NCBI RefSeq assembly: GCF_032163395.1
Contig: NZ_CP119968.1
Location: forward strand, 2,568,001-2,632,000
Length of the DNA: 64,000 bases
Source: Gloeocapsopsis dulcis
Lineage (GTDB): Bacteria > Cyanobacteriota > Cyanobacteriia > Cyanobacteriales > Chroococcidiopsidaceae
Direction of reading: 5' to 3'
The position numbers and the translations under genes are program-made. Below the pieces are notes generated by a model. That model saw only the letters and a list, made by a program, of their open reading frames with translations, was not told the DNA's origin and did not search any database. This document shows, piece after piece, positions 1 through 64,000 of this stretch. Numbering within the stretch: the stretch's first letter is position 1; every line of letters starts with the position of its first letter.

Positions 1-2
1 GT

Positions 3-791
3 GCGGGTAGACACGTCACTGCTGCGCGATCGCTAACAAACTACTATGCTAGAGGTTTCGCTTTTGCCGCGTTGCTTTGGCTAGTATCGGCATTTATTAC
101 ACCACCACTACGTTTTATTCTTTGGGCATTAGGATTAATCATCGACTTTGCCACACCGTTAACTGCCAGAAAATTTGTTGCCGGATTACTTCCCCATGCT
201 TCCCACTTACCTGAACGCTTCGGGTTGTTTACAATCATTGTTTTAGGTGAAGCGATTATTGCTGTCGTTGATGGTGTTGCTGAGCAAGAATGGGACATTG
301 GCAGTGCGATCGCTGCGGCTTTCGGCTTGAGTATTGCTTTTAGCTTGTGGTGGCTTTACTTTGATAATATTGGGGTCTCGGCAGTTCAGCGGGCGCGTAA
401 CGAGGGACGCATTGCAGTTTTGAATGCATGGCTATACACGCATCTACCACTAGTAATTGGTATTGCCGCTACTGGAGTTGGTGTCGAACAAGTTCTATTA
501 ACTGAAGCTAATGTAGCGTTACCTACTCCTCAGCGTTGGTTACTTTGCGGCGCAGTCGCGTTATGCTTGCTTGCTTTAGGAATCTTACACCACACTGGCA
601 CGATCATTTACTGCAAAATCAGAACCAAGTATCGTCTCTTTGCGGCGGCGATAGTGTTACTGATCGGTTTAGTTGGTGTGGGTTGGTTGCCGATTGTGGT
701 CATTGGGTTAGTTGCGATCGTCTGTGGAACACAAGTTATGCAAGATATGATGCAAAGTCGTCCATTTACGCGCTTGAGCGATCCAGAGTAA
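3..791 (+). CDS. LtrA family membrane protein, 5' end outside the window
   Basis: The frame is open from the left edge of the window, so only the C-terminal part of about 262 residues is present. The protein is a multi-pass membrane protein. It contains the block HASHLPERFGLFTIIVLGEA, which is characteristic of the low-temperature-requirement A (LtrA) family; the exact biochemical role of that family is not established. About six hydrophobic segments follow, ending in a short polar tail (FTRLSDPE). A TTG at position 72 lies inside the conserved region, so I do not take it as the start. The 256 bp after the stop show no gene. Confidence 0.8.
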   Translation, partial: AGRHVTAARSLTNYYARGFAFAALLWLVSAFITPPLRFILWALGLIIDFATPLTARKFVAGLLPHASHLPERFGLFTIIVLGEAIIAVVDGVAEQEWDIGSAIAAAFGLSIAFSLWWLYFDNIGVSAVQRARNEGRIAVLNAWLYTHLPLVIGIAATGVGVEQVLLTEANVALPTPQRWLLCGAVALCLLALGILHHTGTIIYCKIRTKYRLFAAAIVLLIGLVGVGWLPIVVIGLVAIVCGTQVMQDMMQSRPFTRLSDPE

Positions 792-1047
792 TAATGACTT
801 TCTACACGTTATAGAAAAATATTACAAAAAAAGCAACATTCTAATAACTATACAGTAATACTTAAAATAGCATAAAACTGGCAGTGGCTCAAACACTGGA
901 AAATCGTTGATTTATACCTGACTATGACTGCAAATCGGTTAGATCAGTTGTGGCGGGCTGTACCTTCCCAAATTATGGTGCGTTGAGAGCGTTTCTGTTA
1001 TAGAGCGATCGCGCTTTGCTGATTAGATTAGGATTTTAGTTTATCGT

Positions 1048-1917
1048 TCAGACCGCTTCCATCTCGGCGATACAATGCTGTAACAAATGTTGCATTTTAT
1101 CAGCATCGGCATGGTGTCTGCGTCCGTGACCTGGTAATACCCACTCAAAAGCGTATTCCGTCAACTTCCACATTGATTTGATTTGTTCTGACCAAGAGTA
1201 CCAGCAAACATCGTGCCAAGCAACGAGTGAATTGCGATTATCTGACCAAGCCAGGTGATCTCCGGTAAAGAGAAACTTCTTGTAGAGTAGAACTGTGTGA
1301 CCTCTAGTATGTCCAGGAACAGGGATAATGAGCAAGTCTGAGGCGAGTTGAAACGGTTCTGAACCTGTTAGTTGAATTTCTACGTTGCGAGTATTAGAGG
1401 TAATATCGTCACGATGAAGAATGCGATCGCACTGAAAATGCTCGTGGTACTTCTGATGATCGGCAACATCATCTTTGTGCGTTAAGTATAAATGTCGAAT
1501 TCCTCCCAGTTTCTCGATTTGCTTCACCAATGGCGGTGTAAACCGAGGGGAATCTATCATGACATTACCTTCAGGGCGAATAATCAAGTAACTTGCTGCA
1601 CCGTAGGAATTTTCTGCATGGTAGCCGCAGTGGTAAACATTCTCGGCGACTGGAATGGGAAAACTTTGCTGTGCTTCTTTAATATCGTGTGGCTTCTCGA
1701 TCGTCCCAATCGAACTTGTCGGACACGCTAAGAGTGCTTGCAGCGATCGCAGTCGCTCACCTTCATTCGCTGGCTGATGATAAACTGCTGACTGTCCTCC
1801 TAAACGACTAAATACCTCTGGAGTCATCCAACGACAAGTATCGCAATCAATACAGGTGCTATCAACATAAAAATCTCCCTTGACGTTTTGTGGGCGACGC
1901 TGATTTAAGTGAGCCAT
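1048..1917 (-). CDS. Ferredoxin-like domain fused to MBL-fold metallo-hydrolase
   Basis: A 289-residue two-part protein. Residues 22, 25, 28 and 65 are cysteines in a CxxCxxC...CP arrangement, which suggests a 4Fe-4S cluster of ferredoxin type. From about residue 95 there is a metallo-beta-lactamase fold: THKDDVADH (a variant of HxHxDH), PGHTRGH, FTGDH and PGHGRR give the metal ligands. MBL proteins with this HKDDVADH variant are known in cyanobacteria, but their substrate is not. Start: ATG with a preceding AGGTG on the minus strand. The stop is 83 bp upstream of the ald stop side; the two genes share direction but may not form an operon. The role of an iron-sulphur domain on a hydrolase is an inference. 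Confidence 0.8.
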   Translation of the reverse strand: MAHLNQRRPQNVKGDFYVDSTCIDCDTCRWMTPEVFSRLGGQSAVYHQPANEGERLRSLQALLACPTSSIGTIEKPHDIKEAQQSFPIPVAENVYHCGYHAENSYGAASYLIIRPEGNVMIDSPRFTPPLVKQIEKLGGIRHLYLTHKDDVADHQKYHEHFQCDRILHRDDITSNTRNVEIQLTGSEPFQLASDLLIIPVPGHTRGHTVLLYKKFLFTGDHLAWSDNRNSLVAWHDVCWYSWSEQIKSMWKLTEYAFEWVLPGHGRRHHADADKMQHLLQHCIAEMEAV

Positions 1918-2000
1918 AATTACACCTCTGGGACACAGTAAGATAGCAAAATCACTGTCTATTCCTAAACTAGCGCACTTGACATCAGCTTGCTTTTTTG

Positions 2001-3095
2001 CTAGAGAGCCAAGTCGGGAAATACTTGTTGTACTGCCGGATGTACCAGACGATGATTTTGGACGTTCACACCCGCAGCTAAAGCTGGATTAGTTAGTAGC
2101 GCTTGCATTCCTAAGTTTGCTAATTGCACAACATAAGGTAAAGTACTGTTATTTAATGCTTGTGTCGCTGTCCACGGTACCGCCCCTGGCATATTGGGAA
2201 CACCGTAGTGAACAACTCCTGCTTCAACATAGGTAGGATTGGTGTGACTAGTGGTGTGTAATGTCTCAACACAACCGCCTTGGTCAACTGCCACATCCAC
2301 AATCACTGAACCTGGGCGCATTTGTCCAACTAACGCACGCTCAACAAGAATCGGTGCCCGTCGTCCTGGAACTAAAACAGCACCAATAAGGAGATCTGCC
2401 TCTGGCACTACGGCATCAACTTGTGCAGAATTACTGTAGAGTAACTCAACTCTAGAGCCAAATAGTGTTTCTAAGTAAGATAACCGCTCGACGTTGACAT
2501 CTAAAATCTGAACAGTAGCACCCATCCCAACTGCGATTCGCGTTGCTTCTGTGCCGACAACTCCACCACCTAAAACAACGACTCTTGCAGATCTAACCCC
2601 AGGAACACCACCTAATAGAACACCGCGTCCGCCTTGTTGACGTTCTAAAAACCTAGCACCAAACTGAACCGATAAGCGCCCAGCAATAATGCTCATGGGT
2701 GTCAGGAGTGGTAGTTTATTTGTGCTACTCGCGACTTCTACAGTTTCATAGGCGATCGCTGTTACCCCACAATCAATTAAATGCTCTGTTAAAGCTCTAT
2801 CAGCTGCTAAATGCAAATAGGTGAATAACAGTTGCCCTTTTTGTAAAAACTGATATTCTGGCTGTAGCGGTTCTTTAACTTTGACAATGAGTTCTCGATT
2901 CCAAGCATTTTCCGCAGCAGAAACAATTTCTGCTCCAACTTGGCGGTAGTCCTCGTCAGTAAAACCAGCGCCAACGCCTGCTTGTGATTCTACAAAAATA
3001 TTGTGACCATTCTCTTTCAGGACTCGCACGCTACTTGGACTCAAGCCCACCCGAAATTCTTGATCCTTTGTTTCTTTAGGAACGCCAATTTCCAT
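2001..3095 (-). CDS. ald: Alanine dehydrogenase
   Basis: This 364-residue cytosolic enzyme interconverts L-alanine and pyruvate plus ammonium using NAD. The N-terminus ([20 protein letters not shown]) is diagnostic. Expected catalytic residues are present: Arg15, Lys74 in VKVKEPL and His95 in TYLHLAAD. The Rossmann motif [13 protein letters not shown] sits near residue 170. Length matches the family. It is transcribed away from the HLIP gene, and the 250 bp between them hold both promoters. In cyanobacteria the enzyme links alanine to nitrogen and carbon balance; no regulator site could be assigned to it with confidence. Confidence 0.96.
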
Positions 3096-3259
3096 TTCTG
3101 ATGATTTTCTTCTACATCTGTTTTTAGCTTAAGCGCGTCCGCTGCAAGTGGCGAGACACCGAGTGTAGATCTTAGTACTACGTCAATCTCCTACACTGAC
3201 TGGTATCTGCCTCTCGATGCCACTTTTGACAATTTAATTTGTACAATATAGTAAAGAAA

Positions 3260-3275
3260 TGTAAATAAAATGTAA
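3260..3275 (-). promoter_or_regulatory. HLR1-like direct repeat upstream of the HLIP gene
   Basis: Two copies of TTACA (read on the minus strand, TGTAA on the plus strand) begin 11 bp apart, each followed by T-rich bases. The RpaB-binding HLR1 motif is two such repeats 10 bp apart, so the spacing here is one base too long. The position, about 75-85 bp before the HLIP start, suits a high-light promoter. A possible -10 box TACAAT lies at 3283-3288. Confidence 0.35.
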
Positions 3276-3347
3276 TTTTGGGTACAATCTAATCTGAATT
3301 CTTATGAAAGCTCCTAGCCAATTTCCCTAAAATTAGAGGTTTAGCAA

Positions 3348-3521
3348 ATGACCACTCAGCCACAACCAACAACGACTCCAAACTTGGAGGAACCTAAGTT
3401 TGGATTTAACGAGTATGCCGAACGCTTAAATGGCAGAGCAGCTATGATTGGATTTTTAATCCTAATTGTGATTGAATACCTAACAGGTAAAGGCGTGCTT
3501 GCTTGGCTTGGGCTAAGATAG
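3348..3521 (+). CDS. High-light-inducible protein (HLIP, single-helix CAB-like)
   Basis: This 57-residue protein is too short for many gene callers. It has a polar N-terminus followed by FNEYAERLNGRAAMIGF and one transmembrane helix. The ExxNxR chlorophyll-binding motif is present (Glu25, Asn28, Arg30). Such proteins sit in thylakoid membranes, bind chlorophyll and carotenoid and protect photosystem assembly intermediates under strong light. The ATG is preceded by AGAGG at a suitable distance. An HLR1-like repeat lies upstream. Length and motif agree well with the family. Confidence 0.93.
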   Translation: MTTQPQPTTTPNLEEPKFGFNEYAERLNGRAAMIGFLILIVIEYLTGKGVLAWLGLR

Positions 3522-3781
3522 AGTAAAAGAGAGTTTAATATAGACACTGAGGTCAACAGCAAGCTATCAAAGCTACCAAAAGAACTATCCGGCTGCAACT
3601 TAGTTTGCCGATCTCAGTCAAGACTCACAGTAGACCTTCATGATGACTTTGCCCAGCTTAATTGTCGCCTTGTACATAAAAAATGCAAATTGCGTGAAGA
3701 CAGCTGCGGGTTTGAAAAGTAGGTCTTAAGATGATAGGTAACTTGAGATAATAGCTGAGCCGAAAAATATAGTAATTTGTG

Positions 3782-4075
3782 ATGAACGCAGCACTACCGA
3801 AGTTGTTATCTGCATACCGAAAAGAGCCGCTACCTAGTGTATTAGTGACTATGGGAGCGGTGGATGCTGTTATTGGGGGATTAGGCGATCGCTGGTCCTT
3901 GTTTACGTTTGGATTAGTTACTGTGAGTATCGCAATTGGTTTACGTTGGTGGCTGTTACAGCAGCGCCGTCCTTACCCAACGGAAGAAATTGTCACACCA
4001 CGCTATTTACCACCCAGTAGCTCGCATCAAGCACTACCTGCTTTAAAAGTTGCAAAAAAACGCCCACCGCGATAG
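3782..4075 (+). CDS. Small membrane protein of unknown function
   Basis: About 97 residues. A short amphipathic N-terminus is followed by two hydrophobic stretches (SVLVTMGAVDAVIGGL and SLFTFGLVTVSIAIGL) and a basic, proline-rich tail (KKRPPR). I do not recognise a named family. An in-frame GTG directly precedes the chosen ATG. It contains an in-frame HIP1-type GGCGATCGC. Codon use resembles neighbouring genes, so I regard it as real. Its surroundings give no functional clue. Confidence 0.6.
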   Translation: MNAALPKLLSAYRKEPLPSVLVTMGAVDAVIGGLGDRWSLFTFGLVTVSIAIGLRWWLLQQRRPYPTEEIVTPRYLPPSSSHQALPALKVAKKRPPR

Positions 4076-4123
4076 GAACGCTTCGCTCCTACCAATGCTA
4101 ACTATCAGCTAGTGACGAGCTAC

Positions 4124-4345
4124 TTAGGCTTTTTCTGTTGTTTCAACTAGTTTTTTTAGTTTCATATAAGCTTCTTCAGGCGTGAGTGGCTCTGATTCCT
4201 TTTCATTAGGAATATAATATTGCCTGCTATCAGGAAAATGCCGGACAACAAAACTAGGAATCAATCCTAACTCCATCGCTTTCTCTCCTAGCATATTAGC
4301 CGCTTCTGCCAAACTATATTCATCATGAATTTTATCCTGACTCAT
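4124..4345 (-). CDS. Small acidic hypothetical protein
   Basis: A 73-residue soluble protein with a helical, charged composition (SLAEAANMLGEKAMELGLIP, then LTPEEAYMKLKKLVETTEKA). It has no signal peptide or membrane segment. I do not recognise the family. It is an isolated gene convergent with the preceding membrane protein gene. The start ATG is preceded by an AT-rich stretch with GGGATAT as the only weak ribosome-binding candidate. Confidence 0.5.
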   Translation of the reverse strand: MSQDKIHDEYSLAEAANMLGEKAMELGLIPSFVVRHFPDSRQYYIPNEKESEPLTPEEAYMKLKKLVETTEKA

Positions 4346-5267
4346 ACTTTTTATATCCCTATAAGTACTATAATTACCACTTTAAATATAATTTAAATTC
4401 ACAGGTTTATCAAAGATATATTTTATTATTTATTTCCTACAAAATATTGTGGTCAACTCTTTGATATTTCTCCTAGCTCGTTACAGAAAAGGAGCGAGAG
4501 AAAAAAAACTTCAGTTGTGGGGAGGGTACCCATTTAATAGGGGTTAGGAGCGAGGGGCGTTAGTGTTCACGAAGCGTCTAGCGTTTAGCGGGACGGAGTC
4601 CGGAGCGAGATATAAAACGTCTTTACTCCAATCCCATAGTTTTAAACATGGGTCACTAATCCCTCGCTCCTAGTGAATTCAGTTTTTAATATTCTAAAAA
4701 GCAGTACTTTTGCACGCATTCTTGTCACTTTTTGTGAGCTAAATTTAACTTATTTTAGTAATAAAAGAAAGGGAAAACTTAGGGTTTTATTTCTATATAA
4801 TAGACATAATAGACGTATTGCTTGTATGCACTTTATTGATTCTTAATCTTAAAAATCGTGAATGTGCAATTTAATAATTTCTTAATTAAGAAGACATATA
4901 AAAACACATACTAGAACCATTCGTAGTATTCTTGCAAGCGTTATCCCCTATAATAAAATGAGAACTAATTGTTTAATAAATAGAGTTAAGGAAATATTTT
5001 AAGTGAGTTATGAAAACAGACTAAACTGACTAAATATACGGAATAAAAATAACTTAATTCTGAATCTAGCGCATCTCTCTAAAGAATGGTTTTAGTCAAA
5101 ATTGTGTATGTTCCTCAAAAATGTTTGTAAGGCTATAAGCATTTTTACGCTAACAATTTACCAGTAGCCCAACATCCTTTTGCTACTTCAACAACTAAAT
5201 ATCCGATTAGAAGGATGTCAAATACAAATTCTGCAAGCTAAATTACTACTACTGTTGGAGATCGCGT
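4346..5267. other. Long AT-rich intergenic region
   Basis: About 920 bp without a convincing gene. It holds an inverted repeat (4545-4672), which is listed separately. The part from about 4700 to 5267 is AT-rich and is presumably the upstream region of the PAS-CRP regulator. No tRNA or other RNA gene was seen. Confidence 0.6.
4545..4672. repeat. Inverted repeat with heptamer-like arms
   Basis: The left arm (4545-4565) begins TAGGAGCGAGGG and ends TTAGTG. The right arm (4654-4672) is its reverse complement, CACTAAT followed by CCCTCGCTCCTA, differing by a two-base length change. The arms enclose about 88 bp. GGAGCGA is also the unit of a heptamer array at 60074-60108, so the element belongs to a dispersed repeat family. 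Confidence 0.7.
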
Positions 5268-6470
5268 GTGAATGTAGATAAATTTACTAAACAAATCTAT
5301 AAACAAATAGAAAGCTTATGTCAGTTAGGTAATAATTCAACCGAGTCCCAAGAGATTTTACCGATTGCGCTGACAAATCTTGGCGTTGTATCAGAAGAAT
5401 TGCAAGTGACAGTAGAGGAGCTAGAGCGGCAGAATGAGGAACTAGTAGCTACACGAACAGCTCTTGAAGTGCAACTTCGACGCTATCAGGAACTGTTTGA
5501 TTTTGCTCCTGATAGTTATGTTATTACCGATAAGTCTGGAAAGATAGAGGAAGCTAACCATGCTGCAGCTAAACTGTTTAACGTTCCCCAGCGATTTTTA
5601 GCAGGCAAACCACTGATTATTTTTATTGCGGAAGATGAGCGCCAAGTGCTTTACAGCAAATTGATGCAGTTACAGCAAGGAGAACAATCGTTGGAGTCGG
5701 TGGTAAATCTCTGCCCACGTAATCAGGAACTGATAAGGGTACTACTAACAGTAGCTATCGTAACAGGCAATGCAGCTAACAATAGCAAAATGCAAATATG
5801 TATTCGCCAGATGAATACTACTCAAGACAAGCTTTGTACAGAGCGCATAGAGGAACAGGAAGAAACATCAATTGGTGATCGCCGTAAATACGTTTATTTA
5901 AAGGGCGAATTGATACCGCTTAAACCGCAAGTGATTTGGCAAGTCGATCAAGGACTCGTTAAGCTTAGTACATTGAGTGAAACTGGTGAAGAGATTGTTG
6001 TTGGTTTAGCAGGACCTGGAATGCCCTTTGGAGTTGACCTAACATCGCTGCACACATATCAAGCTATTGCGCTATCTCAAGTTCAATTACTGTGTTATTC
6101 CTTTAGTGAACTCGCTGCATCACCGTTGCTAGCTGCTCAGGTATTACCACAAATTAACCAGAGATTACGGCAATCCGAAGCTTTGTTGGCTATTTTTGGG
6201 CAAAGACGAGTCAAAGATCGTTTTGAGCAATTACTACAACTATTAAAACAGGAAATTGGTCAACCAACTGATCGAGGAATTCGTTTGAGCGTACGTTTCA
6301 CACATCAAGAATTAGCTGAAGCTTGTTCAACAACCCGAGTGACAATTACGCGATTGTTAGGCAAACTTCAAGAAGAGGGTAAAGTCTCAATCGATGCCAA
6401 AAATCACATTGTTCTTAACGAACAAAGTTTATTAAATAAACTATCTGCACAAGATATTTACACAGTATAA
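5268..6470 (+). CDS. PAS domain-CRP/FNR family transcriptional regulator
   Basis: A 400-residue fusion. Residues about 40-75 form a helical segment (EELQVTVEELERQNEELVAT), about 75-195 a PAS domain (LFDFAPDSYVITDKSGKIEEAN), about 210-300 a CRP-like effector domain, and about 335-375 a winged helix (FTHQELAEACSTTRVTITRLLGKLQEEG). The effector domain lacks the usual phosphate-binding cassette, so cyclic nucleotide binding is doubtful and the PAS domain may be the sensor. The start is GTG. It lies beside the cytochrome oxidase operon, which makes a respiratory or redox target plausible but unproven. A terminator follows the stop. Confidence 0.88.
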   Translation: MNVDKFTKQIYKQIESLCQLGNNSTESQEILPIALTNLGVVSEELQVTVEELERQNEELVATRTALEVQLRRYQELFDFAPDSYVITDKSGKIEEANHAAAKLFNVPQRFLAGKPLIIFIAEDERQVLYSKLMQLQQGEQSLESVVNLCPRNQELIRVLLTVAIVTGNAANNSKMQICIRQMNTTQDKLCTERIEEQEETSIGDRRKYVYLKGELIPLKPQVIWQVDQGLVKLSTLSETGEEIVVGLAGPGMPFGVDLTSLHTYQAIALSQVQLLCYSFSELAASPLLAAQVLPQINQRLRQSEALLAIFGQRRVKDRFEQLLQLLKQEIGQPTDRGIRLSVRFTHQELAEACSTTRVTITRLLGKLQEEGKVSIDAKNHIVLNEQSLLNKLSAQDIYTV

Positions 6471-6473
6471 AAG

Positions 6474-6498
6474 AAAAACCCCATTCAGGGGCTTTGTT
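6474..6498 (+). terminator. Terminator after the PAS-CRP gene
   Basis: A CCCC-ATTCA-GGGG hairpin preceded by an A run and followed by CTTTGTT, only a few bases after the stop codon. It separates this gene from the convergent ctaE. Confidence 0.6.
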
Positions 6499-6569
6499 AG
6501 TGGTTAGTAACTAGTAACTTAATCATAGTCTAAGTTATTTAGCTACATATTAGACCATGACTCGTTCAC

Positions 6570-7190
6570 CTAGAGAATGTACAATAGCCCAAACAGAATA
6601 ATCCACACAACATCAACAAAGTGCCAGTAGATTTCTGCAGCTTCTACGCCAAAGTGTTTTTCATTTGAATAGTGACCAGAAACACGCGATCGCCAGAGAA
6701 CAGCTAGAATTGCAACCAGTCCAATAAAAACGTGCAATCCGTGGAAGCCAGTCAGAACATAAAATGCACTAGCAAATAAATTGGTGGTTAGACTAAATTC
6801 TAAGTTACTGTACTCATAGAGCTGTCCAGCCAAGAAAATTGCACCCATTGCTGCTGTAATTGCTAACCAAGTACGCATGCCAGACACATCATTTTTTTTG
6901 ATTGCTGTATCTGCGTTATGAATGACAAAACTACTGGAAATCAGAATGATCGTATTAACTCCAGGTAACAGAAGTTCTAATTCTGGTGTTCCTTCTGGAG
7001 GCCACGATGGTAGCACAGATCGAAAAGCCAAGTACGCACCAAACATTCCGAAGAAAATCATTCCTTCAGCTACTAGAAACATAATTAATCCAGTAATGCG
7101 ATGGTCTGGATGTTCCTCGTGATGTGCTGCAGCTTCAGTGTGGTGATAGTTAAGCGCTGTCTTTGCTGGGTCAATCGTTTGACTTTGCAT
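6570..7190 (-). CDS. ctaE: Cytochrome c oxidase subunit III
   Basis: A 206-residue membrane protein of the haem-copper oxidase in the respiratory chain. It has about five transmembrane helices, as in short bacterial subunits III. Recognisable parts are the VAEGMIFFGMFGAYLAFRS helix, the FYVLTGFHGLHVFIGL helix and the C-terminal AAEIYWHFVDVVWIILFGLLY. It should be the last gene of ctaC-ctaD-ctaE, but a TnpB element now separates it from ctaD by about 1.4 kb. Whether it is still co-transcribed is therefore open. The coding sequence itself is intact. Confidence 0.95.
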   Translation of the reverse strand: MQSQTIDPAKTALNYHHTEAAAHHEEHPDHRITGLIMFLVAEGMIFFGMFGAYLAFRSVLPSWPPEGTPELELLLPGVNTIILISSSFVIHNADTAIKKNDVSGMRTWLAITAAMGAIFLAGQLYEYSNLEFSLTTNLFASAFYVLTGFHGLHVFIGLVAILAVLWRSRVSGHYSNEKHFGVEAAEIYWHFVDVVWIILFGLLYIL

Positions 7191-7218
7191 GATTTAATTA
7201 AATAATGAATGTAGGAAT

Positions 7219-8540
7219 AGTGAAGTACCACAAGTTCCGCTAAGCTTCACTGGTGGCTTCCTGCCCTGAACCAGTATTCCGGTTCATCCCTAGTCTTACA
7301 ACTAGCTGGTCAGGCGTAGATTTCCCTTCTTCCAAGGGTATTTTTGATTCACAGAACAGCATGAGGTTGAGTGTAGCATTGATATCTCTGTCCCAAAAAT
7401 GCTGGCATTCAGGACACTCCCATTCCCGAGTAGCAAGTGTTAAATCTTCTTTGATGTAGCCACAATTAGAACATCTCTTTGAACTGGGGAAAAATCTATC
7501 TACATAGTATATTTCACATCCGTAGATATTTCCTTTGTACTCCAACATGGTCAGGAAGTTTCCCCACGCTATATCACTAATCTGTTTAGCTAACTTCCGG
7601 TTTTTTACCATTCCCTTGATATTTAGGCTTTCTGCTGATATTCTTTGGTTTTCAGAAGTCAGCTTCAGACTGATTTTGTGTTGATAATCTTGCCGTTGGT
7701 TAGCAACTTTTTCGTGAATATTGGCTACTCTTAATCTTGACTTATTCCTATTACTTGAACTTTTTTGTTTCCTGCTTAACCTCCTTTGTCTGATCTGAAG
7801 TCTGCGTAAAGACTTCTGAAAATATCTCGGATTCTCAAATTTCTCCCCTTTCGATGTGATCGCAAATTCCTTTAATCCCAAATCTAAACCAATCTTGTCA
7901 CCGTTTAAAGGTGCATGGGGTATGTCTTGCTCGGTAACAATTGCAGCGTAATATTTCCCAGATGGAGTTTTAGATATGCTGACATTTTTTGGCGTTCCCA
8001 ATACTTCTCGATGAATCACCATTTTGATAGGTGTCATTTTCGGCAATCTGAGAAACCCCTTCTCATCTATTGAGAAATGCTGTGGCACTCTAAATGATTG
8101 TCGATTACTTTTCTTTTTGAAGTTTGGAAATCCGCCTAACTTCTTAAAAAATCTGGTAACCGCCGACTCTAAATCTTTCAGTGTTTGCTGTAATGCTTGG
8201 GAATTAACTTCTTTTAGCCATTCAAATTCTGACTTTAACTCAATTAATAGTTTTGCCCATTCTTTGTAACGCAGAGATTTTTTAGACTTAGCGTAGACAT
8301 CTGTTGTCAGTCTTAAAAAATGGTTATACACAAATCTGGAACAACCAAAACATTTTGCTAAAAATACTGATTGCTCTTTGTTGGGATAGAGTCGGAATTT
8401 GTAAGCTTTGTTTCCCATAGCGCTTACTATACCATACTTATCCAATTCAATGCAATTAGTTAAACACCCTATGTCCTGCCCTGGCTTTCATCCCCAAATG
8501 GAACATTAAGCGGAATCTGGGGTCTTCCCGCCAGGATGAT
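7219..8540 (-). mobile_element. IS200/IS605-superfamily element carrying only tnpB
   Basis: The element lies between ctaD and ctaE. At the tnpB 3' side a hairpin AGTGAAG...CTTCACT (7219-7251) resembles the subterminal palindromes of this superfamily. At the 5' side a CCCCA...TGGGG hairpin lies at 8492-8522. TTCCGCT followed by AAG or TAA occurs near both ends in opposite orientation. No tnpA is present, so movement would need a transposase in trans. The exact ends are estimates. The minus-strand sequence through the tnpB 3' end is where a guide (reRNA/omegaRNA) would be made. Confidence 0.65.
7240..8418 (-). CDS. tnpB: TnpB, RNA-guided nuclease of an IS605-type element
   Basis: About 392 residues. 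The start chosen is MGNKAYKFRLYPNKEQ, the usual TnpB beginning; an in-frame start nine codons upstream is less likely. The RuvC-like catalytic residues are visible: Asp in IGLDLGLKEFAI, Glu in ISAESLNIKGM and Asp in DRDINATLN. A zinc finger, CSNCGY...CPECQ, lies between the last two. The protein is full length without frameshifts and is probably active. TnpB proteins use an RNA copied from the element's end to cut DNA beside a short target motif, which helps retain the element. It shares the strand of the cta operon. Confidence 0.92.
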   Translation of the reverse strand: MGNKAYKFRLYPNKEQSVFLAKCFGCSRFVYNHFLRLTTDVYAKSKKSLRYKEWAKLLIELKSEFEWLKEVNSQALQQTLKDLESAVTRFFKKLGGFPNFKKKSNRQSFRVPQHFSIDEKGFLRLPKMTPIKMVIHREVLGTPKNVSISKTPSGKYYAAIVTEQDIPHAPLNGDKIGLDLGLKEFAITSKGEKFENPRYFQKSLRRLQIRQRRLSRKQKSSSNRNKSRLRVANIHEKVANQRQDYQHKISLKLTSENQRISAESLNIKGMVKNRKLAKQISDIAWGNFLTMLEYKGNIYGCEIYYVDRFFPSSKRCSNCGYIKEDLTLATREWECPECQHFWDRDINATLNLMLFCESKIPLEEGKSTPDQLVVRLGMNRNTGSGQEATSEA

Positions 8541-8542
8541 AA

Positions 8543-8577
8543 ATTGTGAGCCTTCATTAAAACTGATTGCTCACAAT
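8543..8577 (-). terminator. Hairpin after ctaD
   Basis: A perfect 9-bp stem ATTGTGAGC/GCTCACAAT with a 17-base loop lies 9 bp beyond the ctaD stop on the minus strand. There is no strong T run. It could be a weak terminator or processing site that was once between ctaD and ctaE, now next to the TnpB element. Confidence 0.45.
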
Positions 8578-8585
8578 CTATCAAG

Positions 8586-10337
8586 TTACTCGCGGTCTTC
8601 AGGGTTGGCAGCAACTTTAGGATCGGGTTCAGCACGTAATGCTGAATTAGGACCAGCTGCTAAAGCAGGTTCTCTTTCATCAGATAGTGGTACATTCTCC
8701 ACTACTTCATCGTCACCATTATTCATACCGTAGTCATAAGGTCCTGTTGCTAGCACAGGTAATTTGTCAAAATTTTCAATCGCTGGTGGTGAAGTTGTCA
8801 TCCACTCTAAGGTTAATGCTTGCCAAGGGTTGTTACCTGCTTTAGGACCGTACATCCAACTCCAAATAGCATTGATAATGAACGGAAAAGTAGAAACTGC
8901 AAGTAAATAAGAACCCATCGTGCAGATAAAGTTGAGGGTTTCAAATTTAGGGTCGTACACTGCAATCCGGCGGTTCATACCCATCATGCCCAACTTGTGC
9001 ATTGGTAAGAAGGTCATATTTAAGCCCACGATAGTGAGGGCGAAGTGAACCTTACCCCAAAACTCATTGAGCATTCGCCCAGTCATTTTGGGAAACCAGT
9101 GGTAGAAACCCGCATAGATGCCTAAAACACTACCGCCAAAGAGAACGTAATGGAGATGAGCAACAACAAAATAGGTATCGTGGACGTGAATATCAAAGGG
9201 TACAGCAGCTAACATAACGCCGCTAATTCCACCAATAACAAACGTGCCGACAAAGCCCATAGCAAATAGCATGGCACTATTGAGACGCAGCTTACCACCC
9301 CAAACCGTGGCTACCCAGCTAAAAACTTTGATCCCTGTGGGCACAGCGATGATCATTGTTGTGATCATAAAGAACATCCGCAACCAACCAGGAATACCAC
9401 TAGTGAACATATGGTGTGCCCAGACAATTAAGCCTAAAAAGCTAATTGCCAAACTTGAGTAGGCGATCGCCTGATAACCAAAGACTGGTTTACGGGCATG
9501 TACTGGCAAAACTTCTGAGATCAACCCAAAAAAGGGCAGGATCATAATGTAAACCGCAGGGTGGGAGTAAAACCAGAACATATGCTGGTAAACAATCGGA
9601 TCTCCACCACCAGTCGGGTTAAAAAATGTTGTACCGGCAATTAAGTCAAACGCCAACAGAATTAAAGCGCCTGCAAGTACAGGAGTAGAAAGCAAGGTAA
9701 TTGCTGAGGTGGCAATCATTGACCAACAAAACAACGGCATTTGATTTACCGACATTCCTGGAATCCGCATTTTCCAGATTGTCACCAGAAAATTGATTGC
9801 TCCCAGAATAGAAGAAGTACCAAGCAACAGGACGCTCATAATCCAAATTGCTTCACCCACCTGTCCTGTGACTAAGCTTAAAGGTGGGTAGGAAGTCCAA
9901 CCTGCATCGGGTGCATCTCCCACAAGCAAGCTGCTGATGAGCAATAACCCAGCAGGTGGAATCATCCAGAACGCGACTGCATTCAAGCGGGGAAATGCCA
10001 TATCTTTTGCCCCAATCATCAAGGGAATAAGATAGTTAGCAAATCCAGCCCCTGCAGGTACAATCCACAAGAAAATCATGATTGTCGCGTGGAGCGTAAA
10101 CAAGCTGTTGTAGACTTCGGGACTCACAAAATCCGTTTCTGGCGTTTTTAATTCTGTCCGTACTAAGTCAGCTAAAACACCTCCAATACAGTAAAAAATA
10201 AAAGTTGTGACGAGATATTGAATTCCAATGACTTTGTGGTCGGTATTAAAGCTGAAGTAATCGCGCCACTTTCTCTCTCCATGTTCTTCACTTTGAGCAG
10301 GAATATTAGCGCTTTCTTGTAGCTGTGCTTGTGTCAT
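8586..10337 (-). CDS. ctaD: Cytochrome c oxidase subunit I
   Basis: A 583-residue catalytic subunit with 12 transmembrane helices that holds haem a, haem a3 and CuB. Visible ligand regions are MFWFYSHPAVYIMILP (CuB His and the crosslinked Tyr), WAHHMFTSG (two CuB His) and HDTYFVVAHLHYVLFGG (haem ligands). A polar C-terminal tail of about 60 residues (from IENFDKL) extends past the last helix. It lies 66 bp downstream of ctaC in the same operon. Length and motifs are normal for the A-type cyanobacterial oxidase. Confidence 0.97.
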   Translation of the reverse strand: MTQAQLQESANIPAQSEEHGERKWRDYFSFNTDHKVIGIQYLVTTFIFYCIGGVLADLVRTELKTPETDFVSPEVYNSLFTLHATIMIFLWIVPAGAGFANYLIPLMIGAKDMAFPRLNAVAFWMIPPAGLLLISSLLVGDAPDAGWTSYPPLSLVTGQVGEAIWIMSVLLLGTSSILGAINFLVTIWKMRIPGMSVNQMPLFCWSMIATSAITLLSTPVLAGALILLAFDLIAGTTFFNPTGGGDPIVYQHMFWFYSHPAVYIMILPFFGLISEVLPVHARKPVFGYQAIAYSSLAISFLGLIVWAHHMFTSGIPGWLRMFFMITTMIIAVPTGIKVFSWVATVWGGKLRLNSAMLFAMGFVGTFVIGGISGVMLAAVPFDIHVHDTYFVVAHLHYVLFGGSVLGIYAGFYHWFPKMTGRMLNEFWGKVHFALTIVGLNMTFLPMHKLGMMGMNRRIAVYDPKFETLNFICTMGSYLLAVSTFPFIINAIWSWMYGPKAGNNPWQALTLEWMTTSPPAIENFDKLPVLATGPYDYGMNNGDDEVVENVPLSDEREPALAAGPNSALRAEPDPKVAANPEDRE

Positions 10338-10351
10338 AACGAAAGAGAGAA

Positions 10352-10376
10352 TAGGGAGTAGGGAGTAGGGAGTAGG
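10352..10376. repeat. Heptamer tandem repeat (AGGGAGT)
   Basis: Three tandem copies of AGGGAGT lie in the 66-bp gap between ctaC and ctaD, just upstream of the ctaD start. Heptanucleotide tandem repeats of this sort (STRR) are typical of cyanobacterial genomes. Confidence 0.8.
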
Positions 10377-10403
10377 AATTATGAGTCGAACCCCTAACCA
10401 TCT

Positions 10404-11489
10404 CTAATGATGATTGTGGTGGATTTGGTGAAGCGTTTCTGGTTGAATTCCCAAATCGCTAATGTATGGAGCTAAAAATTCTGCTGGAGATACAGCCGTG
10501 TTAACTGCAACAAGTTGTTGTGAGTTGGAAATAGCGACTTGCTCTTGTTGCCACTGTTCAAATGCTTCTGGTGTTTCAATGACGAATTGTGTATTCATTG
10601 CACCGTGGTATGGACCACAGAGTTCAGCACAGATCAGCTTATACTCACCTAAAGTTTTCGGTGTAAATCGAATTTCCGACTGTCTACCAGGAATTGCGTC
10701 TTGTTTTAGGCGTAATTCTGGCACCCAAAAAGCGTGAATAACATCGTTGGCGGTCATACTAATTTGAACTTCGCGCCCCACGGGAACGTGTAGTTCGCCA
10801 GTTGTAATTCCTGTATCAGGGTAGGTGATGATCCAAGCATACTGTAATCCTGTAACATTAATCGTCAGGGCTGGGGATGTGCCTTCTCGATCAGGACTTG
10901 AACCAATTGTGGGAGAAACAACTCCTACGCCTGGAGCATTTCGCTTTTGCGGTATTTGATCGGCATTGCGAATTTCTGCAGTTCCTGGATCTTGCATTGC
11001 TGCGTCAGACTTGTCTTGATTCAGATTGGAGGGATCTGCACTTGGTGGTGTATCATTCAGCGTTGCTGCGATCGCGGCTCCTGGCATTCTGACTGCTTGC
11101 TCTCCTATTGGTGCATCATGCACATCATGCGGATTGAAACCACCAATTGAGTTATAAACATCAAAGCTGTAAATAGCAATTCCAAGAACAATAATTGCTG
11201 GTACTGCTGTCCACAAGATTTCTAGGGGGATGTTTCCGAAAATTGGTGGTCCATCAGAATTGTCATCAGGGCGACGACGAAAGCGAATGGCAGAGTAAAT
11301 CAGGGCACCTTCCACAATCAGAAATAAACCTGTGGAGATGGTCAACATTGCATTGAATAGCCCATCTACCAACTCGGCTTCATCTGATGCTGCTGTTGGC
11401 AACAGACCATGATTCTGACCGTACCAAAGGCTAACTATGGTTACGACTATACCAATGATTAAAGTCCAGATCGACGATGGAATGTTCAC
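10404..11489 (-). CDS. ctaC: Cytochrome c oxidase subunit II
   Basis: A 361-residue subunit with two N-terminal transmembrane helices and a periplasmic/lumenal cupredoxin domain. The CuA ligands are visible in DVIHAFWVPEL and CAELCGPYHGAM (Cys, Glu, Cys, His, Met). Between the helices and the cupredoxin domain there is a low-complexity insert of about 80 residues, rich in Asp, Pro, Asn and Gly, which accounts for its greater length. It ends in a His-rich tail (HQIHHNHH). It is the first gene of the minus-strand cta operon and diverges from ctaA across a 400-bp promoter region. Confidence 0.96.
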   Translation of the reverse strand: MNIPSSIWTLIIGIVVTIVSLWYGQNHGLLPTAASDEAELVDGLFNAMLTISTGLFLIVEGALIYSAIRFRRRPDDNSDGPPIFGNIPLEILWTAVPAIIVLGIAIYSFDVYNSIGGFNPHDVHDAPIGEQAVRMPGAAIAATLNDTPPSADPSNLNQDKSDAAMQDPGTAEIRNADQIPQKRNAPGVGVVSPTIGSSPDREGTSPALTINVTGLQYAWIITYPDTGITTGELHVPVGREVQISMTANDVIHAFWVPELRLKQDAIPGRQSEIRFTPKTLGEYKLICAELCGPYHGAMNTQFVIETPEAFEQWQQEQVAISNSQQLVAVNTAVSPAEFLAPYISDLGIQPETLHQIHHNHH

Positions 11490-11890
11490 GGTTTAGCTAT
11501 TTAATGACTTTACTTCTATTGTTAACTCTGCTTATCTACCACGGTAGTGCAGAGATAAACTAGCGTCGAGAAAATCGAGGTTATTTTTACTAATTTCTTT
11601 GGGATCGCTCAATTAGATTTATCTGGCATGCTTCTTTAGTATCACCTGTGGCAGATGTTAAGCAAAGTAAAGTGTGTTACTTAATTGACGTTATTGATAT
11701 TAATACAAGCAAACTCTAACAATAATCATTGAGTGGCAGTGTAGATAACTTAAAAGTTGGAGATCCGGTAATTGAAAGTTCCTATTCCCCCATCACTCAT
11801 TTTCTGTTAGTCATGCGCTAGCGTGGAAATGAGCAAACAATCACAAAATGTTAACGTTGATAGCTCTCAAACAGGCAGAAGGTATCGTTC
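11490..11890. promoter_or_regulatory. Divergent promoter region ctaC / ctaA
   Basis: A 401-bp gene-free region between two divergent oxidase transcription units. It contains GTA-N8-TAC at 11667-11680, the form of an NtcA site, and AT-rich stretches suitable for -10 boxes. No start site can be fixed from sequence alone. Confidence 0.5.
11667..11680 (+). promoter_or_regulatory. Possible NtcA-binding site
   Basis: The sequence GTAAAGTGTGTTAC fits the palindromic consensus GTA-N8-TAC of the nitrogen regulator NtcA. A -10-like TTAATAC follows about 20 bp later, as in NtcA-activated promoters. The motif is short and occurs by chance, so this is only a candidate. Confidence 0.3.
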
Positions 11891-12838
11891 ATGACCGAAT
11901 CCGTCCTGCATAACCAAACTTTAACAAGTGGCGCACAGTCGCAGCCAAAAGAACGAATCCGGCGGCTCGTATGGAAAATTGCGATCGCTACCTTGATTTT
12001 GATGGCAATCGGTAGTGCCACTCGTGTAATGAATGCTGGGCTAGCTTGCCCAGACTGGCCTTTGTGCTATGGTGAGCTTGTCCCCACAAAACAAATGAAT
12101 TTTCAAGTATTCCTCGAATGGTTTCATCGTTTAGACGCAGCCATGGTAGGGTTGGGAGCGATCGCCTTGGCGAGTTTATCTTGGTGGCACCGTCGAGCGT
12201 TACCGCAGTGGTTGCCTTGGGCGGCAACTTTTGCACTCGGTTTAGTTGTCTTTCAAGGTGTTTTAGGTGGCTTAACTGTCACGGAACTTTTGCGTTTTGA
12301 TATTGTGACTGCACACTTGGGTACTGCCCTGTTATTTTTTGTGACACTACTTGTAATTGGTACAGCATTAGTACCTTATCAGGGAACTGGCACAGCAAGT
12401 AATCTACCTTGGATAGGTTTGATTGCAGCTAGTCTTGTTTATTTACAAAGCCTAATGGGTGCTTTAGTAGCTTCTCGCTGGGCGCTACATCAATGTTTTG
12501 CAGGAAATGCTTTATGTAGCGTGATGTATAGTCATATTGCTGGTGTCATTCCACCAACTTTGGCAGTTATTAGCGTTGTCTTTTTTGCCTGGCGGACTCC
12601 GGCATTGCATCCGGCACTGCGACAACTTGCAACTATGGCTTGTGGCTTGCTGATTCTCCAAATTTTATTGGGTATAGCAACATTCCGCTTGCATCTGCAA
12701 GTAGAGCCACTTACGGTAGCGCACCAAGTCGTCGGTGCAGTTTTGTTAGGAGTTCTGGTTGCTTTTACAGTATTGGGCTTACGCGATCGCACAACAGTTA
12801 GTATTGCAATTCTCACAACTGAACCATCAAACTTATAA
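11891..12838 (+). CDS. ctaA: Haem A synthase
   Basis: A 315-residue membrane protein that oxidises the C8 methyl group of haem O to give haem A for the oxidase. It has eight transmembrane helices in two similar halves. Conserved blocks are GSATRVMNAGLACPDWPLCYG (with the paired cysteines), EWFHRLDAA and, in the second half, YSHIAG and VAHQVVGA, which supply the haem-ligand histidines. The start ATG follows AAGGTATC. It lies 126 bp upstream of ctaB, which supplies its substrate. Confidence 0.95.
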   Translation: MTESVLHNQTLTSGAQSQPKERIRRLVWKIAIATLILMAIGSATRVMNAGLACPDWPLCYGELVPTKQMNFQVFLEWFHRLDAAMVGLGAIALASLSWWHRRALPQWLPWAATFALGLVVFQGVLGGLTVTELLRFDIVTAHLGTALLFFVTLLVIGTALVPYQGTGTASNLPWIGLIAASLVYLQSLMGALVASRWALHQCFAGNALCSVMYSHIAGVIPPTLAVISVVFFAWRTPALHPALRQLATMACGLLILQILLGIATFRLHLQVEPLTVAHQVVGAVLLGVLVAFTVLGLRDRTTVSIAILTTEPSNL

Positions 12839-12964
12839 AGTTGCAGCCAACACAAAAATTCAGTGCAGACACTTTAATTTTGTTGATCGAGAGTAAATTT
12901 TACTCGTGAGAGGTTAGTTCCTCTGGCTGTATGTTGTTTCAAACGTTAAGGACCTGGTGTAAAT

Positions 12965-13912
12965 ATGATTGAGACGAGTGTCTCACGCCATCATCAAAAC
13001 TTTTTTCAAGTTATTCAAAGCTACTACCAACTGACAAAGCCAAGGATCATTCCACTTTTATTAATCACAACTGCTGCCAGTATGTGGATTGCTTCTAATG
13101 GCAAAGTCGATCCGGTATTACTCGTAGCAACTTTGAGTGGCGGTACTTTCGCGGCTGGTGCAGCACAAACAATCAACTGTATTTACGATCGCGACATCGA
13201 TTATGACATGGAACGCACTCGCCACCGTCCACTACCATCAGGACGAGTACAATCCCGTGATGCACTGATTTTTGCGCTCGCGCTTGCTACGATATCTTTT
13301 ACTTTACTTACAGTATTTGCTAACTTGCTCAGCGCCCTATTAGCCATGTCTGGCATTGTGTTCTATGTCGGTATCTATACCCACCTACTCAAACGTCATA
13401 CAACACAAAATATTGTCATTGGTGGCGCTGCAGGAGCAATTCCAGCACTTGTAGGCTGGGCAGCTTGTACAGGTTCATTAAGTTTGCCAGCTTGGGTACT
13501 TTTTGCGATCGTCTTTCTGTGGACACCACCACACTTTTGGGCATTAGCACTGATGATCCGCGATGATTATGCCAAAGTAGGTGTCCCCATGTTACCTGTC
13601 GTCGCCGGAAATACAGCAACAACTCGGCAGATTTGGTTGTATACCTTAATTTTGATTCCTACTACACTGTTGCTTGTTTATCCGTTGAATGTGTCGGGGC
13701 TATTCTATGCCATTGTCGCGTTAGTTCTGGGAAGTATTTTTATTAAAAAAGCTTGGGCATTGCTACACGATTCGAGCAATCAACAACAAGCGCGATCGCT
13801 TTTCCTCTACTCGATTCTTTACATGATGCTATTGTCTGCTGGCATGATGATTGATAGCTTACCAATTACACAGCAAGTCACTACTGCACTTATGGCTTTA
13901 GTCGCACAATAG
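12965..13912 (+). CDS. ctaB: Protohaem IX farnesyltransferase (haem O synthase)
   Basis: A 315-residue UbiA-family membrane prenyltransferase that adds a farnesyl group to protohaem to form haem O. The Asp-rich motif [20 protein letters not shown] and the second motif [15 protein letters not shown] are present. Nine hydrophobic helices fit the family. It follows ctaA in the same direction and faces the structural cta genes, so the window holds the full haem A supply plus the oxidase. A hairpin follows the stop. Confidence 0.96.
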
Positions 13913-13917
13913 CAATT

Positions 13918-13937
13918 AGGTGGGCAAAAGCCCACCT
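13918..13937 (+). terminator. Hairpin after ctaB
   Basis: A perfect 8-bp stem AGGTGGGC/GCCCACCT with an AAAA loop starts 6 bp after the ctaB stop. There is no T run, so it may be a weak or factor-assisted terminator, separating ctaB from the ABC genes. Confidence 0.55.
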
Positions 13938-14012
13938 CTGATCCCTAAGCGCAATAAAGGCTTAAAATAGATTGTATAGAATTGTATCTTTTTTCAAGCC
14001 GAGATATATTAT

Positions 14013-15032
14013 ATGGCTCCTGCTGTTTTAATTGAGAATTTAAAGAAACGCTACGGTTCCACCGAAGCTGTCAAAGATGTCTCCTTTCAGGTTGAACCAG
14101 GAGAAATATTTGGAATTTTAGGTCCAAACGGAGCTGGAAAAACAACAACACTCAGAATTTTGTGTACTCTGGCAACACCAGATGCGGGAAATATAGCTGT
14201 TTCTGGGATCTCAGTCGTTGATAATCCTAGAGAAGTGAGAAAAAAACTCGGCTATGTAGCCCAGGAAGTAGCACTCGATAAAATTCTGACAGGGCGCGAA
14301 TTATTACAACTGCAAGCAGCACTGTATCACCTTCCCAACGCAGTCGCTAAAGAAAGAATTAAGAATGTCATTAGTTTACTAGGTTTAGAAGAATGGGCAG
14401 ATCAGCGGACAGGAACATATTCTGGTGGAATCCGCAAGCGTTTGGATCTCGCTGCCGGTTTACTTCATGCACCAGATGTTCTCGTTTTAGATGAACCGAC
14501 GGTAGGACTTGACATTGAAAGTCGCTTCGTTGTTTGGAACTTCTTGCGCCAAATTCGAGCAGCAGGGACAACAGTATTAATAACAAGCCATTATTTAGAA
14601 GAAATAGATGCCTTGGCAGATCGCGTCGCCATTATTGATCGCGGCAAAGTTATAGCGGTAGGCACTCCATCAGAGTTGAAAGATCGTGTGGGCGGCGATC
14701 GCATTACCTTACGCATTCGCGAGTTTTCTCCAGAAGAAGAAGCAGAAAAAGCAAAAAACTTACTAGAAAATTTACCCTTTGTTCAAGAAGTTATTATTAA
14801 TAGCGCTCAAGGTAATTCACTCAATTTAGTTGTCACTCCCCAAAATGATGCCTTAAGTGCTGTGCAGCGATCGCTCAACTCGGTGGGTTTACCTGTTTTT
14901 GGTATTGCCCAGTCGCGCCCTAGCTTGGATGATGTTTACCTAGCTGCGACAGGAAGAACATTAATGGATGCAGAACTAGCAGCAGTGGGAAGTCGCGATC
15001 CCAAAGCGGAACGCAAGCAAAATATGCGATAA
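14013..15032 (+). CDS. ABC transporter ATP-binding protein, DrrA-like
   Basis: A 339-residue ATPase. Walker A GPNGAGKTTT, signature YSGGIRKRLDLAAGLLHAPDVL, Walker B VLVLDEPTVGLD and the H-loop ITSHYLEE are all present. A C-terminal extension of about 100 residues (from GDRITLRI) is typical of DrrA-type drug or polysaccharide exporters. It is paired with the permease 48 bp downstream. The substrate cannot be told from sequence. The location behind the haem A genes may only reflect shared chromosomal neighbourhood. Confidence 0.92.
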   Translation: MAPAVLIENLKKRYGSTEAVKDVSFQVEPGEIFGILGPNGAGKTTTLRILCTLATPDAGNIAVSGISVVDNPREVRKKLGYVAQEVALDKILTGRELLQLQAALYHLPNAVAKERIKNVISLLGLEEWADQRTGTYSGGIRKRLDLAAGLLHAPDVLVLDEPTVGLDIESRFVVWNFLRQIRAAGTTVLITSHYLEEIDALADRVAIIDRGKVIAVGTPSELKDRVGGDRITLRIREFSPEEEAEKAKNLLENLPFVQEVIINSAQGNSLNLVVTPQNDALSAVQRSLNSVGLPVFGIAQSRPSLDDVYLAATGRTLMDAELAAVGSRDPKAERKQNMR

Positions 15033-15080
15033 CTCCTACTTTCTTAGTCAAATCAATTCCATAATCCTAAATCTAAAATT

Positions 15081-15974
15081 ATGAGTGGTACTGTTACACC
15101 TCCTAAATCGGACAACTGGCAGCAAGTAGCATCGCCCCAACTCAATACGGGTGCTACTCCCAGTTTCTTAAGTGAAATAGTTCAAGAAACCCTTGCCTTA
15201 ACTCGTCGCCTCTTTATTCAGTTGCAACGACGTCCCTCAACGTTAGTTGCTAGTATTATTCAGCCAGTTATGTGGCTGATTCTCTTTGGTGCACTGTTTC
15301 AAAATGCTCCCCAAGGATTGTTTGGCACAAGCCAAAGTTATGCACAGTTTCTTGGTGCTGGTATTATTGTTTTTACTGCTTTTGCTGGCGCACTTAATGC
15401 CGGATTGCCAGTTATGTTTGACCGCGAGTTTGGCTTTTTAAATCGTTTACTCGTCGCACCATTGGCTTCTCGGTTTTCAATTGTTTTAGCTTCAGCAATT
15501 TTTATCATTACTCAAAGTTTACTGCAAGCCGCTGTTATCGTTACTGCGGCAGCCTTTCTTGGCGCTGGATTACCTAATGTAGCAGGATTGAGTGTGATTA
15601 CACTTGTTGTCTTTTTACTTGCTTTGGGTGTGACAGCATTAAGTTTAGGCTTAGCTTTTGCTTTACCTGGTCATATTGAATTAATTGCTGTTATTTTTGT
15701 AACAAACTTGCCATTATTATTTGCAAGTACTGCCCTAGCACCTTTATCATTCATGCCTAAGTGGTTACAAGTTGTGGCAACGTTGAATCCTCTTAGTTAT
15801 GCAATTGAACCAATTCGCTATCTTTACACTCACAGCAATTGGAACTTCGGCAGTGTCGTCATGCAAGCACCTTGGGGAACAATTACTTTTGGTGGAGCGT
15901 TGCTAGTATTACTTGGCTTTAGTCTTGTTGCTTTACTTAGCATTCAACCACTATTACGCAAGTCACTTGCGTAA
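15081..15974 (+). CDS. ABC-2 type transporter permease, DrrB-like
   Basis: A 297-residue permease with a cytoplasmic N-terminus and six transmembrane helices of the ABC-2 fold. Family signs include RRPSTLVASIIQPVMWLILF near the start, the MFDREFGFLNRLLVAPLASR coupling segment and NPLSYAIEPIRYL before the last helix. It forms an exporter with the upstream ATPase. The substrate is unknown. Confidence 0.92.
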   Translation: MSGTVTPPKSDNWQQVASPQLNTGATPSFLSEIVQETLALTRRLFIQLQRRPSTLVASIIQPVMWLILFGALFQNAPQGLFGTSQSYAQFLGAGIIVFTAFAGALNAGLPVMFDREFGFLNRLLVAPLASRFSIVLASAIFIITQSLLQAAVIVTAAAFLGAGLPNVAGLSVITLVVFLLALGVTALSLGLAFALPGHIELIAVIFVTNLPLLFASTALAPLSFMPKWLQVVATLNPLSYAIEPIRYLYTHSNWNFGSVVMQAPWGTITFGGALLVLLGFSLVALLSIQPLLRKSLA

Positions 15975-16012
15975 GATATAAGCATCACAATAGTATTTAC
16001 CCCATTAACACT

Positions 16013-16393
16013 ATGAAAATACCGCGCTTGTTGAATCAAATCGTTTTAGGTACAGTAGCTGGAGTTGGTTTAGCTTCTTTGCTACTTCCTCAAGCTAGCT
16101 TGGCTCAAGTAACAAATAGTGCCGATCCCCAAGAAATTTTTAGAACAGAACGTAACAGCGATCCATTTTCTAGCCAGAATGCAAATGATTCGTGGGGCAT
16201 GTTTGACTTAATTCACCGCGCCCAATTAGGAACTATGCGCGATCCATACGAATATGCCAATGAACAAAATCAGAATATCAATTCAGCAGCATCTGCATTT
16301 CGCGAACGGCAAAGACAGTTAATGCAACAATCCAGCCCACAGCAAGTTGCTCCAGCTAACTCAGCACCGCCAACAATTCGCTTAGAAAATTAA
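16013..16393 (+). CDS. Secreted hypothetical protein
   Basis: A 126-residue protein with a clear Sec signal peptide: basic start (MKIPRLLNQ), a hydrophobic core and a likely cut after SLAQ or ASLA around residue 31. The mature part is polar and rich in Gln, Asn and Ser (NEQNQNINSAASAFRERQRQ). I do not recognise a domain, although such small exported proteins are common in cyanobacteria. It follows the permease by 38 bp and may be in the same transcript. A strong terminator follows. Confidence 0.65.
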   Translation: MKIPRLLNQIVLGTVAGVGLASLLLPQASLAQVTNSADPQEIFRTERNSDPFSSQNANDSWGMFDLIHRAQLGTMRDPYEYANEQNQNINSAASAFRERQRQLMQQSSPQQVAPANSAPPTIRLEN

Positions 16394-16415
16394 AATTCAA
16401 ATAGCACTTTTGAGA

Positions 16416-16445
16416 AGCCACAAAGATGTTCTATACTTTGTGGCT
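16416..16445. terminator. Terminator between convergent genes
   Basis: A perfect 10-bp stem AGCCACAAAG/CTTTGTGGCT with a 10-base loop is followed by ATTATTTTT on the plus strand. It lies between the secreted protein gene and the convergent peroxiredoxin gene and can serve both. Confidence 0.8.
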
Positions 16446-16465
16446 ATTATTTTTACGATATAGGT

Positions 16466-16903
16466 TTAAAGCCCCAGTGCTGTGAGAACATCACTAGCAT
16501 GAGTTGTCGTATTCACCGCACTGTCTATATGAGCGATTTTACCTTGCGGATCGATGACATAAGTGACTCGCTTAGCATAACCGCCACCATCTACATCATA
16601 AGCGTTGATAATTGACCCATCCGTATCTGCTAATAACGGAAAGTTCAAATTATACTTCTGTGTAAACTGCTGGTGGGAAGCTTCGTCGTCTTTACTCACA
16701 CCCAAAACGACAATATCTTTATTTTGATAATCGGGTTGGGCATCGCGAAAGCTACAAGCTTGCTTGGTACATCCAGGGGTGTCGTCTTTAGGATAGAAGT
16801 ACAAAACAATCGTTTTACCTGCAAAGTCAGATAGCGAGATAGTGTTGCCATTTGTATCTTTGGCGGTAAAAGTAGGAGCATTAGTACCAACGGCTAAAGT
16901 CAT
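16466..16903 (-). CDS. bcp: Peroxiredoxin, PrxQ/BCP family
   Basis: A 145-residue thiol peroxidase that reduces hydrogen peroxide and organic peroxides with thioredoxin as donor. The peroxidatic Cys45 and resolving Cys50 are in DDTPGCTKQACSFRD, the spacing typical of PrxQ. The YFYPKDDTPGC block and the VIDPQGKI strand fit the family. There is no signal peptide. The start ATG is preceded by AGAGAAAC on the minus strand. It appears to be monocistronic. Confidence 0.94.
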   Translation of the reverse strand: MTLAVGTNAPTFTAKDTNGNTISLSDFAGKTIVLYFYPKDDTPGCTKQACSFRDAQPDYQNKDIVVLGVSKDDEASHQQFTQKYNLNFPLLADTDGSIINAYDVDGGGYAKRVTYVIDPQGKIAHIDSAVNTTTHASDVLTALGL

Positions 16904-17379
16904 ACTAGTTTCTCTTTAGTTCTCAGGTTAATTGCTGATCTTATTAGTCAAGGTTATTCTATCGCTTATATTTGCCAAAGGTTTCAGGCGATCGCCACTT
17001 GGTAGGGTAACTATCGCAATTCACAACTTGACCTGACGCCGTAATTATACTTATATTTTATTAGTTTGATAGTTTTATTTTGACTATAAGCTTCTATTTA
17101 ACTTAATTTAATCAAAGAAGAAATTCGTTATATAAATGACATTACTTGAATCAATTAAGTAATTGTTAAGGTGCAATAAACAAAATTACTAAAAACACAC
17201 CGCTATATAAATTAACCGTGAAATTGCTGAGAAAACTCTAGGCAAAGGCAGTCTAGATAGTTAACTTGATAACTAGTTAACAGGTGAAATTACGTAACTT
17301 TAGTATGGTTCTTAGTTCTACTAAATACCTACTACAGGCACAATTTGACCTACTACATTAGGTTCAGGTTTTCTCAAGA
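16904..17379. other. Gene-free region
   Basis: About 475 bp, strongly AT-rich, with no plausible ORF, RNA gene or clear repeat. It probably carries the promoters of the divergent peroxiredoxin and glycosyltransferase genes. Confidence 0.6.
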
Positions 17380-18422
17380 ATGCCTTCCGCCAATAAAAAC
17401 TTGTCAGTCTCAGTCATTATTCCAGTACACAATGGAGGCGAGAGCTTCCGGCGTTGCTTATCTAGTATAGCGGCAGCTGTTCCTCCCCCCCATGAAGTTA
17501 TTGTTGTAGCTGATGGAGATACTGATGGCTCTTGGTGCGTAGCACAAGAATATTACACTAAAGTACTGAAAATACCTGTATGTAGTGGACCTGCACAAGC
17601 ACGTAACTTAGGTGCGTGGGCTGCTACTGGTGACATTCTTTTCTTCGTAGATGCCGATATCATAATTTATCCTGATACAATTCGCCAGGTGGCGATTGCC
17701 TTTGGTTGCGAACCAGAAATGGCAGCAATGATTGGTTCCTATGATGATGCACCAGGTGCTAAAAATTTTCTGTCACAGTACAAAAATCTCTTGCACCACT
17801 ATGTTCATCAAACTGCGTGTGAGGATGCGTCTACTTTCTGGGGGGCTTGTGGTGCGATTCGCCGTGAAGCTTTTTTTGCAGTAGGTGGTTTTGATAATTG
17901 TTACCGACGTCCCACAATTGAAGATATTGAACTGGGCTATCGATTAAAGCAAGCTGGCTACACGATTAAACTTTGCAAGTCACTACAAGTTAAACACTTA
18001 AAACACTGGGGGGTCGTTTCCTTACTACGAGCAGATTTTTCTATCGCGCGCTTCCTTGGACAGAGTTAATTTTACGCGATTGCGCGAAGCGCAGCGCCCA
18101 AAGCGATCGCCAACCTCTTAATGATTTGAACTTACAACTTTCAAGTCGCCTGAGTGTTATTTCCATATTTGCATTGTTGGGCGCAGCAATTGGTAGTGTG
18201 TGGTGGACAACTTTGCTAGGTGTTGTTGTCGTACTAAGCGGAGTACTGCTAGCACTTAACGCTCCAGTGTATAACTTTTTTGTGCGTCAACGTGGTTGGT
18301 GGTTTGCACTGCGAGTGATTCCTTGGCATTGGCTTTACTACTTTTACTGCGGTTTAGCATATGCCATTGGGACAAGTCGCCATTATTGGCGTCAAAAGAA
18401 GCAACTAGCTTTTGGCAATTAG
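17380..18422 (+). pseudogene. Family 2 glycosyltransferase, frameshifted
   Basis: The first 229 residues give a GT2 catalytic domain: SVIIPVHNGGESFRRCLSS, the DxD region FVDADI and TIEDIELGYRLKQAGY. The frame breaks in a run of five T at 18036-18040. Adding one T restores RADFFYRALPWTELILRD and then continues, without any stop, into the frame ending at 18422 with several transmembrane segments (LSVISIFALLGAAIG, TTLLGVVVVLSGVLL). So this is one gene of about 347 residues missing one base. An in-frame GC-rich repeat (18076-18097) lies just after the break. It belonged to a surface-polysaccharide cluster. Confidence 0.85.
18076..18097 (+). repeat. 22-bp dispersed GC-rich repeat
   Basis: This 22-bp segment starts GCGATTGCGCG and ends AGCGCAGCGC. 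It matches the reverse complement of 59964-59985 at 21 of 22 positions. Here it sits inside a glycosyltransferase gene and adds codons for a Cys-Ala-Lys-Arg-Ser stretch not expected in the family. Confidence 0.75.
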
Positions 18423-18535
18423 TCGCAATCAAATAACCGCTAATTGCTTTTACGTCATTAGCGATCGCTACACATGAGCTTACTTTAAAAGCTTATCTAA
18501 CTAATTAAAGAAATTTTCCCCACAGAGTTATATTT

Positions 18536-18913
18536 ATGCGTCATCCTGTAGTTATTATTGGTGCAGGTCCAGCTGGTCTTACGGCTGCGTATGAACTTGT
18601 CAAAAATGGAATTGAGCCGATTGTTTTTGAAAGAGGCGACAAAGTTGGGGGAATCTCGCGTACAGAAACTTACAAAGGTTATCACTTTGATATTGGCGGA
18701 CATCGCTTTTTTACCAAAGTAGAAGAAGTACAACAACTGTGGCTCGAAGTTCTCGGTGATGAGTTTATTAAAGTTCCTCGATTATCGCGAATTTACTACA
18801 GAGGAAAGTATTATAACTATCCATTAAGCTTATTCAATACTTTGACTAATTTAGGTATTTTTGAAAGCTTTCTCATCTTACTTAGCTATCTTAAGAGACT
18901 ATTTATAAAGTAA
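18536..18913 (+). pseudogene. FAD/NAD(P)-binding oxidoreductase, 3' truncated
   Basis: Only about 125 N-terminal residues remain. VVIIGAGPAGLTAAYELVKNG is a dinucleotide-binding motif, and GGISRTETYKGYHFDIGGHRFF is typical of the UDP-galactopyranose mutase/protoporphyrinogen oxidase-like flavoproteins found in polysaccharide clusters. Family members are about 450-500 residues. The reading frame stops shortly after YPLSLFNTLTNLGIFESFL, and the DNA runs straight into the C-terminal part of a glycosyltransferase. The missing part was probably lost in a deletion. Confidence 0.82.
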
Positions 18914-19472
18914 ATCTTTAGGTTACAAGACGACGCAGCATAATCCGAGTCATGACAGCATATATGCAAGTCAAGTACTAATTGATTACCTGTATGCTTA
19001 CTATAACTCTACGACGCAGCAAGCACAATTTTTTGCCTCGAATAACTTTGCTTTATCCGCAGAACTATTTCGCACTTTAGGTGGCTTTAATACAAGTTTC
19101 CCCTTAGCTGCAGGAGAAGATCGAGAATTTTGCGATCGCTGGTTATACCACGGTTATCAAATGGTATATGCTCCAGAGGTGCAAATTTACCATGCACATA
19201 AATTATCATTACGTTCATTTTGGCGTCAGCACTTCAACTATGGTCGTGGGGCATTTTGCTTTCACCAAGCACGTTCTCAACGTAATGTAGAGCAGATCAA
19301 AGTCGAACTGTCATTTTATTTTAATTTACTCACATACCCATTATCCGAGCGATCGCCGCAATCAGCGTTGCTATCTTTCTTGTTACTTCTATCACAAATA
19401 GCTAATATTTCTGGATTTTTTTGGAAATATAGTCAGAACCATAATTCAATGACATCACAAACCACAGTATAA
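18909..19472 (+). pseudogene. C-terminal fragment of a family 2 glycosyltransferase
   Basis: The open frame begins just after the flavoprotein remnant, without a proper start. Visible GT2 features are ASNNFALSAELFRTLGGFNTSFPLAAGEDREFCDRWLYHG, the acceptor-binding ED region, and the downstream FWRQHFNYGRGAFCFHQAR. The catalytic N-terminal half with its DxD motif is missing. The copy 18930-18940 ACGACGCAGCA recurs at 19011-19021 and may relate to how the deletion formed. A putative internal start at 19161 would leave too little to be active. Confidence 0.85.
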
Positions 19473-19491
19473 AAGTTTATACACACAACTA

Positions 19492-21080
19492 ATGTTAGAT
19501 TCAAAAACTATTATGACTCTCGTTCGGAAAGAACCTTACTTCACCTTCTGGGTTGTCTGTTTATTTTTTCTTGTCAGTCTCATTGGTATTTTGAATCATG
19601 AGATGTGGCTAGACGAACTCCAAGCATGGCTGATAGCTAAAGATAGCACATCTTTGGTTGATTTATTTCATAATTTGAGATATGAAGGGCACTCAGGATT
19701 GTGGCATATCAATTTGTACCTAATCAGTAGATTTACACAAAATCCAACTGCTATGCAATTCTTTCATCTTAGTATTGCTACAGCAAGCGTATACATTTTT
19801 GTGAGATTTGCGCCTTTTACTAGGTTACAAAAAATCTTATTTTCTTTTGGCTATTTCCCTTTTACGAGTACAACATTATTAGCAGAAACTATGGCCTTGG
19901 ATTATTATTAACATTTCTATTCTGCGTACTTTTTCCAAAACGCAATAAAAAATATTTGTTGCTAGCGATCGTTCTTGCCTTATTAGCAAACACAAATATT
20001 TATAGTTTTATTATTTCTATCTGTTTATTTTTAACTTTATTTATTGATTATTTTGACAGTAAAAGCTTACATAAAACATCCATACATCAAAGAAAAAATA
20101 TTTTAATAAGTTGTAGTTTGTTGCTAACTGGTTACGTAATCGCGCTGATTCAAGTTATTCCTCCTAATGATGCTAAGTTTACTGGTAGTGCAAAGCTTTT
20201 TACTGAATCTAATATTTTAGTAAACAATATTAAACATTCAGCTTATTTTCTCATGACAATTTGGAGAAGTTACGTTCCAATACCCAACTTTTTTGATTAT
20301 CATTTTTGGAATAGTAACTTACTGATTGAAGGTGCTGGAGTGTTTAGAATATTTGCACTTCTCTTATCTTTAGGCTTATTAATTTTCTCGACAGCCATCT
20401 TTGTGCAAAAACCAATCATACTTTTCTTATACACTTCAGGCACTTTAGAAATTCTGTTGTTTACGCATATAAAGTTTTTATGTTACTTAAGACATCACGG
20501 TTACTTATTTATTTTGTTTATAGTATGCTTATGGCTTGCTAGCTATTACCCTAAACATCATTTTTTTAGTAAAAACATCATTAGTTTTTCTAATTCTTTC
20601 ACTAGGTATAAAAACCCAGTTATTATGATTATCTTATATACTCATATACTGGCTAGTATGTTCGCTTATAGTATGGATTTATTATATCCCTTTTCTGCTA
20701 GTAAAGAAGTTGCTCAAATCATTAAAAGTCAAGACTTAAGTCAGCATTCAGTTGTTGGTAGTAAAGATTATGCAGTAGCTCCTATTGCTGCTCTACTAAA
20801 TCAAAATATATATTATCTAGAGAGCGAGAGCCTAGGAAGTTTTATCAATTGGAATCAGAGAAAAGATTTAAATGAGGCAGAGTTTATTCGTAGGTTAGAG
20901 AAGGTAGTTCGGAAGAATACTACAGTTTTAGTACTTAACCATGAGCTTTACAACAAAGTAGATGAACTTTTAGATGTTTCTCAAATATTCAAAACAAATC
21001 AAAGTATTGTTCAGGGTGAAGATTACTATTTATATTTAGTAGGAAAACAGCAAGCCGCTCATGAAATAGTAGATGAGTAA
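19492..21080 (+). pseudogene. Polytopic membrane glycosyltransferase-like protein, frameshifted
   Basis: The first part (about 122 residues) contains NHEMWLDELQAWLIA and EGHSGLWHINLYLISRF, which resembles the DE-containing loop of lipid-linked sugar transferases. In a run of four T at 19860-19863 one base is missing. Restoring it gives YEYNIISRNYGLGLLLTF and joins the frame to the second part (to 21080), which has many transmembrane helices. The whole would be about 529 residues. Low GC and the clustered breaks suggest a foreign or decaying surface-polysaccharide locus. Confidence 0.82.
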
Positions 21081-21160
21081 ATCTCCTGCATAAATCACAA
21101 ATGCCCTTCGACTAAAGTCGGGGTCTAGCAGCGAATTCATTCACACTCGTATTCTTGTAT

Positions 21161-21189
21161 AAAAAGTCCTTTCCACTTTAGAAAGGACT
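21161..21189 (-). terminator. Terminator of the minus-strand Pro-rich gene
   Basis: A perfect 9-bp stem AGTCCTTTC/GAAAGGACT, read on the minus strand, is followed by TTTTTA. It lies 36 bp beyond the stop of the gene at 21225. Confidence 0.8.
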
Positions 21190-21224
21190 ATGCAGCTCAA
21201 CTATTGTGAACGATCAGGAATTAG

Positions 21225-21890
21225 TTACTGAGTACTAGTATTGCTTTGTTCAGAATTGCTATCTGTCGCACTCTCGGTTGCATTAGTTGTCTCGCTACCT
21301 TGTGTATCTGGTGCTGAAGTCGTACCGCTGTCTTGTGACTGCGATTGTGTAGGTTGTGTAGGTTCTGGTTGAGTTGCTGGTACTGGTGCAGCAGGACTAG
21401 GAAGTGTAATATTGACGTCTGGTGCTTCTGGGGCAGGTGCTTGTTGTTGAGGAACTGGAACCGGAACGGGGACTTCTCGAACTCTGTCAATAATTGTCGT
21501 TCGGTTTTCGGGCACTGGACTCGCTGCTGGTGATGGTTCGCTATTAGGTGCCGGAACGACAATATTTGTGTTTGTGGGAACAGGTTCATTACGTTGATTG
21601 AGTAGCCAAATTCCGCCAGCAGTCAAAGCTGCTAGTGAAGCAAGGAGAATCCCAAGCAACAAGCCACGGGAAGCATTTTCGTTATCTCTAACAGCTAAAA
21701 CTTCTTCTTGATAATTTTCTGATACTTGCCCTTGAACATAACCTTCGCGGTAAGCTTCAACATTGCTACTTGCACCACTTAATGTTTCATTCGTACGTAT
21801 GACATTAGTGTGGGTGTTGCCATTTGCATCTGTATGTGTCTCTTGGCGTTCGCGATTATAGCTTTTGTAATCGTTAGGGTTAGTAGACAT
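21225..21890 (-). CDS. Membrane-anchored Pro/Ser/Thr-rich protein of unknown function
   Basis: A 221-residue protein. The first ~70 residues are polar, then one transmembrane helix follows (GLLLGILLASLAALTAGGIWLL, about 75-96). After it comes a long low-complexity region rich in Pro, Val, Ser, Thr and Gln (REVPVPVPVPQQQAPAPEAP). Its topology suggests a cytoplasmic N-terminus and an extended extracytoplasmic stalk. I do not recognise a named domain. It is an isolated gene with its own terminator, divergent from sbcC across 483 bp. Confidence 0.6.
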   Translation of the reverse strand: MSTNPNDYKSYNRERQETHTDANGNTHTNVIRTNETLSGASSNVEAYREGYVQGQVSENYQEEVLAVRDNENASRGLLLGILLASLAALTAGGIWLLNQRNEPVPTNTNIVVPAPNSEPSPAASPVPENRTTIIDRVREVPVPVPVPQQQAPAPEAPDVNITLPSPAAPVPATQPEPTQPTQSQSQDSGTTSAPDTQGSETTNATESATDSNSEQSNTSTQ

Positions 21891-22373
21891 AGCTTTAAGG
21901 TTAATCTCTCACAAAGATGAACTAGTTAGTGGTATTTACTTAGTTTGTAGTATCCTTTAATACTTTTTTTGAATTGTTTTTAGAATAACCTCTGCGATTG
22001 CTCATTCAGATCTGTCTGGAGTAATGCTTTTTTCTTCTATCTAGAGATGTATTTTGCTAAGCTATATCGTCTTTTTTCAATTTCCCGAGTAATTACGGTT
22101 GACACAAGTAAGTTTTATGTATCTATAAAAGTGAGTAAGCAAACAATATGCCTACCCCATAGCTCAAGCCAAGTGCTTAAAATAAGAAATTGACAAGAGA
22201 ATTTATTGATCAATAAAATTCTCAATAATCTCTATTGCCAATACAAAATATTAAGAATCGTAAAGGTAACGGCTAGAAGGCTGGAAACCTAATAATCTCG
22301 TGGATAGACTAGGCAACAGTGCAAATGTACTGTTATTTCTTAGATATATTCCAAGTGTGGCGCTATAGCCTAG
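21891..22373. other. Divergent intergenic region before sbcC
   Basis: About 480 bp with no plausible gene. It should hold promoters for the Pro-rich protein gene (minus) and sbcC (plus). No riboswitch, tRNA or clear operator was recognised. Confidence 0.55.
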
Positions 22374-25300
22374 ATGATTCCAGTTCAACTAACACTGAAA
22401 AATTTCTTGAGCTACCGCGATGTCACCCTTGACTTTTCGGGGCTGCACATTGCTTGTATTTGTGGTTCTAATGGTGCAGGAAAATCCTCCTTACTCGAAG
22501 CAATTACCTGGGCAATATGGGGACAAAGTCGTGCTGCTGCTGAAGATGATATTATCCATTCAGGAGCTAAAGAAGTTCAAGTAGATTTCGTTTTTACGAG
22601 TAACCAGCAACAATATCGCGTGATTCGGACTCGCCATCGCGGACAAAGTAGTTCGCTAGAGTTTCAAATTGCAACACCGAATGGCTTTCGGGTTTTAACA
22701 GAACGTGGTGTCAGAGCAACACAGCAATTAATTCTAGAACACATCAAACTTGATTACGATACTTTCATTAATTCGGCGTACCTCCGCCAAGGACGTGCGG
22801 ATGAATTTATGCTCAAACGCCCCAATGAACGCAAAGAGATTTTAGCCGAGTTACTCAAACTTAATCAATATGACGATTTAGAAGAAAGAGCAAAAGATTT
22901 ATCACGATCGCTTAAAGCCCAAGCAGAACAACTTGAACGGACTTTGGCAGGGATACAAAGCCAGTTGCAGCAAAAAGACGCGATCGCCTCAGAACGCGCA
23001 CAGTTAGAAGTGCAACACAATCAACTACAACAACAGCAGGCTTTTGACACAATTCAACTGCAAAGCTTACAAGTCATTCAACACCAACGACAAACGTGGG
23101 AGCAACAGCTAGGATTTCTCCAACAGCAACATCAAAATTTGACACAAGATAGCAATCGCTTAGCAGAAGAACGTCACGCAATCAACGGTCAGCTATCAGC
23201 AATTGAGGAAATTCTTAGTCACACTGATGAGATTCGTGCAGGTTATGCTAAGTACGAAAGCTTGCAAACAGAGGAAGAAACCCTTTCAGCTAAATTCCAA
23301 GAACATTCCCGCATTACTGTGCAACTTCAGCATTTGCAGCAGCAACTCACCCAGCAAGTGAATGAAATTCGCTCTGCACTGCAACAAGCGCAAGCACAAC
23401 TTGTCGCTTTACAACAGCAAGAACAAGAAATTCAGCAAACGTTACAGAAATCTGCCGAAGTGGAAACGGGATTAGCGCAACTCGCAGCTGCCCGCAATCG
23501 ACTAGTACAGTTAGATCAGTTGCAACTCCAAGTGACACCACTGTTGCAATACCGCACCACAATTCAAACGCAACTCGAACGGATACAAACGCGAATTCAG
23601 GCGCGACTCGAAGAACTACAAGTTTCCGAAAATCAACTTACCCATCAACAACAACGCCAACCACAATTGCAGCAAGCGGTGATGGATGTGGCGATCCAAC
23701 TTGAGCAACTAGAGAAAAAGCGCGTTTACCTCGAAAGAGTCCGCGAAAAAGGACAAGAACGACGTCATTTTATGGAACGCCTGCAAGCGCATCAACGCGA
23801 CTATGAAAAACATCTGGGCGAACTAGAGCAAAAACTGCAAATGCTGCAAAATCCTGATGCGACATGCCCGCTGTGCGATCGCCCTTTAACTGAACACCAT
23901 TGGCAACGTGTCGTAGAAAAAACCCAAACCGAACAGCAGGAGATTCAACAACAGTTTTGGGTAATCCGCGAACAAATGGCAGTGTCTGAACGTGAAATTC
24001 AGGTATTGCGTCAAGAATATCGCGAAATTTCGCAAGAACTTGCAGGCTACGATTCTTTGAGAGAACAACGCGGACAACTCGCCGCCCAACTTGAAGCAAC
24101 CGATGACGTACAACGCCGCTTACAGCAAATTGTGAGTGAAAAACAACAACTAGAGCGATCACTAGCGCAAAATGACTATGCGTTGGATAAACAAGCAGAA
24201 CTACAGCAAATCGAGCAACAACTGCAACAGTTAAATTACAACGAGCAAGATCATGCCTTAGCCCGCAGTGAAATCGAACGGTGGCGGTGGGCAGAAATTC
24301 GCCAAGGACAGTTGAAAGATGCTCAGAAAAGACTGTCACAAATTTTACAACGCCAACCTCAAATTCAAGGACAAATTACAGAATTAAATCAAAAAATTGT
24401 CGAACAACAAATGCATTCTGAATGTGCCCAGCAAATTGCTGAGTTAGAAGAACGCATCAAGACAATTAACTATGCACCCGAACAGCATAACGCCCTTAGA
24501 GGCGTATTACGTAAAGCTCAAACGTGGCAAATTCGCTATCAACAACTGAAAAATGCCCAAGAGCAGTATCCGCAATTTCAAGCGCGATCGCAAGATCTCA
24601 AAGAAGCAATTCAAGCCCGAACTGCTGAACGTCAAGTTTTGATCGCCCAAATGGAATCACTGACTCAGCAACTTGAGCAAACGCCTTTACCTACAGTAGA
24701 AATTCAAGCTTTAGAAGAACAACTTGCTCTGCGCAGACGACAGCTTGACGATCAACTCAGTTATTTAGGACAACTGCAACAACAATTTCATCAACTTGAA
24801 ACACTACAAGCACAATATCAACAAGGGCAACAACAACTACAAGCAACAAAACAACAACAGCGCGTTTATCAAGAACTAGCGCAGGCATTTGGGAAAAATG
24901 GTATTCAAGCGTTAATGATTGAGAATGTCTTACCGCAACTCGAAGCTGAAACCAATCAACTTTTGGCGCGGCTAAGTGCAAATCAACTCCACGTTCAATT
25001 CGTGACTCAAAAAGCAGGGCGGAGTGGAACGAGGAAAAAAGCAACTAAAATGATCGACACGCTCGAAATTCTGATTGCCGATGCACAAGGCACAAGAGCG
25101 TATGAAACCTATTCTGGAGGCGAAGCGTTTCGGATTAACTTTGCGATTCGCCTTGCATTAGCCAAACTTCTCGCTCAACGTGCAGGAGCAGCACTACAAT
25201 TGTTGATTATTGATGAAGGATTTGGTACTCAAGATCAGGAAGGATGCGATCGCTTAATTGCAGCGATTAATGCGATCGCTAATGATTTTGCTTGTATCCT

Positions 25301-25397
25301 CACAGTGACGCATATGCCATACTTTAAAGAAGCTTTTCAAGCCCGAATTGAAGTTGCCAAAACCCAAAACGGTTCGCGTCTGAGCTTAGCAATATAA
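22374..25397 (+). CDS. sbcC: Exonuclease subunit SbcC (Rad50-like ATPase)
   Basis: A 1007-residue SMC-like protein. Walker A GSNGAGKSS is at residues 31-39, the signature YSGGEAFRINFAIRLALAK near 920 and Walker B LLIIDEGFG near 950. The middle is very rich in Gln and forms two long coiled coils joined by a zinc hook, CPLC, near residue 499. With SbcD it cuts hairpins and protein-blocked DNA ends during repair. sbcD is not adjacent here. Nothing else in the same direction is close enough to form an operon. The frame is intact for 3 kb. Confidence 0.96.
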   Translation: MIPVQLTLKNFLSYRDVTLDFSGLHIACICGSNGAGKSSLLEAITWAIWGQSRAAAEDDIIHSGAKEVQVDFVFTSNQQQYRVIRTRHRGQSSSLEFQIATPNGFRVLTERGVRATQQLILEHIKLDYDTFINSAYLRQGRADEFMLKRPNERKEILAELLKLNQYDDLEERAKDLSRSLKAQAEQLERTLAGIQSQLQQKDAIASERAQLEVQHNQLQQQQAFDTIQLQSLQVIQHQRQTWEQQLGFLQQQHQNLTQDSNRLAEERHAINGQLSAIEEILSHTDEIRAGYAKYESLQTEEETLSAKFQEHSRITVQLQHLQQQLTQQVNEIRSALQQAQAQLVALQQQEQEIQQTLQKSAEVETGLAQLAAARNRLVQLDQLQLQVTPLLQYRTTIQTQLERIQTRIQARLEELQVSENQLTHQQQRQPQLQQAVMDVAIQLEQLEKKRVYLERVREKGQERRHFMERLQAHQRDYEKHLGELEQKLQMLQNPDATCPLCDRPLTEHHWQRVVEKTQTEQQEIQQQFWVIREQMAVSEREIQVLRQEYREISQELAGYDSLREQRGQLAAQLEATDDVQRRLQQIVSEKQQLERSLAQNDYALDKQAELQQIEQQLQQLNYNEQDHALARSEIERWRWAEIRQGQLKDAQKRLSQILQRQPQIQGQITELNQKIVEQQMHSECAQQIAELEERIKTINYAPEQHNALRGVLRKAQTWQIRYQQLKNAQEQYPQFQARSQDLKEAIQARTAERQVLIAQMESLTQQLEQTPLPTVEIQALEEQLALRRRQLDDQLSYLGQLQQQFHQLETLQAQYQQGQQQLQATKQQQRVYQELAQAFGKNGIQALMIENVLPQLEAETNQLLARLSANQLHVQFVTQKAGRSGTRKKATKMIDTLEILIADAQGTRAYETYSGGEAFRINFAIRLALAKLLAQRAGAALQLLIIDEGFGTQDQEGCDRLIAAINAIANDFACILTVTHMPYFKEAFQARIEVAKTQNGSRLSLAI

Positions 25398-25454
25398 AAT
25401 TTAGTATTTCACTGAGATAATAAAGCAAGTGTTTGGATTTGAGGAGTATTCATT

Positions 25455-25688
25455 ATGCGTTCTAGAGCAATTGAGATGTTTCTAGCAATTGGACTTGCTG
25501 CAACTGTTGCGGCTTGCGGTGATACAACCACAACTCCTGGTGGTGATGCCGGTGAAGCTGGTGAAGTTGGAGAACCAACACAAACTCAACCTGTTGTTCC
25601 TGGTGGGGAAGCTGGTGAAGTTGGAGAACCAACACAAACTCAACCTGTTGTTCCTGGTGGGGAAGCTGGTGAGGGCGGTGAAGGCTAA
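25455..25688 (+). CDS. Small putative lipoprotein with 18-residue repeats
   Basis: A 77-residue protein with a signal peptide and lipobox-like VAAC, giving Cys21 as the probable lipidated residue. The mature part consists of GEAGEVGEPTQTQPVVPG repeated twice, plus a third incomplete copy, so it is acidic and glycine-rich. GGAG precedes the ATG at the expected distance. The function is unknown; a flexible envelope linker is possible. It is 57 bp downstream of sbcC with a terminator after it. Confidence 0.6.
   Translation: MRSRAIEMFLAIGLAATVAACGDTTTTPGGDAGEAGEVGEPTQTQPVVPGGEAGEVGEPTQTQPVVPGGEAGEGGEG
25554..25673 (+). repeat. 54-bp in-frame tandem repeat
   Basis: Two nearly identical 54-bp units (from 25554 and 25608) and a partial third encode the 18-residue repeats of the lipoprotein. 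Near identity at DNA level suggests a recent duplication. Confidence 0.85.
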
Positions 25689-25707
25689 CTCAAAATAACA
25701 TAACGAT

Positions 25708-25756
25708 GCAGGACAGTCTAAATCAAATTTACTGACACGATTTTGTCCTGCGTTTT
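25708..25756 (+). terminator. Terminator after the lipoprotein gene
   Basis: An 8-bp stem GCAGGACA/TGTCCTGC with a loop of about 28 bases is followed by GTTTTC, starting about 20 bp after the stop. Confidence 0.5.
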
Positions 25757-25847
25757 CTCTAAAAAAAGAGTATAGCAGTTGACACTAAGCTAACTGTGGT
25801 TACAAAGCTTGTCATAGTAGAATGTGCGATCGCACGTCGAATCAATC

Positions 25848-26516
25848 ATGATTTTATGCATCAATCAAGTTCTCACTTCAGAAGAACTTGCCCAAATTAC
25901 GACAAAACTTAAAGATGCTGAGTTTGTTGATGGTAAACTGACAGCCGGATGGCACGCTAAAGAAGTAAAGAATAATACACAACTTAAAGGAACTTCTGTA
26001 ATTACACAGGAGTTGCGTTCGATTGTCCATCAAGCAATGCAACGCAATCGATTGTTTCAAGCTGCTATACACCCAAAAACAATTCGTCCGGTAATATTTA
26101 GTTGCTACGAGCCAGGAATGTACTACGGCTATCACGTAGATAATGCTTTAATGGGAAAACCCCCGATGCGCTCAGATGTCTCATTAACGCTATTTCTGAG
26201 TTCTCCTGATACCTACAACGGTGGTGAACTTGTCATTGAAACTTCGTTAGGCGAACAGACATTTAAACTAGCTGCTGGCTCAGCAATCGCTTATCCCTCT
26301 TCAACTTTACATCGTGTTGAACCTGTAACAACTGGAATTCGACTGGCAGCTGTTACTTGGATACAAAGCTTTATCCACGATCCCAACGAGCGAGAAATTT
26401 TATTTGACTTGGATACTACTAAACAAGTCATGTTTGAGAAATACGGTAAAACACTAGAATTTGACCTCATTTGCAAAACTTATGCTAACTTGCTCCGCAA
26501 ATGGGTAGATATTTAG
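25848..26516 (+). CDS. PKHD-type Fe(II)/2-oxoglutarate hydroxylase
   Basis: A 222-residue dioxygenase of the PiuC/YbiX type. The start chosen, MILCINQVLTSEELAQI, matches the family; an upstream in-frame GTG would lie inside a HIP1 palindrome. The metal-binding triad is visible: His and Asp in YYGYHVDNA (near residue 96) and the distal His in PSSTLHRVEPV. Arg in TGIRLAAVTW is the 2-oxoglutarate anchor. In other bacteria such genes are often iron-regulated near TonB receptors; no receptor is present here. The substrate is unknown. Confidence 0.92.
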   Translation: MILCINQVLTSEELAQITTKLKDAEFVDGKLTAGWHAKEVKNNTQLKGTSVITQELRSIVHQAMQRNRLFQAAIHPKTIRPVIFSCYEPGMYYGYHVDNALMGKPPMRSDVSLTLFLSSPDTYNGGELVIETSLGEQTFKLAAGSAIAYPSSTLHRVEPVTTGIRLAAVTWIQSFIHDPNEREILFDLDTTKQVMFEKYGKTLEFDLICKTYANLLRKWVDI

Positions 26517-26672
26517 TAGAGAATGCGGTTGTTCATCCATAGCGACTTATGACCTCATCTACAATCGAGATGTGCAGCAGAAAAATAAGCTTAAGATTAA
26601 CTTATCAGTCTCATAGCCTGTTCTTAACACTACTTTTGTAAGTTTTATCTGCATAACTCTACATATGAAAGC

Positions 26673-28934
26673 ATGAGCAGGTTAAATAGCATCAGGGCGA
26701 TCGCTTTTGCCCAACTTCGTCTGCTAAATCAAACACTGGAAAGTATTTTGCAGTTTTGGAGGGCAAGGTTATTTAGGCGTTTTGTTTTGATTGTATTAGC
26801 TGTATTTATCCTAGCAATCTTTGCTCACTCAACTGCTGCAAGACCAATACTAGGCAGTCTAAAGCAACCAAAAGTGATTGTCATCTCAATCGATGGTGCC
26901 ATGCCGTCAACAGTTGATCGCTACTTATCTACAGGCGTACTTAAACCAGATCAAGGTATAGGACGACTAAAACGACTAGGAGTTTCCGCTCTACAGAATA
27001 TCACAGTCACTCCATCACTGACGGCTCCAGCTCACATTGCCATAGGCACAGGTTCTACATCTGTCAACAACAACATCAACGCCAATAGTTTCCACTTAGT
27101 AGTCAGCCCATTTACACAAAATATTAGTGGCTTTGCTGCCCCAATTGGGGGTTACTCAGTGGGTAGAGACGGCTCAATTAATAATCATGCTCAAACGGCT
27201 GAGTCACTATGGGTTGCGTTGCGAAATCAAGGTAAAAAAGTCGTTGCAGCAACTTTTCCTGGTGCAGATGGAGTAGATATTACTATACCTGGCATTGACG
27301 ACAGCCCAATTCTGCAACCAGCTAGCGATCGCACAGTAGACTATACAGTACCATACGGTACATTTGGCGGCGTGGGAGCTAGAGGCTTCAGCTTAACAGC
27401 AACAGATTTTAATTCAGCCCCTAGTAGCACAATTGAACAACTGGTAGCTGCCGCGAGAGTATCATATAGCCCCATTCTGCAAAAATCGACTCCACTCGAT
27501 AGTTTTACCGTTGGGGGAGTTGACTACAATATTCAAGTTGCAGCACTTGATACTACTGATGATAGGAAAGTCAACTACGATACTTTAGTCTTTTTTGACC
27601 AAGACCAAGGCATTCAACCTGGACCTTTTAACTTACCCTCTAGTGGACCTGCTTACGTCCGCGCCAGCGATCGCACTTCTCGCCGATTTTACCTAGAAGG
27701 TAACGAGAATAAAGCGGGAACAAGTTTTTATATCACAAATCTTGCTGCTGATTTATCCCAAGTTCGGATTGCCCGCTATTCTGTCAACTATATTCCTCGT
27801 AACTCAGCAGTTTTAGCAGATGTAGATGATATCAATAACAATGTTGGGTTTTGGGTTTCTGAAGCAGACTTCCGCATTCCTCAGCAAATTAGTCCTGGAT
27901 TTACAAATTTTCCCGAAATAGAACGAGAAGCAGTTTATCAAGATCAAGTCCGCACCTTTGTAGACTATCAAACTCGTATAGCTTTGCGGGGGATCAGCCA
28001 GAACCGCGATGCAGATCTCGTACTAACTTATATTCAGCAACCAGATGGCGCTTGGCATCAGTTTTTACTGACAGATCCCCGTCAACCTTCTGACATTAGC
28101 GACCCAAACTCAATTGGTAACAATCAAAACCAAGAAAAGATTAAGTGCTATCAAAGCTACTTACAAAGAGCTTATCAAGCTGCTGATACTGCTGTTGAAC
28201 GGATTATTCAAGCAGTTGGTACAGATCGTTTCGGTAGACCCAGAAGTAACGTTATCTTACTTTCTGACCACGGGTTTGAAACTTTTCACACTGCAGTTAG
28301 TATCAACAATTTTCTGAGTAGCAAAGGCTTTGATAATACCAAAGTACGTGCTGTTTCCTCTGGTCCTGCGGTAAATATTTACATCAACTTACAAGGTAGA
28401 GAACCAGATGGTACTGTCACGCCACAAGAGTATGTCAATCTGCAACAGCAGATTATCCAAGCTTTAGGAGAATTAGTAGATACTAATCCAAACTACACGC
28501 ACGGTCAAGTTACACCTGTTTTTGCTCAAATTCACGGTCGTCCTGTTCCTAGCGATTTGAATGACCCTAGATTTGGTTTAGACACCAATGAGTTTATTGG
28601 TCAGGACTATGGCGATGTGTTTGCACTTCTCAATGTGGGCTACAATTTCGATGGTACTCAAATTCCGGTAGTACAACGTTTAGGAGATGCAACTGCTGAG
28701 AATCCTGTGCTGTCAGTACCAAGTTTTTATGGCGCACATGGTTATGACTCAACTTTGCCTTCTATGAGTGCAATTTTGTATGCCGCAGGACCAAATATTC
28801 GTCGGGGAACCATCCGTCAAGTACGCAATATTGATATTGCTCCTACTATCAATCGACTTTTAAGGGTGAGGTCTGCACCAACTGTCCAAGGTCAAGCGCT
28901 TAATCTGGCTAGATTGCCGATATCGAGGCGCTGA
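26673..28934 (+). CDS. Exported alkaline phosphatase-superfamily phosphodiesterase
   Basis: A 753-residue protein with an N-terminal signal anchor (RFVLIVLAVFILAIFAHS, about residues 33-50). The catalytic fold follows: VIVISIDGAMPSTVDRY supplies the first metal ligand, VTPSLTAPAHIAIGTG holds the nucleophilic Thr, QPDGAWHQF, ILLSDHGFETFH and FYGAHGYDS the remaining metal ligands. This fits the type I phosphodiesterase/nucleotide pyrophosphatase group, which is periplasmic or outer-surface. The region between the motifs contains extra beta-rich sequence. The substrate cannot be given. Confidence 0.88.
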   Translation: MSRLNSIRAIAFAQLRLLNQTLESILQFWRARLFRRFVLIVLAVFILAIFAHSTAARPILGSLKQPKVIVISIDGAMPSTVDRYLSTGVLKPDQGIGRLKRLGVSALQNITVTPSLTAPAHIAIGTGSTSVNNNINANSFHLVVSPFTQNISGFAAPIGGYSVGRDGSINNHAQTAESLWVALRNQGKKVVAATFPGADGVDITIPGIDDSPILQPASDRTVDYTVPYGTFGGVGARGFSLTATDFNSAPSSTIEQLVAAARVSYSPILQKSTPLDSFTVGGVDYNIQVAALDTTDDRKVNYDTLVFFDQDQGIQPGPFNLPSSGPAYVRASDRTSRRFYLEGNENKAGTSFYITNLAADLSQVRIARYSVNYIPRNSAVLADVDDINNNVGFWVSEADFRIPQQISPGFTNFPEIEREAVYQDQVRTFVDYQTRIALRGISQNRDADLVLTYIQQPDGAWHQFLLTDPRQPSDISDPNSIGNNQNQEKIKCYQSYLQRAYQAADTAVERIIQAVGTDRFGRPRSNVILLSDHGFETFHTAVSINNFLSSKGFDNTKVRAVSSGPAVNIYINLQGREPDGTVTPQEYVNLQQQIIQALGELVDTNPNYTHGQVTPVFAQIHGRPVPSDLNDPRFGLDTNEFIGQDYGDVFALLNVGYNFDGTQIPVVQRLGDATAENPVLSVPSFYGAHGYDSTLPSMSAILYAAGPNIRRGTIRQVRNIDIAPTINRLLRVRSAPTVQGQALNLARLPISRR

Positions 28935-29030
28935 TCTGCATTTACTAATTTATAAGGGAATTCCTGTGTAGTATAGGATTTGGCGTTTGATGTCACCGAT
29001 ATACATCAATGAGGTGGCTTAGGTAGCATT

Positions 29031-29087
29031 TGTATAGGTCTTATTGGGTTGTCACGTTTTCTATGTTCCGACAACCTAGCCTATACA
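29031..29087. repeat. Double-stem inverted repeat
   Basis: An outer stem TGTATAGG/CCTATACA (29031-29038 with 29080-29087) encloses an inner stem GGTTGTC/GACAACC (29047-29053 with 29070-29076). It lies between the phosphodiesterase and arfB genes. It could be a terminator-like RNA structure or a small mobile palindrome. Confidence 0.6.
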
Positions 29088-29134
29088 GCCTCTCCTATTT
29101 TGCAAACGCCCGTTAATTCCAATACAGATCAATT

Positions 29135-29548
29135 ATGCTACAAGTTTCTAAAACAGTTACTATTCCTGCTAGCGAAATAGAAGTGAGTGCAGTTCGTTCT
29201 CAAGGGGCGGGCGGTCAAAATGTGAATAAGGTGGCGACAGCAATTCATCTGCGTTTTGACATTAAAGCTTCCTCATTACCTGACATCTATAAAGAACGAC
29301 TATTGAAACTAAGTGACCAACGCATTACGAAAGACGGAGTGATTGTTATTAAATCACAGGAACACCGCAGCCAAGAACAAAACCGTGAGGAAGCACTGAA
29401 ACGCTTGCAAGTTTTGATTCAAAGTGCTGTCGTTGTACCCAAGAAGCGCAAGCCTACTAAACCGTCGCTTCGCTCCCAGCAAAGGCGGCTGGATAGTAAA
29501 AGCAGAAGAGCGCGGATCAAAGCAAATAGAAGTAAGGTGGTTGAATGA
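29135..29548 (+). CDS. arfB: Peptidyl-tRNA hydrolase ArfB (YaeJ)
   Basis: A 137-residue protein that frees peptides from stalled ribosomes lacking a stop codon. The GGQ motif is at residues 26-28 in SQGAGGQNVNKVATAIHLRFD. The C-terminal tail is very basic (KKRKPTKPSLRSQQRR...SRRARIKANRSK), as needed to enter the empty mRNA channel. The absence of a codon-recognition domain separates it from RF1/RF2. It is 55 bp upstream of a short-chain dehydrogenase in the same direction. Confidence 0.94.
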   Translation: MLQVSKTVTIPASEIEVSAVRSQGAGGQNVNKVATAIHLRFDIKASSLPDIYKERLLKLSDQRITKDGVIVIKSQEHRSQEQNREEALKRLQVLIQSAVVVPKKRKPTKPSLRSQQRRLDSKSRRARIKANRSKVVE

Positions 29549-29603
29549 TGTTGCTAGTGCAATCGCCTAACATAAGAAAGGGTCATCGCAGCACAAGCAT
29601 TTT

Positions 29604-30269
29604 ATGGCAACATACTTAGTGACAGGGGCAAATCGCGGTATTGGTTATGAATACTGCCGTCAACTTCAGCAGCGTGGGGATAGTGTAATTGCGGTTTGTC
29701 GAACTGCAACGGATGAGTTGAAGGCGTTGGGAGTTCGCTTAGAAGAGGGTATTGACATTACCTCTGATGCTTCAGTTGCAGATCTACACAAGCGGCTTGG
29801 AGAAACCGAAATTGATGTCTTAATTAACAATGCTGGCATTATTAAGCGCGTTACGTTAGAACATCTCGACTTTGATAGTATCCGAGAACAGTTTGAGGTC
29901 AATGCGCTTGGTGCGTTACGGATAACTCAAGTGTTGCTTCCTCACCTGAAATCAGGTGCAAAGGCTGTAATGATGACAAGCCGAATGGGTTCAATTGCAG
30001 ATAATACTTCTGGTAGTTCTTATGGCTATCGGATGTCAAAGGTAGCATTATCAATGGCAAGCAAATCACTTTCTCATGACCTCAAACCATTAGGTATTGC
30101 TGTTGTTATTTTACACCCAGGCTTAGTGCAAACTCGAATGACGAATTTTACAGCCAACGGCATTACACCGGAAGTATCAGTACAAGGATTGTTAGCTCGA
30201 ATTGATGAGCTAACGTTGGAAAATACAGGAACTTTTTGGCATAGCAACGGTGAGGTATTACCTTGGTAG
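29604..30269 (+). CDS. Short-chain dehydrogenase/reductase
   Basis: A 221-residue classical SDR. TGANRGIGYEYCRQL at the N-terminus is the cofactor-binding motif, DVLINNAGI the NNAG motif, and SSYGYRMSK the Tyr-xxx-Lys catalytic pair, with Ser in MMTSRMGS. It resembles the C-factor-like/sniffer group of small SDRs. The substrate is unknown. It probably forms a short unit with arfB, without a known functional link. Confidence 0.9.
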   Translation: MATYLVTGANRGIGYEYCRQLQQRGDSVIAVCRTATDELKALGVRLEEGIDITSDASVADLHKRLGETEIDVLINNAGIIKRVTLEHLDFDSIREQFEVNALGALRITQVLLPHLKSGAKAVMMTSRMGSIADNTSGSSYGYRMSKVALSMASKSLSHDLKPLGIAVVILHPGLVQTRMTNFTANGITPEVSVQGLLARIDELTLENTGTFWHSNGEVLPW

Positions 30270-30364
30270 AGATGTATACAATAGAAGAAAATCCTGCACC
30301 AAAATAGCTGTATAGTTCTCACTCCGACTAAATTAGAGAAGGGGCTTTAAGGAATCGCAATTTC

Positions 30365-31519
30365 ATGCTGCAATGCAGACAAATTTTACAGGGGCGTTAC
30401 CAACTTCAAGAAAAACTTAGGAATTCCCGAAGCAAGCAAACTTGGCTAGCAGTAGATTGCACGCAACCAACAACACTTGTGATTGTGAAACTACTATTTT
30501 TTAGTGACGTAACAGAATGGGAAGAATTAAAACTATTTGAACGGCAAGCACAAGTCTTAAAGGAGATAAGTCATCCCCAAATTCCCCAATATCGGGACGC
30601 ATTTTGGCTAGAAGCGCGATCGCCTGCTTATGTTTTGGTTCAAGAGTATATCCCTGGTGTATCCCTGCAGCAATGGCATCAACAACGCTTGAGTGAATCG
30701 CAAATTCGTCAAATTGCTGCACAAGTATTATACATCCTCGCATATCTCCACGAGTTGCATCCACCAGTTATCCATCGCGATATCAAACCGAGTAATTTAA
30801 TTTGGGGTGACGATGAGAAAGTGTATTTAGTTGACTTTGGTGCAGTTCAAAACTGTGATGCACTTGGTGCAACATTTACAGTCGTTGGCACTTGTGGATA
30901 TACACCATTAGAACAATTTGGTGGTAAAGCTGTTCCTGCATCTGATCTTTATGCTTTGGGTGCAACTTTAATTCATCTACTGACTGGTACTCCACCCGCA
31001 GAATTACCGCAACACAACTTACATTTTCAATTTGCTGAATTGGTAAATTGTAGCCCTGCTTTATTTAGCTGGTTGCAGAAAATCACAGAACCAGCGCCAG
31101 AAAAGCGATTCACTTCTGCACGTCAGGCTTTAGCTGCATTGGAATCGGGGATTGTGATTAACACTGCAGCTGTAGTTAATAACTCTGGCACGGGGGGTTT
31201 ATTCGATGCATCAATCAGTGTACCGGAAGAAATTCAAAATTGGAACTGGGGTGCATTTTTGCTGGCACCCTTTTGGTTAGTTTCAAATCGCGTGTGGATT
31301 GGTCTGTTGTCGTGGTTTCCGATATTTGGGTTTTGGATGGCGATCGCACTTGGTGCCAAAGGTAATGAATGGGCGTGGAAAAGTCGCCGTTGGCAAAGTA
31401 TTGAACACTTTCAGCAGCATCAAAAACGCTGGGCGATCGCAGGTATTGTTTCAGGTATTGCCGTTAACCTTGTGTTCTGGCATTTAGGTATGTTGTTTCT
31501 AGTTTCCATTTTTCTCTAA
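30365..31519 (+). CDS. Serine/threonine protein kinase with C-terminal membrane segments
   Basis: A 384-residue protein. Residues about 9-265 form a Hanks-type kinase domain: the catalytic loop VIHRDIKPSNLIW and LVDFGAVQN are present, with Lys in LVIVKLLF. The usual glycine-rich loop is degenerate (LRNSRSKQTWLAV), as seen in some cyanobacterial kinases. After about residue 290, NWNWGAFLLAPFWLVSNRVW and two further hydrophobic stretches form a membrane domain like that of DUF2628-type proteins. The stop overlaps the sfsA stop by 4 bp on the opposite strand. Confidence 0.9.
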   Translation: MLQCRQILQGRYQLQEKLRNSRSKQTWLAVDCTQPTTLVIVKLLFFSDVTEWEELKLFERQAQVLKEISHPQIPQYRDAFWLEARSPAYVLVQEYIPGVSLQQWHQQRLSESQIRQIAAQVLYILAYLHELHPPVIHRDIKPSNLIWGDDEKVYLVDFGAVQNCDALGATFTVVGTCGYTPLEQFGGKAVPASDLYALGATLIHLLTGTPPAELPQHNLHFQFAELVNCSPALFSWLQKITEPAPEKRFTSARQALAALESGIVINTAAVVNNSGTGGLFDASISVPEEIQNWNWGAFLLAPFWLVSNRVWIGLLSWFPIFGFWMAIALGAKGNEWAWKSRRWQSIEHFQQHQKRWAIAGIVSGIAVNLVFWHLGMLFLVSIFL

Positions 31520-32226
31520 ACTTTTAATTCTGCTAGCCCTAAATACTGAATACCTTCAGGAGTAATTTCAAAGCGACAGGGTAATACTTTTAGTCCAAGT
31601 GAGATCGCCGCCCGTAATAATTGACCATAGATGGGATCGGCACTATCTCCAGGGGCAAACGCGGTACAATCACCGCGATTAATAAAGTACAACATCACGG
31701 CATCATTTTCTGATAACAGTGCGGTAAGTTCGCGTAAATGTTTTTGTCCGCGTGTTGTTTCAGTATCAGGAAATAATGCTATTCTCCCGTGTACCCAAGT
31801 TGTGCTTTTAACTTCGATGTATGTCGTGCGATCGCCATCCAAAACAAAATCTACTCGACTTTTCTTATCTGCACCATAGGGAACTTCAAAGCGAATATTG
31901 TTATAACTTCCCAACTCAGGAAACAGCTTTTGTTCTAACGCCAGTTTGATAATCCGATTAGGTAAACTTGTATTGACACCTACCCAAGTTGGCTCATTAT
32001 CATTCACCAAAATCATTTCCCAGGTGTACTTGAGCGATCGCTTCGGGTTATCACTATAAGACACCTGCACAGTACTACCAGGTTGACTAATCCCCGTCAT
32101 TGGTCCTGTATTCGGGCAATGTGCTGTAACAATTTCTCCAGACTCTAACTGCACATCAGCAAAGAATCGCTTGTAGCGTTTCAGGAGAACACCAGGATAC
32201 AAAGTTGGGTAGTGGTAAAACGTCAT
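31516..32226 (-). CDS. sfsA: DNA-binding protein / nuclease SfsA
   Basis: A 236-residue SfsA family protein, first known as a sugar fermentation stimulation protein. Recognisable blocks are LLKRYKRFFADVQLESGEIV, ahCPNTGPMTGISQPG, VDFVLDGDRTTYIEVKSTTWV and FPDTETTRGQKHLRELTALL. The ExK element in YIEVKSTT is nuclease-like (PD-(D/E)XK type). The length is normal. It is convergent with the kinase gene, and the two stop codons overlap. Confidence 0.95.
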   Translation of the reverse strand: MTFYHYPTLYPGVLLKRYKRFFADVQLESGEIVTAHCPNTGPMTGISQPGSTVQVSYSDNPKRSLKYTWEMILVNDNEPTWVGVNTSLPNRIIKLALEQKLFPELGSYNNIRFEVPYGADKKSRVDFVLDGDRTTYIEVKSTTWVHGRIALFPDTETTRGQKHLRELTALLSENDAVMLYFINRGDCTAFAPGDSADPIYGQLLRAAISLGLKVLPCRFEITPEGIQYLGLAELKV

Positions 32227-32318
32227 TACTAAGCTAGAGCAATGCTATTACTTTAACAGCTAGTGACGATATAATATGACTCTTTTTCTCTGTAGTGTGG
32301 TTGATAATTCGTGTAGTT

Positions 32319-32765
32319 TTACGCGATTGCCCTATCTACTTGGGCATCAAATTTCAAAACCGCCTTTGCCTTCTCTATATCATACGGAAATGGTGGGTGG
32401 TGAGGTTTGTAATCTTTTTCGATACTTGGACGATGACGCAGCACCGCGTTAACTAATACACAAGGTTCAGAAGACAAATTTATCGCCCCATGTAATACTC
32501 CTGGGGGAATCTTGACTACTGTAGGTTTGCGATCGCTCAAAGGTATGTATTGATAACGGCGATTTACCAACACCACCAACACAAAACTACCTTTAACAAC
32601 TAATAGCTGGTCAGTTTGTGTTTTGTGCACAAAGAGATCGTCAATTATTTGTGGGGGAATTTGCACCAGCATTGTTTCATGGCTTGATTGAGGGGTATAA
32701 AACTCCGTCATACCCCCCTTTATTGCTGATAACGGACGAATCTCTACATCCCTGACCGAACTCAT
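32319..32765 (-). CDS. Cupin-fold protein related to dTDP-4-dehydrorhamnose 3,5-epimerase
   Basis: About 148 residues. The start ATG at 32765 follows AGGTG; an upstream in-frame TTG at 32786 is less likely. The sequence has a beta-barrel pattern with HKTQTDQLLVVKGSFVLVVL and VKIPPGVLHGAINLSSEPCVLVN, typical of the RmlC-like cupin fold. The C-terminus PHHPPFPYDIEKAK is also seen in these relatives. It lacks several sugar-binding motifs of true RmlC, so the enzyme activity is uncertain. Confidence 0.7.
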   Translation of the reverse strand: MSSVRDVEIRPLSAIKGGMTEFYTPQSSHETMLVQIPPQIIDDLFVHKTQTDQLLVVKGSFVLVVLVNRRYQYIPLSDRKPTVVKIPPGVLHGAINLSSEPCVLVNAVLRHRPSIEKDYKPHHPPFPYDIEKAKAVLKFDAQVDRAIA

Positions 32766-32887
32766 ATCAGCACCTATAGATTTCAAGACTTACTTATTAG
32801 TCTAAGCTACTTTTTATAAAAGATTGTTACAAGTGAACAGAAGTGGTCAAAACATGGTAAAGAAACAAAAACAGGTGTTAGCAAAAA

Positions 32888-32929
32888 GCTAATTGCTAAT
32901 TGCTAACTGCTAATTGCTAATTGCTCATC
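32888..32929. repeat. Heptamer tandem repeat (GCTAATT)
   Basis: Six 7-bp units: GCTAATT twice, GCTAACT, GCTAATT twice, then GCTCATC. The array reaches into the last codons of pgi, whose stop codon at 32917-32919 is formed by a repeat unit. Confidence 0.85.
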
Positions 32930-34503
32930 ACAGTTAAACTACTGGGATCGCCGACATTACCATTTAAAATGACGCCGCGTTTATTAGCATAAAGATGGCG
33001 CAGGATTTTGTAAATTGTCTCGATTTGGTCAGTTGCTTGGGCTTTCTCTGCAAGTTGCGCGATTGAGAGCGAACGACTTTCGTCTTCGAGAACTTGTAAA
33101 ATACGTTTTTGTAAATCCAAAACTGCTGCTGCAGCAGTTTTGCCAGCTTCAACGCCTGGTTGATGATAAGCATTGACATTAACTAGAGAACCATATAAAC
33201 CAACAGCGCGATCATAAAGGGCAATAAGTGCCCCTACTGTGCGTGGATTGACTTGCGGTATCGTTACTGTAATCGAATCGCGGTGGTTATCATACAAGGC
33301 TTGGCGTGTTCCTTGCAGAAATCCTGATAGGTAATCACCAGAGGTTGTTCCTGGTTCCAATTCAGGTGAACCATATTGACGATCTTCCAAAACTTCAATA
33401 AAGGTGGCAAAGAAATTGGGCACACCTTCGCGTAACTGCTGCACATAGGCGTGTTGATCGGTTGATCCCTTGTTGCCATAAACTGCAATTCCTTGATTGA
33501 CAACGTTGCCATCTAAGTCTTTTTCCTTACCCAGCGATTCCATCACTAACTGTTGTAAGTAACGGCTAAATAATAGTAAGCTATCTTTGTAAGGTAGGAT
33601 CACCATGTCTTTTTCACCGCGTCCGTTACCAGCATAGTACCAACTCAATGCAAGTAAAGCCGCTGGATTCTTTTTAAGATCGGGTACGCGAGTCGCATCA
33701 TCCATTTCCTTAGCTCCAGCCAGCATCGTCTGAATATCGATACCCTGTAAAGCGGCAGGTAGCAAGCCAACAGACGACATTTCCGAGGTACGTCCGCCTA
33801 CCCAGTCGAACATGGGAAAGGTTGCTAGCCATTTTTCAGATTTCGCAAGTTGGTCTAGTTTGCTATCGGGAGTTGTAATGGCGATCGCATAGTGGGAAAA
33901 GTCTAAATTCTGCCCTGCATAAACTCTTTTAACTTCGAGCATGCCATTACGGGGTTCCGGTGTCCCACCTGATTTAGAAATCACAATGACCAATGTGCTT
34001 GATAGGCGGTTACGCAAGCGTGTTAGAACGCGGTCAATTCCCGCAGGATCAGAGTTGTCGATAAAATGAATTCCCAGTGGTGGGAAATCTGGAGCGAGGG
34101 CATCAGCAACAAATTGTGGTCCTAAAGCTGAACCACCAATACCAATTGAGAGAATGTCGGTAAATCGTGGGGCTTGTGGTGGGTGAATTGCCCCACTCAG
34201 GATTTTTTTGGTAAAAGTTTCGATTTGTTCAATCGTTTGCGTAATGTCTTGTTTGATTTCTGGGGTTGGGGCAAGATCGGGATTACGCAACCAATAATGA
34301 CCTACCATGCGGTCTTCATCAGGATTAGCGATCGCGCCACCCTCTAAAGCCGCCATATCTTGAAACGCTTTTTCAAACTTGGGTTGCAATTGCGCTACAA
34401 AAGCATCATCAAAGCTTATGCGACTGACGTCTAAATAGAATCCCAAACCTTCGTGGTAATAAAGCCAGTCTTGGTAACGTTGCCACAGTGTTGCAGCGTT
34501 CAT
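32917..34503 (-). CDS. pgi: Glucose-6-phosphate isomerase
   Basis: About 528 residues from the ATG at 34503 ([20 protein letters not shown]), the usual cyanobacterial start; an in-frame start ten codons upstream is not favoured. The enzyme interconverts glucose 6-phosphate and fructose 6-phosphate. [48 protein letters not shown] and [20 protein letters not shown] are the expected blocks. The last codons run into a heptamer repeat array, so the C-terminal end may vary between strains. Confidence 0.96.
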
Positions 34504-34683
34504 AGAAAATCTCAACTTACTCGTTATCATCACACCAGTTTAATTTAAGTGTTCAACTACAAACGTTCAGCCCTCTACAGTGAGATTAGTGTTATGTTTG
34601 TGCCTAACTCGTAACACATTTGGCTGGCAATGCTGTAAAATGCACCATCAACAAGCAATTCGCACGGGCTGTCACTGAAATAT

Positions 34684-35841
34684 ATGTTCGAGAATTTATC
34701 AGGTTGGGTTGGTTATCTGATTTTCTTAATCATCTCGACAGCTGTTTTTGCTTTATTTAGTTTAGGCTTAAATTTGCAGTGGGGATTTACTGGGCTGATT
34801 AACTTCGGTCATGTTGCATTCATGACAGTGGGTGCTTATACAACCGTTTTGTTGACCTTGCACGGTGTTCCTCTAATTATAGCTGCACTTGCTGGGGCAG
34901 CTGCCGCCGCAGTATTAGGCTTGATTATTGGTATATCTACACTGCGCTTGCGCCAAGATTACCTCGCGATTGTCACAATTGGTGTATCTGAATTACTGCG
35001 ATTAGTTGTTAACAATCAAGATTTACCTACAGGAAGTGGTTTTACACCAGGTTCGTTTGGCGTACAAGGCTATCCTTTACCACTGACAAGTTTTGACCCG
35101 ACTTTACTGACAAGATTGGGCATGATTGGGCTGCTGACGTTGGTTGTCGGCGTGAGTTATTGGCGTTTGTGGAAGTGGGTAGGAAAGGGGCGAGGGAGTG
35201 CCTTTGTACAGAAGAAGTTGAAAGAAAAAGAATTTTCTGTTTCGCGCATCTTGTTAGGAATTTTAGCGGCGGGATTGATTTTGGTGTTGTATCTTGCGGG
35301 TGCGATCGCGCTGTATAACTACACGAGATATGCAACTGCTGGGTTGATGCTAATATCGGTTTTGATTTTAGCGTTGGTGTTTTGGCGGCTAGAAGTGTTG
35401 GTGCGATCGCCTTGGGGAAGAGTATTAAAAGCAATTCGGGAAGATGAAGATGTCGCGACAGCATTGGGAAAAAACGTATTTTGGTATAAGTTGCAAGCAT
35501 TGATGTTGGGAGGTGCGATCGCCGGAGTTTCGGGTGCATTATTAGCATGGCAATTAACAACGATTTACCCAGATAACTTTCAACCGCAGATTACCTTTGA
35601 TGCTTGGACAATGGTTATTTTGGGTGGTGCGGGAAACAATGTTGGCACCTTACTCGGTGCGGTAATTTACTGGGCGTATGATGCAATTACGCGTTTTGCT
35701 TTACCCGCAATTTTTCCCCTAGATGAAGCGCGCTTAGGTGCATTTCGGATTATGGTGATTGGTTTAATTTTGATGTTGCTGATGCTGTGGCGTCCGCAAG
35801 GGATTCTGGGTAAGAAGGAGGAACTGACGCTTGGTAAGTAA
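34684..35841 (+). CDS. livM: Branched-chain/neutral amino acid ABC permease (LivM type)
   Basis: A 385-residue membrane protein. FSLGLNLQWGFTGLINFGHVAFMTVGAYT and STLRLRQDYLAIVTIGVSELLRLV are typical of LivM-type permeases, as is the final TFDAWTMVILGGAGNNVGTLLGAVIYW. In cyanobacteria the equivalent is NatD of the N-I neutral amino acid system, but the substrate cannot be told from this gene. A charged loop (GKGRGSAFVQKKLKEKEF) sits mid-protein. It overlaps livG by 11 bp. Confidence 0.9.
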   Translation: MFENLSGWVGYLIFLIISTAVFALFSLGLNLQWGFTGLINFGHVAFMTVGAYTTVLLTLHGVPLIIAALAGAAAAAVLGLIIGISTLRLRQDYLAIVTIGVSELLRLVVNNQDLPTGSGFTPGSFGVQGYPLPLTSFDPTLLTRLGMIGLLTLVVGVSYWRLWKWVGKGRGSAFVQKKLKEKEFSVSRILLGILAAGLILVLYLAGAIALYNYTRYATAGLMLISVLILALVFWRLEVLVRSPWGRVLKAIREDEDVATALGKNVFWYKLQALMLGGAIAGVSGALLAWQLTTIYPDNFQPQITFDAWTMVILGGAGNNVGTLLGAVIYWAYDAITRFALPAIFPLDEARLGAFRIMVIGLILMLLMLWRPQGILGKKEELTLGK

Positions 35842-36610
35842 TTCTCAGATACAAACACCATTATTAGCAGCGAGTGGTTTAGTCAAAAGCTTTGGTGGTA
35901 TCAAGGCAGTTGATAATGCCGAGATTACTGTAGCACCAGGTAGTATTACAGGTTTAATTGGTCCGAATGGTGCAGGGAAAACCACATTATTTAACTTACT
36001 ATCTAACTTTATTCGCTCAGATAAAGGTCGCGTGATTTTTGATGGCGAACCGATTCAAGAATTACAATCGCACAAAATTGCTCAACAAGGAATGGTACGC
36101 ACATTTCAGGTAGCCCGAACGCTATCGCGACTCTCGGTGATGGAAAATATGCTGCTAGCGGCACAAAAACAAATTGGGGAAAACTTTTGGCAAGTACAGT
36201 TACAACCTTACCTGATTAAGAAACAAGAGCGTCAACTGCAACAACAAGCAATGTTGCTTTTAGAATCTGTTGGGTTAGCGCATATGGCATATGAGTATGC
36301 AGGGGCACTATCAGGGGGACAACGTAAGTTACTGGAAATGGCACGGGCGTTGATGACACAACCCAAGTTGATTTTACTCGATGAACCTGCGGCGGGGGTC
36401 AATCCTACGTTGATTAATCAGATCTGCGATCGCATTCAAACTTGGAACCGTGAGGGAATGACATTTCTCATTATCGAACACAATATGGATGTCATTATGT
36501 CATTGTGCGATCGCGTTTGGGTACTTGCTGAAGGTCGCAATCTTGCGGTTGGCACTCCCAGTGAAATTCAAAGTAATCCACAAGTTTTAGCTGCGTATTT
36601 AGGTCAATGA
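35831..36610 (+). CDS. livG: Amino acid ABC transporter ATP-binding protein (LivG type)
   Basis: A 259-residue ATPase with Walker A GPNGAGKTTLF, signature LSGGQRKLLEMARAL, Walker B LILLDEPAAGVNP and H-loop IIEHNMDVIMSLCDRVWVL. The apparent start is TTG at 35831, inside the livM end and preceded by AAGGAGG, a strong ribosome-binding site. Overlap with livM indicates translational coupling. The other subunits (LivH, LivF, LivK) are not in the window. The stop overlaps the start of the next, broken gene. Confidence 0.92.
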   Translation: MVSNSQIQTPLLAASGLVKSFGGIKAVDNAEITVAPGSITGLIGPNGAGKTTLFNLLSNFIRSDKGRVIFDGEPIQELQSHKIAQQGMVRTFQVARTLSRLSVMENMLLAAQKQIGENFWQVQLQPYLIKKQERQLQQQAMLLLESVGLAHMAYEYAGALSGGQRKLLEMARALMTQPKLILLDEPAAGVNPTLINQICDRIQTWNREGMTFLIIEHNMDVIMSLCDRVWVLAEGRNLAVGTPSEIQSNPQVLAAYLGQ

Positions 36611-37232
36611 TTGGTTCGCCTGAAGTAGACAAATTTATTAGGAAAACTTTGTCTCCCGTCTTGCGCGAAAATGGCTTTTCTAAAGTTAAGACAAGAAATA
36701 ATTGGGCTATCACGATCCTTGTATTTGGGTGTTAAATATTCGTGTAGCCGAAATACATTCTTTTCCATCTCTATCAGTCAGTGTACAGTTGGGAATTTAC
36801 TATAGTTTTCTTTCTCTAGATATACTAGGAAGAATTAAAGTTAAAACAGATAAAGATGGTAGATTAATACCTAAGGAGTGGATGTGTCATGTTAGGAATC
36901 AATTATTTTTAGCTAACTTAGACCAGACTCACTATGCAAAATACGTTCATTACCCTGCTGAACTAAATAGAAGAGATGTTTGGTGGATAGAACCAGAGGG
37001 AAGTAATTTAGAAGTAGTAATGAATGATATTAAATTAGCTTTTTTAACACAAGGAATTCAATGGTTTAATGATTATTCTCAGTTAGACTATGTTTTTCAA
37101 TGTATTGATTTTCTAGCACCTGATTTTATGGTCGAGGATATTGACGAAGCAGGAAGGACTATTTTACGACAGAAAGGTCATATCTATGGTTTACACACTG
37201 CTAGAGATTTTGCAAAATACCTTAATCGTTGA
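36607..37232 (+). pseudogene. DUF4304-like protein, frameshifted
   Basis: An ATG overlapping the livG stop (ATGA) begins MIGSPEVDKFIRKTLSPVLRENGFSKVKTRNNW. The frame then breaks in GGG at 36703-36706. Adding one G joins it to YHDPCIWVLNIRVAEIHSF and to a frame that stays open to 37232. The N-terminal pattern resembles DUF4304 proteins, whose function is not known; the assignment is tentative. The gene would be about 209 residues. It marks the start of a region in which many genes are broken. Confidence 0.65.
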
Positions 37233-37237
37233 AATAG

Positions 37238-37438
37238 AGCTGCAGATTATGTGGAGGAATCATTGGTTCATGCGATTTAGAAATTCAATTAGAACTAGGT
37301 CGCATCAGTATTGACGATCGAGATACTTTTACTAACTCAGGATTTATCTTTACCAGAACTAGCTATCCAGGTTATGGTCCTCGATGGGATAAATATTGGA
37401 AAATTTCTAAATTAAATACAGTTCCTCAGGAAAATTAA
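37238..37438 (+). pseudogene. Short ORF remnant without a start
   Basis: About 66 codons are open without a good start, ending at 37438. The translation (CDLEIQLELGRISIDDRDTF, then GPRWDKYWKISK) looks like protein of native composition, but I do not recognise it. It may be the tail of a gene lost with its 5' part. Confidence 0.35.
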
Positions 37439-37694
37439 GAGTAAAGTGAGCATTGCTCATTATATTCTAAATTATAAAAGTAATTCCAATTTAGATATTA
37501 ACAAATATTGTATTAGTCTTGGGCACGCAGCAAACACTAGCAAATTCTTTGCTATTAATTGCATTAAGCACGAAAGTGTATCCTTATATTTCCCTGGTAG
37601 TTAGTATTAGTTAATACATTTGTTCAAGCTGGGAATGTATATTTTTGAAAAATGCATAATTAAGACAAAGTTTAGTTGGGTGTGAGGAGAATCA
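37439..37694. other. Upstream region of the porin gene
   Basis: About 256 bp, AT-rich, without a gene. It presumably contains the porin promoter. Confidence 0.4.
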
Positions 37695-39395
37695 GTGTTT
37701 AAGGTACTACGAAAAACAGCAAATTATGGCTTATTCTTAATCAATTTTTTACTGTATCAAATTTCTGGTATTGCGAATGCCTCAGAAGCTAATCAAGCAA
37801 CCAACATCTTATCGCAACCACAATTATCCACACTAATGGCACAAGTCACGTCGGTTTCACAACTATCCGACGTACAGCCAACAGATTGGGCATTTCAAGC
37901 TTTACAGTCATTAGTAGAACGTTATGGTTGTATTGCAGGATATCCGGATAGTACTTACCGTGGTAATCGAGCACTAACACGAAATGAATTTGCGGCTGGG
38001 TTGAATGCGTGCTTGAATCGCGTCAATGAACTGATCGCCGCAGCAACAAGTGATTTGAGTCGAGAAGATTTAGCCATTTTGCAAAGATTACAGGAAGAAT
38101 TTGCGGCTGAACTTGCTAGTTTGCGCGGGAGAGTTGCTACTTTAGAAGCACAAGCAGCAGAACTTGAAGCAAATCAGTTTTCTACCACAACTAAACTTGC
38201 AGGTGAAGTCATTACCTATCTTGCAGATGGTTTTGGTGAAACTGCGGGTGACATTAATAATACAACACTTGGTTATCGCGTTCGTCTAAATTTTGATACG
38301 AGTTTTACTGGACAAGATCGCCTCAGAACTCGCGTGCAAGCAACAAATTTAAGACTCTTTGACACTGGGGCAACCTTTGGCGGTAGTCAAGGAACCCGCG
38401 AGGGACAAGACGCCACAATTGTAGAGGATTTTATCGGGTTTGGCTTAACAGGGGAAACGCGCTTAACTCCTAGCAGTATCGCCCAAAGTGGTGAGGTTCT
38501 TGCTACTCAATTACAGTATCAGTTTCCCGTAGGCGATCGCTTCCGCGTCTACTTAGAAGCAGGTGGGACTGATCCTACTTTCATCACCGATCCGATTAGT
38601 CCGTTTGTCGATACCGCAACAGGGGCATTGTCTAACTTTGGGCAAGTTAATCCAATGTATTTCCCCATCGGAAACCAAGCAGGTATTGGAGCAAACTTTT
38701 TAGTCACTCCAGAACTTAGCTTAGACTTTGGCTATTTAGGAGGACTCGATACCGCCAACAATCCTGGTGAAGATACAGGATTATTTAATGGCGATTATAG
38801 TACGTTTACACAGTTAGTCTACAACAATGATCGCTTCAAAGTTGGTTTATTCTATCTCAACGCTTACTCAGGTAATTTTGGTGTCGATACGCTTGCAGGT
38901 AGCAATCCCGCAAAGGTGATTGTCGTCAATGATGTAAATAATCCAGAAAATAACTTTAGCAATCCAGTCATTGCCAATACTTACGCAGCACAGCTTAATT
39001 TCCGAGTTTTTGAGGGCTTTGAAATTGGTGGTTGGGTAGGTTACACTGCGGCACGGGCTGTTGGTGAAATCAAAGGTGACGCAGATATTTGGAACTATGC
39101 CGTAACGTTGCATTTTCCTGACTTATTTCGCGAAGGAAACGCAGGTGGTATTGTGGTAGGGATGCAGCCAAAGTTAACAGGCACAAGTAATGCTGTTTTA
39201 GCCACAGCGATTGGTTTACCCGCAGGACAAAGAAGCGATCGCGATACAGGTTTACACCTCGAAGCCTTTTACCGCTATCAGTTAAACGACAATATCTCAA
39301 TTACTCCTGGTGTTTTTTGGTTAACCGCACCCAACCACGACGCCCGAAATCCTGATGTTGTTATTGGTGTAATTAGAACTTCGTTTGTATTTTAA
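37695..39395 (+). CDS. SLH-domain outer membrane porin (iron-uptake/OprB type)
   Basis: A 566-residue outer membrane protein. After a signal peptide (cut near ASEA or after residue 30) comes one SLH domain (SDVQPTDWAFQALQSLVERYGCIAGYPDSTYRG), which binds peptidoglycan-linked polymers. A coiled coil follows (LQRLQEEFAAELASLRGRVATLEAQAAELE), then a beta-barrel of about 390 residues ending in a terminal Phe (RTSFVF). This order is typical of cyanobacterial SomA-like porins. The GTG start has GAGGAG upstream. The gene is intact within an otherwise decaying stretch. Confidence 0.92.
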   Translation: MFKVLRKTANYGLFLINFLLYQISGIANASEANQATNILSQPQLSTLMAQVTSVSQLSDVQPTDWAFQALQSLVERYGCIAGYPDSTYRGNRALTRNEFAAGLNACLNRVNELIAAATSDLSREDLAILQRLQEEFAAELASLRGRVATLEAQAAELEANQFSTTTKLAGEVITYLADGFGETAGDINNTTLGYRVRLNFDTSFTGQDRLRTRVQATNLRLFDTGATFGGSQGTREGQDATIVEDFIGFGLTGETRLTPSSIAQSGEVLATQLQYQFPVGDRFRVYLEAGGTDPTFITDPISPFVDTATGALSNFGQVNPMYFPIGNQAGIGANFLVTPELSLDFGYLGGLDTANNPGEDTGLFNGDYSTFTQLVYNNDRFKVGLFYLNAYSGNFGVDTLAGSNPAKVIVVNDVNNPENNFSNPVIANTYAAQLNFRVFEGFEIGGWVGYTAARAVGEIKGDADIWNYAVTLHFPDLFREGNAGGIVVGMQPKLTGTSNAVLATAIGLPAGQRSDRDTGLHLEAFYRYQLNDNISITPGVFWLTAPNHDARNPDVVIGVIRTSFVF

Positions 39396-39815
39396 TGCTC
39401 ATCGGTAATTGTAATGAGTCAATGATTACCAATACTTGAACTAAGGAGATTCTATTACCTCACGCTGGTTTTACTACAACAAAATACACCTTCCATGCCG
39501 CCGAACCAACTCAATTATTACAAGACGGTGACGTCAAGTAGCTTCAGGAACGAGGTTTTAACATGACGAACCCTAGATATTTGTATAAAATATATTTAAA
39601 TATACGAGAATTATACTGAGATTAGTTGGGCAGATAGACGGAACTTTGCTATATATCCACCCTGATCGAGGAAGATATACAGCAGCCTCAGTATAGATCT
39701 ACCAATATAGGATAGATCTACAGCAAGGTAGTTGTTCATTCACCTTAAACTGAGAAATCTACAGTAAAATTCTGTACAATAAATTGTTATGCGATTTCTC
39801 AAGTGAGATAGGTTT
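39396..39815. other. Gene-free stretch with a possible remnant
   Basis: About 420 bp. From about 39450 to 39590 a frame reading KYTFHAAEPTQLLQDGDVK, then a stop, then LQERGFNMTNPRYL looks like protein and may be the end of a lost gene. The rest is AT-rich. No RNA gene was recognised. Confidence 0.35.
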
Positions 39816-40422
39816 ATGACCTTTTATGACAAAGACATAGATCGCACATTATTTTTTAATTTCCTTTACTTCAAACCCAAAATATGATTTCGGCGCTTTT
39901 GCAAAGGGATATAGCTCTGCTGCAAACACTTTGGCAGAGCAGTTAATTAAAAAAGTAAATTTTCCTGATTATCAAGCTTATCCTGTTGTCTTTTTATATC
40001 GCCATTCATTTGAATTAAATCTCAAGAACGTTATTTACTGGTCAGCGCGACTTCTTGCTTTTAAGGGAGTTGAAGATGTTGGCGAAAGGCTATACAACAC
40101 TCATAATTTAATCAAGCTAGCGGCAAATGCTGAGAGGATTTTACTTAAGGCTTTTCCTGACGATCCAGATCTCCATGAATTTGTTCAAGATGTCATCTCT
40201 ACAGCCAAAGAGTTCTCTGATATCGATCCAGATTCCTATTCATACCGATATCCCATAAGCACAAGAGGGGATTACTCAACTCGGCTTGCACAGTCTGTAA
40301 ATCTATCATCACTTTCTGACCACATGGCCAGTCTTCTAGAGAACTTAGACACTATTAACTTTGGATTGAATCTCGAAACAGATATCGAACAGGAAGTTTA
40401 TGAGGCATATTTAAATCTTTAA
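39816..40422 (+). pseudogene. HEPN-like hypothetical protein, frameshifted
   Basis: An ATG at 39816 starts MTFYDKDIDRTLFFNFLYFKPK. One extra A in a run of four (around 39878-39881) throws the frame into a stop. Removing it continues with YDFGAFAKGYSSAANTLAEQ and joins the frame open to 40422. The full protein would be about 201 residues. The block YPVVFLYRHSFELNLKNVIYW and the later THNLIKLA recall HEPN-type helical proteins found in defence and toxin contexts, but the catalytic RxxxxH is not clear. Confidence 0.6.
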
Positions 40423-40507
40423 AGGATTCAAGTATTGGCTGAAAAGCCAGACTTTGGGAAATATTGATATTGGATAGAATTGAGATAGCACATATCAGAC
40501 TCTTACT

Positions 40508-40843
40508 ATGACTCTTGCAATCCTGTCGAAACCTGCACCCTTGACAGTCAACTCTGATGGTATAGTTCGTGTTGGTGGAACACGGGTAACTTTAGATACA
40601 GTTGTTGCTGTGTTTAAGCAAGGGGCAACGGCAGAAGAAATTGTCCATCGTTATCCCTCCTTAAAGCTGGCTGACGTTTATGCTTCAATTGCCTTCTATC
40701 TCAATCATCAACAGGAAGTAGAGGCATATCTCAAACAGCGTCAGCAGCAAGCCCAAGAAATCCGCCAAATGAATCAGGCTAGATTTGATCCGCAGGGATT
40801 GCGAGATCGTTTGCTTGCCCGTAGGATTGAACGCCAAGCATGA
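40508..40843 (+). CDS. DUF433 protein, antitoxin-like
   Basis: A 111-residue protein. The central part (VRVGGTRVTLDTVVAVFKQGATAEEIVHRYPSLKLADVYASIAFYL) is a DUF433 domain, a short winged-helix-like fold common in putative antitoxins. The C-terminal tail is Gln/Arg-rich. The stop overlaps the start of the PIN-like gene (ATGA), an arrangement typical of toxin-antitoxin pairs. The gene is intact, while its partner is not. It is the first gene upstream of attC site A. Confidence 0.85.
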   Translation: MTLAILSKPAPLTVNSDGIVRVGGTRVTLDTVVAVFKQGATAEEIVHRYPSLKLADVYASIAFYLNHQQEVEAYLKQRQQQAQEIRQMNQARFDPQGLRDRLLARRIERQA

Positions 40844-41190
40844 TCAAACTGCTAGCAGATGAAAATCTAGACAACACAATTATCAGGTGATTGCTGCGAC
40901 GTAATCCGGATATTGATATCGTTCGAGTCCAGGATATTGGCTTATCAGGAGAAGAAGATCCTGCTATCCTTGCATGGGCTGCTGATGAAGGACGTATTTT
41001 GCTTACTCATGATGTTGCTACGATTACCCGCTACACCTATGAAAGATTAGCCAACAATCTCGCCATGCCAGGTGTGATTGAGATTCACACAGATGCATTA
41101 GTGGGTAAGGTGATAGAGGATATTTTCATCATTTTAGAGTGCAGTGTGGCAGAGGATTTAGATGGTCAAATTTATTACCTCCCCCTGTGA
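40840..41190 (+). pseudogene. PIN-like (DUF5615-type) protein with an in-frame stop
   Basis: ATG at 40840 starts MIKLLADENLDNTIIR; then TGA at 40888-40890 interrupts the frame, which continues LLRRNPDIDIVRVQDIGLSG and EGRILLTHDVATITR to 41190. GGA-to-TGA would explain the stop, since a Gly is usual there. The acidic residues of the PIN-like active site (DEN, EEDP, THD) are otherwise kept. It would encode about 116 residues. The DUF433 and DUF5615-type pair resembles a toxin-antitoxin module. It ends 10 bp before attC site A. Confidence 0.85.
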
Positions 41191-41200
41191 GTCTGCGACA

Positions 41201-41287
41201 GCATAACAAATCGTTGCAGCAGCGACAGTTAGACGGTCTTAAAGGAGCCTCAAGGTGATCTACTGCCGCTGAACTCAACCGTTAGGC
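41201..41287 (+). repeat. attC-like recombination site A
   Basis: This 87-bp site starts with R'' GCATAAC and ends with R' GTTAGGC, complementary except for one base. The inner arms CAGCGACAG and CTGCCGCTG pair at eight of nine positions with one A-C mismatch. It lies 10 bp after the PIN-like gene stop. Same orientation as sites B, C and D. Confidence 0.8.
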
Positions 41288-41395
41288 AGCTTCAATTCTC
41301 GGAGGGGACAGTACTTTAATTTTGCAGGTGGAGCAGCAAAGCTTTAGGATCAAGCAAGCGTGTCGATACAGTGTTACTGACCAAGAGGCAAAATT

Positions 41396-42673
41396 GTGAG
41401 CCGAATTGTTTTAACTACCATTGGCTCTTTTGGAGATCTGCATCCCAAAATTGCGATCGCACTTGAGTTGCGAAAGCGGGGTCATGATGTGGTGTTTGCA
41501 ACCCATAAAGAATATCAAGACAAAATTGAAGCTCTGGGATTCGAGTTTCATCGGATGCGTCCTGACAACACCGCGCTGAATGATCCTGAAGAGATGGCGC
41601 GGATGATGGATTTGAAAACGGGTACGGAGTATGTAATCAAAAATTGGGTGTGTGCGAATTTACGGGAAACCTACACTGATTTAATGGACAGTGCAAAAGA
41701 TGCAGACTTCATCATTACTGGTGAAGGGGTCGTGGCGGCTCGATTGGTTGCAGAAAAATTAGGGATTCCGTGGGCGTTCGCTGTTCTGCAACCTGCCTCA
41801 TTTCTCTCCGTTTACGATCCATCTGTCCTACCTGTGCTGCCATTTCTAGCGAATCTGCGTGGATTGGGTTCTATTGCCAATCGAGGCGTTATTCAACTAT
41901 CAAAAGTAATGTCTAAATCTTGGGCAGAACCGATTCATCAACTGCGGCATGAACTCGGCTTACCGCCCCTCGCTGGTAATCCCTTTATTGATGATAAGTA
42001 TTCTCCTTACCTGGTGCTGGCGGTGTTCTCGTCAGCTTTTGCAAAGCCTCAACCGGATTGGGCGGCAAATACAGCGCTCACAGGGTTTACATTCTATGAT
42101 GGCAGCGAAGGTGGGGCAGACCTTACATCAGAACTGGAGCAGTTTTTGGATGCGGGTGAACCACCGATCGTGTTTACCCTTGGTTCAGCCGCAGTTATGG
42201 CTCCTGGTCGCTTTTACCAGGAAAGCATTCAAGCCGCAAAGCACTTAAACCGCCGTGCTGTGTTGCTGATTGGTAAGAATGCCTCTCCAGAAAACCTGTC
42301 AGACGATATTATTGCTGTCAATTATGTGCCATACTCTCAAATTTTTCCGCGTGCTTGTGCGATCATGCATCAAGGCGGCATTGGCACAACAGCTCAGGCA
42401 TTACGGGTAGGTCGTCCAACGCTGGTGATGCCCTACAGCCATGACCAACCAGACAATGCAGCGAGAGTTGAACGCCTAGGAACTTCGCGTACTATTTCCC
42501 GTAAACATTATACAGCAGTGCGAGTTGCCAGACAGTTACGTGAGTTGTTAGAAAATCCAAACTATGCCGCTAAAGCAGCAGAAATTGGACGTATTATCCA
42601 AGCAGAAAAAGGGGTTGGTGTGGCGTGTAATGCGATTGAAAAACAGCTTCAAGCCGTTCCAATTTTATCGTAA
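41396..42673 (+). CDS. UDP-glycosyltransferase (GT1/GT28-like)
   Basis: A 425-residue GT-B enzyme. The N-terminus SRIVLTTIGSFGDLHPKIAIALELRKRGHDVVFAT and the C-terminal donor site YSQIFPRACAIMHQGGIGTTAQALRVGRPTLVMPYSHDQPDNAAR are typical of MGT/UGT-like enzymes that glycosylate lipids, sterols or antibiotics. The start is GTG. The gene is intact and forms the only cargo of the cassette between attC sites A and B; its stop lies 9 bp before site B. A sterol- or rhamnolipid-like acceptor is possible but unproven. Confidence 0.88.
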   Translation: MSRIVLTTIGSFGDLHPKIAIALELRKRGHDVVFATHKEYQDKIEALGFEFHRMRPDNTALNDPEEMARMMDLKTGTEYVIKNWVCANLRETYTDLMDSAKDADFIITGEGVVAARLVAEKLGIPWAFAVLQPASFLSVYDPSVLPVLPFLANLRGLGSIANRGVIQLSKVMSKSWAEPIHQLRHELGLPPLAGNPFIDDKYSPYLVLAVFSSAFAKPQPDWAANTALTGFTFYDGSEGGADLTSELEQFLDAGEPPIVFTLGSAAVMAPGRFYQESIQAAKHLNRRAVLLIGKNASPENLSDDIIAVNYVPYSQIFPRACAIMHQGGIGTTAQALRVGRPTLVMPYSHDQPDNAARVERLGTSRTISRKHYTAVRVARQLRELLENPNYAAKAAEIGRIIQAEKGVGVACNAIEKQLQAVPILS

Positions 42674-42682
42674 GTGCCAGCA

Positions 42683-42768
42683 GCCCAACACTTCACGGCA
42701 GTGGACGGGCGCAAGCCGCTTGTGGGTAGTTCGAGATTATCTACCGCCGCTGCGTTTTGCCGTTAGCT
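42683..42768 (+). repeat. attC-like recombination site B
   Basis: 86 bp from R'' GCCCAAC to R' GTTAGCT. The inner arms GCAGTGGACGG and CCGCCGCTGC pair fully (with one G-T) except for one extra A in the first arm, the classic attC extrahelical base. It is very similar in sequence and equal in length to site C. Confidence 0.88.
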
Positions 42769-42861
42769 TGCTTCATTTGTCGGTTAGGGCGTAGGTGAAA
42801 GTTATCGATGACGCAGTCAGACTTGAATTAAAATTAATTGCAAACGTTGAGAGGTCCTGCC

Positions 42862-43434
42862 ATGTCGCATTTCCAGCTCATCTGGCTTTCCAGTGCGATC
42901 GCTTTGCTAAGTACAGGGATTTTGACGGTTACGGCAGTCTTGGGTGCTTCTCTCACTTTACGGACAACACAGAAGCTCCAGCTTACACGAGGGCAAGCAT
43001 TTAAGTACCACCGTTTCATCTCCATCCTAGGAATTGCGCTGGTTCTGCTTCATCCGATTCCCCTAGTTTTTGCTCAATCAACCACAGGTGTAAGCTTTGC
43101 CGCTATCTTTGTTCCGTTTCTGGCAGCGAAGAAAGTAACCATCATTGCAGTCGGTGTGTTTGCTCTCTACGTTCTGCTGGTCATTTTAGTTTCCTCGCTC
43201 TACATGAAGTATTTGAAGCAGAAACTATGGCGCGTGCTGCATTACGGCAGCTATTTGTTTTTTGGTTTAGGATTTTGGCACGGTTTATCTATTTCTGACC
43301 AATTTGAGCCAAATGCAGAAGTAAGCTTGTTAGACCCGAAGAAAATAGTCCTAGAAGTAGAGATTGTTGTTTTACTCTTGCTTGTGCTGTGGCGCATTGT
43401 GCGACATCGAAATCAGCATCAATCAACAAGGTAA
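42862..43434 (+). CDS. Ferric reductase-like / cytochrome b561-type membrane protein
   Basis: About 190 residues from the ATG at 42862, preceded by GAGAGG. Five or so transmembrane helices are visible. Two helices carry His pairs: FKYHRFISILGIALVLLHPIP and LHYGSYLFFGLGFWHGL, which suits haem ligation as in ferric reductase-like transmembrane proteins. The role is probably membrane electron transfer, but donor and acceptor are unknown. It shares a cassette with the following DUF1772-like gene, 12 bp downstream. Confidence 0.72.
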   Translation: MSHFQLIWLSSAIALLSTGILTVTAVLGASLTLRTTQKLQLTRGQAFKYHRFISILGIALVLLHPIPLVFAQSTTGVSFAAIFVPFLAAKKVTIIAVGVFALYVLLVILVSSLYMKYLKQKLWRVLHYGSYLFFGLGFWHGLSISDQFEPNAEVSLLDPKKIVLEVEIVVLLLLVLWRIVRHRNQHQSTR

Positions 43435-43446
43435 TAAACAGGTTTT

Positions 43447-43917
43447 ATGCTACTCAGATTTTTGCAGTTTTTAGCCGTTGTCTTAATGGGTGTGCAGTTA
43501 GGCGTTTCCTACGCACATTTTATGCAAATGCCGGGGAAATTGACACTTCCTCTAGATTGCTACATTTTGGTACAGAACCAAGTCATTAGTTACCGAGTTA
43601 AGTTAGCTTTTATTGAAATTCCATCTATTGCTTCCGCAACAGCAACAACGGTACTGATTCGCAATCATCAAAAAGCTTTTTGGCTCACCTTGATTGGAGC
43701 AGTTTGTATGGTTTTAATGTAAGTAGTTTGGGCAATCTGGATTCAACCAATTAACCAACAGATTGATGGTTGGACTGCAACAACAGCTCCGAGTAACTGG
43801 GTTGATATTCGCTATCAATGGCACTTCTATCACTTAATTCGTCTTGTAATTGCGTCGCTTGGAATGACAGCGTTAACGTTGTCATTATTGGTTGGTAGAG
43901 TAAAGCCTACCAGCTAA
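43447..43917 (+). pseudogene. DUF1772-like membrane protein with an in-frame stop
   Basis: ATG at 43447 leads to MLLRFLQFLAVVLMGVQLGV and two further hydrophobic segments. A TAA at 43720-43722 breaks the frame (CAA to TAA would explain it), after which VVWAIWIQPINQQIDGWTA, SNWVDIRYQWHFYHLIR and a last helix follow. The W...NxxIxxW...W...RxxWxxxHxxR pattern fits DUF1772/anthrone oxygenase-like proteins; the assignment is moderate. The final stop (43915-43917) lies within the R'' box of attC site C, as cassette genes often do. Confidence 0.75.
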
Positions 43918-43997
43918 CACGTCACGGCAGCGGACGGACGAAAGCTGCTAGTTTTTAGTTCAAGGTTATCTGCCGCCGCTGCGTTTTGCCGTTAGCT
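43912..43997 (+). repeat. attC-like recombination site C
   Basis: 86 bp from R'' AGCTAAC to R' GTTAGCT, a perfect inverted pair of seven. The inner arms GCAGCGGACGG and CCGCCGCTGC pair perfectly except for one extra A in the first arm. This is the best-formed of the four sites. Confidence 0.92.
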
Positions 43998-44073
43998 GGC
44001 AACCCTCAGAACGTGTAAAGCAGAAACTCATTGCCATTGAGTTATCATGGAACTAAGGTTTGGTACGTAGACC

Positions 44074-44367
44074 ATGCAAGCAGCTATTGATATTGGTACA
44101 TTAATTGTCCAAACTCCTGGAATTTGTGGCGGTCGTCCTCGAATTGTCGGAAGCCGCATTACGGTTCAAAATATTGCGATCGACTTCAATGCAGGGATGA
44201 AACCGGAGGACATCGTTGCCGAGAGGGTACACCTGACGCGGGCACAAGTTTATGCCGCCTTAGCTTACTACTACGCTAATAAAGAAGCAATTGATGCAGA
44301 GATAGCAGCTTATTATAAGGAATTCGAGCATCTGGAAGTTGAGTATCAGTCAGGTCAGCAAGTGTGA
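44074..44367 (+). CDS. DUF433 protein, antitoxin-like (second copy)
   Basis: A 97-residue protein with a DUF433 domain: GICGGRPRIVGSRITVQNIAIDFNAGMKPEDIVAERVHLTRAQVYAALAYYYANKEAID. The sequence is quite different from the copy at 40508, so it is not a recent duplicate. It overlaps the following PIN-like gene by a few bases. It lies directly after attC site C, as the first gene of its cassette. Intact. Confidence 0.88.
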   Translation: MQAAIDIGTLIVQTPGICGGRPRIVGSRITVQNIAIDFNAGMKPEDIVAERVHLTRAQVYAALAYYYANKEAIDAEIAAYYKEFEHLEVEYQSGQQV

Positions 44368-44719
44368 GCCAAATCCGCCTTTATCTGGACGAAGATGCCC
44401 TTCAAGATGCTTTAGTAAAGGCTCTTCAGAGTTTTGTGTAGACGTGATGACAGTTGCTGATGCTGATAGGCTGAGTTTTTCAGACGAAGACCAACTCATC
44501 TGGGCAGCACAGCAGATGCGTGTCATTTACAGTTTCAACATGGGAGACTTTCATCAACTACACAGTGTGTTCTTGGCTGAGGCAAAAAGTCATAGCGGTA
44601 TTATTTTGGTTCCGCAGCAGCGTTACTCAATTCGCGAACAACTACAGGGACTGTTGAAACTGATGGTAGAAAAGTCTGCGGAAGATATGATTAATCAGTT
44701 GATTTTCCTCAGTGCCTAA
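44364..44719 (+). pseudogene. PIN-like (DUF5615-type) protein, frameshifted
   Basis: GTG at 44364 starts SQIRLYLDEDALQDALVKALQSF. Near 44432 one G is missing; restoring it gives FGVDVMTVADADRLSFSDEDQLIWAA and joins the frame open to 44719 (QMRVIYSFNMGDFHQLH). The residues YLDEDA, SDEDQL and NMGDF are the acidic sites of this PIN-like family. It would be about 118 residues. It is the second broken toxin-like partner of a DUF433 gene. Confidence 0.85.
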
Positions 44720-44798
44720 GTAAATTGGGGAGAAAATTTATAAGTATGTAACAGACAATTAAGCAGAAGAATTAGAGTTAAATTTTACACGTTGTGTA

Positions 44799-45357
44799 CT
44801 ATAATTTTCCCTTTTCTCCTCTTGTTTGAATTCCATCAATGACAGCATAGGCAAGGTCTAACTCATCCTCAAAAGTTTTCGAGGCAAGTTCATCCTTTTT
44901 GAGGTGTTGCCATTCCAATTCAATTGGGTTCATCTCAGAACAATATTTGGGTAAAAAGAAGATATACAGTCCCATTTCTTCCCACTTTGACCATAACTGT
45001 TGTACTTCTTTACACCGATGTATTGGACCATTATCCTGCACGATGACTCTGATACGTCCAGACTTTTCGGCTTCGGCTGCTTCAAAGTGCATCATCTGAA
45101 TATAAGATTTTCGTGAAACGCCACCAATCACCAGACCGTATACAAAGCTGATTATTGGTTGAAGAAAACCAATGATGCTTAACCTTCGACCCCGACGCTG
45201 GCTTTGTTCTAAACGTTTTTGCTCACCTCGAAAGTAATAGCTGTAACTCGGCTCACTCCAGGCACAAAACCCTGATTCATCTACATACTTTAAATCTATT
45301 TCAAGGGCAGCCGCAGACAGTTCCAACATATCTAAGTCTGCCTGTTTAATTTGTTTG
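44799..45357 (-). pseudogene. IS630-family transposase, 5' truncated
   Basis: The C-terminal DDE domain remains: YVDESGFCAW, VIVQDNGPIHRCKEV and LPKYCSEMNPIELEWQHLKKDEL supply the catalytic D, D and E. The N-terminal HTH half is missing. On the minus strand the homologous frame can be read (IKQIKQADLDMLEL) up to about 45357, where it meets the equally truncated hydrolase. So a deletion removed the transposase 5' half. Terminal repeats could not be identified. It lies within the cassette between attC C and D. Confidence 0.85.
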
Positions 45358-46151
45358 ATCTAGATTGGCAATTAGTGCAGCCTGAAGTCGCTAAGTTTAC
45401 AAGCATCTTGACCTATGATCGACCAGGCTATGGCTGGAGTGATCCAAGTTCAGCACCACGCACCGCTGAGCAAGCCGTAAATGAGCTGCGGCAACTTTTG
45501 AAAGCAACTGAAATTGAGCCGCCCTATGTGTTAGTAAGGATGTCTTCAAGTGGCTTATCTACCCGTTTATTTGCCTATCACTATCCAGAAGAAGTGGTTG
45601 GAATGGTGTTAGTGGATGTCGCTCATGAGAGAATGTACGAGGAGACACCCACTGAATGGGTTGAATTGAACAAACGGCTTGAAGGACTGTTAACTCAGGT
45701 GGTGCCCATCATAGGGCGTATCGGTCTGCTTCGATTACTCGTCACTCTAGATTCTTTGCCGATGGCGGCTGGTTTATTTCAAAAATTTCCACCTTCAATG
45801 CGATCGCTTGCAAAAGCACTGTATTCTCAAACTCAGTTTGGGCAAACCTTTGCTCAAGAATCGGCTGCGGTATCACTCAGCATGAACCAGGTTGAACAGA
45901 TACGCCAGATAAAACCATTTCCTGACATTCCTCTCATTGTCTTATCGGCTGGAAAGCCAGACTTTGACATAACACAAGAGGTGCTTGAGAAACTGCAAAA
46001 ATTACATGCAGATCTAGCGAATCAGTCATCTCAAGGTATTTACATTATTGCTCATGACAGTGGACATGCCATCCAACTGGACAAACCAGAGCTAGTCATT
46101 GATGCAATTCGTCAAGTTGTTGAAAAAGTGTGTTGCAGTAGCACCCCATAA
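45351..46151 (+). pseudogene. Alpha/beta hydrolase, 5' truncated
   Basis: The readable part begins LDWQLVQPEVAKFTSILTYDRPGYGWSDPS, which lies well inside the usual sequence; the first ~60 residues are absent. The nucleophile elbow, normally GHSxGG, reads RMSSSG here, so the Gly residues are altered. The acid and His regions (ILSAGKPDFD, HDSGHAIQLDKPELVIDAI) are kept. The only start available is TTG in the junction. The stop TAA (46149-46151) lies within R'' of attC site D. Function is very probably lost. Confidence 0.8.
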
Positions 46152-46232
46152 CGACCTTGTTGGAGCGGATTGCTAAGAGATGCTAGTTGTGTTGAAAAGG
46201 TTAATGGTAGCCGCTCAACAGGAACGTTAGGC
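46146..46232 (+). repeat. attC-like recombination site D
   Basis: 87 bp from R'' CCATAAC to R' GTTAGGC. The inner arms GTTGGAGCGG and CCGCTCAAC pair perfectly at nine positions with one extra G in the first arm. It directly follows the hydrolase, whose stop codon lies within R''. Confidence 0.85.
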
Positions 46233-46308
46233 TGCTTCAAGCTACTGCTGAGACATCACTTGGAGGCTCCGCAGGTGAGGTGATTGATCCCTAACTGCTC
46301 ACGTATCA

Positions 46309-47205
46309 TCACGATTTAACTCCCCGCCGTGTCGTCTTCCGTGCCAAGCTGAGAAATGCTCTTATTACTGGAGAAGAATCATGCTGCCGCCAAGCAAGAT
46401 AAAGTCCGGTTTTAGGTGTCTGCTCTTGTAAAGGTCTGTAAATGACTCCGCTTCTATGAAAGTTTTGCAAGGAGGCGGGAACGATCGCAATGCCTAGCCC
46501 TGCTGCAACTAAGCCGACGATCGTCTGCATCTGAACTGCCTCCTGAGCGACTTTCGGACGAAATCCAGCTTGTTGACAAATGTTGATAATTTGCTCGTAA
46601 AAGATGGGTCCCATTTTGGCAGGAAATAGGATAAATAATTCATCTGCCAACGTGGAGAGAGACACTTTGGTCTGGGCAGAGAGCGGATGGGTTTCTGGCA
46701 ACGCCAATATTATTGATTCTTGCAAAATGCACTCCACACTCAAACCTGGTTCGCTGATGGCAGAACGAACAATGCCGATATCAACCTGTTTGTGATGCAG
46801 GGCTTGAATTTGCTCTTGCGTCGTCAGTTCATACAATCGCAGTTCTACAGCAGGAAACTGTTCTCGAAAGACACTTAAAATATCTGGCAGTACGGTATAC
46901 GTTGCAGATCCGACAAACCCGATCGCCAACCGTCCAACCTCACCCCGCCCTATCCGTTGTGTCATTTCGATCGCCTGTTCGAGTTGGGCTAACACCAGGT
47001 AGGAGCGCTCTAAAAACACTTTGCCTGCTTCAGTTAGATGCACTTGCCGCTTCGTTCGTTCAAACAGCTTGACGCCTAGTTCATCTTCCAAACCGCGAAT
47101 CTGCTGACTGAGCGGGGGTTGGGAAATGCGCAACCGCTCGGCTGCTCGACTAAAGTGTAGTTCCTCAGCCACCGCGATGAAATAGTGCAGGTGCCGTAGT
47201 TCCAT
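46309..47205 (-). CDS. LysR family transcriptional regulator
   Basis: A 298-residue regulator. Residues 1-60 form the winged HTH (MELRHLHYFIAVAEELHFSRAAERLRISQPPLSQQIRGLEDELG), followed by the two-lobed substrate-binding domain (from about 90). It is intact and diverges from the adjacent SDR gene, which it probably controls, since LysR regulators commonly act on the divergent gene. The SDR is now broken. The 120 bp between them contain AT-rich dyads but no site I can assign. Its 3' end lies 76 bp beyond attC site D. Confidence 0.92.
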   Translation of the reverse strand: MELRHLHYFIAVAEELHFSRAAERLRISQPPLSQQIRGLEDELGVKLFERTKRQVHLTEAGKVFLERSYLVLAQLEQAIEMTQRIGRGEVGRLAIGFVGSATYTVLPDILSVFREQFPAVELRLYELTTQEQIQALHHKQVDIGIVRSAISEPGLSVECILQESIILALPETHPLSAQTKVSLSTLADELFILFPAKMGPIFYEQIINICQQAGFRPKVAQEAVQMQTIVGLVAAGLGIAIVPASLQNFHRSGVIYRPLQEQTPKTGLYLAWRQHDSSPVIRAFLSLARKTTRRGVKS

Positions 47206-47324
47206 GACACTTATATGTCTAACCTATTAATCTTAGTCAAATATATATTGGACAGTCACATAGCTGTCTCCTATCGTAAGAAATATGAGGTGCATCTCAT
47301 CGCTTTTGTATTGGAGAAAAACAA

Positions 47325-48189
47325 ATCAACTCAGACAAAAATCGTGTTGCTCCCAAAGTTTGGTTGATTACAGGATGTTCAACAGGGTTCGGACGTGCCC
47401 TAGCAGAAGCTGTTGAAGAAGGGCGACTACCTGCTTGCTACCGCTCGTGAACCAGAGCAACTTCGCCCTTTGATTGACCACTACCCAAATATCGCAAAGG
47501 CTGTACGTCTGGATGTCACATCATCCCAAGAGATACAAGGAGCCGTTGATGCAGCAATCGCCACATTTAGTCGAATTGATGTACTCGTCAACAATGCTGG
47601 CTATGGACTAATTGGAGCACTTGAAGAAGTCAGTGATGCTGATATTCGCCAACAGTTTGAAACAAACTTCTTTGGGGCGCTCTGTCTAATGCGAACTGTC
47701 TTGCCTTTGATGCGTCAGCAAGGCAGCGGTCACATTGTGAACATGTCATCCACAGCAGGATTAGTGGGGTTTGGTGGTAGCAGTATTTACTGTGGCACTA
47801 AATTTGCCCTGGAAGGCACGTCTGAAGCCCTGGCTAAAGAAGTCGAATCCTTTGGAATTAAAGTGACTTTAATTGAACCTGGGGCATTTCGCACAAGCTT
47901 CAACGGACGCTCTCTGGCAGCAGCTGAACAATCCATTGATGCCTATGTTCCGGTGAGTGGTGCTTCATTGCAGTGGTTTAAAGATATGGATGGTAAGCAA
48001 CTTGGCAATCCACGATCAGCGGCGCAAGCCATCATTCAAGCTGTGGAAAGTCCTCATCCACCGATGCGACTGGCATTAGGCACCGATGCCATGAGCCTGA
48101 TTCAGGAAAAACTGGAATGGGTCAAAACGGATTTGGATGCTTGGCAGCAGGTGACTGTAAGTACGGATTATACAGATAGGAACAAGTGA
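47325..48189 (+). pseudogene. Short-chain dehydrogenase, frameshifted and lacking a start
   Basis: KVWLITGCSTGFGRALAEAV (cofactor motif) is in one frame, then the sequence continues as KKGDYLLATAREPEQL in another; the break is at about 47412-47415 and amounts to two missing bases or one extra. The remainder is a normal classical SDR (VLVNNAGYG, SSIYCGTKFALEG with the catalytic Tyr and Lys) up to 48189. At the expected start there is ATC (47325-47327), with GGAG 8 bp upstream, instead of ATG. The remaining ORF from 47413 lacks the glycine-rich motif, so it should be inactive. Confidence 0.82.
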
Positions 48190-48278
48190 GGTAATCGTTG
48201 GGTAGCTAAGCTCTGAGCTAGTCATGAGACGGTGCATAGACCCAATACAATTCAGAATTTAAGTCAGGAGAAAGTTAA

Positions 48279-49010
48279 GTGATTCGACTCGACGATCAAG
48301 TAGCGATTATTACTGGAAGCGGGCGTTTGGGGGCAGCCTATGCCCGTCTGCTGGCGGAAAGAGGAGCGCGTGTCGTTGTGCATGACGCAGGCGTCAACAA
48401 AGATGGAACCGGATTCGATCCGAACATGGCGGCTGATGCTGCAAGCAGGATTCGAGAAGCAGGTGGAGTTGCGTTCCCGAGCAACGTAATCCTTGATAGT
48501 AGAGATAACTGCCAAAGTCTAGTAGAAACTACACTGGAGAAGTTTGGTCGCCTCGACATCTTGATCCACAATGCCGGATGGGTTGCCTATCAATCAGTGC
48601 AAGAACTAACGCCTGATTTTCTACAGCGCGCCATCAGCATTAATTGAGAGGCACCAACATGGCTGGCTCAAGCCGCCTTTCCAATTATGAAACAGCAAAA
48701 CTACGGACGGATTGTGCTTATGACTTCGGATAGAGCTATTTATAAGCAATATGCACTCAGTGGTTTCGCCCCTTATGCTATGGGAAAAATGGCACAGATA
48801 GGTCTGATGAATGTGCTCGTGGTTGAAGGCAAAGAGCATGGAATTCTCATTAATGCGATTTCGCCGGTAGCCAAAACGCGGATGTGGAACGTACAAGATG
48901 AGCCAGAGGATTTGCGACCCGATCAAGTAGCCCCTGGAGTGTTATATCTCGCTTCTCCAGAATGCCAAGAATCTGGATGGCTCGCGATCAGTGGCTTAAA
49001 TCAAAGGTAA
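48279..49010 (+). pseudogene. Short-chain dehydrogenase, in-frame stop and 3' truncation
   Basis: GTG at 48279 follows AGGAG and starts MIRLDDQVAIITGSGRLGAAYARLLAERGA. The domain runs normally (DILIHNAGWVAYQS) to TGA at 48645-48647, then continues in the same frame: EAPTWLAQAAFPIMKQQNYGRIVLMTSDR and GFAPYAMGKMAQIGLM. The Tyr-xxx-Lys pair is AYAMGK-like. The end (ECQESGWLAISGLNQR) runs into the antisense of the midA 3' end, so the C-terminal part is missing. Confidence 0.82.
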
Positions 49011-50186
49011 ATCTAAACCTTTTAATTGCGTATCCGCGATCGCAATTTCTTTAGATTGTACTAAGACGTTGAATCCACCGAGTCCCATCGGATCAATGAG
49101 TTGATGCAAACTATCCCTACGCTGTAGCAGCTTTTGTACTGATTGCTGTGGCGACGTACTAAGTGCAGCAATGCGATTGCCTAACCCTAAAGCCATTAAG
49201 AATAATCCTTGCTGAGTCAATCCCACTGTCGTTAAACCACACAATTCACCCCATGCTTGCAGCGCTGTAAAATCTACATGAGCAGTAATATCCTGTTGCC
49301 CAATATATATAAAAGGATTGTTATGGCGATGATGGCGATAATAACACTGTAGCGTTCCTTGTCTGATGGGATTGTAGTAGCGGCTGGCTGAATAGCCGTA
49401 ATCAATCGTTAACAAGTAACCGCGTTGTAGGCGTGCTGCTACTATTTTCAACCAATCTAAAGCTGCTAAGTTGACTTCGCTACGGTATCCTTCAGGATAG
49501 GCTGGAGAAGGTAACGTAATTTTGATTAAGTCAAAGTATTCGACAATTTTTGCTGTAGAAAGTTCGCCCACAACTTCTGTAAACGTTGCGTGAGAAGAGG
49601 TTGCTGTCTGGGTTGTGACGTAAATTTCGCGTAATTGTCCGTTTTCGATGACAATCTGATGTACAGGTAAAGCGTCTACTAATTCGTTGGAAAAACAGCA
49701 GCCGACAATCGAGTTTTCTGGAATTTCTTCCAGCGTTAGCCATTGAATGTGACTATGGTATTTTTGAAGTCGCTGTTGCTGTTCTTGAATTAAAGTAGGC
49801 GATCGCTCAATAATGACATAACTGAGTGCTGCTAAAAAATCTGGATAACGCTGTTCGAGATAGTTCAAAATATCTAAAGCTAAGATACCTTGACCCGCGC
49901 CCATTTCCAATAATGTAAAGGGAATGGGTTTTTCTAGAATTTCCCAAATTTGGAGAAATTGTTCTGCAAGTAATTCGCCAAAATCTGCGCCTAAGTGCGG
50001 TGAAGTAAAAAAGTCACCTTGCTTACCAAGCTGCGTGGCATGAGTAGTATAGTAACCGTGCTGAGAATGGTACAGCACTAAATCCATATATTCTGCAAAA
50101 GTAATCCGGTGCTGTGGAGTTTCTGCTATTCGCAGCGCGATCACCTCACACAACGCCGGATTAAAATCACTAACCAATTGCCTCAT
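48996..50186 (-). CDS. MidA/NDUFAF7-type SAM-dependent protein methyltransferase
   Basis: About 396 residues from the ATG at 50186; an adjacent TTG is the alternative. The block HQHGYYTTHATQLGKQGDFFTSPHLGADFGELLAEQ and the motif FTLLEMGAGQGILALDIL (SAM-binding) define the MidA/DUF185 family. In human mitochondria the homologue NDUFAF7 methylates an arginine of NDUFS2, the homologue of NdhH, during complex I assembly. Here the gene directly follows ndhH, with overlapping stop and start (TGATG). A role in NDH-1 maturation is therefore a strong inference. Confidence 0.9.
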   Translation of the reverse strand: MRQLVSDFNPALCEVIALRIAETPQHRITFAEYMDLVLYHSQHGYYTTHATQLGKQGDFFTSPHLGADFGELLAEQFLQIWEILEKPIPFTLLEMGAGQGILALDILNYLEQRYPDFLAALSYVIIERSPTLIQEQQQRLQKYHSHIQWLTLEEIPENSIVGCCFSNELVDALPVHQIVIENGQLREIYVTTQTATSSHATFTEVVGELSTAKIVEYFDLIKITLPSPAYPEGYRSEVNLAALDWLKIVAARLQRGYLLTIDYGYSASRYYNPIRQGTLQCYYRHHRHNNPFIYIGQQDITAHVDFTALQAWGELCGLTTVGLTQQGLFLMALGLGNRIAALSTSPQQSVQKLLQRRDSLHQLIDPMGLGGFNVLVQSKEIAIADTQLKGLDLPLI

Positions 50187-51370
50187 CAACGGTCTACAGA
50201 ACCCATGATGATATCTACACTACCCAAAATCGTCACAATATCAGCAACCTTGACACCCCGTAGCAAGTGCGGCAGAATTTGCAGGTTGTTGAAATCGGCC
50301 GGACGAATCTTCCATCGCCAGGGAAAAACATTATCATCGCCCATAATGTAGATGCCTAACTCACCTTTACCACTTTCAACACAAACATAGTGTTCGCCTT
50401 TAGGGATCTTAAATGTTGGGGCAACTTTTTTACTGATGTACTGGTAGTCAAAACCATTCCACTCAGATTTCTTCCCTTCTGCTAAACGCTTAGCTTCCAA
50501 GTTTTCAAACGGTCCTCCTGGTAGTGCTTTAAGTGCTTGGCGGAGAATCTTCACCGACTCGCGCATTTCGCGAATGCGGACTAAGTACCGTGCAAAACAG
50601 TCTCCGGCACTTTCCCAATGCACTTCCCAATCAAAATCGTCATAACATTCATAGTGGTCTACTTTGCGTAAATCCCACTTGACGCCACTTGCCCGTAACA
50701 TTGGACCTGATAGCCCCCAGTTAATCGCCTCTTCACGGCTGATTGTGCCAACTCCTTCCACACGACGGCGAAAGATTGGGTTATTGGTGATTAAGCGTTC
50801 GTACTCATCGACTTTTGGCTCGAAATAATCGCAAAAGTCAAAGCACTTATCCACCCAGCCATAGGGTAAATCTACTGCGACTCCACCGATGCGGAAGTAG
50901 TTATTGTTCACCATCCGGTAGCCTGTGGCGGCTTCCCATAGGTCGTAGATTAACTCGCGTTCGCGGAAGATATAGAAGAACGGTGTTTGCGCACCTACAT
51001 CAGCCATAAACGGTCCCAACCACAGCAAGTGATTGGCAATCCGGTTCAACTCCAGCATGATGACGCGGATATAGCTAGCGCGTTTGGGTACGGGAATATT
51101 GGCTAATTTCTCTGGTGCATTAACCGTGACAGCTTCATTAAACATCCCTGCGGCGTAGTCCCAGCGACTCACGTAGGGGACATACATGATATTAGTGCGG
51201 TTTTCCGCGATTTTCTCCATTCCACGGTGCAAGTAGCCAATGACTGGCTCGCAATCCACCACATCTTCGCCATCCAAGGTGACGATGAGTCGTAGTACGC
51301 CATGCATCGAAGGATGGTGCGGACCCATGTTCAGCACCATAGGTTCCGTTCTCGTTTCAATTCTTGGCAT
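50186..51370 (-). CDS. ndhH: NAD(P)H-quinone oxidoreductase subunit H
   Basis: A 394-residue soluble subunit of the NDH-1 complex on thylakoid membranes, homologous to NuoD/NDUFS2. Conserved sequence: [53 protein letters not shown] and the C-terminal [11 protein letters not shown]. It forms part of the quinone-binding pocket. Arg49 in YLHRG corresponds to the arginine methylated in mammalian complex I. It is followed by the MidA-type methyltransferase gene. Confidence 0.97.
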
Positions 51371-51614
51371 AGAGCAGCAAGTTTAAGTTTTGTAGCGTTG
51401 TCTTCATTATCACTGAGAGTGATGTTTTTGTGTATTAGGAATTAGCAATTAGCTCAAAGAGCTACATATATATTGACAAATAATTATTATTTCTATTAAA
51501 GTAATAGATTGTGCTGTCTAAATCCTGCTCGGATCAGGTGAATGATTAGCAAAAGTTGGCAGCTTGTAAATTGAGCTTACCAGCTACCTGTACGGCAAAG
51601 TTACAAAATATCCC
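51371..51614. promoter_or_regulatory. Divergent promoter region ndhH / rplU
   Basis: About 244 bp between divergent genes, AT-rich in the middle (near 51470-51500). It should carry both promoters and the 5' leader of the L21 operon. No specific leader structure could be assigned. Confidence 0.4.
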
Positions 51615-52034
51615 ATGACTTACGCAATTATTGAAACTGGCGGCAAGCAATTACGAGTAGAACCTGGTCGCTTTTACGATATTGAACGCTTGAGCGTTGA
51701 ACAAGACGAAAAAGTTACTTTGGACTCAGTTTTATTTGTACAACATGACGACGGCATTGCGATTGGACAGCCGTTTGTGGATGGAGCGAGTGTAGAAGGC
51801 ACAGTGTTACGTCATCTACGCGATCGCAAAATTCTTGTGTACAAAATGAAACCCAAGAAGAAAACACGCAAAAAGCGGGGACATCGTCAGGAGATCACGC
51901 GGTTGATGATTGATGCCATCAACTTGAATGGTTCAGTGTTTACTTCCGATGCAGCAGAATCAAATGCTAGTACAGTAGCAGCTGATGAGCCTGAGGTAGA
52001 CTCCTCTGCTGAAACTGCTGATGAAGCACAATAG
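51615..52034 (+). CDS. rplU: 50S ribosomal protein L21
   Basis: A 139-residue ribosomal protein. [26 protein letters not shown] and the basic RNA-binding loop [26 protein letters not shown] are diagnostic. The C-terminal 30 residues are an acidic, Ala/Ser-rich extension, common in cyanobacterial L21. It is 24 bp upstream of rpmA, the conserved L21-L27 pair. Confidence 0.97.
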
Positions 52035-52058
52035 AAAGACAGAGATTCAGAGGAAATT

Positions 52059-52349
52059 ATGGCTCATAAAAAAGGAACTGGTAGTACCCGCAACGGTCGT
52101 GATTCAAATGCCCAACGCTTAGGTGTAAAACGCTTTGGCGGCGAGAAAGTTCGTGCTGGTAACATATTAGTACGCCAGCGCGGTACTAAATTTCACCCTG
52201 GAAATAATGTGGGTATTGGTAGCGACGACACCCTATTTGCTTTAATTGATGGCGTGGTGACTTTTGAAAGAAAGGACAGAACCCGCAAAAAAGTCAGTAT
52301 ATATCCGGCTGCGGTACAAGAAGCCGTGGCAACAGTAACAGGATCGTAA
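52059..52349 (+). CDS. rpmA: 50S ribosomal protein L27
   Basis: A 96-residue ribosomal protein beginning [31 protein letters not shown]; the N-terminal tail reaches the peptidyl-transfer centre. There is no cleavable N-terminal extension of the Firmicutes type. It follows rplU closely and is preceded by GAGGAA. A terminator follows 20 bp later. Confidence 0.97.
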
Positions 52350-52368
52350 TAGGCGATCTTCTAGACGA

Positions 52369-52402
52369 GAGGCTACTTGCCCAAGGCAGTAGCCTTTTAA
52401 TT
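52369..52402 (+). terminator. Terminator of the rplU-rpmA operon
   Basis: An 11-bp stem AGGCTACTTGCC/GGCAGTAGCCT with a one-base bulge is followed by TTTTAATTT. It also faces the convergent membrane protein gene. Confidence 0.8.
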
Positions 52403-52417
52403 TGCTTATTCACTCAA

Positions 52418-52852
52418 TCACAGCCACCAGTAAATCCAAGTTTGCGCCACCCCACCTATTACCAAACCAAAAATTGAGGCAGCAGTTAGTATCCAAAATA
52501 TTTGTGTTTCACTCCATCCGGCTGCTTGTGCGTCCAAGCGAAATAATGTAGCAGAAGATACAGCAACTAAGCCATGGGCAAATATATGAAACCAGGAGAT
52601 AATCAGGACGATCAAGAAAGCACCTACAACAGCAACAAAAAAAGCTCTGGTGTCAGACTTGAATAAAAGTTCTAGATCATTTTTTGATTGGGACCACGGA
52701 GAAGCCAGGAGGGTGGAGAGGAGGAAAATACATATGATCGCGATTACCCAAGCTGCTATGGGATCGTCGAATGCTTCTAGCAACCAGCCTAAGGTAATGT
52801 ACGTTAATAGCAGTAAGGTAAAAGATAGCCAAGGAATTTTGAAACTTAGCAT
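52418..52852 (-). CDS. Four-helix membrane protein of unknown function
   Basis: A 144-residue protein with about four transmembrane helices (LSFTLLLLTYITLGWLLEAF, AWVIAIICIFLLSTLLASP, AFFVAVVGAFLIVLIISWF, ILTAASIFGLVIGGVAQTWIYWWL). A polar loop (SQSKNDLELLFKSDTRA) lies in the middle. I do not recognise a named family. It is isolated and convergent with rpmA. Confidence 0.6.
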   Translation of the reverse strand: MLSFKIPWLSFTLLLLTYITLGWLLEAFDDPIAAWVIAIICIFLLSTLLASPWSQSKNDLELLFKSDTRAFFVAVVGAFLIVLIISWFHIFAHGLVAVSSATLFRLDAQAAGWSETQIFWILTAASIFGLVIGGVAQTWIYWWL

Positions 52853-53250
52853 TGAACTGGTAACTTACTCATTTAACACGTCGGTGAGGGCAGTAAAGGT
52901 AAAAATCCCAAAAACTCCTTACTCGCTCTGTTCATAATTGTCTTGAGGCACAGCAAAGTTGATGAAACTTGTCTCTAGCTGTAGCTTTATTCCAAATTTC
53001 TACTTAAGCAGTCGTATTGTAACTTGCTTATCGCTTTACTCGCACTGTGACGCCCATCTGGGGGGTTTTCACACTTTTATAAGGACTTTATGATTAGGGA
53101 TTACAGTAACAGTATTAGATATCTTTACCTTCTATAAAGTCAGTTAACGATCTTCCTGATGAACAAAAAACTTGTTAACTGAATTCGTAAACATTTGTAA
53201 ACTATTATGAGTGACATTTATCCAGTGTCAGATTGTCTCAAGGAATTCTC
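52853..53250. other. Gene-free region upstream of cruF
   Basis: About 400 bp without a plausible gene. It should hold the promoters of the divergent membrane protein and cruF genes. No RNA gene or clear operator was recognised. Confidence 0.5.
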
Positions 53251-54171
53251 ATGAAGCAACTTGTTATTGCTGAACGCTACTGCTTGATTGGTCATATTTT
53301 GGCGAAGACTTTTGGACTAGCAGGGTTGCTCCTAGTCGTACCGCATGCTGACGCCATCTTACGTTTACTGCCAGATAGCAGCAGTTTATTTCAGTGGAGT
53401 GTAGAAAAGTCTATGGCTGGAGGTGGCGTAACTGACATCCTGTTAGGATTGGTCGCTGTCTCAATTTTTGCCTACCGCACGGTGGGAGTGCGACTAACGT
53501 TAGCATTTATGCTACCAGCCATTTTTATATCTTTGGCGAGTGAATTATTAGGAACAGGTACTGGCTTTCCGTTTGGAGATTACAGCTACCTGAGTGGATT
53601 AGGTTACAAAATTGCGGGGCTAGTGCCTTTTACTATCCCGTTGTCTTGGTTCTATATGGGTTTTTCTTCCTATTTAATTGCTAGTGTTGCTTTGAATACT
53701 GCTAAGTCCAGCTGGTTACGCCAAGTAGGTGCTGTACTGTTGGGTGCAATGCTGTTCACAGCTTGGGATTTTGCACTGGAACCAGCAATGAGTCAAACAA
53801 CTTTTCCTTTTTGGTATTGGGCAGAACCAGGAGCTTTCTTTGGCACACCCTATCGTAATTATTTGGGCTGGTATGGCACGAGTGCTTTATTTATGAGTGT
53901 GGCTGCATTGTTATGGAAAAATCCCCCATTAAACTTAAATCGTTCGCAGCTGATTGTGCCATTGATTGTTTATTTAAGTAACGTTGCGTTTGCTGCCGCT
54001 ATCAGCTTAGCTTCCGGATTTTGGATTCCAGTAGCACTGGGTCTAATCTTGGGTGTCATTCCAGTTATTTTTCTTTGGTGGATGGCACAACCCAACACAG
54101 AAAATACCCCTGTTACAGAAGCAGCAACAGATGTTGTCAACAACCCTTCTGTCAAAGTCGCTTTAAAGTAA
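53251..54171 (+). CDS. cruF: Carotenoid 1',2'-hydratase CruF
   Basis: About 306 residues from the ATG at 53251, which follows AAGGA; an in-frame TTG six codons upstream is less likely. The enzyme hydrates the acyclic end of gamma-carotene on the way to myxol glycosides. It is a polytopic membrane protein with EIassociated blocks such as ELLGTGTGFPFGDYSYLSGLGYKIAGLVPF, FTAWDFALEPAMSQTTFPFWYW and FGTPYRNYLGWYGTS, typical of the CruF/DUF422 family. The neighbouring cruG makes the assignment firm. Confidence 0.93.
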   Translation: MKQLVIAERYCLIGHILAKTFGLAGLLLVVPHADAILRLLPDSSSLFQWSVEKSMAGGGVTDILLGLVAVSIFAYRTVGVRLTLAFMLPAIFISLASELLGTGTGFPFGDYSYLSGLGYKIAGLVPFTIPLSWFYMGFSSYLIASVALNTAKSSWLRQVGAVLLGAMLFTAWDFALEPAMSQTTFPFWYWAEPGAFFGTPYRNYLGWYGTSALFMSVAALLWKNPPLNLNRSQLIVPLIVYLSNVAFAAAISLASGFWIPVALGLILGVIPVIFLWWMAQPNTENTPVTEAATDVVNNPSVKVALK

Positions 54172-54189
54172 ACCCTGCAGGGAGTTGAT

Positions 54190-55380
54190 GTGGTCAGCTG
54201 GTTAATATTTCAAGGCGCTATCGCATTGTTGCTACTTATTCAGATTCCAGCAACGGCAGTTTTGCTGTCGCGCTTGCTTAAAGGTCCTAGTCGCCATCCT
54301 CCTTTGGAACCTACTTTGGCTACACCAGAACTTGTGGGTAGTGTAAGTGTCGTGGTTCCGACTTTAAATGAGGCTGACCGCATTAGTCCCTGTTTAGCTG
54401 GGCTGAGTCGGCAAAGTTATGAAGTTCGAGAAGTTATTGTTGTAGACAGCAACTCTCAGGATGGAACACCAGACTTAGTCAAGGCGGCACAAAAACACGA
54501 TCCGCGCTTTCGTTTGATGACAGACGATCCTTTACCCTCTGGTTGGGTAGGTCGTCCTTGGGCATTACATAATGGTTTTTTACATAGTTCGGAAGATAGT
54601 GAATGGTTTTTAGGGATGGATGCGGATACTCAACCTCATCCTGGTTTAGTTGCTAGCCTGGTAAAAACTGCACAAAATGAAGGCTATGACTTGCTGTCTT
54701 TGTCACCGCAGTTCATCCTCAAGTCTCCTGGAGAATGCTGGTTGCAACCCGCGTTGCTCATGACGCTGCTATACAGATTTGACAGTGCTGGTGTCGATGC
54801 TGCAGTTGCCGCAAGAGTCATGGCGAACGGACAGTGCTTTTTGTGCCGTCGTGCGGTACTAGCCCAAGTGGGTGGCTATAGCAGCGCTAAAAGCTCTTTT
54901 TGTGATGATGTAACATTGGCACGAAATATCTCATCTCAAGGCTTCCGCGTGGGGTTTTTAGATGGTGCAAAGGTGTTTAAGGTTAGGATGTATGAAGGAG
55001 CAATGCAAACGTGGCAAGAGTGGGGGCGATCGCTTGATTTAAAAGACGCCTCCTCGTCTGCGGCTTTATGGTGGGATCTGTGGCTATTATTTGCAGTTCA
55101 AGCGTTACCTTTGCCAATTATCTTGAGCTATTTGCTGTTTTTGCCGTCCACACCTACGCCTTTTTTACTCTCATTACTGGGACTCAATGGATTTCTGCTA
55201 ATCGTCCGCTGTGCTTTGTTATTTGCGATCGCGCCTTCCTACGATCGCTCCCAAGCACAAGGAGGTTGGTTATTCTGGTTTTCACCTATTGCCGATCCTT
55301 TAGCAGTGTTCCGGATTTTCTTATCTGCTTTTCGCACTCCTACTCAGTGGCGGGGTCGCCAGTACGATCGTCCGAGTTGA
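54190..55380 (+). CDS. cruG: Carotenoid 2'-O-glycosyltransferase CruG
   Basis: A 396-residue membrane-bound GT2 enzyme that attaches the sugar to the 2'-hydroxyl of myxol-type carotenoids. [20 protein letters not shown], the DxD region [13 protein letters not shown] and [22 protein letters not shown] are the catalytic motifs. One N-terminal and about three C-terminal transmembrane helices anchor it. The GTG start follows GGAG and lies 18 bp after cruF. Its 3' end overlaps rnhA by 41 bp on the other strand. Confidence 0.93.
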
Positions 55381-56239
55381 CTTGATCGGCGCGTTCTAAT
55401 TCCCAAAGAATTTGGTTTCCCTCGCGCCGGACTCGTGACACAATCCAGTTGCGCCAGCGCCACTCGTCACCACGGCTAGTTACTGCGCTGGCGTGTACAT
55501 CCATCAAATCGGCTAGTTCAGAGCTTGTAATTAAGTAACCTTTCGTCGCGATTTCGTCAGCAATGCGTAAAGTTTCCACTAAGCTACGGAGCAGCGCCAC
55601 TCTCGTCTCGCGGGGCATTTCTTCACTAGCGACAACGGAGTTTGGTGTGGTAGATTCCATCATGGTCATATCTGAGACAAGGTGGCTAGAAGTTGTACTC
55701 TTTTCGTAAGTTATCGTAGAGTGTGGTATGCAATCAGATACTTCTGTTACCAGTACAGAATTTGATGTTAGTTGTTGCAGCGTTGGATTTTTACCAGTGG
55801 CAAATGCCCGCGCAATTTTGTCACAGCGCTCGTTACCTACATTACCAGCATGACCTCGGACATACTGCCATTGCACGCGCTGATTGTTTTTTTCGTCCAG
55901 AATTTGCCAAAGATCTTGATTGAGTACAGGTTTTCCTTGGGCGGTTTTCCAACCTTTCTTTTTCCAACCTTTTACCCATTGCGTAATGCCTTTAATTAGG
56001 TATTCACTATCGGTATATAGCGTAATAGGTTCATTTGTTGGTACGGTTGCCAGCATTTCTAGCGCCGCGATCCCTGCTTGCATTTCCATACGATTGTTAG
56101 TGGTTTGTGATTCGTAACCACCAAGTTCGTGAACTGATCCATCAGCCAGATAAACAACAACAGCCCAACCACCAGGACCAGGGTTGCCAGTGCAGGCTCC
56201 ATCAGTGTATATGCTTTTGATTGTGGAATTAGAAGGCAT
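55340..56239 (-). CDS. rnhA: Ribonuclease HI with a C-terminal HTH-like domain
   Basis: A 299-residue fusion. Residues about 8-150 are RNase [21 protein letters not shown] (first Asp), [13 protein letters not shown] (Glu), YTDSEYLI (Asp) and [13 protein letters not shown] (Asp). It removes RNA from RNA-DNA hybrids. After a variable linker, residues about 205-290 ([68 protein letters not shown]) form a domain that in other cyanobacteria also occurs alone and looks like a helix-turn-helix. The 3' end overlaps cruG. Confidence 0.93.
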
Positions 56240-56475
56240 ATAAAAATTAAACTGCTATACACACCTCAAAACAACTTCGCCCAAAGTCAATACTGTTAAG
56301 TCTTTACAACAAAAAGGTGAAAGACTATTAAGGCTAACATAATTGCGTTTGGTTCTACCTAAATTTTTGCTGGCGAGTTACCTTATTAGTATATTTGTTC
56401 TACTTTATAGTAGATTTCACTTGTTCCTACCCTCAAAGACGACAGCTCAAATGTATCACCTCTAAACTTTTTTTC

Positions 56476-58401
56476 ATGTACGAGCCACTACATCACAAAT
56501 ATCGACCCCAAAATTTTGCACAATTGGTGGGACAAGAGGCGATCACCACAACGCTGAGTAATGCTGTTCGTACCAGCAGAATAGCTCCTGCCTATTTGTT
56601 TACGGGTCCGCGAGGTACAGGGAAAACGTCTAGCGCTCGCATTTTGGCAAAATCACTTAATTGTTTGGCAAGCAATGTGCCTACCGCAGAGCCTTGTGGG
56701 GTGTGCGAGGTGTGTCGGGGAATTGCAAATGGTTCGGCGTTGGATGTCATTGAAATTGATGCTGCGAGTAATACAGGAGTAGATAACATTCGAGAAATTA
56801 TCGAGCGATCGCAGTTTGCTCCAGTGCAGTGTCGCTACAAAGTATATGCGATCGACGAATGCCATATGCTCAGTACTGCAGCCTTTAACGCTTTACTTAA
56901 AACGCTTGAGGAGCCACCACCCCACGTTGTTTTTGTGTTAGCAACAACTGATCCCCAGCGAGTTTTACCCACAATTATTTCCCGCTGCCAGCGGTTTGAT
57001 TTTCGCAGAATTCCCTTAGAACCGATGGTGCAGCATCTCCAAGCGATCGCCGCACAAGAACAAATCCAGATTACAAATGAAGCCATAACACTAGTTGCAC
57101 AACTATCTCAAGGAGGATTGCGGGATGCCGAAAGTCTTTTAGATCAACTGATGTTATCAGGTAGTGTAACAGTAGAGAGCGTTTGGGATTTAGTAGGTGC
57201 TGTTGCTGAGCCAGATTTACTCGCATTGCTTGAGGCGATCACTCATAATAATGCTGAACAACTTCTAGACCGTACGCGTCAATTGTTAGAACGCGGCAGA
57301 GAACCTCTCATAATCTTGCAAAATCTCGCCAGCTACTATCGCGATTTACTCATTGCCAAAACTGCGCCTCACCGTAACGATTTAGTTGCTTGTACTCCGA
57401 CAACATGGCAAGCAATGTGTCACTTGGTGCAGCAGTGGGAAATAGCAACAATTCTCGAAGGACAAAAAAATCTCAAAGCGAGTGAAGTGCAAATTAAAAC
57501 TTCTACGCAACCGCGACTGTGGTTAGAGGTCACACTACTCGGATTATTACCTGTCACAAGAACGCCTGAGCTGTCTTTGGTTAGTATCAATCGTCACAGC
57601 AATACCAACCCATCAGCAGTAAAAGACACGCCACACCCCCAAACACCACCAGCAGTCATCACTGCACCTGAAATACAACCCATACAACAAGAAGTTGTTG
57701 AACCATCACCTCCACCGCCAGTTGTACATCAGGATAATTTAGAGACTAGCAATGAGGAAGACAACGTTGAAATTCATACTGAAGTCGTAGCAAACCAGTC
57801 TGTTGACTTAGAACAAGTTTGGCAACAGTTACTACAAAACCTGCCATTGCCAAGTAAAGCACTATTTAAAGAACATGGTAGCCTCGTCGCACTTTACGAG
57901 CAACAAGCTTCAATTGGTATTCGTTCGCCGAAGTTACTCAAAATTGCTCAAACTAAAGTATCAGATCTGGAAGCGGCGTTAGGAAAATTATACGATCGCA
58001 AGATAAAAGTCCAGCTAGAAGTTGCAGCGACTCATCAGGCGAAGGTTTCTGCTGTTTCTGTTCAAGCAGTACCACAGCCTCCGAGAATTCCAGTAAGTAC
58101 CGATTCTCCCCAAACAACTGCATTAGCACCCAGCACGACATCCACTTTAGTCAAAACTCAAAGCGCGTCGCTTGAAGCTGTTCCTGAGACACCAATTACC
58201 GAGCCACTTTTAAGCCCTGACAATTCTGATGCCACAGATGAGGTTGCGATCGCTGCTCAGCGTTTAGCTGATTTTTTTAAGGGCGAAATTCTGCAACTCA
58301 ACGATGGCACGATGTTCACTCAACCAATGACAACAAGCAGCCTACCACCGCAGGCTGCTTTAGATTGGGATGATACTGAAGATACCGATTTTGATTTTTA
58401 A
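56476..58401 (+). CDS. dnaX: DNA polymerase III subunit gamma/tau
   Basis: About 641 residues from the ATG at 56476 (MYEPLHHKYRPQNFAQLVGQ); upstream in-frame starts give a non-conserved extension. Walker A GPRGTGKTSS is at about 44-53, four zinc-binding Cys lie around residues 62-80, Walker B is VYAIDECHML and the sensor SRCQRFDFRRIP is present. It loads the beta clamp. The C-terminal half is a Pro/Gln/Val-rich linker followed by a tau-like segment. No intein is present. The stop overlaps the mgdA stop. Confidence 0.96.
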   Translation: MYEPLHHKYRPQNFAQLVGQEAITTTLSNAVRTSRIAPAYLFTGPRGTGKTSSARILAKSLNCLASNVPTAEPCGVCEVCRGIANGSALDVIEIDAASNTGVDNIREIIERSQFAPVQCRYKVYAIDECHMLSTAAFNALLKTLEEPPPHVVFVLATTDPQRVLPTIISRCQRFDFRRIPLEPMVQHLQAIAAQEQIQITNEAITLVAQLSQGGLRDAESLLDQLMLSGSVTVESVWDLVGAVAEPDLLALLEAITHNNAEQLLDRTRQLLERGREPLIILQNLASYYRDLLIAKTAPHRNDLVACTPTTWQAMCHLVQQWEIATILEGQKNLKASEVQIKTSTQPRLWLEVTLLGLLPVTRTPELSLVSINRHSNTNPSAVKDTPHPQTPPAVITAPEIQPIQQEVVEPSPPPPVVHQDNLETSNEEDNVEIHTEVVANQSVDLEQVWQQLLQNLPLPSKALFKEHGSLVALYEQQASIGIRSPKLLKIAQTKVSDLEAALGKLYDRKIKVQLEVAATHQAKVSAVSVQAVPQPPRIPVSTDSPQTTALAPSTTSTLVKTQSASLEAVPETPITEPLLSPDNSDATDEVAIAAQRLADFFKGEILQLNDGTMFTQPMTTSSLPPQAALDWDDTEDTDFDF

Positions 58402-59792
58402 TTGTTGCCTTGATGGACAGTTTTTACCCATTTTAGCCGCTTTGGTCGCACTGACATCCGTGCAGTGGTACTTGCCATAACTACCATCCAATGGCACATA
58501 TACAAAGTACCGCGCAGCATTTGTAGAAAGATGACAAAGGTTGACCAAGTCAGTTTATCTTCAATCGTGCGAATGCGCTTCAAACCAAGGAACATCCAGA
58601 TCATAAATATGGTGACGGTAAAGCTCGTTAGCGGTGTGAGCACAGGCATTCGACTACGGGCGATCGCCATAAGTAAATCAGGAACTTGAGCGATCGGGAC
58701 GATGTACTGAATCAGCAAAAACATTAGTAAGTCGAATTTTTTACCAGTACCCATGCGGCTTTTGACAATTAACCGCCAATAATCTAAATATCTTTGATAG
58801 CCACCTTCTGACCAGCGGTTACGTTGATGCCATAAAGCGATCGCCGTGGTAACGCCTTCTTCTTCGACAGCTGGGTAGCTCACAAATTCAATTTCCCAGT
58901 TGTCTAAGTGTAAGCGCAAAGTTAAATCGAGATCGTCAGTAATGGTTTCTTCGTTCCAACCACCGCAACGCTCAAGTGCCTGACGGCGCACGAATTGACC
59001 ATTTCCGCGCAACTCACCGATACCACCAAGGGCTACGCGTTGCTGCTGAACGTAACTATCTACAGCCATTTCTGCCATTTGTCCCCGAGTCCAAAAATTC
59101 TCGTGGGAGTTGGCGATCGCTTTGCGTACTTGGACGGCTCCAACGGCGCGTCTGTGAAATAAAGGTAATACATGTTGCAGCAAATCAGGCGTTACCTGTG
59201 CATCGGCATCAAATACTGCCAAAACTTCACCTTTAGTTAGAGGTAAAACTTGGTTTAATGCACCTGACTTACCACCAGTAGCACCTGTGCCCCGTCGTAA
59301 CACTTTTAACTTATGGTAGGTTTGCTGTAATTTTTCTAAAAGTGCTGGTGTTTGGTCGGTACTATTGTCATCAATCACCCAAACTTCGTAGCGGTCTACT
59401 GGATAATCAAGGCTACAAAGAGTCTTGACTAAATTACCAATGACTGCTTCTTCATTTTTAGCTGCGACTAGTAGAGACACCGAAGGTAAATAATCATCTG
59501 GCGCATTTCGTGTACGAGGACGAGCAAAAACTAACCGTAGGGTATGAATTCCCCACAAAGTCGTTAAACCTAGTACCAGCCAAAATCCAAAAGAAATTAA
59601 ATGAAGGGCAATTGTGCCGCTCCACACTACGACTAAAACAACAGCCGCTTTGCGTCTACGACCCTCGCCACAAGACTTGAGAGACGTTTTTTGCAACGTT
59701 TGTGACTCGTCCTCTGATAACTCAGATAACAAGGAGCCAAGAGCATCAAGCTCACTGTAAGAATCGTTTTCGGGCCAGGAATTCGCTGGCAT
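58398..59792 (-). CDS. mgdA: Beta-monoglucosyldiacylglycerol synthase (MgdA type)
   Basis: A 464-residue processive-type GT2 membrane enzyme. RRRKAAVVLVVVWSGTIALHL is the first helix; VSLLVAAKNEEAVIGNLVKTLCSL, VIDDNSTDQT, FDADAQV (DxD), ITDDLDLTLRLH and the QRNRW acceptor motif follow, then about three C-terminal helices. The sequence order matches Synechocystis Sll1377, which makes monoglucosyldiacylglycerol, the first step to the galactolipids of thylakoid membranes. The stop overlaps that of dnaX. Confidence 0.88.
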   Translation of the reverse strand: MPANSWPENDSYSELDALGSLLSELSEDESQTLQKTSLKSCGEGRRRKAAVVLVVVWSGTIALHLISFGFWLVLGLTTLWGIHTLRLVFARPRTRNAPDDYLPSVSLLVAAKNEEAVIGNLVKTLCSLDYPVDRYEVWVIDDNSTDQTPALLEKLQQTYHKLKVLRRGTGATGGKSGALNQVLPLTKGEVLAVFDADAQVTPDLLQHVLPLFHRRAVGAVQVRKAIANSHENFWTRGQMAEMAVDSYVQQQRVALGGIGELRGNGQFVRRQALERCGGWNEETITDDLDLTLRLHLDNWEIEFVSYPAVEEEGVTTAIALWHQRNRWSEGGYQRYLDYWRLIVKSRMGTGKKFDLLMFLLIQYIVPIAQVPDLLMAIARSRMPVLTPLTSFTVTIFMIWMFLGLKRIRTIEDKLTWSTFVIFLQMLRGTLYMCHWMVVMASTTARMSVRPKRLKWVKTVHQGNN

Positions 59793-59940
59793 AATTTACT
59801 TGATCAACCACCAGAATTTATCTACACGCTTCAAATAAGCTAGGAATGCTTTAAAATCATGCCTGCTGACATTTCCCCTCGCCTTTGCCTTTGAACTCAG
59901 ATCGAGTAGGGTAGCGCTAGCATCAGAAACAGATGTCGTC

Positions 59941-59985
59941 AGGAATAGCGATCGCTATTCCTAGCGCTGCGCTGCGCGCAATCGC
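59941..59985. repeat. HIP1-centred palindrome joined to a dispersed GC-rich repeat
   Basis: Positions 59941-59962 form a perfect 22-bp palindrome whose centre is the HIP1 core AGCGATCGCT. Immediately after it, 59964-59985 matches the reverse complement of 18076-18097 at 21 of 22 positions. The two parts together make a composite element. Confidence 0.8.
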
Positions 59986-60073
59986 TGCAACAACCGCTGA
60001 AGCACGAGTTTTAATGCAATTTCCCTTAGCTCCAATAAAAGCAAGTGCAGCCCTATTGTACCCGACATTGAGA

Positions 60074-60108
60074 GGAGCGAGGGACTAGGGGCGAGGAGCG
60101 AGTGAAGA
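60074..60108. repeat. Degenerate heptamer array (GGAGCGA)
   Basis: Five consecutive 7-bp units: GGAGCGA, GGGACTA, GGGGCGA, GGAGCGA, GTGAAGA. The same unit is found in the arms of the inverted repeat at 4545-4672. Confidence 0.7.
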
Positions 60109-60240
60109 GTTCTCCTCAATATTGAGTCAACAAGTGCTGTAAAAGACGCTCAATATTTGGGAATACTAGGCGCAGGAGCTAATTTTGTGATTGTGCTTCT
60201 TCTATTCGCGACACATAGATCTTTTAGCCATTTTTCCAAT

Positions 60241-60615
60241 ATGTCAATTGAGCAACTACAACCTGCCGCACTACAAGAAGTCAGAGTCTATCAACCTTAT
60301 TTTCAGGGCAATAAACGCAATACTCTCCCATTAGCAATTAGCCTTTACAAACAAGGAGTCCTCCAAGGGCAGCGCGATATAGAAGGCGGTGATGGTATTC
60401 CTTTTGTTGCAACTTGGAATGTTTCTACCCTACCTGCCGATTTAACTCGCTGCCGAATGCAGTTCGACGGTAAGGCAGATCTCAGTTATGAAGTAATGAT
60501 GTCTAGCTCAGAACTCGTAGACTTTTTAATCGATACGATCTTACATTTCAAACGGACTAACACAATTGATTTCTCTAAAGGTTTTTACCGAAAATTACTG
60601 CGCTTCGACGACTAA
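60241..60615 (+). CDS. ebsA: EbsA family protein (type IV pilus/biofilm)
   Basis: About 124 residues from ATG 60241 (MSIEQLQPAALQEVRVYQPYFQGNKRNTLPLAISLYKQG). The sequence resembles the cyanobacterial EbsA family, known in Synechococcus elongatus as needed for type IV pilus assembly and biofilm self-suppression. It is soluble with a mixed alpha/beta pattern (FVATWNVSTLPADLTRCRMQFDG). No pilus gene is nearby, as is usual for ebsA. An in-frame upstream start would add a hydrophobic stretch not seen in the family. Confidence 0.75.
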   Translation: MSIEQLQPAALQEVRVYQPYFQGNKRNTLPLAISLYKQGVLQGQRDIEGGDGIPFVATWNVSTLPADLTRCRMQFDGKADLSYEVMMSSSELVDFLIDTILHFKRTNTIDFSKGFYRKLLRFDD

Positions 60616-60792
60616 AAAGGCAAAAAAAATCAAACTCAAGCTCATTTTGTAACTTAAACTTCCAATCTTTTAGCCGTCTACCCTCAAACTACAAGAACTG
60701 CTGATGAGTCTGATCAAATAGCAGGTTCAACCTAGAATATATAAATAATAAAAGTCGCGTGCGGCGAAATGTTGAGTTTAGGGAGTGGGGAC

Positions 60793-61881
60793 GTGCCGAA
60801 TGCTAAGTACTTGCTGATTGGATCAATAGAAGCTTACAGTGGTAAGTCGGCAACAGTGCTGGGGTTATCTGCTCAGTTAAAGGATTCAAAGCTTGATATT
60901 GCTTATGGAAAACCTTTGGGTAATTGGGTGAATGACTCGGATGAATCGCTGATCGATGCAGATGTTCAGTTTGTTAACCAGATACTTCAGTTGCCAGAAA
61001 ACAGACTATTACCGTCGCTCCTAACTTTAAATGAAGCAACGATTCAAAAGCGCCTGCGGGGTGAAGATTCAAATGATTACCAGAATTCAGCAGCAACGCA
61101 ATATTTGCAGTCAAAAGGAGATTTGGTACTACTCGAAGGTCCAGGTACTTTAGAAGAAGGTAGCTTATTTGGTTTAAGCTTACTGGAAGTAGCTGAGGTT
61201 GTTGATGCTAAAGTACTTCTCGTAGTACGATATAAATCTATTTTTTTTGTAGAAGCACTCTTGTCGGCGCAGCAGCGCTTGGGCGATCGCTTAATTGGTG
61301 TCTTGATTAACGATATCGCTCCAGAACAGATGCAGACTGTTAATACAGAAGTTCGCTCGTTCTTGGAACAGCAAGGTGTTCCTGTCTTGGGAACGTTGCC
61401 AAAAAATAACTTACTACGGTGCGTCAGCGTAGCCGAACTTGTTCAGCAATTAGGTGCAGAAGTACTGTGTCGTCCCGATCGCCTGGATTTAATGGTAGAA
61501 AGTCTGGCAATTGGCGCTATGAATGTCAACGCGGCATTGAAATATTTCCGCCGACGGCAGAATATGGCGGTGGTGACAGGCGGCGATCGCGTAGAAATTC
61601 AACTTGCTGCTTTGGAAAGTTCGACGCAATGTTTGATTTTGACGGGACAATTACCACCACCGCAATTTATCCTCTCAAAAGCCGAGGAACTGGAAATTCC
61701 AATTTTGTCGGTCGATCTCGATACACTCTCGACAGTAGAAATTATAGATCGCACTTTTGGACAAGTCCGCCTGCATGAACCGATTAAAGTACAATGCATC
61801 CGCGAGTTGATGCGAAAGCATTTTGATATTCACCGTTTGCTGTCTCAACTTGAGTTAAAGCCTGCAGTTGCATTGCCTTAG
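60793..61881 (+). CDS. Phosphotransacetylase-family protein, BioD-like P-loop plus DRTGG domain
   Basis: About 362 residues from GTG 60793, preceded by GGGAG; ATG at 60769 is the alternative. The N-terminal part (KYLLIGSIEAYSGKSATVLGL) is a BioD-like P-loop ATPase domain. The segment from about 215 (ALKYFRRRQNMAVVTGGDRVEIQLAALESSTQCLILTGQ) is a DRTGG domain. The same pair forms the N-terminal, non-catalytic half of large phosphotransacetylases, but the catalytic domain is absent here. The role is unknown, possibly sensory. Confidence 0.8.
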   Translation: MPNAKYLLIGSIEAYSGKSATVLGLSAQLKDSKLDIAYGKPLGNWVNDSDESLIDADVQFVNQILQLPENRLLPSLLTLNEATIQKRLRGEDSNDYQNSAATQYLQSKGDLVLLEGPGTLEEGSLFGLSLLEVAEVVDAKVLLVVRYKSIFFVEALLSAQQRLGDRLIGVLINDIAPEQMQTVNTEVRSFLEQQGVPVLGTLPKNNLLRCVSVAELVQQLGAEVLCRPDRLDLMVESLAIGAMNVNAALKYFRRRQNMAVVTGGDRVEIQLAALESSTQCLILTGQLPPPQFILSKAEELEIPILSVDLDTLSTVEIIDRTFGQVRLHEPIKVQCIRELMRKHFDIHRLLSQLELKPAVALP

Positions 61882-61892
61882 AACTTTCGTCA

Positions 61893-62387
61893 TCAAGTGG
61901 TGGAAGCAGATTGAGCATCCGTTTTTAGCTGTTGCCGTGCGGTTTTGCGCCCTTTAACCGGAATGTGCTTAGTCGCAGCAGCCAAACCGAATATTGGCAT
62001 ATTGCCATAGATGGCTTCATAGTTGCCTGGTTCAATCAGGTAAGTTTCGTGCCAAATTCCCACGCTGCCATCGTTACCTACGGCGCGATTAAAGCGTTGC
62101 CATGCAGATAGATGAGGATCTGCAGGATTTCTGGCAAAATGCTCTAAATCTTCAAACGAGCGCCAGTATTGAATCAATCCAGCACCTCGCCAATAGAAAA
62201 AGTTTTCTCCGCCTAAAAATCCTTTTTCTGGATGTTGATAAAGCGTACGCAGCATTGGTGCCATGGCGCGTGTTGTTGGAATCCATTTAGAAAAAGCGAA
62301 GAATTGATTAATTCGCATCCCAATGAGAAATACGACAAAGGGTTCGTCAACTTGCGCTGTAAAGCGTCCTGGCATTATTTGAACCAT
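61893..62387 (-). CDS. DUF4188 monooxygenase-like protein
   Basis: A 164-residue protein beginning MVQIMPGRFTAQVDEPFVVFLIGMRINQFFAFSKWIPT, with FFYWRGAGLIQYWRSFEDLEHFAR and WHETYLIEPGNYEAIYGNMP. These are typical of DUF4188, a ferredoxin-like-fold family related to haem-type monooxygenases/aldoxime dehydratases. No catalytic assignment is possible. It diverges from a PadR regulator, and the TTGCATAT boxes between them suggest that PadR controls it. Confidence 0.8.
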   Translation of the reverse strand: MVQIMPGRFTAQVDEPFVVFLIGMRINQFFAFSKWIPTTRAMAPMLRTLYQHPEKGFLGGENFFYWRGAGLIQYWRSFEDLEHFARNPADPHLSAWQRFNRAVGNDGSVGIWHETYLIEPGNYEAIYGNMPIFGLAAATKHIPVKGRKTARQQLKTDAQSASTT

Positions 62388-62474
62388 GACTGTTTCCCGT
62401 GTAATTGCAAGGTTTTACCGCAAATCATGCCCAACTTGAGATTTATTTATGCAATTAATTTAATATGTGTTTAG

Positions 62475-62509
62475 TTGCATATTCAAATTATATGCAATCA
62501 GTTGCATAT
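62475..62509. promoter_or_regulatory. PadR-type operator candidate
   Basis: TTGCATAT (62475-62482) and its reverse complement ATATGCAA (62490-62497) form a palindrome with a 7-bp spacer; a third TTGCATAT lies at 62502-62509, directly before the padR start. A further TATGCAA occurs near 62449. Such repeated dyads between divergent genes are typical of an autoregulated operator. Confidence 0.7.
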
Positions 62510-62526
62510 GTCAAGGAAATAATTTC

Positions 62527-63060
62527 ATGGCTTTAGCGCACGCAATCTTAGCGGTTCTTGTTGATTGCCCGAATAGTGGTTATGACTTAGCAAAGCAGTT
62601 TGATGGTTCAGTTGGTTTCTTTTGGGCAGCCAGTCATCAACAAATTTATCGGGAGTTGTCAAAACTAGAAGCGAAAGGGTGGGTAACTTGTGAAATCATT
62701 CCGCAAGAAGGACGTCCTGATAAAAAGCTGTATCACATTACCGCAGCAGGGAAACAGGAACTACAAGCATGGATCGCTCAACTTTGTGAGCCAGCGGCAA
62801 TTAAAGACGATCTTCTCGTAAAAATTTTTGCGGGCTATGTGGCGACTTCTCCCGAAATTATTTTGGATGAGTTACAGCAGCATCGCCAAGCGCATTTAGA
62901 GAAGTTATCTACCTACAAAGTTTTGGAACAGCGGTACTTTCAGAATATACAAACGCTGTCTTTGCCTGAGAAGTTTCGTTATTTAACGCTACTCAAAGGC
63001 ATTAGTTATGAAACTGATTGGGTTACTTGGTGCGATCGCGCAATTGAAATACTTAGTTAA
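62527..63060 (+). CDS. PadR family transcriptional regulator
   Basis: About 177 residues from ATG 62527, with AAGGAAAT upstream. The winged HTH occupies residues about 1-85 (AILAVLVDCPNSGYDLAKQF...HQQIYRELSKLEAKGWVTCEIIPQEGRPDKKLYHITAAGKQELQAW), and the C-terminal part forms a coiled-coil dimerisation domain of the Vir subfamily. It probably represses itself and the divergent DUF4188 gene by binding the TTGCATAT boxes. Ligands of such regulators are often phenolic or hydrophobic compounds. Confidence 0.92.
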   Translation: MALAHAILAVLVDCPNSGYDLAKQFDGSVGFFWAASHQQIYRELSKLEAKGWVTCEIIPQEGRPDKKLYHITAAGKQELQAWIAQLCEPAAIKDDLLVKIFAGYVATSPEIILDELQQHRQAHLEKLSTYKVLEQRYFQNIQTLSLPEKFRYLTLLKGISYETDWVTWCDRAIEILS

Positions 63061-63106
63061 GTAATCGTAAATCACTGCGATCGCGCTGTCTGCTAAAATA
63101 GCTAGG

Positions 63107-63634
63107 TTGTTTAATCTGATTCCGTCTTTGAGTCAGTCTATAGATCTCGTCAACAACGTTGACACCTTAGCGCAAGAACTAGCAACGATTCAGCAAACAG
63201 GTGCTAAGCGAATCGCCTTATTAGGTTCTCGTCACGTTCCCCTTACTCATCAGCATCTGATCGAAATGATGAGTTATGCCCTCGTTTTATCTGGCAATCG
63301 ATTAATCACCTCTGGCGCAACCGGAACAAACTCGGCTGCAATCAGAGGCGCAATGCGGGCTGATGCTAATTTATTGACAGTCATTCTTCCCCAAAGCCTA
63401 GAACGCCAACCACTAGAGTCACGACAGCAGCTTGAGCAAGTGATGCACTTAGTAGAAAATCCCAGCAATGATAATTTATCTTTGGCAGAAGCAAGTGCGA
63501 TCTGTAACCAAGAAATCATCTCGCGCTGTCAGCAGCTAATTTGCTTTGCGTTTCACGATAGCCGGACTTTGCTACAGACTTGCCAAGAGGCAGAGGATCA
63601 ACGCAAGGTGGTGACGCTATTCTATTTAGATTAA
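63107..63634 (+). CDS. DprA-like SLOG-domain protein
   Basis: About 168-175 residues. The starts are uncertain: TTG at 63107 or TTG at 63128 (MSQSIDLVNNVDTLAQEL). The core IALLGSRHVPLTHQHLIEMMSYALVLSGNRLITSGATGTNSAAIRGAM is a DprA-like Rossmann (SLOG) fold. Full DprA loads RecA on DNA during transformation and is longer; this short cyanobacterial version is usually called a DNA recombination-mediator protein A, without proof of that role. The C-terminus has CQQLICFAFHDSRTLLQTCQEAE. Confidence 0.75.
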   Translation: MFNLIPSLSQSIDLVNNVDTLAQELATIQQTGAKRIALLGSRHVPLTHQHLIEMMSYALVLSGNRLITSGATGTNSAAIRGAMRADANLLTVILPQSLERQPLESRQQLEQVMHLVENPSNDNLSLAEASAICNQEIISRCQQLICFAFHDSRTLLQTCQEAEDQRKVVTLFYLD

Positions 63635-63669
63635 GGCTGTGAGTTATCAGCTAGCTCAACTGGTAAAAC

Positions 63670-64000
63670 ATGAATTTATCACAACTACCAGCTTCTACAG
63701 TTTTTTTGTATTGCATTGTTGCGGCAGTTGTCCTCATCTATCTGCCCTTCTTAGTTGTCGGTTATGCACGGGTACAAGTTGGCTACGATATTGCTGCTCC
63801 TCGCGCTATGTTTGACAAATTGCCATCTTATGCACAACGGGCAACGTGGGCACATCAAAATTCTTTTGAAGCCTTCATGATTTTTGCCGCCGCAGCGTTG
63901 ATGGCGTATGTCACAGGTGTGAATTCTAACGTAGCCGTTGGCGCAGCGATCGCATTTGTCATCGTCCGCCTCCTCTACTCAGTGTTTTATGTCGCCAATA
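63670..64000 (+). CDS. MAPEG family membrane protein, 3' end outside the window
   Basis: ATG at 63670 opens a frame that runs off the right edge after about 110 codons. It has a hydrophobic N-terminal helix (FLYCIVAAVVLIYLPFLVVGY) followed by AQRATWAHQNSFEAFMIFAAAALMAYV, which is typical of bacterial MAPEG proteins (the glutathione/eicosanoid-metabolism fold). The enzymatic role of the bacterial members is mostly unknown. Confidence 0.85.
   Translation, partial: MNLSQLPASTVFLYCIVAAVVLIYLPFLVVGYARVQVGYDIAAPRAMFDKLPSYAQRATWAHQNSFEAFMIFAAAALMAYVTGVNSNVAVGAAIAFVIVRLLYSVFYVAN

What the first reader, a model, noticed from the sequence alone, without database searches (positions are those of the whole stretch)
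7219..8577. TnpB-only element splits the cytochrome oxidase operon
An apparently intact TnpB with all three RuvC residues lies between ctaD and ctaE in the operon's direction. tnpB and a guide RNA read from its 3' end could be co-transcribed with ctaD, and ctaE expression might depend on read-through. No tnpA is present.
Basis: partly seen in the sequence, partly recalled or inferred. Interest (0 to 1): 0.55.

Follow-up and report, generated by a model that had tools for sequence, protein, structure and literature searches.

The report
TnpB-only transposon in cytochrome oxidase operon
A small mobile element that carries an RNA-guided DNA-cutting enzyme, but no transposase of its own, has jumped between two respiration genes in one lineage of a photosynthetic bacterium; this is a fairly ordinary event of a known kind, although the same genome also carries stripped copies that kept only the guide-RNA part.

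Summary
An intact TnpB (392 aa, RuvC triad and zinc finger present) lies between ctaD and ctaE, on the operon's strand, in a Gloeocapsopsis-like cyanobacterium. The exact element is 7220-8538 (1319 bp), not 7219-8577: five same-family copies in this genome and empty sites in relatives fix both ends. It inserted after TTTAT, with no duplication or loss at this site, at the foot of an older ctaD-ctaE hairpin. The 80 best ctaE relatives all lack it, so it is lineage-specific. The 3' end encodes a 128-nt omega-RNA scaffold whose four stem-loops covary across 19 sequences. The guide lies in the ctaE leader; in three genomes searched it matches this junction and the empty site of two sisters. Best explanation: an IS1341-type (tnpB-only IS200/IS605) element, moved in trans by an unidentified transposase, whose TnpB cuts the empty site and so retains the insertion. 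Two 257/258-bp derivatives lost tnpB but kept the omega-RNA with new guides; one sits behind psbJ. Dependence of ctaE on read-through is plausible (one ctaE copy, no terminator found) but untested. New member of a known kind, modest interest.

The parts
7220..8538 (-). whole element, 1319 bp (left end CATCCTGGCGGG..., right end ...GTACTTCAC)
   Evidence: alignment of 5 same-genome copies; empty sites
8539..8543 (-). TTTAT target / transposon-associated motif on the ctaD side (host sequence)
   Evidence: TTTAT abuts 4 of 5 own-genome copies; the fifth reads TGTAT, and TTTAT in its two empty sites. Empty ctaD-ctaE sites read TTTAC in the two sisters
8419..8538 (-). left end, 120 nt, with an inverted CCCCAGAT/ATTTGGGG stem
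   Evidence: fold not better than shuffles, z -0.46
7240..8418 (-). tnpB, 392 aa, predicted RNA-guided nuclease
7882..7884 (-). RuvC-I Asp179 codon
   Evidence: (GLDLG), alignment
7630..7632 (-). RuvC-II Glu263 codon
   Evidence: alignment
7384..7386 (-). RuvC-III Asp345 codon (DRDIN)
   Evidence: alignment
7220..7347 (-). omega-RNA (reRNA) scaffold, 128 nt, four stem-loops; 108 nt overlap the tnpB 3' end
   Evidence: 19 sequences: 95.8% of cells paired, 22 of 28 pairs with changes on both sides, 0 of 500 shuffles reach the covariation score; fold z -2.54. The 5' boundary is set by conservation, not by transcript data
7200..7219 (-). predicted guide, first 20 nt after the right end, inside the ctaE leader
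   Evidence: position after the invariant TTCAC
8537..8583 (-). intergenic hairpin after ctaD (its last 2 bases belong to the element); the element sits at its 3' foot
   Evidence: -24.1 kcal/mol, z -7.4; a like inverted repeat is seen by eye in the empty sites
8586..10337 (-). ctaD, cytochrome c oxidase subunit I
6570..7190 (-). ctaE, cytochrome c oxidase subunit III, only copy found in the genome
10404..11489 (-). ctaC, cytochrome c oxidase subunit II

Best explanation
A tnpB-only (IS1341-type) element of the IS200/IS605 superfamily that inserted between ctaD and ctaE after this lineage split from its sequenced sisters. Shown: exact ends, insertion 3' of TTTAT with no duplication or loss at this site, absence from the relatives examined, an intact TnpB in a family under purifying selection, and a covarying omega-RNA scaffold ending exactly at the right end. 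Inferred: a Y1 transposase acting in trans moved it as single-stranded DNA; TnpB processes the 3' part of its own (or a ctaD-tnpB-ctaE) transcript into omega-RNA; the guide is the ctaE leader, so the complex cuts the empty ctaD-ctaE site after excision or on other chromosome copies, and repair from a filled copy restores the insertion. ctaE is still transcribed by read-through from ctaD and/or tnpB.
For: Ends and family. Empty sites: ctaD-ctaE empty in 5 of 5 fetched relatives; the sites of three other copies empty in 2 of 2 sister genomes. 80 of 80 ctaE relatives lack it (the best 80 of 550 confirmed). Host ctaE dS to the sister is 0.35, against 0.043 between this tnpB and its nearest copy. 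dN/dS about 0.05-0.06 for this tnpB against the three more distant copies compared. Scaffold covariation. In three genomes searched, the own genome holds the guide only behind TTCAC (the right end itself) and each sister once, behind TTTAC. Published TnpB biochemistry: guide from the right end, TTGAT motif for ISDra2 (PMC8612924, passages); 5' but not 3' processing of its own mRNA by AmaTnpB (PMC10278001, Results section).
Against: No expression or cleavage data. No transposase with matching ends was found: 0 of 33 Y1_Tnp loci examined (of 83 matches listed) carry the right-end motif. The sister ctaD-ctaE sites read TTTAC, and the empty sites of the 96% copy read TTAAT and TGAAT, so the motif is inferred mainly from filled copies. 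At C1:977k the filled site is 3 nt shorter than the empty ones. dN/dS to the nearest copy is higher (0.016/0.043), from few changes. The longer stretch 7190-7390 did not fold better than shuffles (z -0.03); the trimmed scaffold did (z -2.54). Rfam gave no match. In one search the reversed control pattern gave 0, 3 and 0 matches in the three genomes, so a match with mismatches alone would mean little; the two sister matches are exact and at the expected place.
Confidence: 0.82

Rival explanations
1. A dead relic: the element inserted once, can no longer move or cut, and persists only because it does not block ctaE.
For: No tnpA in cis; several of the 44 TnpB matches in this genome are fragments or have stops.
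Against: Full-length ORF with catalytic residues; low dN/dS against the more distant copies; structured scaffold kept; several copies with empty sites in sister genomes.
Confidence: 0.1
2. A domesticated TnpB that regulates the cytochrome oxidase operon through its guide, like nuclease-dead TnpB-like repressors (recalled, not looked up).
For: Position between ctaD and ctaE; guide sequence equals the ctaE leader.
Against: RuvC triad intact; the only own-genome match to motif plus guide is the element's own junction; absent from 80 of 80 relatives; guide identity follows from the insertion position alone.
Confidence: 0.04
3. The insertion is in effect a polar mutation: ctaE is poorly expressed and the strain relies on other oxidases. 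(A question about the effect; it can hold together with the best explanation.)
For: ctaE is the only copy found and lies behind a 1.3-kb insert.
Against: ctaE is intact and 98% identical to the sister protein, dN/dS about 0.04; no terminator-like site on the operon strand before ctaE. None of this proves expression.
Confidence: 0.15

Closest known systems
IS1341-type elements (tnpB-only members of the IS200/IS605 superfamily)
   Same: One tnpB flanked by left and right ends, no tnpA; 10 of 18 such elements in one survey were 1252-1393 bp long (PMC9956272, passages).
   Different: That paper calls it unclear whether such elements are autonomous or decayed, and later suggests independent evolution; here insertion after the split from sister genomes is shown by empty sites, although the transposase is unknown.
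ISDra2 TnpB-reRNA (Deinococcus radiodurans)
   Same: Homologous TnpB aligned over residues 3-353, guide from the right end, 5-nt T-rich motif 5' of the target (PMC8612924, passages).
   Different: ISDra2 uses TTGAT and carries tnpA (tnpA in ISDra2 recalled); this element has TTTAT and no tnpA.
tnpB-only elements and PATEs of Haloquadratum walsbyi
   Same: Strain-specific insertions although all tnpA are pseudogenes in strain C23 and one is intact in HBSQ001; transposase-free, core-deleted derivatives of IS605-type elements; [quoted passage not shown]
   Different: The two derivatives here keep the complete covarying omega-RNA scaffold, each with its own guide; the 2011 paper predates omega-RNA.

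Membership tests
IS200/IS605 superfamily, IS1341 type | TnpB with HTH, OrfB_IS605 and zinc-ribbon domains | tested here: met
IS200/IS605 superfamily, IS1341 type | no tnpA within the element or beside close relatives | tested here: met
   no tnpA between the ends; by coordinates, none of the 16 close tnpB copies (11 genomes) has a Y1_Tnp match within 6 kb on its contig; 4 own-genome Y1 proteins find nothing in 18 family loci
IS200/IS605 superfamily, IS1341 type | insertion 3' of a short fixed motif with no target duplication | tested here: met
   no duplication at 4 of 4 sites with an empty counterpart; one filled site is 3 nt shorter
IS200/IS605 superfamily, IS1341 type | subterminal hairpin at the right end | tested here: met
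   helix 4: 94.5% of cells paired, 7 of 12 pairs with changes on both sides
IS200/IS605 superfamily, IS1341 type | subterminal hairpin at the left end | tested here: inconclusive
   inverted CCCCAGAT/ATTTGGGG folded, but z -0.46; left-end alignment poor beyond close copies
IS200/IS605 superfamily, IS1341 type | mobilisation by a Y1 transposase | tested here: inconclusive
   Y1_Tnp matches in 16 of 16 genomes searched, carriers and non-carriers alike, so presence says little; none of 33 loci examined has matching ends
RNA-guided TnpB nuclease | intact RuvC D-E-D and zinc finger | tested here: met
   alignment
RNA-guided TnpB nuclease | structured omega-RNA scaffold ending at the element's right end | tested here: met
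   (structure and conservation; expression not tested)
RNA-guided TnpB nuclease | guided cleavage of the empty site | not testable with these tools
   needs protein and RNA
Nuclease-dead TnpB-like repressor | loss of RuvC catalytic residues | tested here: not met
   D179, E263, D345 present

The most novel reading that the evidence does not exclude
The TnpB made from the ctaD-ctaE copy and its sister copies serves as a shared nuclease for guide-only satellites: two 257/258-bp derivatives that lost tnpB but kept the omega-RNA scaffold (one identical over 128 nt to that of a full copy) and took new guides from their own insertion sites, one of them behind the psbJ end of a photosystem operon. 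Each satellite would use TnpB in trans to be retained at its own site, so selection keeps the guide RNA rather than the protein.
Probability: 0.35. Interest if true: 0.55.

Novelty: new member of a known kind. Interest (0 to 1): 0.36.

Why it matters
It is a clean natural test of whether tnpB-only elements move and are kept by guided cleavage: exact ends, empty sites in two sister genomes, and a guide lying wholly in an operon's own leader. The guide-only satellites, if they share TnpB, would show that the omega-RNA and not the protein is the part a non-autonomous copy must keep.

Tried and rejected
Reading the element as 7219-8577: rejected by copy alignment and empty sites. A first alignment of the ends used loci in mixed orientation, and one script stopped with an index error; both were redone. 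Rfam gave no match at E up to 1 over 6500-9000, so the scaffold rests on covariation and conservation. A promoter in the element: the ctaD-ctaE copy gives no hit at the left end; the two derivatives give TTGACT-18-TATAGT and TTGACT-18-CATAGT just before the old tnpB start, but the promoter-like counts were 3 against 3.3 expected and 10 against 5.8, so it is only a hint. A transposase with matching ends: none among the 33 Y1_Tnp loci whose DNA I had; the other 50 of the 83 matches were not examined for ends. Viral contigs gave 45 loci; the best segment is 55% identical and partial, the others 30-48%; not followed. The ctaD comparison was out of register and is dropped. For the fourth copy (C1:4829549) no empty site was resolved: the sisters match only its left flank. 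In one search matches in further family members were not fetched. Before alignment A1 one of two identical right ends (L153) was dropped, 20 to 19. In one search three of the 80 loci (L075, L080, L084) had an inferred ctaE start that is not a start codon, so their gap lengths are approximate.

Literature: nine searches. In their listings I saw no paper on guide-only TnpB derivatives; I did not open most of them, the library lacks most subscription journals, and a paper I tried by DOI is not held, so this is no claim of priority.

Full report
What is there. On the minus strand between ctaD (stop at 8586) and ctaE (start at 7190) lies a 392-aa ORF, 7240-8418. It matches three Pfam domains of TnpB, NCBIfam IS200_TnpB just above its cut-off (429.1 against 425), and solved TnpB structures over residues 3-353. 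RuvC residues D179, E263 and D345 and the CxxC pairs are in place. The neighbours are cytochrome c oxidase subunits I, II and III.

Exact ends. The own genome (5.6 Mb, 3 contigs) has 44 TnpB matches; two are full copies of the same family (96% and 88% identical). Searches with each end found two more places that carry both ends and no tnpB body. Aligning the five gives a left end starting CATCCTGG or CATTCCTT and a right end GTACTTCAC. Three copies are 1319 bp and two are 258 and 257 bp. In the window the element is 7220-8538. GTA(C/A)TTCAC ends 16 of 16 close tnpB copies; 3 of these 16 have internal stops.

Empty sites. The genus is probably Gloeocapsopsis: G001, of the same genus, has its ctaD-ctaE site on a contig of 145,737 bases, the length of the G. 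crepidinum LEGE 06123 contig of L046. One search kept the best 80 of 550 confirmed ctaE loci; in 80 of 80 ctaD lies directly upstream with a gap of 59-247 bp, and none has a TnpB match. In G001 and G002 the site reads ATTTAC|TATTCCTACATTCG, against ATTTAT|element|TATTCCTACATTCA here: nothing is duplicated or lost. G086, G103 and G068 are also empty. The sites of the 96% copy and of both short derivatives are empty in G001 and G002. These are less tidy: the 96% copy's empty sites read TTAAT and TGAAT before the junction, and the C1:977k filled site reads TGTAT and lacks 3 nt compared with GTTTTAT in the empty ones. The hairpin after ctaD (8537-8583, -24.1 kcal/mol, z -7.4) has look-alikes by eye in the empty sites, so it is host sequence; the element sits at its 3' foot.

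Age and constraint. This tnpB and its nearest copy differ by dS 0.043 and dN 0.016, while host ctaE differs from the sister by dS 0.35. Against the three more distant copies compared, dN is about 0.06 and dS 1.07-1.21 (near saturation). The protein is thus kept by selection in the family, and the insertion looks younger than the split from the sisters.

Guide RNA. Nineteen right ends (15 tnpB copies, the two derivatives, two solo scaffolds from other genomes) align over 131 columns. With four stem-loops written in by hand, 95.8% of cells pair; 22 of 28 pairs show changes on both sides; the covariation score is 0.574 against 0.173 in shuffles (0 of 500) and at most 0.138 when slid. The structure was drawn from these sequences, which favours the percentage paired, and the rows are related; the many double changes are still far beyond both controls. 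A longer stretch folded no better than shuffles (z -0.03); the trimmed 128 nt gave z -2.54. The scaffold overlaps the last 108 nt of tnpB. The predicted guide begins at 7219, in the ctaE leader, 29 nt before the ctaE start codon.

Self and non-self. With TTTAY plus the first 13 guide bases and up to two mismatches, the own genome has one match, the element's own junction, where the motif position reads TTCAC; G001 and G002 each have one exact match, at ctaD-ctaE behind TTTAC (the reversed control gave 0, 3 and 0 matches in G000, G001, G002). In this model TnpB must spare TTCAC and accept TTTAT; whether it accepts TTTAC is open.

How it moves. The own genome has five Y1_Tnp matches, one a fragment and one with an internal stop. 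Four of these proteins find nothing in 18 loci of this family. By coordinates, none of the 16 close tnpB copies has a Y1_Tnp match within 6 kb on its contig. None of the 33 Y1_Tnp loci at hand, from 16 genomes, carries the right-end motif, while 20 of 20 family loci do (the motif was defined on most of those 20, and 50 further Y1 matches were not examined). The mobilising transposase is unidentified. Close relatives of this TnpB (E <= 1e-150) occur in 11 of 291 genomes of the order, a patchy spread as expected of a mobile element.

The short derivatives. C1:977019-977276 and C1:1116647-1116903 share one deletion junction and are 97% identical. They keep the left end, the first nine bases of tnpB and the whole omega-RNA scaffold. 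A shared junction at two sites, both empty in the sisters, is most simply read as movement of the protein-less form itself; the same deletion arising twice is not excluded. One scaffold is identical over 128 nt to that of the 96% copy, while their left ends are 91% identical. The second derivative lies 45 bp behind psbJ, in the direction of a psbE-psbF-psbJ operon (an ORF between psbF and psbJ looks like psbL, recalled), and just before a terminator-like hairpin seen by eye that the scan did not list. Solo scaffolds without a tnpB body occur in two other genomes (L264, L265). The RNA model found seven places in the own genome: the three full copies, the two derivatives and two weak ones, of which L286 (28.5 bits) has no tnpB match nearby.

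Effect on ctaE. No terminator-like site lies on the operon strand between ctaD and ctaE; ctaE is the only copy found. Read-through is therefore possible and, if it occurs, 5' processing by TnpB (PMC10278001, Results section: AmaTnpB processes the 5' but not the 3' side) would leave the omega-RNA on the 5' side of the ctaE message. This is inference.

Comparison. tnpB-only IS1341-type elements are known, and a 2023 survey calls it unclear whether they are autonomous or decayed (PMC9956272, passages). In Haloquadratum such elements show strain-specific insertions although nearly all tnpA are broken, and core-deleted PATEs are described (PMC3119063, passages). Gene-drive-like spread of IS200/IS605 elements in multicopy plasmids has been reported (PMC11870625, abstract); cyanobacteria are often polyploid (recalled), so the same logic may apply. 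The element is a new member of a known kind.

Noticed in passing
G000:C1:1116647-1116903 (in L042): 257-bp tnpB-less derivative with full omega-RNA scaffold, 45 bp downstream of psbJ and co-directional with the psbE-psbF-psbJ genes.
   Followed up: partly
G000:C1:977019-977276 (in L041): 258-bp sister derivative with the same deletion junction, downstream of a phospholipase/carboxylesterase-like gene and upstream of a DUF2555 gene.
   Followed up: partly
L264 (G229:C38) and L265 (G027:C2): Solo omega-RNA scaffolds with no tnpB body in other genomes of the order; in L264 the similarity starts at about the same place as the scaffold in the derivatives.
   Followed up: partly
G000, G001, G002: 44 TnpB matches in the own genome, none at E <= 0.001 in same-genus G001, and 13 in G002.
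   Followed up: no
L146 (G169:C3:4353498-4354622): A related element whose right end stops 3 nt before the start codon of a downstream ORF, so its guide would be mostly coding sequence.
   Followed up: no
L273, L274, L279 (G068, G103, G002): A 3.1-kb stretch with a decayed tnpB is 98-99.97% identical across three genomes of two genera, perhaps a shared plasmid or recent transfer.
   Followed up: no
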